From Escallonia rubra (lineage: Eukaryota; Streptophyta; Magnoliopsida; Escalloniales; Escalloniaceae), in contig JAVXUO010001311.1 in assembly GCA_033065855.1 (NCBI GenBank), positions 744,001-808,000 of the forward strand: a DNA stretch of 64,000 nt, in the 5' to 3' direction. Below the pieces are notes generated by a model, which was not told where the DNA came from, made no database searches, and saw only the letters and a list, made by a program, of their open reading frames with translations. Positions 1-64,000 of this stretch are shown here, piece by piece. How positions within the stretch are numbered: the stretch's first letter is position 1; every line of letters starts with the position of its first letter. The position numbers and the translations under genes are program-made.

Positions 1-76
1 TGATTCCTGAAAATGAAAAATGGTTGTTATTCAAGTCTCCGGGTGTAACATGCGATCTTTCTAAAAGCTTCTCAAG

Positions 77-283
77 GTGGCCAATTTTCTCGGTAGGTCA
101 GCTGGTAAGGGGCTGTCCTAACTTAACCAGAGATCTCGGGTTCGAGCCCTGAGAATGCAGTTGCGTTAAAACTTGATAGGGAGAGCTTTACCGCCCATAT
201 GGTCATGCCCGGCTCGAACCCGGATTAGTCGACTCTCAATGTGATGTCCGGAAACCGGATGGTTTAACCAAAAAAAAAAAATT
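77..283 (+). mobile_element. tRNA-derived SINE, copy 1
   Basis: The head carries an A-box-like segment (GTAGGTCAGCTGGTA) and a good B box (GGTTCGAGCCC), as expected for a SINE derived from a tRNA promoter. The body then runs through a GGGAGAGCTTTACCGCCCA segment and a CCGGAAACCGGATGG segment to a poly(A) tail. The same order of blocks recurs in the copy at 509-683, which fixes the element's limits approximately. I could not find a clear target-site duplication for this copy, so both edges are approximate. It is not a functional tRNA gene, because the cloverleaf beyond the B box is missing. Confidence 0.75.
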
Positions 284-291
284 TGGTCCAC

Positions 292-363
292 AACTCATTT
301 GCTAACTCTCATGAACATGAAAAACTTAACTCATTTGCTAATTCTCACGAACATGAAAAACTG
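292..363. repeat. 36-bp direct tandem duplication
   Basis: Two adjacent 36-base units start with AACTCATTTGCTAA and end with GAACATGAAAAACT. They differ at only a few positions. The repeat lies just after the first SINE's poly(A) tail. Confidence 0.85.
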
Positions 364-508
364 ATTATTGCTGCAACAGAAGAAATTCAAGCAATCTTCG
401 ATATTTGTTTTCAAGTTCACTTTTCTTCTACAGTACTTAGTTAGTACCTTTGACTAAGAGTATGTCATCACGCAGTTCAAAGAGGGACACATCAAGGCAT
501 TGTTTGGT

Positions 509-683
509 ACCACCAAGCGCGTAGGTCAGCTGGTAGGGGATTGTTCTAACTTAACCAAATGTCTCGAGTTCGAGCCCTGGGAATGCAGCTGCGTTAAAAA
601 CTTGGTAGGGAGAGCTTTGCCACCCATGTGGTCCTACCCGGCTTCCAATGTGGTGTCTGGATACCGGGTGGTCAGACCAAAAA
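509..683 (+). mobile_element. tRNA-derived SINE, copy 2, with 18-bp target-site duplication
   Basis: It has the same A box, B box (AGTTCGAGCCC), GGGAGAGCTTTGCCACCCA block and CCGGGTGG tail block as the copy at 77-283, followed by a short A-run. The element is flanked by a perfect 18-bp direct repeat, ATCAAGGCATTGTTTGGT, at 491-508 and 684-701, which is the mark of retrotransposition. The 74-codon reading frame across it is incidental. Confidence 0.9.
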
Positions 684-701
684 ATCAAGGCATTGTTTGG
701 T

Positions 702-1375
702 TGTTAGATGAAGTTAAAAACTAAAAATGAATGTTGGAGAAAACATTTTCATCTTCAACTGAAACAGATCCTTGGCCAAAGTTCCAAGGCACACCTTAAA
801 ATAGCGTGAATTTGGAATCTCCAAATAAGGAACTTGGTTGATAAGGAGTGAGACTATAGACTACGTTTATTTGGCAGGAATCTAATATTTATACTGACAA
901 GTTAGCCCAGTTAAAAAAAAGTGAGACAAATATACTCCGAATTTTAATTTCCACCTACTGATCTTTTAAAAGTTTTAACGAAGAAATGCACGCGGCACAC
1001 GCCGCATACCATAGATGATAATGTAGTGCTCATGCACCATACTTAATACACCAAAAAAAGATGAAAAAAAAATCGTTGTCCCAGCCAATTACTACAATAT
1101 AAGTTTAATCTAATTATGCTCATACTTTATACATAGCGCACGAATACTGATATCTGATTTTTTTTTTATGTCTGATTATATTCAAAATGAAGACTTTTGA
1201 AAAATTAAAGTGAAGCGAATCTCCAAATATTGCGCTTGCGAATTGTAAACAAAAAATATACACAACTTACAACCAAGCAAGGCTTCATAAAAGGGCAGTT
1301 TAGTGGTCTCTCAAAAGAATTATAGTGGTCGTACTTGCTTTTGTGATTCCTAAATCAATAACCTAAAAGGTCCAC
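702..1375. other. AT-rich intergenic stretch, no gene seen
   Basis: Between the second SINE and the HIPP promoter I see AT-rich DNA with homopolymer runs and no open frame with coding character. Confidence 0.6.
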
Positions 1376-1530
1376 CATCAGCAAGTTCCATTAAAGAAAG
1401 AAGGAACCTTCCGCAAGCCGAAGCTACGTCGTTTCAGTATGTGAATGATTACATCAGCAACTTTCCAACGAAGAAAGAAGGAACCTTCCGCAAGCCGAAG
1501 CTACGTCGTTGCAGTATGTGAATTATTGAT
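1376..1530. repeat. 77-bp tandem duplication in the HIPP upstream region
   Basis: Two adjacent units of about 77 bases both start CATCAGCAA and share the core GGAACCTTCCGCAAGCCGAA followed by GCTACGTCGTT. The core contains the dyad GGAACCTTCC and an ACGT-containing motif (CTACGTCG), so the duplication doubles potential promoter elements about 130-280 bases upstream of the TATA box. Confidence 0.85.
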
Positions 1531-1604
1531 TGCTGTCCTTGGTCTCGGCCTTTCAAAGTTCCTTCGCCATCACTCAACTTGCGCAAAATGAAAACCGGCA
1601 AATA

Positions 1605-1672
1605 TTGACCGAAGACCCGTCCAAGTTGACTTGAGTTGACTCAGTTTTCCTTACACACACAGTGTATAAATA
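1605..1672 (+). promoter_or_regulatory. HIPP promoter: three W boxes and a TATA box
   Basis: TTGAC(C/T) cores, the WRKY-binding W box, occur at 1605-1610, 1626-1631 and 1636-1641. TATAAATA follows at 1665-1672. The HIPP start codon is at 1836, which leaves a 5' leader of roughly 135 bases. Clustered W boxes suggest WRKY or pathogen responsiveness. That is an inference from motifs only. Confidence 0.6.
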
Positions 1673-1835
1673 CCCACCTCACTTACCTCCATTTTGGCCA
1701 AGTCCATCAAGTTTAAGCTTAATATTATCTTCTTGGACTTGTCGACGTTTGAATATTCTTCTTCTTCTTTAAGCATCTTGATCTGTAAGCTTCCCTCAAG
1801 AAATCTTTGGTCAGATCTCTGCTTTTCTACGGAAT

Positions 1836-2827
1836 ATGAAGGTTAGTTATCACACTTTTTGGTCCATATCCATCCATCCATCCATCCATCTCACACACAC
1901 ACAGAGTTTTGTATGAAGTGATTTCAATACCCTTTTGGGATCTTCCTCTCCGTAGTTAGATTTAGATTCCTTGCATAATTCAGGTGCCTTGGTTTGTCTC
2001 TTAGTTGGGTAACTGTCGTACACATGAAAAATAGTGGCCTTCACAAGCTTAAGCAAGTTTTATGATGATGGCAATTAAGTACATGTACGCAGATCAGATT
2101 AAAGAATTTTCGTTTAATCCACTTGTTTGGGTTTGATCAGTAAGATAAGATTTGTTGAGTTATATAGTAAGTGACATGTATCATATGACTAGCTAGAATT
2201 AGTTTATAGCTCGTATCTGATTGCCGTCTATGGTAAAAAGTTTGTATGATTAGAGTCTGATTCAGATCCTTTGGTGCTTTGTCCTCTTTGTTAATTGCAG
2301 AAAGTTGTGTTGAAATTGGAATTCCACGATGAAAAATCGAAGCAAAAAGCCATGCAGAAAGTCTCCGGCCTCTCAGGTATTGAGCCAGTAATTTCTCAAA
2401 GATCTGTTCATGTCGATAGAAAGAATTTCTCTTAGCTCTTAGGAGCATGAAGATTTTTCCGAATCTTAAAAGGGAGTTTTCTATCTGATTTGCAGGGGTT
2501 GAATCGATTGCGATGGATTCAAAGGACAAGAAATTAACAGTGACAGGGGACATAGATCCAGTAAGCATAGTGGGCAAATTGAGGAAATTGTGCCGCACGG
2601 AGATACTGAGTGTGGGGCCAGCAAAAGAGCCTGAAAAGAAGAAGGAAGAGCCCAAGAAAGAGGAGGCCAAGAAGGCAGATGAGAATAAGAAGAAGGAGGA
2701 AGTGAAGTTCTTGCCACCATACTATCAACCTCCCTACTATCAGCATCAGCTTCCCTATTATCAGCAGCTTCCCTATTATCATAGTAGAAGTGTGGAAGAG
2801 GATCCAAATGCTTGTGTTATTTCTTAA
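1836..2827 (+). CDS. Heavy-metal-associated isoprenylated plant protein (HIPP), CxxC-less
   Basis: There are three coding exons: 1836-1841 (only ATG AAG), 2301-2376 and 2496-2827, joined by GT-AG introns, giving 137 residues. Residues 3-66 form an HMA-type domain ([19 protein letters not shown] through [12 protein letters not shown]). The family's metal-binding CxxC is absent: the loop reads [11 protein letters not shown] Lys/Glu-rich linker covers about 75-104, a PPYYQ/LPYYQ repeat tract about 106-127, and the last four residues are CVIS, a CaaX prenylation signal. The two-codon first exon is typical of this family. HIPPs are prenylated, membrane- or nucleus-associated proteins linked to metal handling and stress or defence. 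The loss of CxxC argues against classical metal chelation here. Arabidopsis has a HIPP cluster at the syntenic position (At5g52740-52770, from memory). Confidence 0.88.
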
Positions 2828-3524
2828 TCCCAAGATCTTAATAATCTGGAACCCAGCAACTGAAAGCAAGTTATATTAGACACTCATATGCTTTATTTTT
2901 TTTTTTTAATAACTTTTTTTGGCTTCTCATCTTGAATACTCCAAGGAGAGCTTTGTACAGTGAGTTTATATCTATGTCGAGTGTTACTAGGTTCTTCTTT
3001 TCGGCTTCCCTTTATGCCTAATGAATCAATGTCATCTTCCTTCTTCATCTTGAATACTCCTTGACTTGCCACATTCTTGAAATTGGTAATTATTGAACTC
3101 CTGAGTCAAGTCATATATCATCACGTTTGCATTGTAGTTCTAATATTATATTGCATGGTGGCTCTAGCAACTGTAGTAATACTTCCCTCTGTTTTGCTAT
3201 AAGTTCTTGAGGGGAAGATTGTTATGCTCACTATGTTCAGTTCACTGTATGCGATCACAAACTCGGTCAATTGCATTTTGAGTACGGCAAAAGCATGCCG
3301 CCAAAGTTGAATTTAGCTCAACTTGATCAGAGGCGGTTTGACATATAGGTACTTGTTTTACTGTTTTTTTTTATTTGTTAATACTAAAAGCAACTGACTA
3401 ACTGAGCATGTGAGATGATATTTGCAAAGGTATATCAATTAATATTAGGAAGAGATGGTAGCTGTAAACAATATTAAACTCTTAGTGGGTAGCTTTATTG
3501 AAGATCCCAACTTAACAATATTAG
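2828..3524. other. HIPP 3' region and intergenic DNA, no gene seen
   Basis: The first 150-200 bases are probably HIPP 3' UTR (T-rich, with a T-run near 2899). The rest is AT-rich, with no frame I would call coding. Confidence 0.5.
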
Positions 3525-3542
3525 TTTAAAGGATAATTAATC

Positions 3543-3971
3543 TTTTTTTTTCTAAGTAAATTTCATTAAAAGACATTACCCATTACAACTTACGGCAATA
3601 CCCGAACGGATATCCCTGGAACGACTAAGACAACACATCCAAACGGATGGTCTTGGCAAATGGCCCACATGGTCTTGGAGGAAAGCACAATAAACATAAG
3701 GATTACTCGTATTTGGGGATTACCAAATTAAAGGGTAGCCAGATGCGAGAAGATGCAAAAGATTGCATCAAATCCCTAGCTCCCCCTGAAATAGTGGTGA
3801 GAGCCATAGGCCGCTTTAGGTGGCAATTTACATTACTGCCGCGGCTATCATCGGAGCTCCAACAACAGCTGAAGAGGGGTCCTCCCAAGGCCGGATCGAA
3901 GCGATCCGCAGCTCGAAGAGAATGTGCATCCTCCAACTCTCGAAATTCCGGCATCTTCAAACCACAAGATC
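3543..3971 (-). mobile_element. 5'-truncated LINE (retroposed, antisense) with 18-bp target-site duplication
   Basis: The insert is bounded by the exact 18-bp repeat TTTAAAGGATAATTAATC at 3525-3542 and 3972-3989. It begins with a T-run on this strand, which is a poly(A) tail on the minus strand. Just before the tail the minus strand reads TTTTAATGAAATTTACTTAG, the usual 3' ending of plant LINEs. The remaining 350 bases hold an 85-codon minus-strand frame (3703-3960) that I do not recognise. It could be the C-terminal end of the LINE or a captured transcript. The alternative is a processed gene copy. Retroposition itself is clear. Confidence 0.78.
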
Positions 3972-4471
3972 TTTAAAGGATAATTAATCACTTCTTATAT
4001 GAAAGTTACGCTTCACAATTTTAAATTAACCTATCATTATCTAACAATTTTAAACTCACTTTTTCAAAAGCTGAAAAGCTTTTGAGAGCCTCAAACTAAG
4101 GTAACGTTTGACAACGTTTTTTCTTTCTCCCCAGTTTTTTTTTTCAGTTTTGTAAACTGGAGAAAAAAACTTGTTTGACTGACAGTTTTCCTTTTTTTTT
4201 TTCCTTTTAGTTTTGAAACCAATTTCTAAAACATGACTGTTTTTGAAAACTTCATGTTGGAATCTGGGTTTCAATTTTGTTTTTTGTTTTGAGATCCAAT
4301 CTTCAAACTTTATTGGAAGCAAAAAATGAGTATCATTTTAAGAAAATTCACTCACACACAGAGCACCACCACCAGGCACTTCCTTCCATCGACCAAATAT
4401 GCCATGTCGTCACACCCACAAATCTGCCCTTATCGTTGTCGTCACCCTATCGCCGTCGACAATCACATGTC

Positions 4472-5125
4472 TAGGGGTGAGCATTAAACCGTTCAAACCG
4501 ATCCGAACCGCTCAAACCGACCAAACCGAACCAATCCAATCCGAACCGTTCAAAGATCTTAATGGTTTGGTTTTACATTTCTCAAACCGACCTTGGTTCG
4601 GTTTGGTTCACGGTTCACATTTTCTAAACCGATTACAAACCGAACCGAACCGACCTATGATATGTTACTCTACTTTTAGTAACATTCATTGACAATTTCA
4701 CATATACGATAGTAAGGAAATCCATATATACAAATCTTGAAAGTTATAAGAAAAGAAAATAATGAGAACACTTTAACACGAAAAATTCGTGACCAATAAA
4801 TGTTTAATATTTTCTCATTCTTTCTCATACATTGAGGATCACTTATATATCGAATTTAACAAGATTATATGTAATTTAAAAAATATATAACTTGAATTTT
4901 TAATCACTGTTAGATCCAATAGTAGTTTGCAAGTGAACAACGTCTTTAAATGGACGCAAACCGATCCAAACCGACTAAACCGAACCGTCTAAACCGACCA
5001 AACCGAACCGTCCAAACCGATGGTGTTTGGTTTGGTTCGGTTTACAATTTTCCAAACTGAGGGGTAACGGTTTGGTTTGCGGTTTGACCCTCAAACCGAA
5101 CCAAACCGAACCGTGCTCACCCCTA
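4472..5125. mobile_element. Non-autonomous hAT element with 8-bp target-site duplication
   Basis: Perfect 12-bp terminal inverted repeats, TAGGGGTGAGCA at the left and TGCTCACCCCTA at the right, are flanked by the exact 8-bp repeat CACATGTC at 4464-4471 and 5126-5133. Both subterminal regions are packed with AAACCGAACCG-type hexamers in opposite orientations. The 654-bp element has no transposase. An 8-bp duplication with this end sequence is the signature of the hAT superfamily. Confidence 0.93.
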
Positions 5126-5133
5126 CACATGTC

Positions 5134-5502
5134 TGCCACACCACTGCCACACTCTCGCCACTGCCCACAGATCTGCCCCAGCACCACCACCACCCTACCG
5201 TCATCGCCACCCACAGATCTGGGCCCCCATCGCCAACCCACGCCTTCGACAACCACGGTTCTGCCACACCACCGTCACACTCTTGCCACTGTGACCCACA
5301 GATCTGCCCCAGCACCGCCATCTTACCGTCATCGCCACCCACAGATTTGGCCCCCCATCGCCAACTCACGCCTTCGATAACCATGGTTCTGCCACCCTAC
5401 CGCCTCACTCTCGCTATTGGCACCCACAGATTTGACCCAGCTCCACCCTACCGTCATCGCCACCCACGGATCTGGCCCCCTGTCACCAACCCACACCTTT
5501 GA
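5134..5502. repeat. C-rich tandem repeat, about three units of roughly 120-125 bp
   Basis: Blocks with the order ACCCACAGATCTG, ACCGTCATCGCC, CATCGCCAACCCACGCCTTC, GGTTCTGCCACACC recur about three times with point differences. The unit creates long open frames on both strands (for example 5077-5502 +), but these are by-products of the repeat. Confidence 0.8.
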
Positions 5503-5881
5503 GAATGAATCATACCTCAACTTACCATCTCTACCTAACTACCATGGACAATCAGCAGGACCTCAAGCAACGCCCGCCACCTCAGTACCATTGCACATCC
5601 CACAATTTTTCCTACTGTCACCACACCACCACCGTCACAATTGATTATGGTGGTGGTACTTCGAATTGGATGGTGGTGGTGCTTCGGGGAGTTCTGAAAA
5701 TCTGCTGGAGAAAAATGGTTAGTGGATAAATTAAGAAAAAAAATGTAAAAAAAACTCAAAATAAAAACTGGCTAATCAAACACGCATTTATTTTTGTAAA
5801 AAATAAAAACTAAATCGATTTTGATTTTGATTTTTTTTTTGAAACTGAAAATCAAACTATAAGTGATTTCAAACATATCCC

Positions 5882-7716
5882 AATATTTTGAAGTTAATAG
5901 AAGCTTTTTATTCGTGGGTCTATTTTATCATGAAACTCAAGCGAGACACCAAGTCAAACGATTGAAACAATTCGAACAGTGTTCCATTAACTCCGTGCCT
6001 TGGTTTGCTTCTCATAACTCCCGAACACTTGTCCTTTCTATCACCCTTGCGGGGGTTACCGAAAGAGCAATTATATGCCATCAGATTCAGAAGGCACGAT
6101 CAAAACAAGAGGTAAAGTCTCAAACAACTCTCTTTTGCAATTGGGTATTAAATAATTCTGATTAACCGCCCAAGCTCTGCACTGGGTAAATATTTTATTA
6201 ACCGCTCAACCTCTGAACTGGGTAAATACTAGAAACTTCAGAACTCCATTGCAGTAAAAACAAAGTTTGACATGAATGTTACTGTACAAAATAAGCTTTA
6301 CTAGAGAAGTCACTACAACCCTACTACCTTATCACCTTTCATGCATCACATCCAAATGACTCATTCAGTGTGCAAAAGCCAGAATAAGCAGTCCACCTCC
6401 AAAGAAAACGAAAGGCATTGTCCGCATCAACTTGGAGCAATTTGGCTTCTATTTGACGTCCTTTAGCAAGTGGGTTTCGGCAATGGAAGCCCCTCCTTGA
6501 CATCATCACACAACGACAGGCCATAGCCTACCAACTAAGCATATAAGCCATGGCAAATATTTTATGGGGCCGTCAGTATCACAGTTTAACGTTTCAGTAA
6601 TATAATTAGGCATGTCCAAGTCATGGTTATCGTTTCGATTTGTTCACGTTCTCCAAGTGCATTTAACCCTTTCTTGGCTGATATGTGTGGCTACGTGAGC
6701 AGTCACGACGGCCAGGCCGGCCACCACTTGGTAGCAGGCTATAGGCTAGTAATGGAGTTCTGCCAAAATTGGTGTCAAAGTTTATAGGTGCCTTATCTAC
6801 GCCAAAGTTTTGAGGTGTTTTATTTTAATTTCATTGAACACAAAAAATACTTCACAAGACATGGATGATAGTCCGGTCGTAACGTCTCTATAATGTTATA
6901 GATTAGAGTCGTAAAAGCAGAATATTTTGTGTAAAGAGTTACATAACTGTATTGAAAAAAAAATGGTCCATCTTTGTTAAACTTTATGTACCAAGATTTT
7001 GTCTTCTCGAGCTTGACGCTTTGAGTAGAAAATGAACCAACCTCAACATATGCAGGGTTACGATTTTCGCTTCCCTTTCGTTTACATACCTTGCTCTTTT
7101 CCTGTTTAGTCATTGTGACTTTACTTTTTTTTATATCACGGAAGGGGTCAAAACTTCGTAAAAAGACATATATAACGGCGACTAAAAGGTAATGGACATG
7201 TATAGATACAACTGCAAACGAAAAAATAAAGATAGTGATTTCAACCTTAATTACAAAAAATAACACTTATTTATTCACTATTATTTCAGAACTTCATTGT
7301 CACATTATCTAGAAGTCAACTTTTAAAACCAATTATAGTTCATAAATAGAGACATTTTAAGAGACAAAAACAAACAATATCTCCCTTATGATCACATTCA
7401 TTGAAACATAGAATGAACTTTTTAAATATCAAGTTGAGTAGCGATTACGAAGTAGTTATGCATCGAAGACTGGTGAGATCCATCTACACACGTGGGACAT
7501 GTGTTTCATCTTTCTTGCCCTCATGGTCTTAGTCTGGAATCTGGAGTAGGACCTCTGCTGGGTGAAATTGGTCAACCAAAATTGTTGTATCCACCGTCAA
7601 TTTCCTTGAAGTTTTTGTTCCAACTAGCATACTAGGCAAGGGATTGAGTCACGTGACGTGACATAGATCCTACCAACAAGAATTGCTCAGCGGAAGAATA
7701 TTGAGAAGATCTTTTT
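5882..7716. other. Intergenic, no gene supported
   Basis: This 1.8-kb AT-rich stretch contains a short imperfect duplication at about 6166-6230 (TTAACCGC..CTCTG.ACTGGGTAAATA twice) and a 61-codon minus frame at 6339-6524. That frame is unusually rich in Arg and Cys, but I cannot match it to a family. Nothing here supports a gene. Confidence 0.5.
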
Positions 7717-9024
7717 GGGTTAATTGTACTTGTATTCTTGAAGTTAGGATAAAATTATAATGAAAGAGACTAAATTTAAAAAGGTAACATATTATACCAA
7801 CAATTTTGAAAAGGTATCAACGACGTCCATCCGTCATTGACCCGTTAAAAAATATTTTTTTACTGATATCATATATAAGTATTCTTATAATGTCAATACT
7901 ACCTCCTAATCTTCAAACTAAAGTTTTTCCTTTAGAAACCAACATTGCGGTCACATATCACAGAACCTACCGTCGACCATCGCTGCATCTGCTATCGCCA
8001 CTGTTGGCCTTTATTAGCCATCGACATGCCTGTCACCTATCACCATCACCATGCTACAACTCAAACCAGTACCAATCGCCCCACCCACCATAGATCTAAT
8101 GATGCAACCAACTACCACCAGCTTGGAATTAGTACCCAAAGGGTTGATTGGTTTTTTTATGGTGGTGGTCGCTAACTTATTATGGTTAGTGAAGTGGATC
8201 GTTGGTGAGGGAGTTGGTGGTGGGCAACGATTTTGATATGGATTGGTGGTGGGTGGCTTGATCTTATTTGGGTGTGGCGGTGCGTGGTTAGATCTTATTT
8301 GGTTGTAGCCATGGGTGCTGTGGCTATTGTGATTGCAAGAATGGACGTTAACGGGGCTGCAACGACAAGGAGATCTAGGCGATAACAACTTTGAATGGGG
8401 TTGTATGAGTCATGCGTTTTGGGATCAATTGCATTGGGCGCCCCTAAGTTTGCTTATGGTAGCGCGCTTTGCCCCAAAGTTCGTTTTACCTATCTCTCAC
8501 TAAAAACTTGCATAAGTGTGGCACGAAACATCCCGCGACCACTTTCCTGCTAATAAACTCCTCGGAGTGGTAATTTAACTCAACTTTTGAGGCATTTTGT
8601 TGGCAAATTACCCTCCTTCCTCTATCTCTCTCTCTCTCTTTCACACACACACGCACACACATCCATCTTTATCATTCGCCTTTCATCTTCACCAATACCA
8701 CCACCACCGATATGCAGCCGACTCTCACCTCCATGCCCACAAACCACGACCTCCACCAATCACCAAACCCGCCGCCACATCTTTTCTCGACTGTCACCGC
8801 CACCTCTTTCCTAAAGACCACCGCCACCTTAGCCACCATTACAGAAAGGGGAAAATAGGGAATGACCCCCTCTACTTTACACATTGTGCGTTTTGCCTCC
8901 CTCCACTTCAAATTTAAGCACTAAACCCCCCTACAGTTTAAGAAAATGGGCACAGTTAATTGACCGTAACAAATCTTTGTAAAATGTCATTTTTATCCTT
9001 CCATATAACCTTCAATTTTTCGGG

Positions 9025-9411
9025 AAACCCGTGCAATCTCTCTATGCCCAAACCCATTTCATCTTTCTCTCTCAAAAATTTTCGGGAAGCATGCCCAAAC
9101 CAGTGTAATCTTCTCTGTTAATCCCCATATGCGTCGCGTCGCCGATCTACTGAACGAAGAGTGGAACAACTTGGAAATCTTGCCGATCTGCTAAACCGTT
9201 GCGGTCTTCTCTGTTCATCCCCAAACCCGTGCAATCTCTCTTTGCTTTCTCCCATTTCATCTTTCTCTCTCAAAGTTTTTTGGGAAGCATGCCCAAACCC
9301 GTGCAATCTTCTCTGTTCATTCCCATATGCGTCGCCGATCTACTGAACGAAGAGAGGAACAACTTGGAAATCGTGCCGATCTGCTAAACCGTTACGATCT
9401 TCAGCTGCAAC
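9025..9411. repeat. 198-bp tandem duplication inside the Pack-MULE
   Basis: Two adjacent units share AAACCCGTGCAATCTCTCT, CCCATTTCATCTTTCTCTCT, GGGAAGCATGCCCAAACC, CGCCGATCTACTGAACGAAG and GCCGATCTGCTAAACCGTT in the same order. It may be a second captured fragment that was duplicated. I do not recognise its source. Confidence 0.85.
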
Positions 9412-9543
9412 GATGCTTCTGTGGTGAGCTGAAGTGATAATGCTTAAATGTAACTGATTTGAATGGGTTTGTATATGAAATCTGCATTGTTTTGTGCTAT
9501 AGAGGCATGCTTTAATGACTATGAGATCTGTTCTTTTTTGCAG

Positions 9544-9827
9544 ATTCCTCACTTGAGACCTGCTGAATATAGAAGGTCTAGATTACCTAGGAACCGAAGG
9601 ACAGTGAACCGAGCCTATGGTGGCGTATTATCTGGCGTTGCTGTGAGAGAGAGGTATGGTCTTGTGAGATAACCTTAGCTCTTTGCATTTGGCCCTTCTT
9701 TGGCCTATGATTGACATTCGACTTTTTTGATAGTATCATTTGAGTTTTATTGGTGGAAGAGCAAAAGATCGTGAAGAAGGTTCTGAAGATTCAGAAGACA
9801 AAAGAAAAGCAGGCAGCAAAGAGCTAA
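9544..9827 (+). pseudogene. Captured ribosomal protein eL34 (RPL34) gene fragment, broken
   Basis: Exon-like block 1 (9544-9653) follows a pyrimidine-rich acceptor ending TTTTTTGCAG. It translates to [14 protein letters not shown], then [15 protein letters not shown], then AVRER, the central part of eukaryotic eL34. Block 2 (9734-9827) follows TTTTTTGATAG and, after two Ile codons, has TGA where Arg is expected. It then continues L(V)EEQKIVKKVLKIQKTKEK to a stop. The intron between them (9654-9733) is retained with GT-AG ends. The first half of eL34 (the N-terminal TYR..HSYAT region) is absent. The TGA is a CGA-to-TGA transition, typical of methylated transposon DNA. eL34 is a component of the cytosolic 60S subunit, but this copy cannot encode it. 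Confidence 0.9.
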
Positions 9828-11876
9828 GCTGAGGCATATTTAAAACCAAGTTTATTCTGTTGGAAAGAAATTTTGACTTTAGCAGATTGCAAGTTGTGCA
9901 CTGTTTAATGCTGAGGTGATTGCTTTTCATTTGAATGGATATCTAGTTAGTTGGTTTTGGTTTCTCATTTCAGCAAAAATGGTGTTATGATTTTCCAATA
10001 TATGTTATGCATGATTCCTTCTTAGCATTTGTTTGAAATATAATTAACATTTGAAAGTGATCCAGCTGTGTGTCACAGGTTGGTAAACGGGAAAAAAATT
10101 AACCTGCGTCTAATGAAAAGGAAAAGATTTTCTTAAAAATTTTATTTGACTTCTCTCTAAATTTCGAGGCTTCCAACATTGTTTTGAAATGTCTTGTGAA
10201 TAACAATTAGGTCACTTGGTCCAGTTTTCCTCTGTGAATCGTGTTGTCTGACTGAAGTATCTTTCTTTTGGTTATTATGTGGAGAGAAAAATTGTTGGAT
10301 TTTGAAGCACTTTACGCTCTTTGCCGAACACTATGTAACCCTTGCCGTAATCTGTAATCCGTTAGCTCTGGTCCTTGGGTTGTAAGCTCTATTTGAGCCT
10401 AGCCTAGAATCATTTGTGTAGAGGATATTTGAAGGATGACACAGTGATGGATTTTCCACTGTGTCATAATCGAGTCTTTAGCCATCAGTCTCCTGTTCGT
10501 GAACCCAAAGGCTATATATGGGGTGTTGCTCTCCTACAGAGGAAGAAAGGAGGCTGCAAATGGGTTTGGTAGTGGAAGAAATGAGGGTAAGGGATGAAGT
10601 TTTGTGTTATAAAGAGAGTATAAGGGCATTTTGGTCTTAAAAAAATACCTTTAGTGCACAAATGCTTTCCCTCCAAAAAACGCAGCTAAGTTGGATGATT
10701 TCCGTCAACTGTGCCCATTTTCTTAAACTGTGGGGGGGTTTAGTGCTTAAATTTGAAGTAGAGGGGGGCAAAACACACAACGTGTAAAGTAGAGGGGGTC
10801 ATTCCTTATTTTCCCATTACAGAAACCCATCACAACCATCAATTTTTTCCCTAGATCCCACCACAACCATCAATTATTACCATACACGAAGCTTAGAGCC
10901 CTTCTTCCTCCATTTTGATCATAATCAACCCTAGATCCCTATCTTTTGACTTGATATTCCCAAAATGCCCTTCTGAGTTCAGCCATGTCAAAATGTTGGC
11001 TGGAATATGGTTGGAGGGTGATCGGTTCCACAATGGTGTAAGTTTGTGATGCAAGATAGCTAAAATGAACTTTGGGGCGCAGCACGGTACCACGAGAAAA
11101 CTTAGGGGCACCCAGTGCAATTGAGCCTATATTTTGTGGTGATGGGCAAGGATGAGTGGTGGTGGTTGTGTATTTTGTTATAGTAGACAAAGAACGTACA
11201 GTGGTTGAGGTGGCAGCAACAGCGTGAACGGGGCAGCAGTTGGGGCGATTGGTGTGTGTGTGTATATGAACGCTTCAATCTTTGTGTGTGTGTGGTCTGG
11301 CAATTATTGTGGGTATGATGACATTTATGGATATGATATGGAGGACAATGGTGGTTGTGAGGCGACAAAACGGTGGGTGAATGGGGAGGGAATAGAAGGA
11401 AATGGGGAGCGAGAGGTCATGGCAGCAACTTCGGCGGCAGGAAGGTAGGGGTAGGTGGTAGGTGACGGAAGGCGGGAGACAACAATGACGGTGGAAAAAG
11501 AATAGAAAAAGTGGTGGTGCAGCGGAATGTGTCATGATGGTGGTGGATGGTGGGTGGGCCATTTTGGTGGGGTTGGAAGGTGGAGTGTCTAGCGGTTGGT
11601 AGTGGTGGTGATTATGGGCTATGCACATCTGAGGCGCGCCAGGTGCGGGTGGCTGTGGTGCAGTGACAGTGGTTCCTAATACAAAAGGGACAGATAAATG
11701 ATGCTTCCAAGGGTATTTCAACAAATTACCTTGTAAATTAGGGGCAATATAATCATTTTGTCCAAACTGCCATGTATTTTGGTATTTTATTGTCAACGAA
11801 CATCGGTGGTATTTATCTAAACGAATGGACACACTTGTAATTTTACCCTAACTTCAGAAATTTTGGTATAATTATT

Positions 11877-12538
11877 GGGAAAATTAGAAAAGACGGGGTT
11901 TTTGAGTTAAATATTTGGGGATGAGGAGTTTATTTTGGGAAATTGTGAAAAAGGGGGGCCACTTCAAAAAATCTCTGAAAAGGGTTCAAGTTGGAAAAAA
12001 TGGTTTTTTTGAAACTAACTAATTTCCCATCCCCAAATTACCCCTCCCCCTATTTGTCCTCGCATTCAGTAATTTTAGAAATCACGGTTTCAAACCGCGA
12101 CTTTAAAGTAGAAATCGCGGTTTAGAACCACGACTTTAATAGAAAACGTTGGTTCAGAACCACGTTTTCATTTTGTGCATAATTTAAAATGGAAAACATA
12201 TATACATACTAAAAACGTTATTTAGAACAACGATTTCTACTTTAAAGTCGCGGTTTCAAACCGTGATTTTTCCAAAAGTGTTGTATGCTGAGACAAACAG
12301 GGGGAAGGTAATTTGGGTAAACAAAATTATGTGTATGTGTTTGTTCGATTTGGAAGGGAAGATGGAGGAGGGTATATTGGGTAAACAAAAGATGAAGTTT
12401 TGAAAAAATCCAATTTTTTTTAAGCCCCCCATTGTTCAGAAATTTTCAAAAGATAATCCACTTTTTTTTAAGTTTACAAAAAGAAACCACCTTCCACTAA
12501 ATTTTTAACCCCAAAATCCACTTTTTTGTAATTTTCCC
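11877..12538. mobile_element. Small MULE-type MITE (E1) inserted in the right end of element A
   Basis: The left end reads GGGAAAATTAGAAAAGACGG. The right end, reverse-complemented, reads GGGAAAATTACAAAAAAGTGG. The flanks are ATAATTATT (11868-11876) and ATAACTATT (12539-12547), a 9-bp duplication with one change. The element is 662 bp with no coding capacity. It is in the same family as the element at 13175-13825. The core carries a dyad-rich array (about 12080-12275). Confidence 0.88.
12080..12275. repeat. Array of short dyad-symmetric motifs in E1
   Basis: Repeated imperfect palindromes such as AATCACGGTTTCAAACCGCG, AATCGCGGTTTAGAACCACG and AACGTTGGTTCAGAACCACG are spaced by AAAGTAGAA-type links. 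The same motif family fills the cores at about 12795-13070 and 13376-13625. Confidence 0.8.
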
Positions 12539-12794
12539 ATAACTATTCCATTCTTTTATGACGACAAAAAACTTTTGATAAAATATATTTTGTTGGGAAA
12601 ATGATGTAAAAGTGGGTTTTGGGATAAAACTTTTGGGGATGGTGGGTTTTTTAAAAAAACTTGTGAAAAAAGGGGGCCACTTTTGAAAATATCTGAAAAA
12701 GGGAATTAGTTAGGAAAAAAGGGTTTTTTTTAACCTGACTTTTTCATTTTCCAAATTACCCCTCCTTTTGTTTGTCTCTGCATAAAACACTTTT

Positions 12795-13070
12795 AAAAAT
12801 CGCTGTTTGAAACCACGACTTCAAAGTAGAAATCGCGGTTTTAAACAACGTTTTTAGTATATATATATATATATATATGTTTTTCCTTTTAAATTAGGCA
12901 GAAAATGAAAAAAAAATTGAAAACGTGGTTTTGAACCACGTTTTCTATTTAAAAACGTGATTTTGAACCATTTTTTTAATTTAAAATCGTGGTTTTGAAC
13001 CACGTTTTCTACTAAATAGCGATTTTCACTTTAAAGTCGCGGTTTCAAACCGCGATTTCCAAAAGTGTTG
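12795..13070. repeat. Array of short dyad-symmetric motifs in E2, with an AT microsatellite
   Basis: Motifs such as ACGTGGTTTTGAACCACGT and TCGCGGTTTCAAACCGCGA recur, several as perfect palindromes. An (AT)n run sits at about 12857-12878. Confidence 0.8.
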
Positions 13071-13174
13071 TATACAGAAACAAACAAAAGGAGGGGTAAT
13101 TTGTGAAATGGAAAAGTCAGGTTTAAAAAAAACCTTTTTTTTCCGACTAATCCCCCTTTTTAGAGATTTTCAAA

Positions 13175-13825
13175 GGGAAAATTAGAAAAGAAGGGGTTTT
13201 GGAGTTAAACATTTGGGGATGAGGGGTTTATTTTGTAAAATTGTGAAAAAAGGGGGCCACTTCAAAAAATCTCTGAAAAAGGGTTCAAGTTGGAAAAAAG
13301 TGGTTTTTTTTAAACTAACTTTTTTCCATCCCCAAATTACCCCTTCCCCAGTTTGTCCCGTATACAGTACTTTTGAAAATCGCGGTTTCAAACTGCGACT
13401 TTAAAGTAGAAATCGCAGTTTAGAACCACGACTTTAAGTAGAAAACGTGATTTAGAACCACGATTTTAAGTAGAAAACGTGGTTCAGAACCACGTTTTCA
13501 TTTTTTTTTCATTTTCTGCGTAATTTAAAATGGAAAACATTTATATATACTAAAAACGTTGTTTAAAATCATGATTTTTACTTAAAGTCGTGGTTCTAAA
13601 CCACGTTTTCTACTTAAAGTCGTGTATGTGTTTGTCTGAATTGGAAGAGAAGATGGGGAGGGTATTTTTGGTAAACAAAAGATGAAGTTTTGAAAATACC
13701 CATTTTTTTAAGCCCCCCATTGTTCAGAAATGTTCAAAAGATAATCCACTTTTTCTTAAGTTTACAAAAAAAAACCACCTTCCACTAATTTTTAACCCCA
13801 AAACCCATTTTTTTGTAATTTTCCC
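13175..13825. mobile_element. MULE-type MITE (E3) nested in E2
   Basis: The left end reads GGGAAAATTAGAAAAGAAGG. The right end, reverse-complemented, reads GGGAAAATTACAAAAAAATGG. Both are nearly identical to E1. The exact 9-bp flanks are ATTTTCAAA at 13166-13174 and 13826-13834. The element is 651 bp, with a dyad motif array at about 13376-13625. Confidence 0.92.
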
Positions 13826-14055
13826 ATTTTCAAAAGTGGCCCCCCTTTTTCACAAGTTTCTAAAAAAACCCACCATCCCCAAAAGTTTTATCCCAAAACC
13901 CACTTTTACATAATTTTCCCTATTTTGTTGCTTAAAATCTGAGTAGACTAGAGTACTCCTTGCCGAATAGTTTTGTTTGAGCTTTTAATGGAATTGAGAA
14001 TTTCACCCAAAAAAAGTACTTATCGATCTTATTCATTGATAGGAGAATTTGGTAA

Positions 14056-15326
14056 GGGTTAATTACACTTATGTCCCTGAGGTTATAGGGTAATTACACG
14101 CGTGTCCATAAGTTTAGAAAATAGGCACTTATGTCCTTTGACCTAACGGAGTATTGAAATACTTAACGGTTTGAATGAAATGACCACATTGCCCACGATT
14201 GAAAATGTAAAATACCATTCATTCCTCTCTTCCCTAACCTCTATCTTTTTCCCCTGCAATTCTGGCCACAGTCACCGCCATTCACCAAAGCCAATACCCA
14301 CCACAACTAACTAATACCAATAACCACTGCCTCAACAAAGCCAATGCCGCCATTCACCAAAGCCAATGCCGCCATTCACCAAAGCCAATAACCACTGCCT
14401 CAACACCACCATGGCCACAGTCACCGCCATTCACCAAAGCCAATGCCGCCAACACCACCATCTATCAAAGCCAATACCCACCACAACTAACTAATACCAA
14501 CTAAATGCATCAATCGTTTATCTTTTAAAAAATTAAATTTACCGCTGAAATCTAGAAATAAAACCACCTCCGGCGAGCCTACCAGTTGAAAAAATTAATT
14601 TGATCGGCTGCCGAGCCTACCACGGCGACGTAGATGCTCCGGTGGACGATGTGGTGGTTGGTCCGGCGAGCGATGTAGATGGGTGCCGGCGGTGCTGTGA
14701 TGAGGTGGCTGTGGTTTGTGTCTTGGGTCGTGGATTTGGGTACTGGCGACGTTGCAATGATGCCGGCGTGGCTTATGTTGTGCCGACGGTGATTTGAGTC
14801 TTCGGTTGTCGATTACAGCCATGTCTTTGGTGCGGATTTGGTGGTGGTTCGTTGGTGGTCTTGGCGCCGGTGGTCAATCTCCGTTCCGGCGACGACGACA
14901 GCGATGGGTTACTTAAGGGGAGGGTGAGGGCGGGGAGGGTGGGACGACGAGAGGGGTGGGGTGTAGTGGGGCACTGTGCGGGGTGCGGGGAGTTGGAGAG
15001 AGAGAGAGAAATAGAGTTAGGATTGATATTCAAATTAAAAAAATTAAAGGAAAAAAGGCTTTATCAAAAAGGAAAAAAACTACAAATTTGGAGAAAAAAA
15101 ATAAGATTTTAAGAATACGTGTATATACATTGCAAGGGTAATATTGTCATTTTAAGAATACGTATTTATGACATCAGCAAAAAAGTACACTTTTTAGACG
15201 GATATTTGACGGATGGACACAGCGTTACCTTTTTAACGTTTGTGGACACGATTTGTTACCTTTTGAAAGTTAGTGTCATTGACTATAATTTCACCCAAAC
15301 CTCAGGGATATAAGTGTAATTAACCC
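14056..15326. mobile_element. MULE-type non-autonomous element (F) with 9-bp target-site duplication
   Basis: The terminal inverted repeats match at 28 of 29 positions. They begin GGGTTAATTACACTTAT and continue TCCCTGAGGTT. The flanks are the exact 9-bp ATTTGGTAA at 14047-14055 and 15327-15335. The interior holds repeats of CCATTCACCAAAGCCAATGC (about 14278-14470), GC-rich stretches and no transposase. The 9-bp duplication assigns it to Mutator-like elements. Confidence 0.93.
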
Positions 15327-15464
15327 ATTTGGTAATAGATAGACTAAAAAGCTGAAGGTATTCATCAGAGTACAAGAATAGTATGCAGGTGCAAGTTTGC
15401 GGAAGAAGTACGCACTTTCCGTGTTTATATTGAAGAAGCTACATAAACAGTAACTAGTGATCCA
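15327..15464. other. PAM68-like 3' flank
   Basis: A short spacer between MULE element F and the PAM68-like stop codon. It probably contains the 3' UTR of the minus-strand gene. Confidence 0.5.
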
Positions 15465-16013
15465 TCACCTGTTAGTTTCATCATCTTTCCACATTTCAAC
15501 CCAATTCTTCTGAGCTTCTTCAATCCCAAGAAGCGAACCCTTTTCATCTGGATTCCAGCTTGTGGACAGAGTGCCATAAGCAATCCCAACTGTCGAAGCA
15601 CCAAAGGTTAGGAAAGTTGTCAAGAATGGTAACCAAACTGGCACATTCCACCAATGCTGTTCCTTAATTACACCAAAACCTTGCAGCAGGACTAGACCAG
15701 TGGCCAATGGTGCCCCCACATAAAACAATATCCTCACAATCATCCTATTTAATACCACATCTGGTATCTTGTCGTCGTCGTTGTCGCCGCCACTGCTCCC
15801 TCCACTGACGTTTCTTTGGACGGTTTCTTCGCCAGTGGTTTTTTCCTTCTGTAACTTAGCTTGTGCACCTGAGAAGCCTTTTGCTTTGGCATGCACCTTC
15901 CATGATCTGTTGGGGAGGTTTGGCTCTTTCATGGTTGTGGGGTGAAGCATTTGGCTTCTTGGCTTCCATGGAAATAGCCTTGGTGTTTGCTCTAGACAGA
16001 ACAGAGCCTTCAT
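15465..16013 (-). CDS. PAM68L: PAM68-like plastid membrane protein (DUF3464)
   Basis: An intronless 182-codon frame. The first 45-50 residues are basic and Ser/Pro-containing, consistent with a chloroplast transit peptide. An acidic stretch GGDNDDDKIPD (about 75-85) follows. Then comes the family core: VVLNRMIVRI, a first hydrophobic span at about 93-112 (ILFYVGAPLATGLVLL), a short turn, a second span at about 125-147 (VWLPFLTTFLTFG..), and the tail YGTLSTSWNPDEKGSLLG. This is the PAM68/DUF3464 architecture. PAM68 assists photosystem II assembly. The PAM68-like paralogue (At5g52780) assists NDH complex assembly in thylakoids. Size and the DUF21-CBS neighbour favour the PAM68L paralogue, but that assignment rests on synteny as I recall it. 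Confidence 0.88.
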   Translation of the reverse strand: MKALFCLEQTPRLFPWKPRSQMLHPTTMKEPNLPNRSWKVHAKAKGFSGAQAKLQKEKTTGEETVQRNVSGGSSGGDNDDDKIPDVVLNRMIVRILFYVGAPLATGLVLLQGFGVIKEQHWWNVPVWLPFLTTFLTFGASTVGIAYGTLSTSWNPDEKGSLLGIEEAQKNWVEMWKDDETNR

Positions 16014-16766
16014 GGTTTCCTAGGCTTTGTTTCTTTTAGTGCCATGTATGTATTTCTTCAACTTCTCAGTAGCTCTAAACATCTTATCCAAAATAATGAA
16101 TGGTGTGCCTTGGTTTCAAAAGATCTCAGCTGTTTTGTCTTGTAAGATCATTATTTGTAGATATTACAGGTCCTGCCCTTTGCAGAGTGACAAATTTGTC
16201 CCCATACAGAGCTTCAGCAACCATTTACCATAGAATTCCAATTACCAAATGCCTATCACACCATGCCATGCCAAACTGCTCGGGGCTGTTTTGGCCAATT
16301 TAGGATTTCGTAACTAAACACCTCCAAAACTGACTGCTGGTGCTGTCATCTTCTAATACAAGGACCAAGCAACTCAGAGTGAGGGCCAAAATATATCATG
16401 CCTACTACTACTGTACAAGGGTTATTCTAAGACATCAATTAGTAAAATTTATTCTTTCTACCACTAAAACAACATATGCATCAAGGAACGCCCCATATTT
16501 TACGTGCAAAACATTCTTGCCGCCCTCCCCACGCTATGAGATGCATTTTTGGTTGTACAGGAAATTGGAATCATGTCAAAAATCAAGTCAAATATGCCAG
16601 GAAAACCTCGTAGGTATTATTTGTACTACAATAGCAGAATTACAAAGTAACTACTTTTCATAAAAGTTATGTTTCAAGTCCCGAGATTAAGAATTACAGA
16701 GGCATGCCTGCATAGTTCAAAAAGTTTTGAAGCATCTTGCCTAAGAGGACGTAGAGATCGATAAGA
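16014..16766. other. PAM68-like promoter region and 3' region of the DUF21-CBS gene
   Basis: About 750 bases separate the PAM68-like ATG from the last codon of the upstream same-strand gene. No third gene is seen. Short open frames here have no family resemblance. Confidence 0.5.
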
Positions 16767-18034
16767 TTAAGGCTTTGGCAGCTTCTCATATGGTTTCCTT
16801 GAGACCTGCGTGAAATTTGCCATCAGAAATACCAAGTTAGTTCTTCGACTACAGCATCAATAGTATGTGAATACTTTCAGAATTTGCAATGAGTTTCTTC
16901 AACATATCAGCACATAAATTTTGTTCAAATTACATTAAGCTAACCCATGGAATGCAAGAACTACTAAAAATCCAACATTATCGTTCCAAGAAATAATACG
17001 AGAAAGTGGCTTCCATCAACAAAACAGACAAGTGCTCCTACTAAGGAAAATTTCTCTCAGCAGCAGTCACTTCACCTACTTCAGGGGATTCTTTCATCAA
17101 TCATTAGCCCAGCTTCATCATAGCATGTTACCTTGAGCTATTTAAACTTCAAATAAAGGTTTTTACACCAGAGAGAACTGGCAAGTACTAGGAGCACCTG
17201 TCATGTCAGGTATATGTTTTTTGAACTAAGTTGCCTAGCCTTCTAGGCTCTCACTCTCGCTTTCTTTCTACACTTTTGCCAAAGTTGTGTCATCTTTGCG
17301 GCTCCCATGCTCTCAGTTTCACTTTTGCTCCCGGTCCTGTTGGACGAGCCAATGACTTAGCTGTGGAAAACCTGAATGCGAGCTTGTCTTGCAGCCAATT
17401 CAACTAATGTTACTGACATAAGCTGAACAACAATTGTAGCAAAAGGAGTTTCTTGGTGACTGAAAGAAATCAAGTCTACTAATGGCAAGTGGAACGACTA
17501 TATAACTATAATGGAACTTGTAAGAAAGATTAAATATAAAAGGGAAACCATCTTAAAATCGTTGAGATTTAATTTTCATGGACGGGACTATGGTAACGTA
17601 AAGAGTAACAATAAGAAGTGAGTAGAGTGAGATGAAAGGCAATACATGAGGAGAAGTGAACCTTAAATTATGCAAACACGCCAATGTCATAGTAGCATTT
17701 TAATTTTGATCAGCATTACTAGACGTACCCGATGTGAGGATGGCGAGCTGCTAACAGGACCATCAGCAGGAGAATATGGTTTGTATCTTCCAGGGGAAGC
17801 AGAAAGAGTTGGTCTCGCAAATGGCGACTGAATATATGGGGTAATTGGTGAGCGCAGTACTGGTGTATGATGGCAAGATGAAGCTGGTGTCTGTTGACTG
17901 GAAGAAAGTGGAGATGCCATCGAAGTTCGCCAGTTCAGGTATGTTGCTTTAGGAGATCTTACTGATGCTATTTTAGAAGGAAGCATGTTTATTTTAATCC
18001 TGGAGAGAGGGAGAGGGAGAGGGAGAGGGAGAGG

Positions 18035-18065
<31 letters not shown>

Positions 18066-21000
18066 AGGGAGAGGGAGAGAGAGAGAGAGAGAGAGAGAGC
18101 AAATTAGTCTCCTTAGACCTCTGCCGATTTGTATTAGTTGGATAGAGTTGGATATAACAAACCAAATGCTATAACTCACCTGTTGTGAACATCAACATAC
18201 TCATCAGTTTCATCATATATTGGTTCCTTCAAAAGAGGTAAGAGATCATAATTAGTTTAATCAGGAAAAATAGATGTACACAAGAGAGAGAGGAAGGGAG
18301 GGAGTGGGGGAGAGAGAGAGAGAGCATCTAGTTAATAGATGGAGATTGATCTGCAGATCTTGATAAAACCAGAACTAAAATTAAGGCATGCATGATCCAT
18401 CACTAAGACAATTGGATTAAGAGGTTCACATTTCAATAACAATCAATTTACTTAGGACAGTTGGATGATAAGAGAGAGTGCTGACGTGAGAGCTAAATGG
18501 AACAGCTTATAAAGGCACAAACCAAATCACACAAGCATACACAAAAGTAGATACATTTCAAGTGTAATTCTTTCTGCAACTGAATCTTAACCAGAATAGC
18601 TTGAGACACATAGTTGCGGCTTTTGTCTAGGTTATAATCAAATATTGATGCTCTTTTACTTTTGAGACTTCATTCGGAATCCATGAACTGAAACCAAGAT
18701 TATAATCAGATATTGACGCCAAAACCTAGTAACCATTCAGGGGTAAAGAATAAACAGATGATTTGTGCATGCCTGACATACTAGGATATGTATGACATTG
18801 TGCAGAACCCAGGCAAAAAAGCGAGAGCATCGTACTAAGAGTTATTGAAGCTCATTTAAAGCAGCCAAATATGTAAAAGCAATTACTCTCTGTTGTGCAA
18901 AAATGTAATTCCTACAAAATAAACTTGTAACAAACCTGCAGCAGTTCCTCCAAAACATCTTCCATCGTAATGATACCAATTATCTCTTCATCCGAATTTG
19001 AAAGAGATTCTGTAAGTTCTTTTTTGATCGTTCCAGCTAATGCTGGACTTTGAATTTCAGTGTGACTAGAAGCCACGGGTGATGCATCTCTATGCATATT
19101 CTTATTGTGGCCACATGCAAGTTTAATTCCTGCATGAAAGTAACTACCTACATAAGTTCAACAATGATCTTGCTCTTTGAAACGGAATTCTTGTAAGAGA
19201 CAACATGTTACCCTTTTCCTCGGCTTGTATTTGTGTTGAATTTGTGGTGGGGTTTATCTTGACCAAGTCATGTTTGGCTGTGGCACTCTTTGGCTGTTGT
19301 CTCTTTATATTCACCACAACAGCCATATGGCTATGTCCTTTCTGGAATTGATTTAGTATATCATACAGAGGCGAGCAATCATGGACTCTGTTGCAAACAA
19401 AATCACGAGGAACAAAAACCAGAAGCATAAGTCTCTATATACTTGACAGTGAAGAATACTGCAAGATGATATATACAGTTACTATGGGTGCCTAAGTTTT
19501 CTCACATCAGAAGTTAATTATGTTAATTCACTTGTCATTTGGAAATATGAAAGAAAAAATAGGGCACTCAAAACTCAAATGCACCAATGGAACTTGTACC
19601 TAGGAATTCTTCTAATAGTAAGGTCTCTAACTGGGGTCTCATCTTCAGCACGGCATTTGATTAAGTTTTTGACCTAAAACCATAGCAAATGGAACATCAG
19701 GTTAGATGTCAGTATACCTGTTTGACAAATGGAAGCACAGTCAACGAAGATCGGCTTATGCAAAGAATGCGTAAAAATCATAATGGAATAAGGCACCTAA
19801 TATAATGAAAGAAGTGGTCAGGTTAGCAATGCTGCCGACTGATCAGAAGCAATAAACCTTGAAGAATGCTAAACACTACCTGTTCTATTATATATTTTTT
19901 ACTATAGGGAGCTACGAAATAGAAAGTAAAAATAGCTTCTAAATGCTTACCAGGACAACGCCAATAATGTTTGTCGGCTTTCCTGAATAGACAGGCACAC
20001 GACTATGACCTTTGCTCATTAGCAGACTAATAGTTTCACTGCAGAGATGTTAATCGAATTCTAGTAAGGAATTATGCAAATAGTAAAGAATACTAAGAGA
20101 TGCAAGCCAAGTGGCATACTCGGTAAGTTTTGCATTTAGATCAAGCGAAAATACTTCAGACATCGGTGTCATAGCATCTTTTGCAGTCTTCTGTGTTAAA
20201 TCAAGAGCTCCAGAGATAATTGTAGTTTCATCATGTGTCAACTCTCCACCTTTCCCTGCCTGACAATTTTCATGAGATAATTAAGTTGAATCAGTTCCGG
20301 AAGGTTGGGATGTGGTACACTTTTACAACCTAAAACACTAGTTAATAATAGCAATATTCAATACCAAACCTCATTTCCATGCATATCCACCAGCATCTTC
20401 AGCTCTGCTCGTCGTAGAAGTGCAGAATGACCCTTCCCAAGGAGTAAATCTAGCAACTACCACAAGGTGAACAAAAGATCCACTTCCATTGAGTAATTAA
20501 ATACGAATCTACATGCACAGATGCCTCTCTAATATTATTTGGACAGCATCTCTACAAATAATGATCAACTCCACCAGCGTATATATGCTCTAAAAATAAG
20601 AGGAAGCACGATACCTTACTGATTGGGTAAGATAAAGGGAAGAAAACTATGACAAGAAGTCGAACAAACCCAGAGAGTTTTGCCCCAACACTCAGTCCAT
20701 ACCTCGAACACACAGCCTGAGGAATGATCTATGGAAGAGTACAGAGTTTCTTATAAATCAGTCAACAAAAGCTACATCAAGATACGGGACACTGAGAAAG
20801 TTACCTCTCCGAAAGCAAGTATGAGGGTGACTGATAGCAAAATAGAACACCATTCAGAGAGAAGTGAATCGACGAAAATAGGCAGGGCCTTCATAGGAAA
20901 AGTATGTTCATCAGAAATTTCAAGTATACGAAGGCAGGGCCTTCATAGGCCAAAAATATTTTCATCAGAAATTTCAAAAGTGAGTGAATATGCTTGCAAG

Positions 21001-21374
21001 ATGCATCAAAACTGACATACCTCCATAGCCATGGCATTGCATATGAGAAGAGTACATAGGAGCAAATGTTGATTCTTAACAATGGGCAGAATCTTCTCTG
21101 CCACCAGCAAGATTTCAGTCACAGAAAAGCAGAAAATAGCATTAAATGCTTCCAATATGAACGTTTGAGCGAAGGAAAATACAACGCACCAACCTGCATT
21201 TTCCCGGTCTCTTGGCTGACCAGCCTTACTGATGACCTCGAGATCAACAAGGCTGAGAGACATAAGTCCCAGAGTTAGGCCTGACATTAGACCAGCAAAA
21301 GCCACCAGGGCCACGCATATGGCCAAATACGTCCAGAACATTGGTTCACAACATGGGACATCGTCAGCCGCCAT
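16767..21374 (-). CDS. DUF21 (CNNM-type) plus CBS domain membrane protein
   Basis: Thirteen exons join in phase: 21374-21194, 21097-21021, 20888-20805, 20728-20615, 20456-20370, 20259-20120, 20038-19951, 19673-19600, 19387-19212, 19129-18936, 18226-18180, 17999-17729 and 16805-16767 (523 residues). The N-terminal part is the DUF21/CNNM transmembrane domain: [76 protein letters not shown]. Then come [33 protein letters not shown] and the CBS pair ([65 protein letters not shown]). The C-terminal tail is Ser/Pro-rich. Plant members are probably vacuolar or plasma-membrane proteins related to CNNM/CorC Mg2+ transport, but their substrate is mostly unproven. The neighbour relation with PAM68L matches At5g52780/At5g52790. 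Confidence 0.9.
18001..18099. repeat. GA-rich microsatellite at an intron edge
   Basis: (GGGAGA)n and (GA)n tracts lie immediately upstream, in gene sense, of the acceptor of the penultimate exon. On the minus strand they form a long TC/CT-rich pyrimidine tract leading into CCAG. A shorter GA tract is at about 18284-18324. Confidence 0.9.
20880..20985. repeat. 52-bp duplication of a splice-acceptor junction
   Basis: Two units of about 52 bases share AGGCAGGGCCTTCATAGG and TTCATCAGAAATTTCAA. The unit nearer the coding exon contains the real acceptor (exon starts at 20888 on the minus strand). The other unit duplicates the acceptor plus the first eight exon bases further into the intron. Confidence 0.85.
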
Positions 21375-22654
21375 TGTGCTCTTCGATAAACTAGAACTTG
21401 ATTGGGCCTAGAACAAGTAAGATACAATTGCAAAAGAATGAGGTGGAGAACAACTAAGGGAGTTTGGTATTTATAGGCTCGGCCAGTTATGGACAACAAG
21501 CATGAACTCTATACCTCCGATCAGATACAATATAAAATGAAGACAAGACAAATGTGGATTCATTAGAAACTTCAAGGCCCAACTGCCAAAAGACATCAGT
21601 ACATTCTGAGGTGCGACATTGTTAATTGGAAGTAATGGTGGAGAAAGATGATGACTGATCTCCATTGATAAAATAGAAACAGATTATTTAAATACTGTAC
21701 GTCATTAGCCTCAAGATTAGTTGAGCTTGGGTGTTCAATTCTATTTGCACGCATAGGCAGTATCTCCTACAAAGAGAAAACGAGTCGTAATTTAAGAACC
21801 TCTTCCAACTGCCCCAAAAGTAGTGAACCAGTGATAGTCAGCTCTCCAAATGCATCATTGAGGGTACAAGAACAGAAAAACCAACACCACGGCCATGCTC
21901 GTCCGCTGAACAGGTTCAGCAAAAATCTTTATCTCCCATTTTACTCCCCCATTTGTACTTAAGTGAGATATTGGTCATCGATGATGCTATGTGAGTACCA
22001 TATATAGATGTCAATGTGCAGTGGAGCAGTTGATACGAACACCAAATGAACAATGATTTATAGACTAATAGACAATTCTGTTTTGTGCAATCTGTGAAGT
22101 GTGGGTTCACACTTTATAGGTCACTAATGAACATTCAGTTCAACATGCATACTTGAGTACAGTGTTGCACACCAGTTGTTCAAAACATACCACTTTCAGA
22201 GAATAACTCAAACCAAGAGGAAAATTTACTCTTGAAAAACTATCCAAACCAAAGCAGTAAAGCATCTACACATTCTTCGCCAAATAATGTGGGTAAAATG
22301 GGTCCAGTTGAGCCTGGAAATGGATATGTTCGCACAATGTGTCATCGATGTAACATAGTTGTTCACTACATTGAGATGCATGCTAATGCAACTAAAGCAG
22401 GGTTAGGTGCATAATGTCCACCTAATCTCAAGTAAATAATTGCTATAGCGGCATGGAAAGCTGATGCAAGCCAAAAGACAAAAAAGGTACATGGTAATAT
22501 GAACACATCTTTAGTCAAGACATCTGCTGTCTGATTTAATGTTATAATAGCAAATTATTGCCGCCACAATCCTAACTTGAACTGGAAATTTGCATAAAGT
22601 AGAAGCTGGTACAGACATATTTTAAGCCAAGACTGTCACGAAATCTTCTTTGAT
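21375..22654. other. Upstream region of the DUF21-CBS gene, no further gene supported
   Basis: This region probably includes 5' UTR and promoter. Several short open frames of 60-70 codons appear on both strands, none with family signatures or a convincing exon chain. Confidence 0.4.
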
Positions 22655-23305
22655 TTACCTATTTCAAGGAGACATCCCTATCGGCATCCTCGTCCAGATT
22701 ATAGAATGGGTCCTATAAAGGTTATGCGGCATATATCAGACTATTTATCAAGTAAGCCAATACACGATCCAACTGTCTTTTAGAATAGCAGTGCGTAACA
22801 TGGTTTACAGGACAGATCAAAGAATATCCAATTATCGATCTCAAGACTTGAGAAACTTCAATGCATGACGACTACCAGCCTGCTTTTGGGCTAATGAGAT
22901 CGCGTTCAGTGCGTACTATTGCATTACCTTGACCTTTGCCGAAAAGGTAGAAAGTTCCATCACTTCCATGGACAAATTCTAAACTGGTGCAGGATCTTTT
23001 GCGCATACAGAAAGCGTTTACCGGATTAACCATTTAGATATATCAACCAATGGCGATTACACAGGTAGAGGACACTGTCATGATTGAACTTGCACAAGCA
23101 TGCGCGCCTAAAATGTTCTACAGGGCCTTCACTATTTCATGAAAAGAACGTACCATTTCAACCATAATGCTTGATTCTTCTCCATTCAAACTCGCGTTTT
23201 CTTTAGGTTGGCATAAACTGAATTTATTTAGCAGATCAGACAAGTTGGTTCTTGTGGTTGCTGCCTCCCTAGGAGGGTTCAGTTGGTCTGGTGAATCCAA
23301 CTGTG
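22655..23305 (-). other. Possible exons of an unrecognised minus-strand gene or relic
   Basis: On the minus strand, a block at about 23305-23153 is bounded by an acceptor (GATGCACAG) and a donor (ATG|GTACGT). It encodes LDSPDQLNPPREAATTRTN, then LSDLLNKFSLCQPKENASLN, then EESSIMVEM. A second block ends CAAG|GTAATG near 22927 and can encode EFVHGSDGTFYLFGKGQ. A third at about 22712-22659 reads DPFYNLDEDADRDVSLK to a stop. Each looks like an exon, but the phases do not chain directly, and no 5' part is visible before the AT-rich region begins at about 23.5 kb. I do not recognise the protein. It could be a decayed gene. Confidence 0.28.
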
Positions 23306-24858
23306 CATCTACTTCCAGATAAATGATACTCCAGGGTATGTGCTTGAGTAGGGAAGAGTGGAAAAGAAATATTCACGGACACCAACTAATTTGAACAAAG
23401 GCTTGGATGATTGCAACAATGATCTACTAAAATGAGTTTATCAGCCTGCCTATCAGCAATTCGTATCGGCTCTTTTCCAACCAAGAACTTGCAAATGAAA
23501 TGAAGTCAGGAACCGAACAAGAGCATACCCAAGTGGGTGAATAGGAGACAATTATTTTTTACTTTCACTATTAGCCTGTTTGTGAATTTTGAGACAAACA
23601 GAAAATAAAAGAAGAATAAGCAAGAAAAGGGAAGAAAAGAGAATAAGATATTTTTTTTCCTTTTTGATTGTGAGTTTAAGAGAGAGAAAAAAGTATCATT
23701 ATTTTATTTGTGACTTTAGTAAAAAAGAAAAATAATATATTTCTATATCCTTATAACACATTGTTAAGATTCTAACCAAGGTTACAAAAATATGATCTTA
23801 TAAAAGACTATGACTCTGAGTAAAAAATAAATTAGTCACTAACGACAGCATACAAAGTTCATCACATACTAATATAATAAGCCTCGCATCACTGGTTAAT
23901 ACCACAATTAAAAAAAAAAAAACTAGCCATGAGTTAACTACAGACATCCTAACATTCAAATATGTTTAATGTCACACCAAAAATAAAATAATCAGTCATA
24001 ATTGAGTCTAATATCCAAAAAGAAATCAATCTTTTTGTAAGTGAATTGGTAAATTTTTTTTAAGAAACCGTACGACTTAAAAGTCATTAAAAATTTAGTC
24101 TTAATTATCTCAACAACTATATGGTCATTATTGAAGTACTCCGTATTCCTTATAAGAGTCTAATTTCTCTTCGTTTCTTTTCAATTTTGAGAGCAAAAAT
24201 TTGGAGAGAAAGAAGCTCAAATTCTCCTCCATTTTCTCTACTTTTCTCTCTTCAAAAAATCTGACATTCACAAACTAGAGAAAATTAAGAAAATAAACCA
24301 CTTTCCTCTCTTTTCTTTCTCTAAAAAAACTCAAAAATGTAAAAAAATTCTTGCTATAATGATCTCATTAAATAGGCATATGCATATTTGAGACACAAAT
24401 TCTTCTTTTTCTCCTTTTTGACAAAAAGAATTTCACGATAATTGATTTTAAATAGTGTGACAAGAAACAAGACGTCAACCGTAATCAAACAAAGCTAATA
24501 ATAGCTAACCAACAATGGCGATGCTTAGGCGTGACCAAAAGGATTAGAGTCCATCCCATTGTAGTTGCTGTAACTCCTGCTAAATGAGCAATTTCAAGTA
24601 ACTTGTCGGGTTCGGTTCGTATTTTCATATTAAGGGTCCACTTCTATGAGTCCACTAGGAGTCTAACGCAATAGCCCCAAGAGTACAACTTTAATAATCC
24701 TCTCCACTCGGATCAACCTAGAATTTTTGGACCAATAAACCGACATAACTTGACTATTCGATTTTTGATTGAACATTCGCTTACTCAGTCTGACTTTCGA
24801 ATCGAGATTTTTCTATTCAAGTTTAACCTAAAGTGCAATTATTAGTACCAAAGAGTCC
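23306..24858. other. AT-rich intergenic stretch, no gene seen
   Basis: This is dominated by A- and T-runs. One segment (about 24160-24420) is rich in CTCTTTTCTCTC and AAGAAAGA, suggestive of the ends of a small inverted-repeat element, but I could not fix its boundaries. Confidence 0.5.
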
Positions 24859-25140
24859 AGCTTTAATAGTCCTATAAGACAGATCTTCATTATTCAAGTT
24901 AACATATTTTTTGTTCAAATCGAAAAACAGAAATAGCTCGAGAATTGGATCTTTTGTTAGACATTTCGGCTATTCAGATTTCAGCTTTAATAGTCCTATA
25001 AGACAGATCTTCATTATTCAAGTTAACATATTTTTTGTTCAAATCGAAAAACAGAAATAGCTCGAGAATTGGATCTTTTGTTAGACATTTCGGCTATTCA
25101 GATTTCAGCTTTAATAGTCCTATAAGACAAATCCTCATTT
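24859..25140. repeat. 124-bp tandem repeat, about 2.3 nearly identical copies
   Basis: The unit starts AGCTTTAATAGTCCTATAAG at 24859, 24983 and 25107 (truncated third copy). The two complete copies appear identical or nearly so, pointing to recent duplication. Confidence 0.95.
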
Positions 25141-26397
25141 TTCTGTTTGGTATGGCTTTCAGTTTTCAGTTTTTTTTCTAAAAAAAAAGATAAGAGTTCT
25201 GGTTTTTTTTTTTTTACCAGTTTAAAAAACTGGTGGCTGTTTGACAGAGTTTATTTTTTCAAAAAACAGAAAAGAGCAAGCGTTTGACAGGACAACTCTT
25301 TGGGTTTATTTTTTTTAATATACATTTTTACATAATTGAACATTATTAAAGGTAATTAAGCAACCATATTACAATGTCTTACAAATAATCAATGAATAAC
25401 AACCAACATTATTAAACATAATTAAACCAACATTAGCTCATTTTAATCCTAAACAAGTGTAGATTGACCCCCGGCGTCGCGCCACACCACCGCACCACAA
25501 CCATTTGCTGATGTAATTAAACATAATTAATATATGTCCATCACCGCCGGCAACTCGCAACACCCACCACCGCACAACAACCTACGGCAACCCACAAATC
25601 TGTCCGCCACCTAGAGCACCACCGCACGAATCAAATCTGTCCATCACGCCAACCCACCACCGCCGGCCACGAATCAAATTTGTCCATCACGCCAACCCAC
25701 CACCGCCGGCCACGAAGGCAACCATTTGCCGATGTAAATCCATCACAACCACAACAACCTACACCCACGAGACCCATCCCCAACCTACGGCAACCCATTT
25801 GTCGATTCCCATGTATTGGGCGCAACCATCTCCAACGGTTATGTTCATCTTGGGACCGAAGAGTGGCCGGTGGAGGCGATGGAGGCGGTGGGCTGCTGGG
25901 TCAGTTGGTGAACGGTGCGGCGCTGCAAGATCGTGACGGCGGCAGCACAAATAAAGGAGATGGCGGCGGCGGCGCTGCAAGATGGATGCGCTACAAGATC
26001 GTGGCGGTGACCGGTGGCCGGTGGAGGCGATGGAGGCGTTGGCCGTTGGAGGCGATGGAGGCATTGTGGCCGGTCGAGCAAGGTGAAAGAGATGGAAAGG
26101 AACAAGCAGTTTTTTTGGGTTTTATACCAGCAAGTAATAACAAGCATTTTCTGTTGCTGCCTTGGCTTGAACCCTCAACCTCATTAAATGGGTTCCTCAG
26201 GCCCGCGTGAAATCTGAAAAATAGAGGAAGAGGAAAGAGCTTTTTGCTCTTTTTAGAAACGGCCCCTCTTTAAAAAGAGCTGGGCCTTTTTTGAAAAGGC
26301 AAAGCCATATCAAACACCCCAGTTTCTTGCTCTTTTCCAAAAAAACAAAAAAAACAGGCCTAAAAAGAGCTAAAAAAAAAGAGTGTCAAACGGCCCT
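25140..26397. mobile_element. Probable degenerate TIR element with GC-rich core
   Basis: The right end reads GAGTGTCAAACGGCCC preceded by AAAGAGC repeats. The left part has related CTGTTTGGTATGGC and GGCTGTTTGACAGAG segments with T-runs. The core (25450-26100) switches to CACCACCGCC and GGCGATGGAGGCG-type GC-rich repeats, unlike the surroundings. The design resembles 4101-5881. I could not establish a target-site duplication, so the boundaries are approximate. Confidence 0.4.
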
Positions 26398-26687
26398 TAC
26401 TTTTGGGTTGAGATTTTCCAGATTCGGGTTCAACCAAAAAAACCAATTCTTATGCCTGACATGGTGAAATATTACTCCAAGGGGGCGTGAGCTCAGTTAT
26501 GTAGAGAAAATGATAAATAAAATCAATTAAAATTACGGCATAAAAAATGGAAAAAAAACAAAAACAAAAACAGCACAAAACGACGCCGCCCAGATCGCGA
26601 TTTGAGACCCATCCAAAGTGAGGAGCCCCGGACCCGTTTCTCAATTCGGGAAGTTCCCGCTCGAGACCGTGCTACGCGGGCAGTGCC

Positions 26688-29600
26688 ATGGACTACGTTG
26701 ATCGACTGTTCGAATGCTTCAAATGCGGCGTCTCTCCTCCTCGTAATCTCCCTTCTGCCACTCCCTATCTCTCTCACGCACGCACACTCACGTACAAATG
26801 TTCATGATTTTCATAATCTGGATTTGCAAATCGAGCCGACAGTTGCTAGTAACGTGCAATGCACAGCCTCATGTCAGATTAGTTGTTTTCGTAGCAATTG
26901 CAGTGTTATAGTTGCATAAATTGCAGATGAAGTCAAGCTTGAGTAGAAACAATGTTGTAGTCAGTGTTTCATATGCACTAAATCTACCCTAGGAATTGGC
27001 AAAAAATTAAAGGGTAAAAATCCAATGGAACGGATGGAGTAATTTGAACATGTAAATGCAGACTTCCCTCATTGTTTCTGCCCTACTTTGACTTGTCAAA
27101 CAACACTTATTTTATCTGGTTTGTAATTACCATTTGAGTTCAATTCAATGTCTCAATTGTTGATGTTCATCCTATAAATTCGTGAAAAGTCAAAGGGACA
27201 AGGATTGTGAACATGAAGGAGTATAGTTAGAGTTGTTGCCTTGGCTTTTTCTATAATTCTGAATATGCTTTTTTTACTGTTGGACTTTTAGAATCAGCTG
27301 TCAGAGAAAGAAGAATCAAGAGAAGAAAATTGCAGCAAGTGAGTTCAGTAAAAGAAGCATCTACTTCTTCAGACATGCCTTCTGCAGGATCATCTGGGAG
27401 AACCCAGCAACATTCAACAGTTTCACCGTCGCATATGCAGAATGTATACACTGCTTCTACTTCAAATTGCCTTGAACCGATGAAGTTCTCGTTTATTGTC
27501 TGCTGCCATTTGTTGTTATTATGGCCCTGTGCTTACTTGTGTCATGCCTTATATGATGTTATTTACTGCAGAACTTACTAGTACTATATTTCATTCTTCC
27601 TTCAGTTTGGTACGCCAGCTGTTAAAAGTGGGAGCCGCTTTTCTCCACTTGTGTTCTATGGTTCTCCACATGGCATTCCTCTGAAAAGACCAGCCCATTG
27701 GTTGCGACTATTACACGAGATACGTGTTGATCTCAGTGAACAAAATAAATTAAGGTACCTGTTCTAATTATCCTTCTATCTTTATCTTTGGTATATGGAT
27801 TATTAGTTTAATTTGATTTCCTGTGCCTATTACTGTACTTTTGACTAGTTGATGACTTGGGTGCTATTTTTTCCTAGTTGACGACTTGGGTGTTATGTTT
27901 TCCCAGAGAGGGAGTATGGTCTACATTCCCTAGGCAGGACGACGCGATGAAGTATGCAAAAGATCAGGTTGATGTCCATGTTTTTAGTTACCAAGACCAT
28001 GTGAATGGACAAAGAAGGTTTCTTGTATCAACATATAAGGAGTTTTGGCAAAGGTCCCTTTCTTATCATTTTGAATGATAGTCTCTCCATTGATCAATTT
28101 CTGCCCTTGCTTTTGAAGTACTTATCTGGGCGAGTCATTGAATTTTAGGTACAAAAACATGAATTCTAGATTTCGTCACCATTATGAAGTCATTCAAGAG
28201 GTAATGGATCTTCTTTAGTTTCCACTGTGATTGAATACAAACAAGTGAAAAACATACGCAGTCTGGAGAAATATTGACTCTATTAGTATTAGAGTTGAAT
28301 AGCTTTGCATGTAATTTTTCAGTTTCGAGAGAGAATAGATGGGACACATATGGTTTTTCTTGCAACTTACATGATAATGTCCTGTTCATCTTTCCTGCTT
28401 TTAGAAAAATTCAAGTGATTGCCGACTTGCGACTTTGTAATACCATGTCAAAATGACTGGCAAGAAGCTAATGGTTCTGTGGCATTTCATAATCAAACTC
28501 GTGTAGGCATGTGCCTATTAGTTTAAAACAGTAGCCACAAGCCAGTAACACACTGGTGAGGATTTATCATTTTCAATACGAGGATGTTGCTCTTAAGAGG
28601 CTGATATTTACCCTCTAAATGTATTTTACTTCACAGCATGGATCACCGGAAAATGAAAACTACCCCATAGGTTCTGTAATCACAATGACGGAATTTTCTT
28701 ACCCCAGTTATGCCACCCCCCATGGGACTACTACGTCTATTTCACACCATAAAGGGTATATGTTAAGTGGATTTTTCCTATAAAAGCATTAATATTGGAT
28801 CGATAAAGCAGGAACTTAGAAGCTTTCTTGTGAAGTAGATTCTTTTGAAAATGTGCTTTTGCATGAAAGTTCATGCATGGAATTCTGAAATTATATTTTT
28901 CCAGGCTAAGTGTATAATGCTGAGCAAGTGTTTCAGTAAAGAAATTGAGGAGAAACTCTATTATTACGTTAACTGATAAGTGATACAGTGATAACTTTTC
29001 TGACTCAAAAACTCTTACATCCTTCTTGAGCAAAAATTGATGAATTATTTGTCCTCCTCTTCTGCTGTTTATGGTTACTGGGTAGAGTCTTACAAATTTT
29101 CAGGAATCCCTTAGTGAAAGAGAAATTTGTGCTGCTCATGTTTGATGCCTATTTCCTGTTGTCAGGGAGTACCATGCCACCTCTATTTTGATTTGGAGTT
29201 CAACAAGCAGGAAAATGCAGAAAAGAATGGAGATGAGATGGTTGATCTGCTGCTAGTGGTTGTATTTGATGCCTTACTTGAGAAGTACTCTATTCAAGGA
29301 AACCATGATTGGATAGTAGAACTTGATTCTTCTACTAAAGGCATGGTTTCTGATGGATGCGTGATATGCTAACTCATTGCTTCCAATGTTTTTTATAGTA
29401 CTCCACATATCTGTTCCATGAAGTTCCTTGACTACCTTTTAGTAGACACTCCTCAAATAGTTCTTATTCTTTTTCTACTATTTAAGACCCTTGTTTGGTT
29501 AGTGGTAGTTCCAAATGGATTTCTATAAATAACTGTGTTCCTTGTCTGTAAGATATGCTCATGAGCCTAGCTTCTATTGTTCTAATTATCCTCATGACAA

Positions 29601-32600
29601 TATTCATTGGCAGAAAAATTTTCTCGTCATTTAGTTATCCGATTGCACAAGACCGCTTTTAGGGACAACACGCATGCTGGTGCATTTGTTGCTGAGGTAT
29701 GTCTTACTGGAGTAGCATTATTACTTTTTAGTAGTTCACTAGACAATATATTTTTCTTGGATAAGTAGATATTACTAGCAAAATATGTTTTGCACTAGAC
29801 GAATTCTTTGACACAATTTTTTTTTTCTTTGTTCGTCCGTATATTTGTATAAGACACAAGAACTTCTACAAAAAGTTTTGCAATTTTCACGTGTTCATTT
29901 TTTTGCACATTGAAATGTTCATCTGGAAGAAATACATTGCTTGGTGTATGGATCCAGGGTGATGTTTCTATAGACATTAATTTACCTCCCTGAGATGCCT
30001 ATCGTGATTCTGCGTAGTTACCTGGTGTCATCTGCAGGACACTTGCTATCATCTTTCCTTTAGTTAATCCATTTACCTTTCGATCATAAATCTAACACCT
30101 TTAAGTGTGTTTTACTTAATTACTTATTTATTGCTTTGGAAAAGATTATTGTGCTTTAGCTACTACAATTGTTCTCCTCTGTGTCCTTTTTCCCCCTTAC
30201 TATGGTGTTTGTGTATGTTAAAAATGAAGTTTTTTCATGACACGTTTTTAGATATGCTCAAGGGTTCATAGTTTGAGGGGAAGGGATAAGAGATTTGAGA
30301 AACTGTTTATTTCAAAAGGGGATTCAAGCTCAGCTGATATCGCATGCCAGCTTTTTGTGGATACGGCTGTATATTCTAGAAATCGTTGCTTTCGCTTACC
30401 TCTATCATCTAAAGCAGGGAAGAGTTCTTTGCTTCTACCTACTGGGCGTTTCAAATGTAAGGATATGGTATGAAGCTTGCTTCTAAGCAGATAACTATTT
30501 TCTATCATGGCCAATTTTTTCACTTGTGATACTCGTAGGCCTTAATTTGTGACTGAAGTTTATGTTGACCTCATAGAGTGTGGATCAATTAATCCTAGAT
30601 GATCTTCTTTGTCTTAATACTAATGAAATCAACTTGGTTGTGTAGACCTCCAAAAACATGTGACACCAATGTAAAAAACTTTCTCGAAGCGGGTTACATA
30701 GATGTGGGTGGTTCATTTTCTTTCGATTTGCAATTTTCTATATTTACAACATAGGCCTGGTCAACAACTTCTAAGACAGCGGCCGGAGTACTCATTGTCG
30801 ATTAACGCTGAATATGATTTGCAAATACAAAGATTCTGCTAGTTTTTTTGGAAGGTAATAAGTTTTGTCACTTGGGTTCAGTTCTTTTGTTCGTTTTAGG
30901 AGCATTACTGGAATATTCTGGTAGCTTTATTCTACTATGTTGATACCATCGAACTGGGAACCTTTATGAAGGATAGAAGTGTGGCATGAAACTACATGTA
31001 TAGATCACCTTCACCTCCTTCCCCTCCCTTATTAATTTCACTTGGTATCATATCCAAAATGGAATGGCCTTTGATTATACTGGCTTTATTGGAGAATGGA
31101 GCAGTCTCTACAATCTGTTTCAATAGGTTAGGTGGGTGATTGGTGTATCTCGGGTAAATGCCAGTCCTGGTCAGGAGATACTACTCATGCTAATAGCTGG
31201 TGGACAGCAATGTTCACCAATAAAAATTATAGATAGAAAATGCATCACGCTAGTGCAAGTTTATATCTCTCATGGATTATGAAGAACTAAAGATTGTTCT
31301 GTTTGGACTATTCAGTTTTATTTAGCATGTGTTATTGTTAGACCTGATGCATGGCATCTTTGATCTGCAATATGGATGTTGACTGTGAGAAGCTTCTAAT
31401 CTGCAAAATGGATTTAGATTGCGTAAAGGCCCTGCACTTTGATACTGAGGTAACTCTAGGCTCTCTAAGATTAAACTTTCTCGATTCCATTTTATTTCTT
31501 CCTCTTTTCCTTTTTATTTTAACTGCATTATGAAGTATATGGACGTGTTATGTATTGCCTTTTAATGTTTTTATCTAATTATGTATTTTAACAATACGAA
31601 AACCCCTATCTTGCAGACAAACAGCGAGTTCCTTAGGGAGTCCACCTTTCCTCGCAATTTTGTTTCGGATGCTTTCACAAGCGACGCTTCAAGAACTTAC
31701 TTGATTGGAAAGTCACCATTTCCAGCTTTGGACATGTTTGTAGAATCTATCGCCTCCTTAGGAAATGTATCAGGTGGATATCTTGACGTTACTGTTTGTT
31801 TACAAGGAACAAATAAAAATTTATGCTTTCATGTTGTCAGATCTCACCTGTCTAATGCGTATGTTACTTTGACGTTATAATACGAAGGTATTAGCGCTCG
31901 GCGAATCCCATCTCAGAACATTAAAGTTTTAGTAAAGCCCATTCCTTACTCATAAGAAAATCGGTCCTGACTTTCTGCCTTTCGACACTGGTAGACGCTC
32001 CCAAGGTTTTCATCCGAGTGCACTATTTGTTGAAGGCTCGCAGGGGTTTTGATTTTCCTGAGGTGGCCTTTCATTTGAATGCAAGTTGTTTAGTGGAGGA
32101 GTTAGATTGCTCTACCCAGACCTTTAGTCAACCACCTCGACACTTCTGTCAACTCCCAATTTCTGCTGGATTTTCTTGCAAATTTTAGAATATCAAATAT
32201 GGGAGACCCAACTCCAGCATTCCGTGCTGTCCTATAATTTTGTATATTGTTTAGTTTTAGCCTAAGAATATTATCCTTTTCCCATCCATGCCATCAAATT
32301 CTTGTTGATTAAATGCTTAAAAGTAGTTTATTCATACGTTTTTTATTCTCCTTTTTTCTTTTTCTTTTGCAATTCTGATTGCAATATCAGGAAAAATACG
32401 AAGTTGGTACTGGTTCTCGGAGTATGGGCTCATGGTGTACAGTATGTCCAGAAACAGATTCTGTGAACGAATCGGTAGACAGCACAAGAGTAATCATGGT
32501 GAATCTTTATTTTGATCCCTATCGTCTCTGTTGAGCTAAATTATTAACAAAACTACTATCAACTTGAATTCAGAGATTTTTTGCTTTCCGACGTTTTCTC

Positions 32601-33330
32601 TTAATGTTGGATCTTATGTAGACCCAAAGTACGCAAATATGCATTGACTGTAGTTCCCTTTTGATTCAGTGATATACGTAGTTGATCTAAGACGGGCTGC
32701 TTATTATCAGAAATGTCATGATCCTGATTGTAGAGGTGTGGAAGAATTTTATCTCCTACTAGCAATTACAAACAAAATGATCACTTTCACATAGCTGATT
32801 TGTGATACCAGGTTACCGATCTCCTTTGCGTCCCATTCCTTCAGAAGCCTTTCCCGATTCTACAATTTTGCTGAATTTAGTGGGGCGTAATGATATTCAG
32901 GAGCATGTAATGCATTACACCCCCGACAGCTGCAAGACAGAAAAGTGGTTGCTTGAAGCTATAAGGTTCACGGATAAGGTTGAGAATATGCAGAAAACAC
33001 TGGATCTCACGGACAGGGTTAGTCTTATTTATGCCTTTTGCTTTGCAACTGTGTGGTTATGCAAGCGTGGAAATGTTGTCAACAATTTGGTGGGGATATT
33101 TTTGCCTGAACAATGTTGAATATTGGGAAACAAGTTCCTGGGAACAACCTGCACCTTAGACATAACCTAAGCTTTTACTTTGTTAATCGCCACCAATTTT
33201 TCTGTTCTGAATAGGCTCCTCCTTTCTCTGTCTCAAACAGGATCAAACAGGCAACGAAGACGATGACTGGTGGATGGCAGTTGAGAGGGCAGCATCCCAG
33301 ACCGAACTAATGTACTGTGGACAAACTTAA
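26688..33330 (+). CDS. PRIMPOL: PRIMPOL: archaeo-eukaryotic primase-type DNA primase-polymerase
   Basis: Fourteen exons join in phase: 26688-26742, 27292-27443, 27606-27754, 27907-28053, 28149-28200, 29166-29340, 29614-29696, 30252-30467, 31342-31449, 31617-31773, 32391-32498, 32670-32735, 32812-33017 and 33241-33330 (588 codons including the stop). The AEP catalytic residues are visible: D194/E196 in YFDLEFN, S247/H249 in EKFSRHL, and D308 in LFVDTAVYSRNR. The zinc-knuckle ligands C456, H463, C483 and C488 have the C-x6-H-x19-C-x4-C spacing of human PrimPol. The acidic tail (EDDDWWMAVERA) resembles an RPA-binding end. PrimPol re-primes stalled forks in nucleus and organelles. Oddities: intron 6 uses a GC donor (AAAG|GCATGG), and codon 345, the second codon of exon 9, is TGA. 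So the gene is recognisable, but its integrity is uncertain. Confidence 0.88.
29341..29613 (+). other. GC-AG intron in PRIMPOL (intron 6)
   Basis: The donor is AAAG|GCATGG and the acceptor TTGGCAG. Using GC keeps the conserved DSSTK-EKFSRH junction in frame. The nearest GT (after GGCATG) would shift the frame. Confidence 0.6.
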
Positions 33331-33943
33331 GCTGCTAAAATCGGTCAGCAATCTGATTGCTGTTTCTTTCATCACCAAAGCGTTGAAAGATGTAGATGCG
33401 TTAACTAGCAGTGAGAAACTGGGATCTCAACTCGTGCCCGAAAGATGTCAATTGCAGAATCTTATGCAATATCTTTTAAATTTATCATCTGTGAATAAGT
33501 TATGATACGTATGTTCAGACATATTTGACATTTGTGGTTCTCTATTATCATCGGAAAGACAACTCTGGATGTAGGAGATTTCGCTGACTAGAAGGACGTC
33601 ACCTGTCATAATTGTATCATTTTGATGTACTACATTAAATATACTTTTGCTTTCTTTTTCAAATCACGTCAAAAAGTATGGCAGCTAAGAAAGATAACTC
33701 GAATTTTTCAATTTAGTGAACACGTTCTACGCCCTTTTTCCACTCTAAAATTTTGTAAAAATGTGAACTATCATGCGAGTACGGGGCGCACCGATAGACT
33801 ATTCCAAGATATTGCATATTGTAGTCCTAGTCCTAGTATAATGTCAAGGTACCACAAACTACACGGCAGGAATAACGGTTATATAAACAGGTCACAGACA
33901 TTCCATACGGGACACAGAGCCAGCTTCAAAGTCTTTCATCGTA
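33331..33943. other. PRIMPOL 3' region and SARD4 promoter
   Basis: About 600 bases hold the PRIMPOL 3' UTR and the SARD4 promoter. No other gene is supported. Confidence 0.55.
33880..33887 (+). promoter_or_regulatory. TATA box of SARD4
   Basis: TATATAAA lies 57 bases before the SARD4 start codon, which implies a leader of roughly 25-30 bases. Confidence 0.55.
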
Positions 33944-34996
33944 ATGTCGACCAGACACGACCAAGTCAACTTAACCCCACTTTCCACCGCCGCCGTTGCA
34001 ACCACCATCAAACCACCAGTCTTCATCGACGCCGCCACCCTCCGCTCAACCCTCACACACGAAACTCTGATCCGCCACCTCCAAACAAAGCTCCCCGCCG
34101 CTACCTCAGCCACCCAAACGCCACTCCGTCACTTCCACCAGACATCCCCTTCCTCCTCCCTCCTCCTGATGCCCTCCTGGTCCCACTCCCCCTCCCTCCC
34201 TTACATTGGCATCAAACTAGTCACCCACCACCCCAGCAACTCCTCCTTAAACCTCCCTGGAATTCATGCAAATTATATCCTCTTTGACTCCACCACCGGC
34301 CAAACCCTAGCCTCCATGGACGGTACCCAGCTCACCCTTTATCGCACCGCCTGCATTTCAGCCTTAGCCTCACTGTACTTGTCAAGAAAAGATTCACAAA
34401 CTCTAGTGATGATTGGTGCTGGTGCGTTGGCGCCACACCTGATCAAAGCGCATTTGATCACAAGGCCTAGCATAACAAAAGTGGTACTTTGGAATAGGAA
34501 TTTGGAGAAGGCGAAAATGTTGGTTGAAATGATGACTGGGGAAGGTGGATTTGGAGGAGTGAGTTTTGAGAGTAAAGGGAGTTTGGAGGAGGTGGTGAGG
34601 GAGGGGGATATAGTGAGCTGCGCGACGAGTTCTGAGGTGGCATTGGTGATGGGACGCGAGTTGAAGGCGGGGGCGCATTTGGATTTGGTTGGATCGTATA
34701 AGGAGTCGATGAGGGAGTGCGACGATGAGGCGATAAGGCGGGGGAGGGTGTTTGTTGATAATGAGGCGGCGCTGGTGGAGGCAGGGGAGCTGGTGGGTGC
34801 ATTCAAGAGAAAGGTGGTTATGAGGGAGGAGATTGGGGGGAACCTGGTGGAGTTGATCAGAGGGGACAAGGTTGGGAGGAGGGATGAATCGGAGATTACT
34901 GTGTTCAAGTCTGTTGGTTCCGCGGTTGTGGATCTTTTGGGCGCACAACTGGTGTATGAGACTTGTGTGAATGATCAGGTTCATAAAAAGCCATGA
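33944..34996 (+). CDS. SARD4: SARD4-type reductase (ornithine cyclodeaminase/mu-crystallin family)
   Basis: An intronless frame of 350 residues. Family marks: GIKLVTHHP (about 89-97), LFDSTTGQTLASMDGTQLT (about 113-131) with the following RTA, the Rossmann NAD(P) loop VMIGAGALAPHL (about 155-166), WNRNLEKAK, DIVSCATSSEVAL, HLDLVGSYKESMRECDDEA, and the closing EITVFKSVGSAVVDL. In Arabidopsis, SARD4 (At5g52810) reduces the ALD1 product 2,3-dehydropipecolate to pipecolic acid in plastids, feeding systemic acquired resistance. Length and all blocks are complete, with no break. The plus strand is C-rich in the first third and G-rich afterwards, which creates long false frames on the minus strand. 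It sits 614 bp downstream of PRIMPOL on the same strand and converges with the next gene. Confidence 0.93.
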   Translation: MSTRHDQVNLTPLSTAAVATTIKPPVFIDAATLRSTLTHETLIRHLQTKLPAATSATQTPLRHFHQTSPSSSLLLMPSWSHSPSLPYIGIKLVTHHPSNSSLNLPGIHANYILFDSTTGQTLASMDGTQLTLYRTACISALASLYLSRKDSQTLVMIGAGALAPHLIKAHLITRPSITKVVLWNRNLEKAKMLVEMMTGEGGFGGVSFESKGSLEEVVREGDIVSCATSSEVALVMGRELKAGAHLDLVGSYKESMRECDDEAIRRGRVFVDNEAALVEAGELVGAFKRKVVMREEIGGNLVELIRGDKVGRRDESEITVFKSVGSAVVDLLGAQLVYETCVNDQVHKKP

Positions 34997-35555
34997 ATTT
35001 GCTCGGATTGTGTCTTGTTTATTATGTGTAGTTGTTTTACCATCTGGAAACCCTATACATGTTTTGAACTTGAATTCAATTCCAATAACTCCATTTATGT
35101 AACTTGAGCTCCCTTCTAATACATTGATGCATACTCATGATTTGACTGGCCTGGTTCTACTGGTCCATGGACATTGCAAAGCTCAAAAGTTATGGGTTAG
35201 CAAAGTGAAATGGCATTTGACCATCTTTAAGAAAATATATCCTCAACATCAAGCTGTGTGTCTGAATCAAACACTTTGTTTAGAGGTCACTAGTTGGCAC
35301 TAAACTACACAAGACATCCACTTTGAAAAGGTGTAGATCAACTGCTTAGTATTGCAAAAAAGAGCATGAATAGCAAGTATTGCTGTACAGGTTGAGAGAC
35401 AAAGCTAAAAACTGAAAAGGGGAAAAACAATGAATTCATGATAAAACTACTGGCTGGAAGTGAGCAAGGAATTTTATTGCCTGCTTTACACATTTCTGAG
35501 CCCAAGATTACAAAAAAGCTTGATAGAGCTGAACTAAATTCAGTACTTCACATCA
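34997..35555. other. Convergent 3' spacer
   Basis: These 559 bases separate the stop codons of SARD4 (+) and the At3g49140-like gene (-). They presumably hold both 3' UTRs. No coding frame is supported. Confidence 0.6.
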
Positions 35556-37101
35556 TCACAGTTCTGATTGCTGGGCTTCTTTTTTCTTTGGCAGCTTGCC
35601 ATGGGTTCTTGGAAATAGTAGATCATTCAGTTGCCTCTCAGCACTATACTCTGAAGAAGCCTGCAAAAGTAACATAGATGCAATGATGGAGAATTATAAG
35701 CAGTAGGCGATCAATCTCGAGAGTACGTATATATCATCCTTGTATAAGTAGCAGAGCGCTTGTCCATTAAGGTATTTGCACTACGTTGCAGTGGTGTTGG
35801 TAATCTTGTTCAGCATAACAGAAAGCCAAGATACAAAGCAGCATTGCTCGTAAAAGCTCAGCATAATAGAAAGCCAAGATATAAAGATTACAGCATTGCT
35901 GGTAAAAGCAAAGGCAATGTACAGGATATCTAACGCGGTCTTACCTTCTTTAAGTTAGAAAATATTATAGAGCAAAAAGAAAAGAGGGTACGCCAAATAA
36001 GGGCAAATATGACAAAGTCATTGTCAGATTCGTACCACAGGAGGAGTGACCTGTGGTCTATATATCAGGTGGAGTCTATATATCAGTCACTCCCTAGGAG
36101 ATTATTGCCATCTTAAAGCATACAACTATAATACTTAATCAGCATTCTCTTCAGAAGTCAGAATGTTAGAACCTCAAGCGGACTTGATTGAGGAATGGTC
36201 ATATGGACAAACTTACAAGACTGATGGTAAATATTATAATGCAAGCACAAAAAACCGGACAAAGAGCTATATATACATGTCACATTATTATCTGCTTACG
36301 AACAAACATTTGGATAAGTCAACAAACCATGGTCATAGGATAAAGCATATACCCGTTTGTCAAATGCAAATCGTAATGTCTGAACTTGTGCTCCAGAGCA
36401 AATTCTTAAGTCAAAACCAAGGCTGTCTACACTAATAATAGCCGCATCCTGTTACAAATTGCAAGACAACATAATGCATTAAAAAAGATTCTCGCTGCCA
36501 TTGACATTTTAAATGAAGAACGGAAAAAAAAATGTCACCCTCTTCCAGCCCCCAACAAAATAAAAAAAAACAAAAGTACAACCGTAATTCGAAGGCTCAG
36601 GCGTTACCTCCACTTGTACACCCTTGCATCTCCAGCAGAGTGATTTGAGGGCATGCATGGTCTTCTCTCCGCCAGCTTTAAGACGGGATATAATATTGGC
36701 AGCCGAATGTGCAATAGCATCAGGTTGGGCCCTCCTGAAATCTTCTACTTCAACAAATGTCTGTAGAGCAGTTTCACAGGTTATACAACCAATCCAAAAC
36801 GATACACAGAAAAGTTCACACAAACCATCCAAGATACAGAGCAATGAATGCTATATATGGCCAGGTTTTGTTTGATACTTTACAGTAAAAGAAATCTCAC
36901 AGCTAGCAGGGCAAGCTCATCAAATAAGCATTATGCCAAAGTGCTGTGCAAGACGTGCAGGGTAATATGTTTACCATGAAACCTAAAAGCAGTTCAGAGA
37001 ATAGTTTTGGTATGTAAAGAAAAGATCAAAACAAATGATATAATTTCTAAAGTGAAATATCTCAGTTTGACTTGGATCTTTAAACCTGATATTTCACTGA
37101 A

Positions 37102-37147
<46 letters not shown>

Positions 37148-40100
37148 GACAGAGCCATAGTTGTTATCACAAAAGTTGTTATCATGCACGTAGGGAGTAT
37201 AAGATGTACGCCCAAAATAAGTTGATAAGCAAAGTCATGAGTTTCACCTGATTTCCATGTGCTGAAATCAACTGAATTTTAATCATTTCTAGCTTGTAAA
37301 ATGAAGTCCCACTTCCCAGGCTCTCGTCCTTCTCCAATTCCTCTGCCTCTGAGCTCTCTTGAGATGACTCTGGTTCATGTCTATGACCATTAATTACAGG
37401 AGCCTCTTCTTGTTCGTCTTCTGCAACTTTGTTAGTCTGATCTGCTTCAGCATTGGTAGATTGATGGTTTAACATATGCTTGTGAATGACAGAATGTTCT
37501 TCAACAAAAGCAGGTCTTAGAACGCCTTGAATAGCAAGACCACCAGGAGGCTGGTCCATGAAATCTATGGGATCATCTGACACAAACTGAACAACTAGAA
37601 CAAGTCAGCCCAAAATGTGTAGTCGCGTATGTCAAATAAACTTCAAAATTGGCATGAGGAGGAAACTGATATCCCAAAACTATGGTAAACTTTTTAGTTA
37701 CTTTTATCTAGTGGCAAAAACTCACAATTGCGAACAGCCATATCAATATGATTCTTATTGTGTTTGCAGCTGTACTCTTTCAATGTATGCAACATTTCAA
37801 GGATTTGGACTTCAGTGCTGATAAAGGAATACATGGTATGTAGACAAGGCCCAAGTGGCCTCCTATGGTCCAAAAAAAACCATTAATGAAGGCTTACCTC
37901 AGCCATTTTTTTGGCGAAATACATAGGATGCGAAGAGCGCATAGTGTCCAATTTCGCCCAGTCCCCTAGGGATTCATCAGAATCCGCCTCCTCTTCCTCG
38001 TCATCAAGAATTGCAACCCAATCCTATAAACAAGTACAAACCAAAATGATGAAAACCATAGTTGCAGTTCTTCAGTGGAAAAGCCCAAGAACTAATACAA
38101 AGAAACATAACCTTTTCATCATCTTCATCTTCATCGTCGTCTTCGTCATCCTCCTCCTCATCCATATCACTATCTTCGTCCTCAAATTCATCACCAAACT
38201 CAACATCTTCTTGCCCTAATAACTCCATCTCACTGATCATTTCTGTAGTATCCAGTCCTACTATGACTTGCTGCGTCATGTTTAAAGCTAAATTAGGATT
38301 AGGAGCACATAAATATGCACCTCTTCGTTCAATAAGATAAGTATTCGTAGTATATGAATCTTGGATTCTTTTCCAAATAAAATAAAGAATCGCTTAACTG
38401 AAACACAACCAATTAGTAGTTAATTACGCTGATAAGGAAAGTTTTACCAGTGAATATACAAATGTTGAAATCTATGCACTAAAACATAAGAGTTAAGGCA
38501 AAGTTTGGTTTCTGTGCCTATCATGACTTGTGCTCGTGTATAGAGCTGACTAAGCATTTTATGCTGTGTTGCCAAACTTTGGAATTTATTGTAAGAACAC
38601 GGAGATAAACATGTTATTGCATAGTTTAAATGGAATTTGTCACTCATTTTACCAGAACCTTATCTATATGTTATCATCATAAATTTTAAATGTTGGGATC
38701 ACCACAAAAGATGAACCAAGGTCTTGGAGATAACCAAATATTAACATATAGCACAAGCTCTCAGATCTTCAATACCAATTGGTGATATTTTTCCAAAAAA
38801 TTTGGGCAGAAGAGAAGCTTAGCACGTAAGTTAAAATGAGACTCGGCACAGACAAGGCTCTGTTGAGTTGCATCGAATTCACATATAAGCCTAATGCGTA
38901 AACTGCATGATAAGTAAGCAAAGGGCCCCTCGTCCATACCACAACAGTATCCTCAGAAGTAAGGTTTTGCAGAATGTCTTCATCGTTCTTCACTTGAAAG
39001 TAAATATCTGACAAGAAGCCAAAGAAGAAAACGCATGAGCACAGCGACGGGGCTGCAACCAGAAACTGCAACTATGCATAGTAAGCGTAATAAACAAAGC
39101 ATTATAGAAGCAACTCACTTCCATATTCGTCAGTTACATAAGGCAAATCTGGCCAGAAAATATTCTCATGGACTTCATGATTAAGCATACCGGTAAACAT
39201 TAGCATCGCCTTGCTGTTTACCTGGAAACAACATACGTTACAAGCAACACTTTTACTACTAATTTGAACTTGTATGGAGTAATCTTCTCACGACTCGTTC
39301 ATATTCTTTCAGTGGGAAGTAAGGGAGGGCATTCTTTGCCCGAACATATTCCCCAAAGAGTGGTATTCTACTTGGTCTAAATGGTCCTGAGTTAATCCTC
39401 TTAAGTGTGAGTCATGAACATCCAAAGTGGTACTCAACTGCGTATTTGGAGGACACTTAGAATAAAAAACTACTTCTAAGTCTTCTATTAACTCCAGTCT
39501 TTTTCCATGTACACCTTTAATCAACCACAATTCCAACTTCACTAAGGATTCGATAATTGCACTCCACTTTTTGCTACCTAATCACCTACTCTTTTCTTTG
39601 GCCACTAAAAGATTTACTGGCACTTTATCTTGGTTTTGGTGACCATTTTGAGATCACTATTGACAAATGTGGTGTATAAGTGGCAAGTTGTCAAGTGCAA
39701 ATATCAATCTCCTTTCTATTATCCTATCAAGAATACTCCCTCTGTTTCATTGGCCTTTCGCCCTTTCCCTTTGCCTTATCCGTGAATGCCTATGGCTATG
39801 ATATATTTCATGACCATATGATTGAACTCAAATGGTAGTCACAGATTAAATAAGTATCGGTTGGCAAGCCAAGCTAGGTAAAAAAGAGGAGTAAAGTCGT
39901 CGTTTATCATTTGCTAAATCTATCTTACGAATGCTTCAAAACAATGAAACGGATGCAGTACATAAGTCCAATTGAAACTTAACACTATACCTCAATGATG
40001 GTTCTAGCAGATTCGGAAGGCGTAAGCGTGGCTTCCTCAATGTCGTTGGACTCCGAGTCCGATATGTCCTCGGAGGGATGATACCGCTGCGGCTTGGCAT

Positions 40101-40560
40101 TCTGCTTTATCGGACCCGTCAGCTCCTCTCCAGCCGCCCTAACCCTATGTCGCGCCGAATTAATCCTCCTCGTGCAACAACCTCCAGTTAATCTTCGAAA
40201 CTTATTCCTGTCAACCAATCTCAACGATTTCCAAAAATCATCCCCAATTTGCTCCCAATCTTCTCAAATATTCAGAGGTAACTAAAAACTTTAGCTTCAA
40301 TTTACTTACTAGCAAAATGCGCGAAAAGCGGAGCGCCAAATTACTGATTTTCACTTTTTGTTCATTGTTAATAGATAGAAAGCAATAATGGTAGTCAGAG
40401 TTTCTATTTCTAAATGGAAGAATAGAGGCAGGGGCAAAAGAGTAATTAGTGGCGGTTACCAAGGGATGAAGAAGCTGCCGGAGTGAGAGAGCCGGCGGGA
40501 GGCGGAGGTAAAGTTACCGGCGGGGAAACGGACGGTGGCCGCCGGGTCGAACGTCAGCAT
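35556..40560 (-). CDS. At3g49140-like predicted plastid protein with acidic region
   Basis: Exons on the minus strand: start ATG at 40560 (MLTFDPAATVRFPAG..), about 40250-39990 (FWKSLRLVDRNKFRR to SESARTIIE), about 39221-39119 (VNSKAMLMFTGMLNHEVHEN), about 39010-38941 (IYFQVKNDEDILQNLTSED), about 38265-38112 (VIVGLDTTEMISEMELLG, then a run of about 30 Asp/Glu), about 38023-37900, 37590-37249 (DDPIDFMDQPPGGLAIQGVL..), about 36765-36609 (AIAHSAANIISRLKAGGEKT), about 36452-36354 and 35660-35556 (YSAERQLNDLLFPR). This is the plant family named after At3g49140, of unknown function. The DAIAHSAANII region recalls DUF2470/heme-oxygenase-like folds. The exon 1/exon 2 junction is unresolved: the obvious donor after FFIPW does not join in frame, while a donor after FPA in phase 1 does. 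Confidence 0.8.
35819..35914. repeat. Short tandem duplication, about 50 bp unit
   Basis: CAGCATAACAGAAAGCCAAG and CAGCATAATAGAAAGCCAAG each lead into AAAG..CAGCATTGCT(C/G)GTAAAAGC. The pair lies in the last intron of the At3g49140-like gene. Confidence 0.8.
37104..37144. repeat. (AT)n microsatellite
   Basis: About 20 AT dinucleotides in an intron of the At3g49140-like gene. Confidence 0.95.
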
Positions 40561-42465
40561 GACGTTGTGGGAATTGAGAGATCCGTGGGGAAATGCCCAC
40601 AGCTTTTGCTTACCAGAACCAGTGATGTTCGGCTACCGTGCTTCACTTTTTATCTATTTGGAGGGGGGTTGTGGACTATTTGCGGCGATTGCGTGAGTCG
40701 TCGCTGTAGACAGGCCACTTGGGCTTTTTGGATTGATTGCAGATATTTTCCCTTGATGGAACAGATAAGAGAATATGCCAGGTTCCAATATGGCAATACT
40801 GAAAATCCACGTGTAGTGTCACTCGATCCGCTATTTTGACACATCATCAATCGTTTGTAATAATTTTTACGTATCGTAATTTTTGTTCACTTGATAGTAA
40901 AATATATAATATATGGTAATTGGATTCAGTTATATGCTTTCACGAAAAGAATTGAAGAACACAAAGATAGAAAACGGATTACTCACTTTTCGTGTCGTTT
41001 CGCAATGTTAATATCATTATCACTCCATTTGTACGATTGAGTTTTCTTAAGGAGATATGGAGAAACTTAACTTATGGAGTTACGTTGGTAATAAAAGACC
41101 ACCAAGTATCATGTTGATTGAGTGCTCGTAAACACGAATAATTTTTAGTAAGGAGTCTCTATTATGTCACTCACCTATCAATGGAGATCATTGGTTTCTT
41201 TTAACGCACGTTTTTTCGTTTAAAAATATACATCTTTGCGCTAAATATCGAAACGATAAAGGACGTCAAAAGAGAACGTGAAGTGATAATTGAGCTTCCC
41301 ATGTACCATTAGTAACGAAAAGATCGTTCATATGGAAATCAAGTAAAAAATATTGTCACAATCTGTATTGCACCACTTGCATCATTAATAAAGAAATTAG
41401 AGTCAATGGTTATAAGTTTATCACAGTATATCCAATTTATAATGACTTTGTTTGAGCTCACTTATCGATCTCCAAAATTATTTGATGTTATAGGGTGAAG
41501 TCAGGTCTATAATTTTATTTATTGTCAAATTTATATGCTTTGTTAAAGAGGCTAAAAAAAGTGTCATTAAATTGAACGAGTAAACGTGCAAAAATGAAGT
41601 AAACGCTATGAGTTTTGTTAAAAAAAAATCAAGTATCACATATAATTGTTTATTATCAAATTCGGTAAGATGAATTCTAAATTGTGATAACTAAACATGT
41701 CTTTTTAAGTAATTATTTATTATTTAAACATTTTTTTCTAAAAAGAATTATAGAATACCAAGTGTCAGGATTCTGGCACATGAAATGTGTGTAAAAAATA
41801 AAGTTAGTAATATGAAATTTTTATAAAAACAAGTTTTACCTTTCGAACACATTTTGAAATTTATTAAGAACCAAGCCTGAAATATAAGTGTTTTAAAATA
41901 TAAAAATAATTTTAAAGTAATTATTTAATATTTTTGTTTTGTGTCTTTCTTAAAAAAAATTACTATTTTAAATAGTAAGTTATGTAAACTAAGATGTGTT
42001 AAGCCAAAAAGGATTTCCCCTTAGTATAGATTCTATTCTATAGAATTGATTTTAAAAAGTACAAATGATAAAAGTAATTCTATGGAAAATCTTAAAAATC
42101 GTACTCACAATAAAGAAGAGGAAAGGAGAAATATTATCGCACTGCACTGCAGTGCTCACTGCCATCGACCTCTCGTCCTCGATTTCTGTCAAAAGTTGCA
42201 GATTTTCTTCTGAACGGTCTCTGCTACACACCTTTCTGCGAGCAATTCGCTAGTGGTTGGTTTTTCTGGGATTTGGGAAACCATCTCATAAGCCTCAACG
42301 TGGGGTTTCAATTCAAGGTGATGATAGGGTTTACACAGGCTGATTTTGGGTCTGGTGTTTGTAGCAGTTGTCAGTAAGTTTTCTAAGTCCTCTTATACCC
42401 TTTTTTGTGCCACTTTGCCCAACCTGGTTTTGAACTTCATTTTTCTGCTGTTAATCATTTCCAGG
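40561..42465. other. Divergent promoter region between the At3g49140-like gene and the PPR gene
   Basis: These 1.9 kb hold the 5' ends of two divergent genes. The last 350 bases look like a PPR 5' leader with its own intron, because the ATG directly follows TTTCCAG. The middle (40860-42060) is strongly AT-rich with no gene seen. Confidence 0.5.
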
Positions 42466-45400
42466 ATGCTTACTTTGAAGTACTCTTCGGCAATTTTCGA
42501 TCCCGTGACTCTCGCCAGCAGCACCTCTCGCCTTCTCCATCGCAGGATATCCCTCTCGCCTTCTCCGTCTCCGGTAGTCCCTCTCGCGGTCTTTGGATAC
42601 ACCTCTTACCGGCAACATCTCTCTCTTCTATCTAATCAAGAAATGTTTTTCTAAACGTAACGATCTTATTTTTCTGTCTTACTTACTATTTTGGTCGAGT
42701 TTGTGCAGATGGGTTTTCATGATGATTCCTCTTTATGTTACATTTTGGCCTGATGGTTTGATGCTTTTTATGTTTTACATGTTTTGTTTGGTCTTTTTTT
42801 TTCCCCTGTCTAATTGGGGTTCATGCTCTGTTTTTGTGTTGTTTTCGGATTTGTCTTTTTATCTGAAGGGAGCAACTGATATAGGAGAGTTGTTAACTGA
42901 GTTGGGTTGAAGCTCTTTTTTGCATTATCCTTAATGATAGGCGTCTAGATATGTGTTAAATTGCTGCTTATTTTGTGTGCGTGTCTGGCTGTGTGGCAGT
43001 TTGGATATGCAATGTGGCGGTGGGTGGGTGGCAGTTTGGATATGCAATGTGTGCGTGTTATGTGTGTGTTTGCACGCACGCGTAAGTCAACTAAGAACCA
43101 TTTAATTTAGGAATCGATAACATTGCATCATGATGGTATCTAGATGATGGAAATGATATACGAGACTGTTTACTTCATATAATACACGAATCTCAATTGC
43201 ATTTAGTTTGATTTAGTCTTTCCTGTTTATGATAACCATTTTGTATTATTTGTGGAAGAAGTTCTAGCATGGATTTTATTGGCTTGGGTTCATGCCTTCA
43301 CATATGATGAGGAATCCTTCTTTTGAAGTTTGACTTTTGTTCTGTACACATGGGGGAGTTGTGGGTTGCATATTCTTCTCAGAACAGGCGAAAACTTTAC
43401 ATATTCTAATTGATTTTTGAACTAAAAACCGTGTGTGTCAATTCTTCTTACTAAGTTCACGATCCCATTTTTTTCTCTGGACTGGTGATTGAGAGGCTTG
43501 GATTTCTTACTGCTATCGTCTTATGTGTCTTATCATATGCTGTTAGTTTGTACCTATGGTACGGACTAGCTATGTTATGTTTATTCTAATGTTGAGGGGA
43601 CATTGAAAACCCATTAATTTAATTGTCTTTTATTTTAATTTTTTTATTTTTGGTTAAAGTGTTAGCCTTGGCACCTTAAGTTTTTGCATTTTATCTTTTT
43701 GGCTGTCCTTCAATGAGGTCATCACTGTACCAAACTATTGATTCATATTTCCTTCATATAATTATGACCTTGGCTCATCGTTTTTCCTTCCTGATCAGAA
43801 AAAAGATGTTTTTTTAGCACGAAGGTTATTGATTAGGCTACTTCAAGAAATCTTTGATTTCACCTTAGCAAACAAAAGCATTTCACTTTTTCGTCTTGGG
43901 TTACTTGAATTGTGTTCAAATTGATGTTCTAGAAGATATTGGCGAAGAGTTGAGCATCAGGGTTTCTTATATTAGAATGATGTGGACTGGTTCCTTAAAA
44001 TTACCTCTAAGTGTAGTTCCTATTATGCAATACGTCATCATCTTCCTCTTCCATTTTCTTTATTGATCGTTTTTTATTCCTCTTCTTAATTCACCAGATA
44101 TGTGCTGCCAAAGGTCCTCGACCAAGATATCCTCGAGTGTGGAAAACCAAAAAGAAAATAGGAACCATTTCAAAGTCACTGAAGCTCGTTGATTGTGTAA
44201 GGTTCTTCTCTTTGTGCTTATTCATTCGGGGGTTTCCTTTCCTGGAGATGATAAAGTGAATTTTGATTCCCAAATGTAATGTAGTAAAGCTGCTGATGTA
44301 TAGAATGGCTGACACAGCTTTGTTTGTCTAGAATGGTTAACACGATTTTCGCATTGAATGGCACTTCAAGAACAAATGATGGAATACAGTTTGTGGTTGT
44401 AATTTCACAATCGGATTAATAACTAGTTTTCTGCTATTTTGTGTAGATAAAGGAATTATCAAATGTCAAAGAGGAAGTATATGGAGCTCTTGATTCTTTC
44501 ATTGCATGGGAATTGGAGTTTCCTATAATTACAGTGAAAAAAACTTTAAAGACCCTTGAGAATGAGAAAGAATGGAAAAGGATAATTCAGGTTTTGTCAA
44601 TCTTCTTATCTTTGTTTAATCTTGCTACATATCGGTATCCCCGAGATTTTTTCCATAACGAATCATACGAATGACATATGTGGTTAAAGGTGACAAAATG
44701 GATGCTAAGCAAAGGTCAAGGAAGAACAATGGGGAGCTACTATATGTTGCTAAATGCCTTGGCAGAGGATGGGCGAATAGATGAAGCTGAGGAGCTTTGG
44801 ATGAAGCTATTTTCTGAGAATTTGGAAAGCATGCCTCGTATCTTCTTCGAGAGAATGATCTCCATTTACTATAGCAGCGAAATGCATGAAAAGATGTTTG
44901 AGGTACTTCTGGTGGAATTTTTTCTTTTTTCAAGAGCCTGTGCAGGGATCTTTATGCATTTCACATCTGGAGTATGTGACAATTTGCTCCTGCTTGAGCT
45001 GAAGTGGCATGTTCTCTCATTCATTTTCTTTGAGGCAGAATAGTTGATATAATGTTGAATAGACATGCTACCAATGGAATGAATGCGTAGATGCCTTGAT
45101 ATGGTTAAACCAATTAAGTAAATGTTTGCATAATATGCATGTAAGTAATGGGCTACTAAAAAATGCACGTAAAAACCCCAGTAAGACTGCATATATTCTC
45201 CCTGCTTGAGAGATTAGCCATCTCTTTGAAATTATTGGTATGAATCAAATTGTGTTTGTGTTATAAATGTAGAAAGCCTTGTGTTGTTAGGCTTTACCGT
45301 AACCAGGTTGCTGGGAGGGGTAAATACTGCACAGGAGGCTGGCTGCTGAAAGATTTCACCTGTCTGCATAATAGCTAGCAATAACTTCTACCACTGTTCC

Positions 45401-47001
45401 CCTCACTATGCTTTATATATGGTTCACCTTTTTCGGTGTATATGCGATCCTACAGAAACTACCTCTAATGCACTGTTATAACTTCCGTGTATAACGAGAC
45501 TATACTGATCAGCACTCGGAAGTATTCGACCTATTTTTTTCTTCCCTTTTGCATTCTGCATCTGCAAATGGCCTGCGTGATTATTCCAAACTTCTTGCAG
45601 TAGGTATATTTTTCTAAGTTGCATATTTCTATCGGACTTGTGAACATGAAGACCTGATTGCTAGAAACTTATTATGCGCTTCTATGTGGGATAACGGAAG
45701 GAAAAGACACTTTTGACTGACCCAAGTAGTTTGGGCCCAACTCCTAGATGACGATGATGACTTGTGAACTTAATTTCTGTTGCAGAATATGTACACTGGA
45801 TCGGTCCTGAGGGCTTAGGCAATGGTCTTCCTGTTTCGTACTAATGCATTCAACAAGGACATGTAGAAAGACATTTCCACTCACATAATGAGAGAGGGTT
45901 GTCTTTTGTGCTACATCGTTATAATAGATCTCATCTCATAGCATCAATTATAATTCTACATTGTTACCTAATAAATGGTTTGTTAAGCTGCATAAGGCCA
46001 AATTGTTTAGCACTAACCACTCTCTTTTCTTCACTGATCCTTTAAATTATCCTCTGGTTGATACTTTTTTTTATTGGTGTTATTAAACCCACTTTTACTG
46101 AGTTTGTTTAAATGTCTAAAGCCAACCTCAAGGGGCGGCTAAACTGACCCTGGGATCTATACTTGAGATCTTCGGTTGGAGCCTCCTTGGGGCCAGGCCA
46201 CTAGTGATTAATTCCTTGCGAATTTCCTAGGCCAGTTGTGGGTGGCCTGCTTTTGACCCGCCCTCGGAGGTGTACTTAGTACGGTGCCCGCAAGCTGACT
46301 TGTGATACCAATTTAGCGCTACAGCCAGAAAAAATTAAAGCAAAATAAAATATATTAAGCCATGAAAGCATATGCTAACCTTCACTAGAGTAGGGACAAT
46401 GGCTGCCCAAACATTAAGGGAGGATAAAAGGACTTGCAAATGAATCTTTTCTACTAAATTTAAGTTTTGCTACTCATATTGTCTACCTTTCACGATTGTG
46501 TTCAAGCTTGAACTCCTCTGGATTTTGTTAAGTCCATTTTGCATGCACCGATGGGAGCTCATAGCCTAGAAAGTTTGATTTCAGTTCATGGGGACTAATC
46601 TTACTAGCTGTTTTCTCTTTTAGGTATTTGCTGATATGGAGGAGCTTGGCATCAACCCTACTGTTCCAATTGTTTCGAAGGTTGGAGATGTACTCCAGAA
46701 GCAAGGTATGCTCGACAAATACAAAAAGTTGAAGAAGAAGTATCCACCTCCAAAATGGGAATATCGTTACGTCAAGGGAAAGCGCGTTAGAATCAGATCA
46801 AAGCATCTTGACACATCTGGTGATGGCAAGGACAGAGACACGTCTGGTGGCGAGGAAACTAACAAGGATTCACCCGGACTGTACGAGGGTTCCGACATGG
46901 GTACAGATGAACTGGGTGATGGAGTTAACAAGCATGAGTTTGCTGATGTATGTTCATCTAAACCTTACAGTGAAACTCTAAACCCTTCCATACTTGCCTA
47001 A
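42466..47001 (+). CDS. EMB1417: PPR protein of the EMB1417/At4g21190 type, plastid
   Basis: Probable exons: 42466-42573 (ending SPSPSP|GTAGTC), 44098-44196, 44447-44590, 44690-44902 and 46624-47001, all phase 0, about 313 residues. After a Ser/Arg-rich transit-like leader the protein reads [78 protein letters not shown] and [19 protein letters not shown]. It then has [39 protein letters not shown] and an acidic, Ser-rich tail. This is the short PPR family of At4g21190 (EMB1417) and relatives such as At4g18975. PPR proteins bind organelle RNA. The exon 1 donor is inferred; the remaining four exons are clear. Its neighbour ERDJ2 matches At4g21180. Confidence 0.85.
43070..43565. repeat. Segment of PPR intron 1 duplicated (inverted) at 60790-61340
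   Basis: Reading the minus strand from 61340 down to 60790 reproduces this segment with scattered differences. Shared blocks include GCATCATGATGGTATCTAGA, GTTTACTTCATATAATACAC, GAATCCTTCTTTTGAAGTTT, GACTGGTGATTGAGAGGCTT and AGTTTGTACCTATGGTACGG in the same order. Confidence 0.9.
46117..46312 (+). mobile_element. Degenerate SINE-like element in PPR intron 4
   Basis: It has the block order known from plant SINEs: GGGCGGCTAAACTG, GGCCACTAGTG, GAATTTCCTAGGCCAGTTGT, GGTGGCCTGCTTTTGACCC, GCCCTCGGAGG and GCAAGCTGACTTGTGATACC. The B box is weak, no poly(A) tail or target-site duplication is evident, and the edges are approximate. Confidence 0.55.
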
Positions 47002-47209
47002 GACAATGATATTAGTTTTGTACATCAAGCGTGTTGCATCTTTCATCATCTGAGAAGAAACTCTTAAAGCAAAACGTTAGGTTTAAAGTGTAAACTTTTA
47101 ATTTTGATTCTCAGCAGTCGCACCACTTGGGGATAAATAAGTAACCTACTAAAGCATCAGACAGACAACATCAATGAAAAAATTATCCGCGAGTTTAAGC
47201 CCCGTCTAT

Positions 47210-47579
47210 GAAACTTCATGCTCTTTGACTCAATCAATGCAAATCAAGGTGGCCGATGGCTGAAGACGAACCAAATCCATGCGACAAACCATGGCAGTGT
47301 CCATTACGATGAGCAACATCAGGCAATTGTGTTTGTTGTTGGATTAGTACTAGTACTGGTACAAGTAAAGTTTGTGATGAACATGAGATGAACCGAATCG
47401 ACGGCAGCATAATGCCACGAAAGGCAAACGGCGCCGAACCGCACAAGGTCGTGTAGTTCCTCCAACTTGTGGTAGATAAAATCCAGAACTTCCTGCGGCA
47501 GCGTTGCCCAGTTTGGGTTTGTTGAATCCTTGCTGCTAGACTTCTCCTTTGAGGCCATGCTAGTAGCTATCATGAGCAC
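47210..47579 (-). pseudogene. Truncated F-box gene relic
   Basis: An 86-codon frame (47579-47319) starts MLMIATSMASKEKSSSKDS and contains an F-box-like stretch: NWATLPQEVLDFIYHKLEEL, HDLVRFGAVCLSWHYAAVD. F-box proteins bring substrates to SCF ubiquitin ligases through this N-terminal motif. Here the frame stops about 25 residues after the F-box, within a low-complexity Thr/Ser/Asn tail. No kelch, LRR or DUF295 region follows on either side. It is either a relic or a very short F-box gene. Confidence 0.6.
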
Positions 47580-48383
47580 AAAAAACAGATCCCTTTTTCT
47601 CTTTCTTTTTTTTGGGTTTTCAATAGAACTGCTAACATGTCCTTATATAGGCATTGGTGGTGGCATATCATGAGTATCCTAAGTTTGGTCTGATTGAGTT
47701 TCCTTTGTGATTTGGGTCTAGGATTTGCTTTCCTTTTAGATTTGGGTCTATAGGACTTGCTTTTAATTCCATAAAAAAGCCCTCAAGAAAAACATACATT
47801 CCACCCATGGACTAGCAAAGATAGAACTCCAAGAAGTGCAAATTTTGGTAACTTTTACAATGCAAAGTAGTTCCTCCCAAGAACTCCGAAAGAAATAAAA
47901 ATTTATGTTACCGCTTCATTTTCTGCTTAAATAAGACAGTTCTAGATTTTATTAAGTGGATTAAGTAAAAACAAGACCCATCAAATTTTGCGCAGTGTCT
48001 CATCAAATATAACAATACCCTGGGTCTTGTGCAGATTAATCGGAAACCGATAGGCATCAGAAGCAAAAGGCACTAGCGTGGGATGGACCATCACATGCAA
48101 AAGGCACAAACGTGGCAATGGGTTACTAATGAATCCGACGCGTTGTCGTCCAAGCTCTGCATCTCATGCCTAGCCTGGATTCAAGAGGGTCAAGAATGAG
48201 TTTCTTAACGTGGGATGGACCATCACATGACCAGTTATCACTGCTACATGGAAGCGAAAATTTGAAGTTAGGGACCACTGTTAAACTCTTTTGATTGGCC
48301 TTCTCGATAACTAAAAATCTTAGTAGCAGTAGTAGTAGTCGTAGTGGCAGTTGGCGTCGATGTGAACCATATTCAGAATGAGA
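47580..48383. other. Intergenic with short dispersed repeats
   Basis: GTGGGATGGACCATCACATG occurs at about 48077-48096 and again at about 48211-48230. No gene is supported. Confidence 0.6.
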
Positions 48384-48427
48384 TAGCTTGTATCCGAGAC
48401 ACAACGTTGTGTCTCGGACACAAGCTA
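48384..48427. repeat. Loop-less 22-bp-arm palindrome
   Basis: The left arm is TAGCTTGTATCCGAGACACA plus AC. The right arm is its reverse complement with one mismatch (TAGCTTGTGTCC..). The arms meet with no spacer at 48405/48406. Confidence 0.92.
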
Positions 48428-48642
48428 TCCTAGACCCAAACCGGGGTAAGCCGGATATAATCAGCAAACAGTATCGGTTTTTTCAAAATACAACCCAGAA
48501 GTTCAAAGGAGAGCTATGTCAAAGCGTTGTGTCTCGGATACAAGCTATCCTAGACCCAAACTGGCGCTAAGCCGGATATAATCAGGAAACAGTATCGGTC
48601 TCTCCAGAATACAACCTAAAAGTTCATAGAAGAGCTCTGCCC
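48405..48642. repeat. 120-bp tandem duplication next to the palindrome
   Basis: Units at 48405-48524 and 48525-48642 share CGTTGTGTCTCGGA, ACAAGCTATCCTAGACCCAA, AAGCCGGATATAATCAG and AAACAGTATCGGT. The right arm of the palindrome is the beginning of unit 1. Confidence 0.9.
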
Positions 48643-49419
48643 ATCTTGAGTACTTGATAGTCTCGTAGTTTTGCTCTTGGTTCTTTTGGTGGTGCAACTG
48701 TCAATTCCCTTCTTATTTTCTGCGACATATACCTCTTGGGGTCCCTCTTTTTGGCAGTTCCGGGTTGTATTTCCACACACAATTTTAGCAACCGATGAAC
48801 TGTAGAGAGGAAGTTATTCGCTGTCATTAGGGCATTAGGTTTATGTAGTCCTGATGTTTTTCCAAGGATCTTCATGAACCATTTGTAACCTAAAAACTGC
48901 AAGTTCATCATGCCTTTTACTTGAGAGTTGCAAAAAGTTGAAATACTGCTGAAATACAAGTGCCAACCATAACCCTAAGAGAGGTGGTACATATCCCTAA
49001 AATCAGACTATGTTTATCTGGTAATGAAATTGACTCCGGAATTTGTGAAGGGGCAATCAGGTTAGAAGTACTAAAATGGGCCAAAAGCCTGCCAGACTTT
49101 GAAAAGATGGTCTATTTTCATGAGATGTAGTAAATCTGAGACATGATAGACATCCATGCGAGGTTAGTGCCTCCACGAAGGACCGAAAAGTGCTACATTT
49201 TGGCGATGGAAAGTGACTGAATTGCTTAATCGGGTAACACCCCGTTTATAAAATCAGTGCAAGCAGATTTCGCCAAAGGCTACATATGCATGAGACAGGT
49301 ACAAGGCAATTTTTTGCTGTGGTGAAGCTATTTCAAGTTCTTTCCCAGTTTGATCGACGTAATTGAAAAAAGAGAGAAGACTGATTTTCCACCCACAAAA
49401 TAAAAAGGGACCAAGTACT
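48643..49419. other. Spacer and ERDJ2 3' region
   Basis: A 111-codon minus frame at 48624-48959 (ending in a basic stretch, KKRDPKRYMSQKIRREL) is open but matches nothing I know. The part nearest 49420 is probably ERDJ2 3' UTR. Confidence 0.4.
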
Positions 49420-52400
49420 TTATTCCTCATCTGAACCTGAACCTTCTGAGCTCGACTGGGCGCCTTTTCCACGTGCGTTGCCATTCGCAGGGCCTTTCTT
49501 ACTTGTCTCCTGTTTATCTTCTTCATCTTCACTATACTCGCTCTCATAATCATCATAATCTTCTTCTTCAATCTCCTCCTCTTCTTCCATACCATCCTCC
49601 ACAATGGGTCCTTCTTCCGCTGTATGACCACCTCGAGTGCCGGCCCTAGTCCGTTTCAAAACTTTCACCTTTACACTCGTCTTTTTATCGCAACCAATCC
49701 ATGAGTCGCACAATAAATAGGAACTCAAATTGTAATTTCCTTCTGCAGGGGCTTGAAATTTGCCCATCACAAGTCGGGACCCACTCTTAACTTTCTCAAC
49801 TGCTTCTCTAATAGCGTTACTAGTATCCTTCGCATTTGCACCTAAGCCTTCCATCGCCTCCTCATTTGCTTTTGAAGCCACAGTTATAGCCGCAGCTTCA
49901 TCCATGAAACTGACCTTCTGGGAGAACCAAGCATTATTCAAGTTGGGGTCTGCAAGCAGAAACCAATAATTTTCTTCCTTGTGAAACGGATAGTAGGGGG
50001 CGTGAGGGAGGGCACCAATCAAACCATTAGCACGTTTGAGTGTCACCCAGGCCTGAACTGTGACAATATCACCCTCTTGTATACCCTCTTCACCTTCAGT
50101 CTCACAAGTAACTTCAACTGTTATGGAAGGCATCATTTCCAGTACCATCTCCACGTCTTGAACTTCAGAAGCAGACAAACCGGCTACTTGTGTAAGCAGC
50201 TCAGCACGATCCTGAAGGGTCATGTCCCACAGATCCTGAAATGACCGCACTTTCTGCACACACAGGTAAAAGTTATTAGAAAAATTGGGGGGGGGGGGGG
50301 GGGGAGAAACACGATGAATATAGAGAAGAACGAAAAACCTACTCAAGCCTTGAGTAGCAGGCTTCATATATATAATATAATGTCGCAGTTTGAGGTAAAT
50401 TTGATAGACAAAACATTCATATAAATAAGGTTCAAATCCCTGAACTTTATATCTTGATGAAAAGCATCCAACGAACCAAAATTTGATCAATGGCTCCATG
50501 AGCCACTCAAGATGGTTGTTGAGTTTTCAACTGATGGAAACTTTTGCTCATTGACGACTGACGATGCCAATCATGACTGATTACTTAGTCTATCACCTTA
50601 GCTGGTCAAAGGGCAGAACAACTAGATTCTTGAAGAATGGACACTTACCTTCCGCGCTATCTTCTTTATAATGGCCTCACTAAAATGAGGCAGTTGCAGA
50701 AAAGGTGCAATACCCTCAGCAGATCCTCCAGCTGCCTTCCTTGCACTGAGGGGAACAGCCTGCATCGCAGTGCAATAGAGATAAACAACGTTTTCACTAT
50801 AGCCTAGGTACTAGAAGTACATGAATCAATGAATATAATGCAGAATAGATTCAGCTAAAGGATATGGAGGAATATCAGTATACTCAATGCAATAATTAAA
50901 AAGAACTCAATGACAATCAGATGCACAACTATGAACAAGATTCAGCAAACTTTAACTATGGATTAAAATATAATGCTACATGACCAGAAGAGAAAGCACA
51001 CATTCAACACTCCGTTTCTTGAGGAAGTTTACTATACATCTAAAAAAAGATGAAGGCCCACAGTACATACCTGAATGATACATTGTGAAAGCTCAACAAC
51101 CCCAATTGCAGGCCTTAGCCAGCCATGCCCCTGAGCACTGCGCGGTATAACTGCCATCTGCATATAGTGACTGGAATAATTAATGGTCTGAGCAAAGGTC
51201 TAATGCATGAGTTGGAAGAAAAGGATAACAATGTCCTCAACCCAAGTACTTGAACACCATATATAGGTCGTACTGCTAGTCACTAGTAGGTTCCAAACAC
51301 GCATGCAGGTTTATGGGGGACAAAAACAGTAGCCACAGTGGACTTAAGTTGCAGCTTGGCTCTCACTTTCTGATACCTATTCAAGGCAAAATTTGCTGGT
51401 TCTGATATGCCAATCGGCCCTTCGATAAGTTGAACAGATCGACAATTTTGTGAGGGATTAAATGTAGGTACAAACTTGAATACATGATATAGTTGTGAAT
51501 ATGAACTCGAACCCCAAGAACTAAAGCCCTTAAGCTTCCATTATGCAACTTGCAGGGAAGATGTCTACTTATTTTATTTAACCTTCAAACCGGTACAATT
51601 TTCCACTGGTTTCTCTTTGTGAAAATTTATTCATCAGATAGACTGGCAACCCTTTCAATGATCGTAGCCATCTTCACCCAGAATTTGCTAATCAGCTCCT
51701 CATTTCAAGTAAATTGGTTATCTTCAATTGCCAAAGATAAATAGACAATTGGACAGGTGCAAATACTTGTTAAATCATCCCCAAGCAGAAAAGACATTGC
51801 CAAGTTCCCTAAGAAGCAAATCAAAACAAAGAAAGAAATGAAAACAAAACAAAATTGAACTAGGGAGATAGTTCAAACAACACATAAAAGTACTTTCACT
51901 GATTGGATTGCTTTCAAATTCTCAAATCCAATGGTAAGCCCAATGATTTACGATGGGATTGGGCAATCCCATGAAGGACCGAATACTCCTTAAGGATCTT
52001 CCGTTTAGATATCGTCTTTATTCTTTTGCTAATTCGTGTCTTCTGCCGTTCTGGTGAAACATCTTTAGAATTCCTTATATAGGAAAAGGCAGCCAAAAAG
52101 AACCAGCTGCTTCAGAAGCATTAGTTAATTTTCGTGACAATAAGACATATAGCAATGGATGTCGCTCTTACCAAACCCCTGATGGTGCAAGGTCCTATGC
52201 TAACTATTTGTTTGAATTTGTAGTGGGCCAAAAGAAACAGAATCATCTCGTATGCATGTACAGGAAGTTACTTTAGAACTCCTATCCTAATCTTACATCT
52301 TCTCTGCAAAAAGCGTAATGCTTACTAAAAATTATGAGTAATTCCGTTGCCTCCAAACATGAAAGTAGACTTGGAGAGAGTTTTAAGAGAAATCACCTTC

Positions 52401-54488
52401 ATCAGTTCTTCAAGAAGACGGGGTGCAAGTTCTAGCACACGTTTGAAGTCACGCTGCAATTCTGGGGATAAGGCTGATGTTTCACGAGTTAAATGGGCTT
52501 GAATTAACAGCTCCGTCTGGAGAAAAAAGGAGAACACATGTTAGAAGCTGAGCAACCAGTATAGACATCAAAAGCAAACTTAGAAGCCAAATAAAACTGA
52601 GAATATCGTCCACTAGTTCTCCTTTCACGCTCTATAAGTGCAAGCACATTAGCCGTCATTAAGACTTCACCTTAACAAGTGCTGGATGTTGCTTCCAAAA
52701 CTTTGCCTGCTCTTGTTTGATGTTCTTAAGGTCCAAGTTTAACTCACTTCTAACCAACATAAACAGTTTTTGAAGGGGTTCACCATCCTGCCTACGAACT
52801 GGAATCTCCATGTATTCAGCAGCCTTAATGAAAACATCCATAACTTTGCTGCAAATTTTCAATATCATCAAAAAGAAAGAACAAGTTAATAAGACATGTG
52901 TAAAGGTACTCCAATCAACTGATGTTCAATCTAAAGGACAAACTAAAGAAGGCCTTGAAAGACAAACAGAGACATAGCAATAGTTTTCTCATAACATGGT
53001 CTTTTAATTTAACTGCCTATAGGCAAGGCTACTAGCCAATGCGGGACTAGAATTTCAACTAGCGAGGAATATTTTCCACCAAATTCCAGGGTTTATCCTA
53101 ACTCAAGGGATTCTTTCTTGAACATAACAATTTAATAATTCCTTAATAGAAGAAAGATTTCCACTGCAAACATTATGCTGAGAATAGTACCTTGGGGCCA
53201 AAGAAGGCTTCATGAAGTAGTAATAGGCAGACAGTGTTTGATGCATGACGTAGTTTCCAGTATACTTTGATGACCTTGAAAGATATACAACAGCTATCAC
53301 CAAGGGCAATAGGATACAGACTCCAACAATCCAAAGTAAAAGTATTCCCCCAGATGCACCATCAATGTTAAGCAGAAACTGAGGAAGCGCTATTCCCATT
53401 TGAAACCCCTGCCATTTAAACATAAAATCAGTACGTTTCAGATAATGAGTAGTCCCAAGTCTTTATTAACTAGTTATCCAGTAGAAGATGAAGGTCTTCT
53501 GGCTCCACCAGATAAAAGTATAGTACCTGTCTACCATCCGGGTGGCCAAACTTTTCGTAATTTTCACGGGAAACTGGATCTGTCAAAGCCTGATAAGCCT
53601 TGGAAATGTACTCCACAAAGTACTTATTGGCATCTGAAAATTGGGGGAAAAAAAAAAGCTATCATCGGTAAGCAAAGGCCAATAATAGCAACTATCGTTG
53701 TGTACTCAATATAAGATGGGACATATAAACTGAGAATTAGAACACCTTCAACCTGGATCAGGGTTTTTATCAGGGTGGTATTGAATAGAAAGTCTCCTGT
53801 ATGCCTTCTTTATTTCGGAGTCAGAAGCTCCAGGTTCCAACCCCAGAATACCGAACGGCTCAAATACTTGAATCTGACGTAAAACAATAAAGAGAAAAAA
53901 AAAAGGAACAAAGAAAAAGAAATCAGCAAAATACAACATAAAACCATCTTATCCATATGATAAATGATTCTGATTCTTATCCAGAGTAAGCTGATATATA
54001 GGAACTCTTGAAAGAGATGCATGTATCACATGCTCAATATCCATCGATAATTTGTATCAAACATAAATACCTCGCGACTTATATGCTTAATGTAGTAGAC
54101 TAGGACGCCCATGAGAATCCAGAGCAACATCAATGTGAAGTTACTGCACGTTGACACGTTTGAGACCTGCAAAAGTAAATTTTAAAACAGCTGAAAATGT
54201 CAAAGCAACAAGAATATCAAGAGACAATTATACTAGATGAAGGCAAGTCCACCAGTACTGATCAAAAGAAGGAACTTTAACCAGTTAAGAAGAGACACTC
54301 ACCCGTTTAAAAATTGACTTGCGGTACTTCCCTGAACGAGAGCAAACGGCACACCCACAATGGATGCTCTTCGTTTTCTTTGAGGCGGCACGACATAACT
54401 TCAGTATGGTGTAGGGTACTAAAGGCAGGGCTATTATTGTCAAAATGAATATGGGAAACAATGCACTATTTTCTTCTGAGGATGCCAT
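49420..54488 (-). CDS. ERDJ2: ERDJ2, plant Sec63 homologue (ER membrane J-protein)
   Basis: Exon 1 (54488-54303) encodes [40 protein letters not shown] and [19 protein letters not shown]. The next exons carry [20 protein letters not shown] (about 54168-54070) and a J domain ([32 protein letters not shown] with the HPD triad, then [20 protein letters not shown]). A third membrane span ([20 protein letters not shown]) follows. After it come the Sec63 Brl domains across several exons ([98 protein letters not shown]). An acidic tail ending GSGSDEE stops at 49420. Sec63/ERDJ2 recruits BiP to the Sec61 translocon through its lumenal J domain. All landmark parts are intact. Confidence 0.93.
50286..50305. 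repeat. Poly(G) run in an ERDJ2 intron
   Basis: An uninterrupted G-run of about 17-18 bases, which is a pyrimidine (C) run in gene orientation. It is close to the intron start (donor near 50253). Confidence 0.9.
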
Positions 54489-56846
54489 TTATTTTGTTAT
54501 ATATGTAACGACTGCAAAACCGTTCCTGAACCTGCAAAATAGAATCAAGATGGATGGTAAATGACGAAGGGAGAGATGCAAAATCACTAAAGCACCTTAG
54601 ATCCATATCTATGAGGGCATGAAGCAATGTTAAGAAATAGTCATCTTCAACTAAAGATTGGCTCTTGCGTTTAAAAACTGCATGTAGTTCTAAAATTCAG
54701 CAGACTCCACTTCGTCCACGTGTTGTCTACATTTTGGGAAATCAGCAAGAATTTTGGAATTTAAAAATTCAAGTGTCTGCTTTTTTATATGGAGTTTGCG
54801 TGTAGTTCTAAAACAAACTTCAGCCTATGACTGTGACCTCATCTCAGTTCCATAATTTTTATTCATTTCTCAAACTAAAATACAAAAGTTTAAAATACAT
54901 AAAAATATTAATCATGTATTCCGCTACCCGTTGGAAGGCACTCTATTTTGGTGAAAAACGAACTAGAATTCCCCAAGTATAAACAAACCACGCGAAACTT
55001 CATGGTGCAAGTATTAATTCTTCGAATTGGTACTCTGCCTTGTGCGCCTGCCAGAAAGTTTTTACAAGTGATAGGGATCAAACCCTCAAAGCATTGGGCT
55101 TCAAAGTCGTTAATGCATGTCTACAGCGCTTTACTTGAGTTCTAATATCTTCCGCTCTTTATTGTTGCTTGGGCATTTTGGTACTTTACTAGAAATCACG
55201 AATTTGGTGATTCCCTATATATTAGGTATAAAGGGATCACTTTCCCGATCAGTGCAATGGGATGTGTCTAGTTATCTATCTCTTGACTCGAAATGGGAGC
55301 AGTTTTGAAGAAGTAATTCGACTCATTCACATCCAAATCATGAATGTTTGGAATTCATATTATGCAAGGAGACATTGTGAATTCGGCCGCGGAAACGCTC
55401 CGATGTGATCAATTTTTCGTAGGGGTATTGAATAGTTACAGGGAAACGATTCGAGTACTGATGAGAATTGAGAACTTTGTAAGCAAAGTTGTGCTTTGGC
55501 CGATGGTACATAAATTCCCTGAGGGAGGAAGCCTGCGAACTGCGAACTAGGGTAACTCCAGCGCAAGGGTGAGCAGACTACTATGTGTTTGTTCTTTATT
55601 CTCTTTGCTGCATCAAGAATGTATAGCCTTCTTGTTCCTTCTTTTTCGGTTTTGCTTGCTTGTTTCAGACTGGACTTTGCCCCAGGATTGTACTCCACGT
55701 GTAAAAATTCATATCCCTCTATTTAAGTACCTTCAACACAACATGAGGAACCACCCCCCCCCCCGCGTGCGGGGTCTCAATTTTGTCCCCTGTAACCCTT
55801 AGCGAACAGATCTTATGGAATTCAGACATCTAAATATTGCACAGAACTCGTATGGGAATTACAAGTTAAACAAGTATCATTTGACAAACCAAATTAGGGC
55901 AAACGACGGATAAATTCAACTTTTACGTGCTCATGTTCTACTCTATAAAATTTCCAAAACAGCCAAAGGGGGCAACAACTACAAAACCGGAGGTAGCATC
56001 TTCTCTAGATATCCCGTTGAGCACTTATGTAACCACTCAATCACTATCCGTAAATATAATACGCCTAGAAGAAAACGCAACAAAATGCAACTATAGTTTA
56101 TGTGCGCAACGCATGATCACATGACGTTTCCTATGTAAAATAGAATTTAAAAAACTATATCCTAATCATAAAAGTGTAGCTAAAGGTCTCCAATAGTATT
56201 TTGGATCAAGTCCTTATATTTTAGGTTAATTAATTTAACAGAATTAGTAATTTTCATATTAGTAAAACTCTACCTAATGAACATATTAACCTACCAAGAC
56301 CTAATTTTGACTATTATATCCTTGAAGACATTCTCTAATATCAATAGAAAATCCATAGATCTAACAAGGAAATAGCATATGAGCTTTAGAACAAAATGGT
56401 TTAACAATTGATTTAATGTTAATTATTTAGATTATATACCATAATCAGTGCAAATAATTATCCACTATATAGAAATTAAAACCCTTTTGGTAAACCAAAA
56501 ATAGGTCATTTTATTGTTTGGGACCTCATCACAAAAAAAATAGAATGGATATATTGTTTTAATTATCAAATGTTGCAATAATAGTAAAGCTAATTAGTAA
56601 GTTGATAGTTAAAAATGATTGAAAGTTCTGCACTATAATATTAGCGACTCCAAATATTTCTTGACATGGGATCTCGGGGCTATAATAATAAGCCTCACAC
56701 AATTTGAAAACTGATTCTTAATTTCTTCTGAAACTCTACCTAACTAATATACTAACTTATTAAGAATTAATTTAAGTATTGCGTCAATAAAAACACTCTA
56801 ATATGAAGATAAAAATCCATATATCTAAACAAATATATATATATAT
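54489..56846. other. ERDJ2 upstream region and AT-rich intergenic DNA, no gene seen
   Basis: The first few hundred bases are probably ERDJ2 5' UTR and promoter. A C-run with flanking dyad (about 55754-55775) and frames of 60-70 codons near 54948-55550 are present, but I recognise no product. After about 56120 the DNA is strongly AT-rich. Confidence 0.5.
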
Positions 56847-57068
56847 GGGGGCTGATCCAATGCTAGCGCTAGCAACTTAACTGAAGTTGCTAGCGTGATA
56901 TGGCCGTCCACGGGCAAGAATGGACGGCCAGATCGCGCGCCATGACTGCCATTTTTTTCACCGTCCTCAACATAGTGTAACTGACGGTAAATTATCGTCC
57001 GCAACATAATGTAGCGGACGGCTAAATCGCACTAGCAATTTGCTAGCGCTAGCATTGGATCAGCCCCC
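56847..57068. mobile_element. 222-bp MITE with near-perfect TIRs in an AT tract
   Basis: The ends are GGGGGCTGATCCAATGCTAG plus CGCTAGCAA at the left and the reverse complement at the right (TTGCTAGCGCTAG..CCCCC), giving inverted repeats of about 29 bp. Both flanks are (TA)n, so the target-site duplication cannot be measured. The interior has secondary inverted parts (GGCCGTCCA/TGGACGGCC; GTCCGC/GCGGAC). It is too small to code. Confidence 0.88.
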
Positions 57069-57125
57069 TATATATATATATATAAGATTCACAAGAAAAA
57101 AAAAATTTACATTGATTTAAAATTA

Positions 57126-59260
57126 GAGTTAATTACACGGTTGACCACTGTACTATATTAGGCAAATTCCACTTTGACCACTGGACATCGATTTGTGTCA
57201 TAGTAACCACTAAACTTTGAAATTCGTTTCAATCAGGTCACTCCGACAAATTAATCTTGACGGAGTTAGGTTACTCAGGGGTATATTGGTCTTTTTACGC
57301 TAGTCTTTATGAATTTTCCTTTTCTTTCTCTCTTTTCCCTCCTTCCTCTCTCTCTCTCTCTCACTTCTGTCCCTCTCCGTCTCACACAGACACTCCCCCA
57401 ACCCACACACATTTTCACCATCACACACATACGCATACCCATGCACACACATTGCCCCCCCACCCCTCTCTCTCTCTCACACAAAGACACACACACACAT
57501 AAACACACACGCTGCCTCACACAGTGACACGCACAACACACAGATACACACAAAGACCCACAAAATATATACAGACACACACACAGTGTCTCACACACAC
57601 CCACACACAGTGTCTCTCATGCACACACACATGCATAACGGCATTGTTGTTGCCTCCCCCACCAACACTAGCAGCTAGGGCTTCTCACTCTTAAAATGGA
57701 GAAATGGATAGAGAGTTTCATTTGTGAATGAAGCACTCAGTTGGTCACGAATGATCAACAGAAAGGCATCTACTAAGCTAACCATCTAATCTAAGCAGCA
57801 TCGGGAAGATGAGAGAGAGCATTCCTGGCCATGCTCGGGTTGGGTGGGTGGACTCCTAGCTCTGCCCCGTAAGCCCAAAACTTCGGTAAACTACATGACG
57901 AAGTCAACTCACATGCTTCCTAATGACTTTCATCCTTCCCCTCTCTGTTGGCCCTTGCCAGCCACTAGAGCACAACCTAAATCTTTTGGAACTGGGTTTG
58001 CAAGATACTCCAAGCCTCGTTATGTTAATTCTTAAACTCCGTCGTCTTTGAGTCACCCATCTCCAACTCCTCAAATGCAGCTTCTTATTGACAAATTGCA
58101 ACATTGCCTGAGTGAAGAAGGTGGCTCCGATCAATACCCCGAGCACTACACTTAGATTTATTGGTCAATCGGGGAAGGTTTTTGGTGACAACACCCAGAA
58201 GTTCCAAGAACAACTAGGAAAATTCTTCTTAGAGGCTCTCCGATCCAAGTAGATTGGTCAAAGCCCTTTAACTCCGTTACCTTTTGTTTTAGAAGAGCAA
58301 GGCCCCTGCAGAGGAAAAGCTTTATCCCAGAACAAGGAAGTAGGAGATATCAGCTTGAAGGTCTTTCCTTTTTCCCATGCTTTCCGTTGGTCAACAACCA
58401 ACTTTGGGAGCCTGCATTTGTGTTTGTGGGAGAACACTAACTCTTTCTCATTTGCACGTCCTATTCTAATGCAGATTTCAGTCCCTTGGATCGTAAACCA
58501 AATTCTTCTCATCTAGCAGCAGAGGGTGCCTTTCTGGCACCTAGTCCCCAGTCACAAAGAAAAGGGTTGAAACCTGTCTGGGAGGTGCAAATGATGCCAT
58601 CTTACCCTTTGGCTACGAGCTACTGATGTGTGATACAGACATGGTCATGGCCTGCAATGTGTGGTCCCACTGTCCTCTTCCTTTCTCCCCGCATCCCCCC
58701 TCCCAACTCTCTGTTCACTGGCCTGCTAGTCGTAAACCATCTCATGCCTAGTTGTCAAATAGATTTGTGAAGCTTTGCCATGGTGTATTATTGAGATTTC
58801 CAGATTTGGCGTCATAGGTGGCCAAGGTGATAGCCAGGTCTGGTAAAGGCAGTGGTTTGTGTTTGTTGGCGGCTTTGGTAGCAGCGTAGTGCCAGTGGGA
58901 GGGTTACAAACCGAGGGGAAGGTGGCTGAGAGTTGTTTTAGAGGTGGGGGTAGTTAAACTTAATTGCTGCTGCTGGTGGGTGGCTCGGAAGGGTGACCAT
59001 GATGGTTGTGGCTCAAGGTCTTGAGTGCTTCATTGTTCTAGTAATGGAAGAATGTTGTTTATGTGTGTGCGTGTGTGAAGAAGAAGAAGAAGGTGAACAG
59101 TGAATGGACGGTTGTACCCCTAAATAAACGGACTTAAATTGACGGAGTGACCTGATTGAAACGAATTTCAAAGTTTAGTGGTGATTATGACACAAATCGA
59201 TGTCCAGTGGTCAAAGTGGAATTTGCCTAATAGTACAGTGGTCAACCGCGTAATTAACTC
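57126..59260. mobile_element. MULE-type element (G) with about 120-bp TIRs and 9-bp target-site duplication
   Basis: The left end starts GAGTTAATTACACGGTTGAC. The right end, reverse-complemented, starts GAGTTAATTACGCGGTTGAC. The match continues through CCACTTTGACCACTGGACAT, GATTTGTGTCATA and CGTTTCAATCAGGTCACTCC. The exact 9-bp flanks are TTAAAATTA at 57117-57125 and 59261-59269. The interior contains CT/CA-rich DNA (57300-57640) and non-repetitive sequence with short frames that may be captured fragments. No transposase is seen. Confidence 0.95.
57300..57640. repeat. CT- and CA-rich low-complexity tract inside element G
   Basis: Runs of CTCTCT and CACACA produce long but meaningless frames on both strands. 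Confidence 0.9.
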
Positions 59261-59269
59261 TTAAAATTA

Positions 59270-59855
59270 CTACGTACGAAGTGGTGACTAAAAGAAATCA
59301 CTTTTGAAGGTTTAAAAAGTGTACATAGCAGCTACTATACGTGTAGCAGTAACCATCACAGAATATAAGAGGACAAGGTATCGGTCTATATCTCGGTCAA
59401 AGCCTTGGACCCAACTACTAGAAGAAAGACATTGTCTCTTTCCCCTTCCTCTTCCGACTTCACCTGTCTTCTTCTTCCTTCCATCCAGAACCCTAGATGT
59501 TGCCGTCGACGTTCATCGCCACCACTTGACACCGCGACATCGTTCATAGCTGGAAAATATCCAAGACATATCTGAAATGTAAGTCTTCTAAAACTACTGC
59601 TGGTGGTGGTGGCCAGTTGTTAGTCGTCACCGCTCGTCGTAGGTGGCCAGGCTTGTTGCTTAGTCGCTACTATGCTCTCTCTCTTCAAAATGTTCAACCC
59701 CTTGATCTACAAAATCGGTCCCGCTATTTTTAGGTTGAAGTATAAGTTTAATAATTTATGCTTTTGACCCACGAAAAAAATTCTTGTCACCCTTTAGCAT
59801 CCATTTATGTTTTGACCCTGCAAAACTTTTAAAGATTATGTTTTCACCTCTTAAG
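59270..59855. other. Intergenic, no gene supported
   Basis: A CT-rich leader-like segment at about 59400-59560 is followed by AT-rich DNA. No recognisable product. Confidence 0.45.
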
Positions 59856-60197
59856 CTGTGTTACGTGGACTCTTCGGTTTGCGTGAAGTACCCATGTCGG
59901 ACACTCGACACTTGGACATGGGTATGGGATGTGTCCGACAAATCTCATAGAATATGACATTATCAATACTATATATAGTTTTTGGTTTAATTAGTTATTG
60001 CTTTGATAGGAGACAAATTGTCAATTAAAACCAAGTGCATCACACAAAACACCTTTTTACCTTCGAAATAACTAAAAAACAATAATAAATATGAACATTT
60101 TGCCGTGTCCCCGTATCTTGCGTTTTCAAAATTAGACGAGTCCGACACTTGGACATGTATCCGATCCGGACACTCGTACCGAGTCCATGTAACATAG
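59856..60197. mobile_element. Small hAT-type element with 8-bp target-site duplication
   Basis: The left end is CTGTGTTACGTGGACTC. The right end, reverse-complemented, is CTATGTTACATGGACTC (two transitions). The exact 8-bp flanks are CTCTTAAG at 59848-59855 and 60198-60205. Subterminal GTCCGACACTTGGACATG-type motifs are inverted between the two halves. The element is 342 bp and non-coding. Confidence 0.88.
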
Positions 60198-60205
60198 CTC
60201 TTAAG

Positions 60206-60789
60206 TACCCGATATACACCCTCGTCGTGTCCTAGCCGCGTCCTAAACACAACCAGTATTTCAAAAAAAAAAAATTCAATATTCCAGGAGATGCACCAAG
60301 TGCACAACCAAGCCACACCAGACCCGCACTCGATGTTGGTGCTTCATCCATTTGGATACGTAGACCACTCATCTCCCTCTCTAATTAACTTCGATCTTGT
60401 TGAAAGGATGTTGATGCTAGCTAGAAACAAAGGGGAGCTACAGAGGTTTACAGAGTCCCAAGCTAACACTAACACATATCCAAAGTGGTAAACCACCTAA
60501 AAGCACAGTGAACCTTACGTGGCCTACCCTACAAGAACAGTAAAATGACAGCAACACAGATTCATGCACTCAAGATCTCTCAATCCCAAGACAAGGGGCG
60601 AAAGTAAAAGCAAATTTGATTCCAGAAATGTATCATTAGATCATAAATTACTTATATCAAAGTAATTCATGATAAATATCAGTCCCCTACAACATGCGAG
60701 GGCCGAGGAGAGAAAGAGGCACCACATGAAGGGGCGCAATCCAATCAATCTATAGCACCATAGAAATGAGTAGTGCATCAGCTCCTTCA
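60206..60789. other. Intergenic, no gene supported
   Basis: A 66-codon plus frame (60291-60491) is open but unrecognised. No exon chain is evident. Confidence 0.45.
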
Positions 60790-61340
60790 CTCCGTACCAT
60801 AGGTACAAACTACCAGCATACGATATCGCACATAAGATGATAGCAATAAGTAATCCAAGCCTCTCAATCACCAGTCGAGAGAAAAAAAGGGGATCATGAA
60901 CTTAGTAAGAAGAATAGACACGTGGATTTTTTGTTCAAACATCAATCAGAATACATAAAGTCTTCGTCTTCGCCTGTTAACAGAAGAATCATGCAACCCA
61001 CAATTTCCCCTTGTGTATAAAAACAAAAGTCAAACTTCAAAAGAAGGATTCCCTATCACATGTGAAGACAAGAACCCAAGCCAGTAGATCCATGCTAGAA
61101 CTTCTTCCATGAAAATTGCAAACTGGTTATCATGAACAGGGAAAACTAAATCAAATTAAATGTAGTGGAGATTCGTGTATTATATGAAGTAAACAGACTC
61201 ATACATCATTTCCCATTTCGTGTATTATATGAAGTAAACGCTCTCATATATCATTTCCATCATCTAGATACCATCATGATGCAATTTTATCGATGTCCAA
61301 ATTTAATGATTCTTAATTGCCTTGCACGTGCGTGCACGCA
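60790..61340. repeat. Inverted copy of the PPR intron 1 segment (43070-43565)
   Basis: The minus strand here matches the segment inside the PPR gene over roughly 500 bp. This copy has an extra local tandem duplication of about 48 bp around CGTGTATTATATGAAGTAAA (61173-61260). The match ends near 60790 and 61340, where the two loci diverge. Confidence 0.9.
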
Positions 61341-61345
61341 TACAC

Positions 61346-62040
61346 ACACACTAAGTAGCATAGACACAGACACCACGTCCGACACCGACACCGACCGGGA
61401 CACCGGACACAGCAATTTCCAAAAAACCGATACTGCTGAATTTTTTATATATTTTTATCATGTATATGTATAGTCATTAAATATTAAATACATTCTACAT
61501 CTAAAATAGTAAACAATAATCAATAACCACAAAACAAGCAACTCAAATAAAAGTCATACTTAAAATCCAAATGCAATATAGTACAAAAAAACACGGTACA
61601 TAATATAACAAAGTAATTCATTACTGAACTCTTAGCAAGTCATGCAAACAGGTAACATAAACAGGGAAAGCGCCCTCTTCTTCACCGCCCAAACAGAAAC
61701 CGAAACGGGGAACTCTTGCAAAGTCATAAGAAATTACTTCTCTTACAAAGTCACATAATTATTATCTCTTTCCTTCGACCAAGGGCTCAATCTACATCAA
61801 TAGTGTCATCTTCGAATGTAGCGAAACGAGAGAGATGAGCGAGAAAGAAGGAAACCTCAGTAAAGAAGGAAAAAAGAAATAGATGAGGGAGAAAGACGAA
61901 GGTACCTGTTGCTGGAATCCGGAAACGGCGGCGAGATACGAGGGCGAGATCCTCCGGCGACCAGTTTGGATTGGTCGTCTGCTTCGTTCTCTTCCCTTGA
62001 CGCCGTAAGGAGAAGACTCGGAAGACAACGGTAATGGCCT
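61346..62040 (-). other. Region with a possible 5' exon of a minus-strand transcript
   Basis: The GACACCGACACCGACC-type stretch at about 61358-61410 resembles interior motifs of small hAT elements. On the minus strand, 62028 down to about 61905 is open (SSESSPYGVKGRERSRRPIQ, then SPSYLAAVSGFQQ) and ends CAACAG|GTACC, donor-like. It has no clear ATG or downstream exon, so I do not call a gene. Confidence 0.3.
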
Positions 62041-62067
62041 AATGGGTCGATCTAATTAGGGCTAATA

Positions 62068-62298
62068 ATGGCAATGGAGGTCGATGATCCGACGCTTGAT
62101 GATCTCACGCCTGGTGTTCAGAGGTACATGGGATGGGAAACCATGGGAGGCGACTGTTTTATGCGTTACTACTGGGAAGATACATCATTCAGATCCACAA
62201 AGGTAAAACATTTCCACTTTTACGAGTTTAGCCCTGTGTATGGTCAAGACATCGTCATCGATGCTTCGGATTGGTCTGGATTCATTTGTCCTTTTTAG
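62068..62298 (+). other. Possible first exon or short ORF, unrecognised
   Basis: From ATG at 62068 the frame reads MAMEVDDPTLDDLTPGVQRY, then MGWETMGGDCFMRYYWEDTS. A donor-like AAAG|GTAAAA occurs at about 62202. The amino-acid make-up looks coding, but I do not recognise it, and no downstream exons are evident before AT-rich DNA. It faces the minus-strand candidate at 61905-62028, so the pair could share a promoter. Confidence 0.3.
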
Positions 62299-63164
62299 GT
62301 ATGATGATATTATGTTAGTAATCTTTGAATTAAATTTAATCAGGTAGTACTTTCGATTTTTTGCTTTCATATTACCAGTATGATTTTTGTCAAGACGAGG
62401 ATATAATTCTGTTTTACACTTACTCGCACGTGTGATATCTATATGTTCAACTTTGTTATTGTTTCTTAAATACTAGTATATATTTTTTCCTTTTAACAAA
62501 AATAAAGAGGGTCAAACTCGTACAAAACTATACAGCTTGTCGTAGTGGCAGAGTTAGAAAAATCTCTTAAGGTGGGCACTCAATATGTGAGAGAGAAATT
62601 GTCACAAGTATTGTCAAACTCTCGATCCAAATTAAATATCCTAACAAACCTCAATCTAAAACCTATGCTCTCACCACCCATGAGTAGGAACTGCATTATG
62701 AAATTAAAGCTACATAATCTCAATTCAAAATTAAGAATCCCACTAACAGTCCCAATTTGTATATTGTAAGTTCCAAAATTCAATTGTCAAGTGTTAAATT
62801 GAAACAAGAATGAAAGGGATCAAGTTTACAGAATTAGAAATTTTAAGAATAAACACTAAGTATTGATCTTATCTTGATTTCAAAGTGGAGGATTATGGTT
62901 TGAGACTTTGTGTGGAGGCGATGGAGCAATTCCAAGGATGGTGGCTTTAGATTTGGGGGAAAAAGTTAGGGTTTTATATGATTTTCATATTAAAGGGATT
63001 GTGGTGGAGAAAATCAGGTGAGATACTGATATTTTAGAAAAGAAAATACGGGGATAGCATCACTAGTAATTGCAGCAAAGCAATACACCACGACGAATCG
63101 ACAAATGCCGGAGGAATTGACGAATTGAGTAATACACCAAGACTTCAACCATCCTGACATGATT
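62299..63164. other. AT-rich intergenic stretch, no gene seen
   Basis: Short open frames on both strands without family signatures. Confidence 0.5.
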
Positions 63165-64000
63165 GAATCCAGACCTGGCAAAAAAAGACCCGTACCCAGC
63201 CAAAAAAAACCCTGGTACGGGTACATATATTGAAGACCCGCTGAAATCAGACATGTACCCGGACCGACCCGTATTTTCGAGTAAATTCGGGTTGGATACG
63301 GGTTACCCGAATATTTTAGTATGTAATTATTAGGGTTTCTTGTTTCCAGATCTCTCATCCATTTCATTTATGTTTTCTCTCATGTTTTCTATCTGCGCCG
63401 CTCCCTCTCTGAACTCTCTCTTGACATCTCTTTATCTCACAACTTCAGATCCATTGACGGCCGGCTACTCGGCCTACTCCACATCAACTCGACGGCAGCT
63501 ACTCCACGGTCCACAATCACATCACACTCGACAGCGTCCATCGTCGCTCCCACGCTCCGCCGCCAGATCCGTCATGGCTTCACCGTCACAGCTCCGTTGC
63601 CACCGTCTCAGATCAAGAATGAGAAATTGTAGAAGTTACGGCACAGATCGAAGTCCGATCGTGGTCTCCGATCGAGATAATTATTTTTCCAGATCTGCTT
63701 GCGTTATTTTTCCAGATCTGCTTGTCTTCGATCGTGGACTCTAGATCTGCTTGCGTTATTTTTGTTTACGATATAAATTTTTTTCTAAGATCTGCTTGTA
63801 TTACTTTTCCAGATCTGTTTTGTATTATTTGCAGGTGGTTTTTTGGTATATTGTGCTTATTTGTGGTTGAAGAGTTGGAGTTGAGGTCATTCGTTTTGAG
63901 AATTAAGATGGTCGGTCATGGGAGCCAAGTGATAATCATAGAAATTAAATCAGAAAGTGGTGGTTGTAATAATTATCTCTGTAAAAAATAGTCCAGTAAA
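63165..64000 (+). mobile_element. Possible left end of a hAT-like element running off the window
   Basis: CCAGACCTGGCAAAAAAAGA opens a 150-bp region dense in GGGTACGGG/ACCCGTACCC-type motifs in both orientations, as in hAT subterminal regions. A CT-rich leader, a GC-rich segment and a repeated CCAGATCTGCTTG motif (about 63690-63825) follow. The other end is outside the window, so this is tentative. Confidence 0.3.
63690..63825. repeat. Short repeat built on CCAGATCTGCTTG
   Basis: AGATCTGCTTGCGTTATTTT and close variants occur about five times. Confidence 0.85.

Follow-up and report, generated by a model that had tools for sequence, protein, structure and literature searches.

We have found that a short stretch of the Escallonia rubra genome very probably holds at least seven short MULE-like insertions, nested or side by side and for the most part in a readable order, and that one of them carries a captured piece of the gene for ribosomal protein L34 (RPL34, or eL34). 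The order given by the nesting can serve as a yardstick for the usual proxies of insertion age; decay of the flanking duplications and distance to family relatives pass, and identity of the terminal inverted repeats (TIRs) fails. A locus of this kind is a common thing, of which this one is a tidy and well resolved example. The seven elements, here called A, B, C, E1, E2, E3 and F, belong to four families (A/F, B, C and E1/E2/E3), and each lies at the coordinates and between the flanking duplications that a preliminary description of the 64-kb window (the whole stretch of DNA analysed) had given it, the duplications of A and B being weak. Relatives were sought within the window's own 566-Mb assembly, that is, within one species. 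The cluster is intergenic, and the stop codon of a PAM68-type gene lies about 140 bp away; a search of the whole 64-kb window with Rfam gave no matches at gathering scores.

The sequences flanking the elements match at 10 of 10 positions for C, 9 of 9 for E2, E3 and F, 8 of 9 for E1, and 6 of 9 for A and B (both scored by eye from the flanking sequence), which reproduces the series claimed earlier and fits an order in which hosts are older than their guests. Random pairs of 9-mers from this window match perfectly at a rate of 3e-5 and at 8 or more of 9 positions at 2e-4, and random 10-mers match perfectly at 1e-5. By these rates the duplications of C, E1, E2, E3 and F are beyond chance and their insertions are firm, whereas A and B are weak on their duplications alone and need other support. 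With borders set 2-4 bp off the inverted ends, the flanks of A and B match at 7/9, and their exact duplications are thus unsure. We also scanned the whole window de novo under strict criteria, namely an exact 9- or 10-bp duplication and terminal bases matching at 20 or more of 25 positions. Five rows resulted, three of them C, E3 and F and the other two repeats internal to the E family, and each of ten shuffles gave none; the scan is blind to E1, A and B because their duplications are inexact, and to E2 because its seed required an exact terminal 9-mer.

Element E2 (positions 12595-13920 of the window, no strand assigned; duplication TATTTTGTT) measures 666 bp after removal of E3 and is a near-complete palindrome, self-complementary at 77.7% over 687 columns. 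Element E3 (13175-13825, forward strand; duplication ATTTTCAAA) lies within its right arm. The best of 281 excision offsets for restoring the palindrome is a removal starting at 13165-13175, which corresponds to E3, and the E3 site is uninterrupted in all seven E2-type relatives aligned, so that the proposed insertion of E3 into E2 is borne out. Element A (7717-12549, reverse strand; flanking 9-mers at 7708-7716 and 12550-12558) measures 1447 bp without B and E1. It belongs to one family with element F (14056-15326, forward strand; duplication ATTTGGTAA), in opposite orientation, a kinship absent from the preliminary description: the left end of A matches the right end of F at 147 of 182 ungapped sites over 190 bp, and the right end of A, with E1 removed, matches the left end of F at 105 of 144 over 150 bp. 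Element E1 (11877-12538, forward strand; flanks ATAATTATT and ATAACTATT) sits at the right end of A, its right duplication stopping 2 bp short of A's end. When this end of A is aligned to F from the terminus, the best of 180 excision offsets is a removal starting at 11873-11877, that is, E1, and the anchored scores against F and three relatives (L005, L008 and L012) are 48 to 105 without E1 and -54 to -37 with it. Excision of E1 thus restores the terminus of A, as expected if E1 lies inside it. We note that only the terminus-anchored alignment separates the two states; a free local alignment to F scores 61 both with and without E1. E1 is a close sister of E3, the two being identical at 554 of 606 ungapped sites, a kinship that had likewise gone unremarked.

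Element B (8422-11127, no strand assigned; flanks at 8413-8421 and 11128-11136) lies inside A, measures 728 bp after removal of C and has 132-bp inverted ends that are 75% alike. Inside it lies element C (8848-10815, forward strand), which is 1968 bp long, has 109-bp ends that are 94.5% alike and is bounded by ATTACAGAAA at 8838-8847 and 10816-10825. Forty places with B sequence were scored in the assembly, the window's own B included; in 26 of them the two arms are separated by 527-771 bp and C is absent, which supports the placement of C inside B, and 13 have a single arm only. A whole relative of B lies, for instance, at C2873:286366-287146. The nesting of B in A is also supported, but more weakly than the others, as its duplication matches at 6/9 and there is no aligned empty site, A and F being alike only near their ends.

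Flank matches of at least 6/9 arise in 1.4% of random pairs, and A and B could on that account be chance pairs of inverted ends instead of true insertions. We consider this very unlikely, as both ends of A coincide with the ends of F and its relatives, among them two with perfect duplications, and the arms of B recur at like spacing in the 26 places mentioned above. F itself is matched over its full length (1-1271) at four further places in the assembly, the nearest relative being 98% identical with the same ends. Perfect 9-bp duplications flank two of the seven A/F loci outside the window (L005 and L008), and L006 has 8/9; the other four show no duplication pair within the 3.2 kb examined. 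Relatives of A and F are 1314 and 1141 bp long, compared with 1447 bp for A after excision. That three elements of a single family lie within some 2 kb might also point to local duplication as the origin of E1, E2 and E3. This is scarcely credible, since the duplications bounding the three all differ from each other and other parts of the assembly hold relatives that are nearer to each element or about as near, those of E1 having been found without E1's own query. The family at large bears out the ends of these elements: a duplication of at least 8/9 lies within 1 bp of the ends in 15 of 23 full-length E-family rows, a set that includes E1 and E3 as well as two pairs sharing one duplication, each maybe the same insertion counted twice. 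Of the 30 E loci, this set excludes 7 that are incomplete, among them the close copies L044, L047 and L051.

It is conceivable, though we think it improbable, that E-family elements tend to land in or beside their own and related families, making insertion sites self-reinforcing, and that their unlike arms are kept as functionally different ends. Another E stretch occurs in the flanks of 2 of 28 E loci (83,440 bp) and of 0 of 17 control loci (100,712 bp), which is suggestive only, because the 28 loci are those that matched best and were not drawn at random; a first look gave 1194 candidate E-family places.

The nesting implies that A would have inserted before B and B before C, with A preceding E1 and E2 preceding E3; F stands alone, and the nesting gives no order for F, nor for E2 relative to A. 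Two age proxies fit this order, namely duplication decay (three mismatches each in A and B, one in E1, none in the others) and the distance of each element to its family relatives. Divergence from a leave-one-out consensus is 1.2% for C, 1.7% for E3 and 10% for E1; E2 is 91% identical to the best of its seven aligned relatives; and the best matches of A's left 184 bp and B's left 426 bp are both 79%, with shorter stretches reaching 82% and 84%, respectively. Distance to the nearest copy limits insertion age only if the window copy was not itself the source.

Inverted-repeat identity behaves differently. The locus had been put forward as a good natural clock, with TIR divergence as a check, and the case named in advance as speaking against this, a guest with more divergent TIRs than its host, is what we find: at 100 bp the TIRs of E3 are 76% identical and those of its host E2 95%, and a ranking by TIR identity would make the host younger than its guest. 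The other values at 100 bp are 94% for C, 79% for B, 73% for E1 and 73% for A with 26 gap columns; those of F are 93% identical over 30 bp, with 41 gap columns at 100 bp. Identity thus contradicts the nesting order for E2/E3, is level for A/E1 and is as expected for A/B and B/C. The two concordant pairs, together with the statement in PMC3310237 that TIRs are often highly similar in young elements, might be taken to mean that the clock is usable and that the low identity of E3 reflects faster decay or misplaced ends. We give this reading almost no credence. The ends of E3 are exact by both its duplication and the excision test, and the same gap between left and right arms is common to 12 close E3-type copies (mean identity 0.78 left to right, 0.98 left to left and 0.975 right to right). 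In 15 elements, one branch sets the left arms apart and another the right arms; of 48 arms, 4 have the opposite arm of their own element as the nearest. The arms of the window's C differ from each other by 5.6% and from the same-side arms of the nearest copy by 0.9%. On these results we reject TIR divergence as a clock for E1/E3 and E2/E3. The arm asymmetry of E3 is inherited, the mobile ancestor from which E1 and E3 descend having already had it, and the divergence between inverted repeats, both in the E family and in the window's C, is mostly family history, not time since insertion. A copy of C that departs from this, and that favours the clock to that extent, is L029, which lacks clearly side-wise arms, its left arm being 8.3% from the nearest left arm and 8.4% from its own right arm.

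The elements had been described as MULE-type, an assignment that is structural and that we retain as a putative one. The 9-10 bp duplications and inverted ends starting with GG support it, and these features, together with many relatives, short bodies and nesting, are shared with plant MULEs and MULE-derived MITEs; unlike MULEs, the cluster has no transposase linked to its elements. Of the 41 ORFs of the cluster, the 10 that were tested gave no match to Pfam, and four ORFs of sibling elements of C, considered as an autonomous partner, yielded no transposase, one of them having a sub-threshold match to a GRF zinc finger (E 0.013). The elements would have been moved by a transposase supplied from elsewhere. 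PMC3310237 gives MULE target duplications as 9-11 bp with at most 2 mismatches, a limit that C, E1, E2, E3 and F satisfy and that A and B, with 3 mismatches each, exceed at their present borders. Its library criterion of TIRs at least 100 bp long and at least 80% alike is reached by C (94%) and E2 (95%); B (79%), E3 (76%), E1 (73%) and A (73%) lie below it, as does F, whose ends are alike mainly over the first 30 bp. In maize and rice, PMC3903597 reports nested insertions in over a third of candidate coding-MULEs, but it scores insertions into transposase-coding MULEs, whereas the hosts described here are without coding capacity in the ORFs tested (10 of 41).

Lastly, element C represents a gene capture with an identified donor, an observation absent from the preliminary description. 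Its positions 577-1692 (9424-10539, forward strand; about 1.1 kb) derive from an RPL34 locus, introns included, which shows its source to have been DNA rather than mRNA. Translations and alignment place one exon at 9544-9653 (forward strand; residues 54-90 of eL34 chain 7qiw_i) and the last exon, with its stop codon, at 9734-9827 (forward strand); joined as a single query, the two match Pfam PF01199 at 3.1e-8 and PDB eL34 chains at 1.4e-27. The copy is broken, as it has an in-frame stop near the start of the last exon. The donor locus (L027), on contig C1369 of the same assembly, matches C at 764 of 808 ungapped sites (577-1386; 94.6%), 192 of 203 (1398-1613) and 71 of 75 (1618-1692). It also carries a 1784-bp element with ATATTTCTG on both sides that is absent from C; the captured piece would have been contiguous at capture, the donor gaining this element later. 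Short overlaps at both junctions suggest that capture may have occurred via template switching in gap repair. C has two full copies elsewhere in the assembly, L028 and L029, flanked by TAAAATTTA and TAATATTTA in place of the window's own duplication, the latter copy with 4 extra bases ahead of its left end, and one truncated copy, L030, without a right end or a duplication. C thus has the marks of a Pack-MULE, namely a gene fragment between MULE-like ends with a duplication, a parental gene elsewhere and movement after capture; the TIRs, the 10-bp duplication, the intron-bearing fragment, the differing duplications of the copies and the location of the parental gene on a separate contig are all shared with Pack-MULEs, and we see no basic difference. 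A text search for Pack-MULE and ribosomal protein L34 found no paper in the library searched. Longer sibling elements share positions 1429-1594 of C (162 of 166 sites with X_L033), which prompted the idea of a two-step capture; C resembles the donor to an even degree throughout the captured piece (0.90-0.96 in windows, 0.946-0.947 per piece), which makes a single capture the simpler reading.

All seven coordinate pairs of the preliminary description have inverted ends and flanking duplications, as it had stated. The duplications match at 10/10 bases for C (8848-10815), at 9/9 for E2 (12595-13920), E3 (13175-13825) and F (14056-15326), at 8/9 for E1 (11877-12538) and at 6/9 for A (7717-12549) and B (8422-11127), the last two rising to 7/9 if their borders are shifted by 2-4 bp. 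Between randomly paired positions of the window, a 9/9 match has a frequency of 3e-5, one of at least 8/9 a frequency of 2e-4 and one of at least 6/9 a frequency of 1.4%. Against these rates, C, E1, E2, E3 and F are firm on their duplications alone; A and B need other support. Relatives were sought in the window's own assembly (566,129,122 bases in 3222 contigs), where the window occupies 744001-808000 of contig C2367.

E3 is nested in E2. Without E3, E2 is a full-length palindrome (687 columns, 77.7%); of 281 offsets for a 660-bp excision, starts at 13165-13175 restore the E2 arm best, and all seven aligned relatives of E2 (86-91% alike) cross the E3 site without a large gap. We note that the same two types are neighbours at another locus, L042, where they lie about 150 bp apart (E2-type at 687-1349, E3-type at about 1500-2165). 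A gains further support from F: the left end of A resembles the right end of F, and the right end of A, once E1 is removed, resembles the left end of F. A and F are therefore members of a single family, placed in opposite orientations. Seven further loci of this family include two with perfect duplications (L005, 1314 bp; L008, 1141 bp) and one with 8/9 (L006), and in the other four no duplication pair was found within the 3.2 kb examined. Freed of its guests A is 1447 bp long. For E1, starts at 11873-11877 give the top anchored score among 180 offsets of a 671-bp excision, and the right end of A scores 48 to 105 against F and the loci L005, L008 and L012 without E1 and -54 to -37 with it, although free local alignment of this end scores equally with and without E1.

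B, too, has relatives, and C within B is supported by its 10/10 duplication together with the arm spacing of these relatives: both arms are present in 26 of 40 scored places (selected by hand from the match rows), at a distance of 527 to 771 bp between match ends, and B without C measures 728 bp. The 40 places, which include the B of the window, were drawn from 280 first-look candidates, and 13 have a single arm only. B within A is the weakest link, argued for only by the inverted ends, a duplication of 6/9 and the length typical of A's family.

The proposed order, with hosts older than guests, is supported by this nesting evidence, by duplication mismatches and by distance to relatives. Mismatches number three in A, three in B, one in E1 and none elsewhere. 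Divergence from a leave-one-out consensus is 1.2% for C (four copies, one truncated) and, in a set of 14 elements, 1.7% for E3 and 10.0% for E1, a value that may include a subfamily difference. The nearest relative is 98% alike for F and 91% for E2 (best of seven aligned); the left 184 bp of A and left 426 bp of B find best matches of 79%, with shorter stretches reaching 82% and 84%, respectively. Within these limits the proxies fit the order.

The suggestion that the locus is a good natural clock fared differently when read through the inverted repeats. Over the first 100 bp, the two ends are 73% identical in A (26 gap columns), 79% in B, 94% in C, 73% in E1, 95% in E2 and 76% in E3; those of F are 93% identical over 30 bp, beyond which the arms need many gaps. 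Host and guest compare as expected for A/B (73/79) and B/C (79/94), are level for A/E1 (73/73) and are reversed for E2/E3 (95/76). A guest more diverged than its host is what the preliminary description itself had named as contrary evidence, and the E2/E3 pair is a counter-example in which the order is known independently of the repeats; a clock based on their divergence is thus unsupported. In 12 close copies of E3 (complete, >85% identity, excluding two window copies and three more dropped as incomplete), left-right identity is 0.75-0.87 (mean 0.78), and the mean identity of left arms to E3's left arm is 0.98 and of right arms to its right arm 0.975. A tree was built from the 48 arms of 24 elements. 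For 15 of these elements, including E1 and E3, one branch (support 99) has all the left arms on a single side, and a second branch (support 88) does so for the right arms; the nearest neighbour is the element's own opposite arm for four of the 48 arms, including E2's left. The asymmetry of E1 and E3 therefore came with the mobile ancestor, and the symmetry of E2 appears to be characteristic of its type. The C of the window shows such an inherited difference on a smaller scale, its arms differing by 5.6% from each other and by 0.9% from the same arms of the C copy L028. An exception is another C copy, L029, whose left arm differs by 8.3% from the closest left arm and by 8.4% from the right arm of the same copy. 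Over 190 bp, the left end of A likewise resembles the right end of F (147/182 positions, 13 gap columns) more than it does its own right end (113/153, 62 gap columns).

We also find that C carries part of a gene for ribosomal protein eL34. Two exons, joined into one query that lacks four residues, match residues 54-120 of chain 7qiw_i (Pfam PF01199, 3.1e-8; PDB, 1.4e-27); the best PDB chains are from plants, which together with the PAM68 gene described below points to a plant genome. Introns are present, and the last exon is interrupted near its start by an in-frame stop, so the RPL34 copy is a broken fragment. A search of the assembly with the C interior gave 14 rows: the window, three further C copies, the donor, split into three collinear pieces on contig C1369, longer siblings of C (four rows) and other eL34-like sequence on two contigs (three rows: C1149 twice, C2628). 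Ungapped, C and donor agree at 764/808 positions over 577-1386, 192/203 over 1398-1613 and 71/75 over 1618-1692. The donor's 1.8-kb break corresponds to an element of 1784 bp (donor locus L027, reverse complement, 3916-5699), whose 75-bp inverted ends share 86.7% identity and which has the 9-bp duplication ATATTTCTG on either side. As C is without it, this element most likely entered the donor after capture; its target 9-mer is altered in C, so the empty site is not an exact match. Inverted repeats lie within the second break, which measures about 470 bp. With the siblings as unfilled reference, the left capture junction overlaps by GTG (three of three siblings agreeing) and the right by AG in three of four, L032 differing. 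PMC8277862 describes overlaps of 1-36 bp (median 2) in animal Pack-TIRs, read there as template switching. The short overlaps suggest that C may have captured its fragment likewise, although chance alone can produce overlaps of 2-3 bp.

The C copies moved separately: L028 is flanked by TAAAATTTA and L029 by TAATATTTA, the latter copy with an additional four bases ahead of its left end; L030 is missing its right end and has no duplication. Nested MULEs and Pack-MULEs with several copies are established, according to PMC3903597 and PMC3310237, respectively, and the cluster is ordinary in kind and well resolved; our analysis confirms the observation, supports the order, leaves the inverted-repeat clock unsupported and adds a Pack-MULE-type element. 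In the left part of C (9025-9402), which sibling elements match, a 113-bp stretch is repeated after 198 bp with 88% identity and a 74-bp stretch after 193 bp with 95%. The longer siblings L031-L034 (3.6-4.1 kb) have the same ends as C and contain, complete or in part, a block of 166 bp resembling the RPL34 locus; they lack the exons, and one of their ORFs has a sub-threshold match to a GRF zinc finger.

Nine contigs join positions 1-210 of F almost directly to position 333 onward, so the stretch between (14266-14388) varies within the family; F holds a 22-bp tandem repeat at 14332-14389. A PAM68-type gene (PF11947, 'Photosynthesis affected mutant 68', by Pfam) occupies 15465-16019 on the minus strand, and F may lie in or adjoin its 3' untranslated region; the stop codon is about 140 bp from the end of F.
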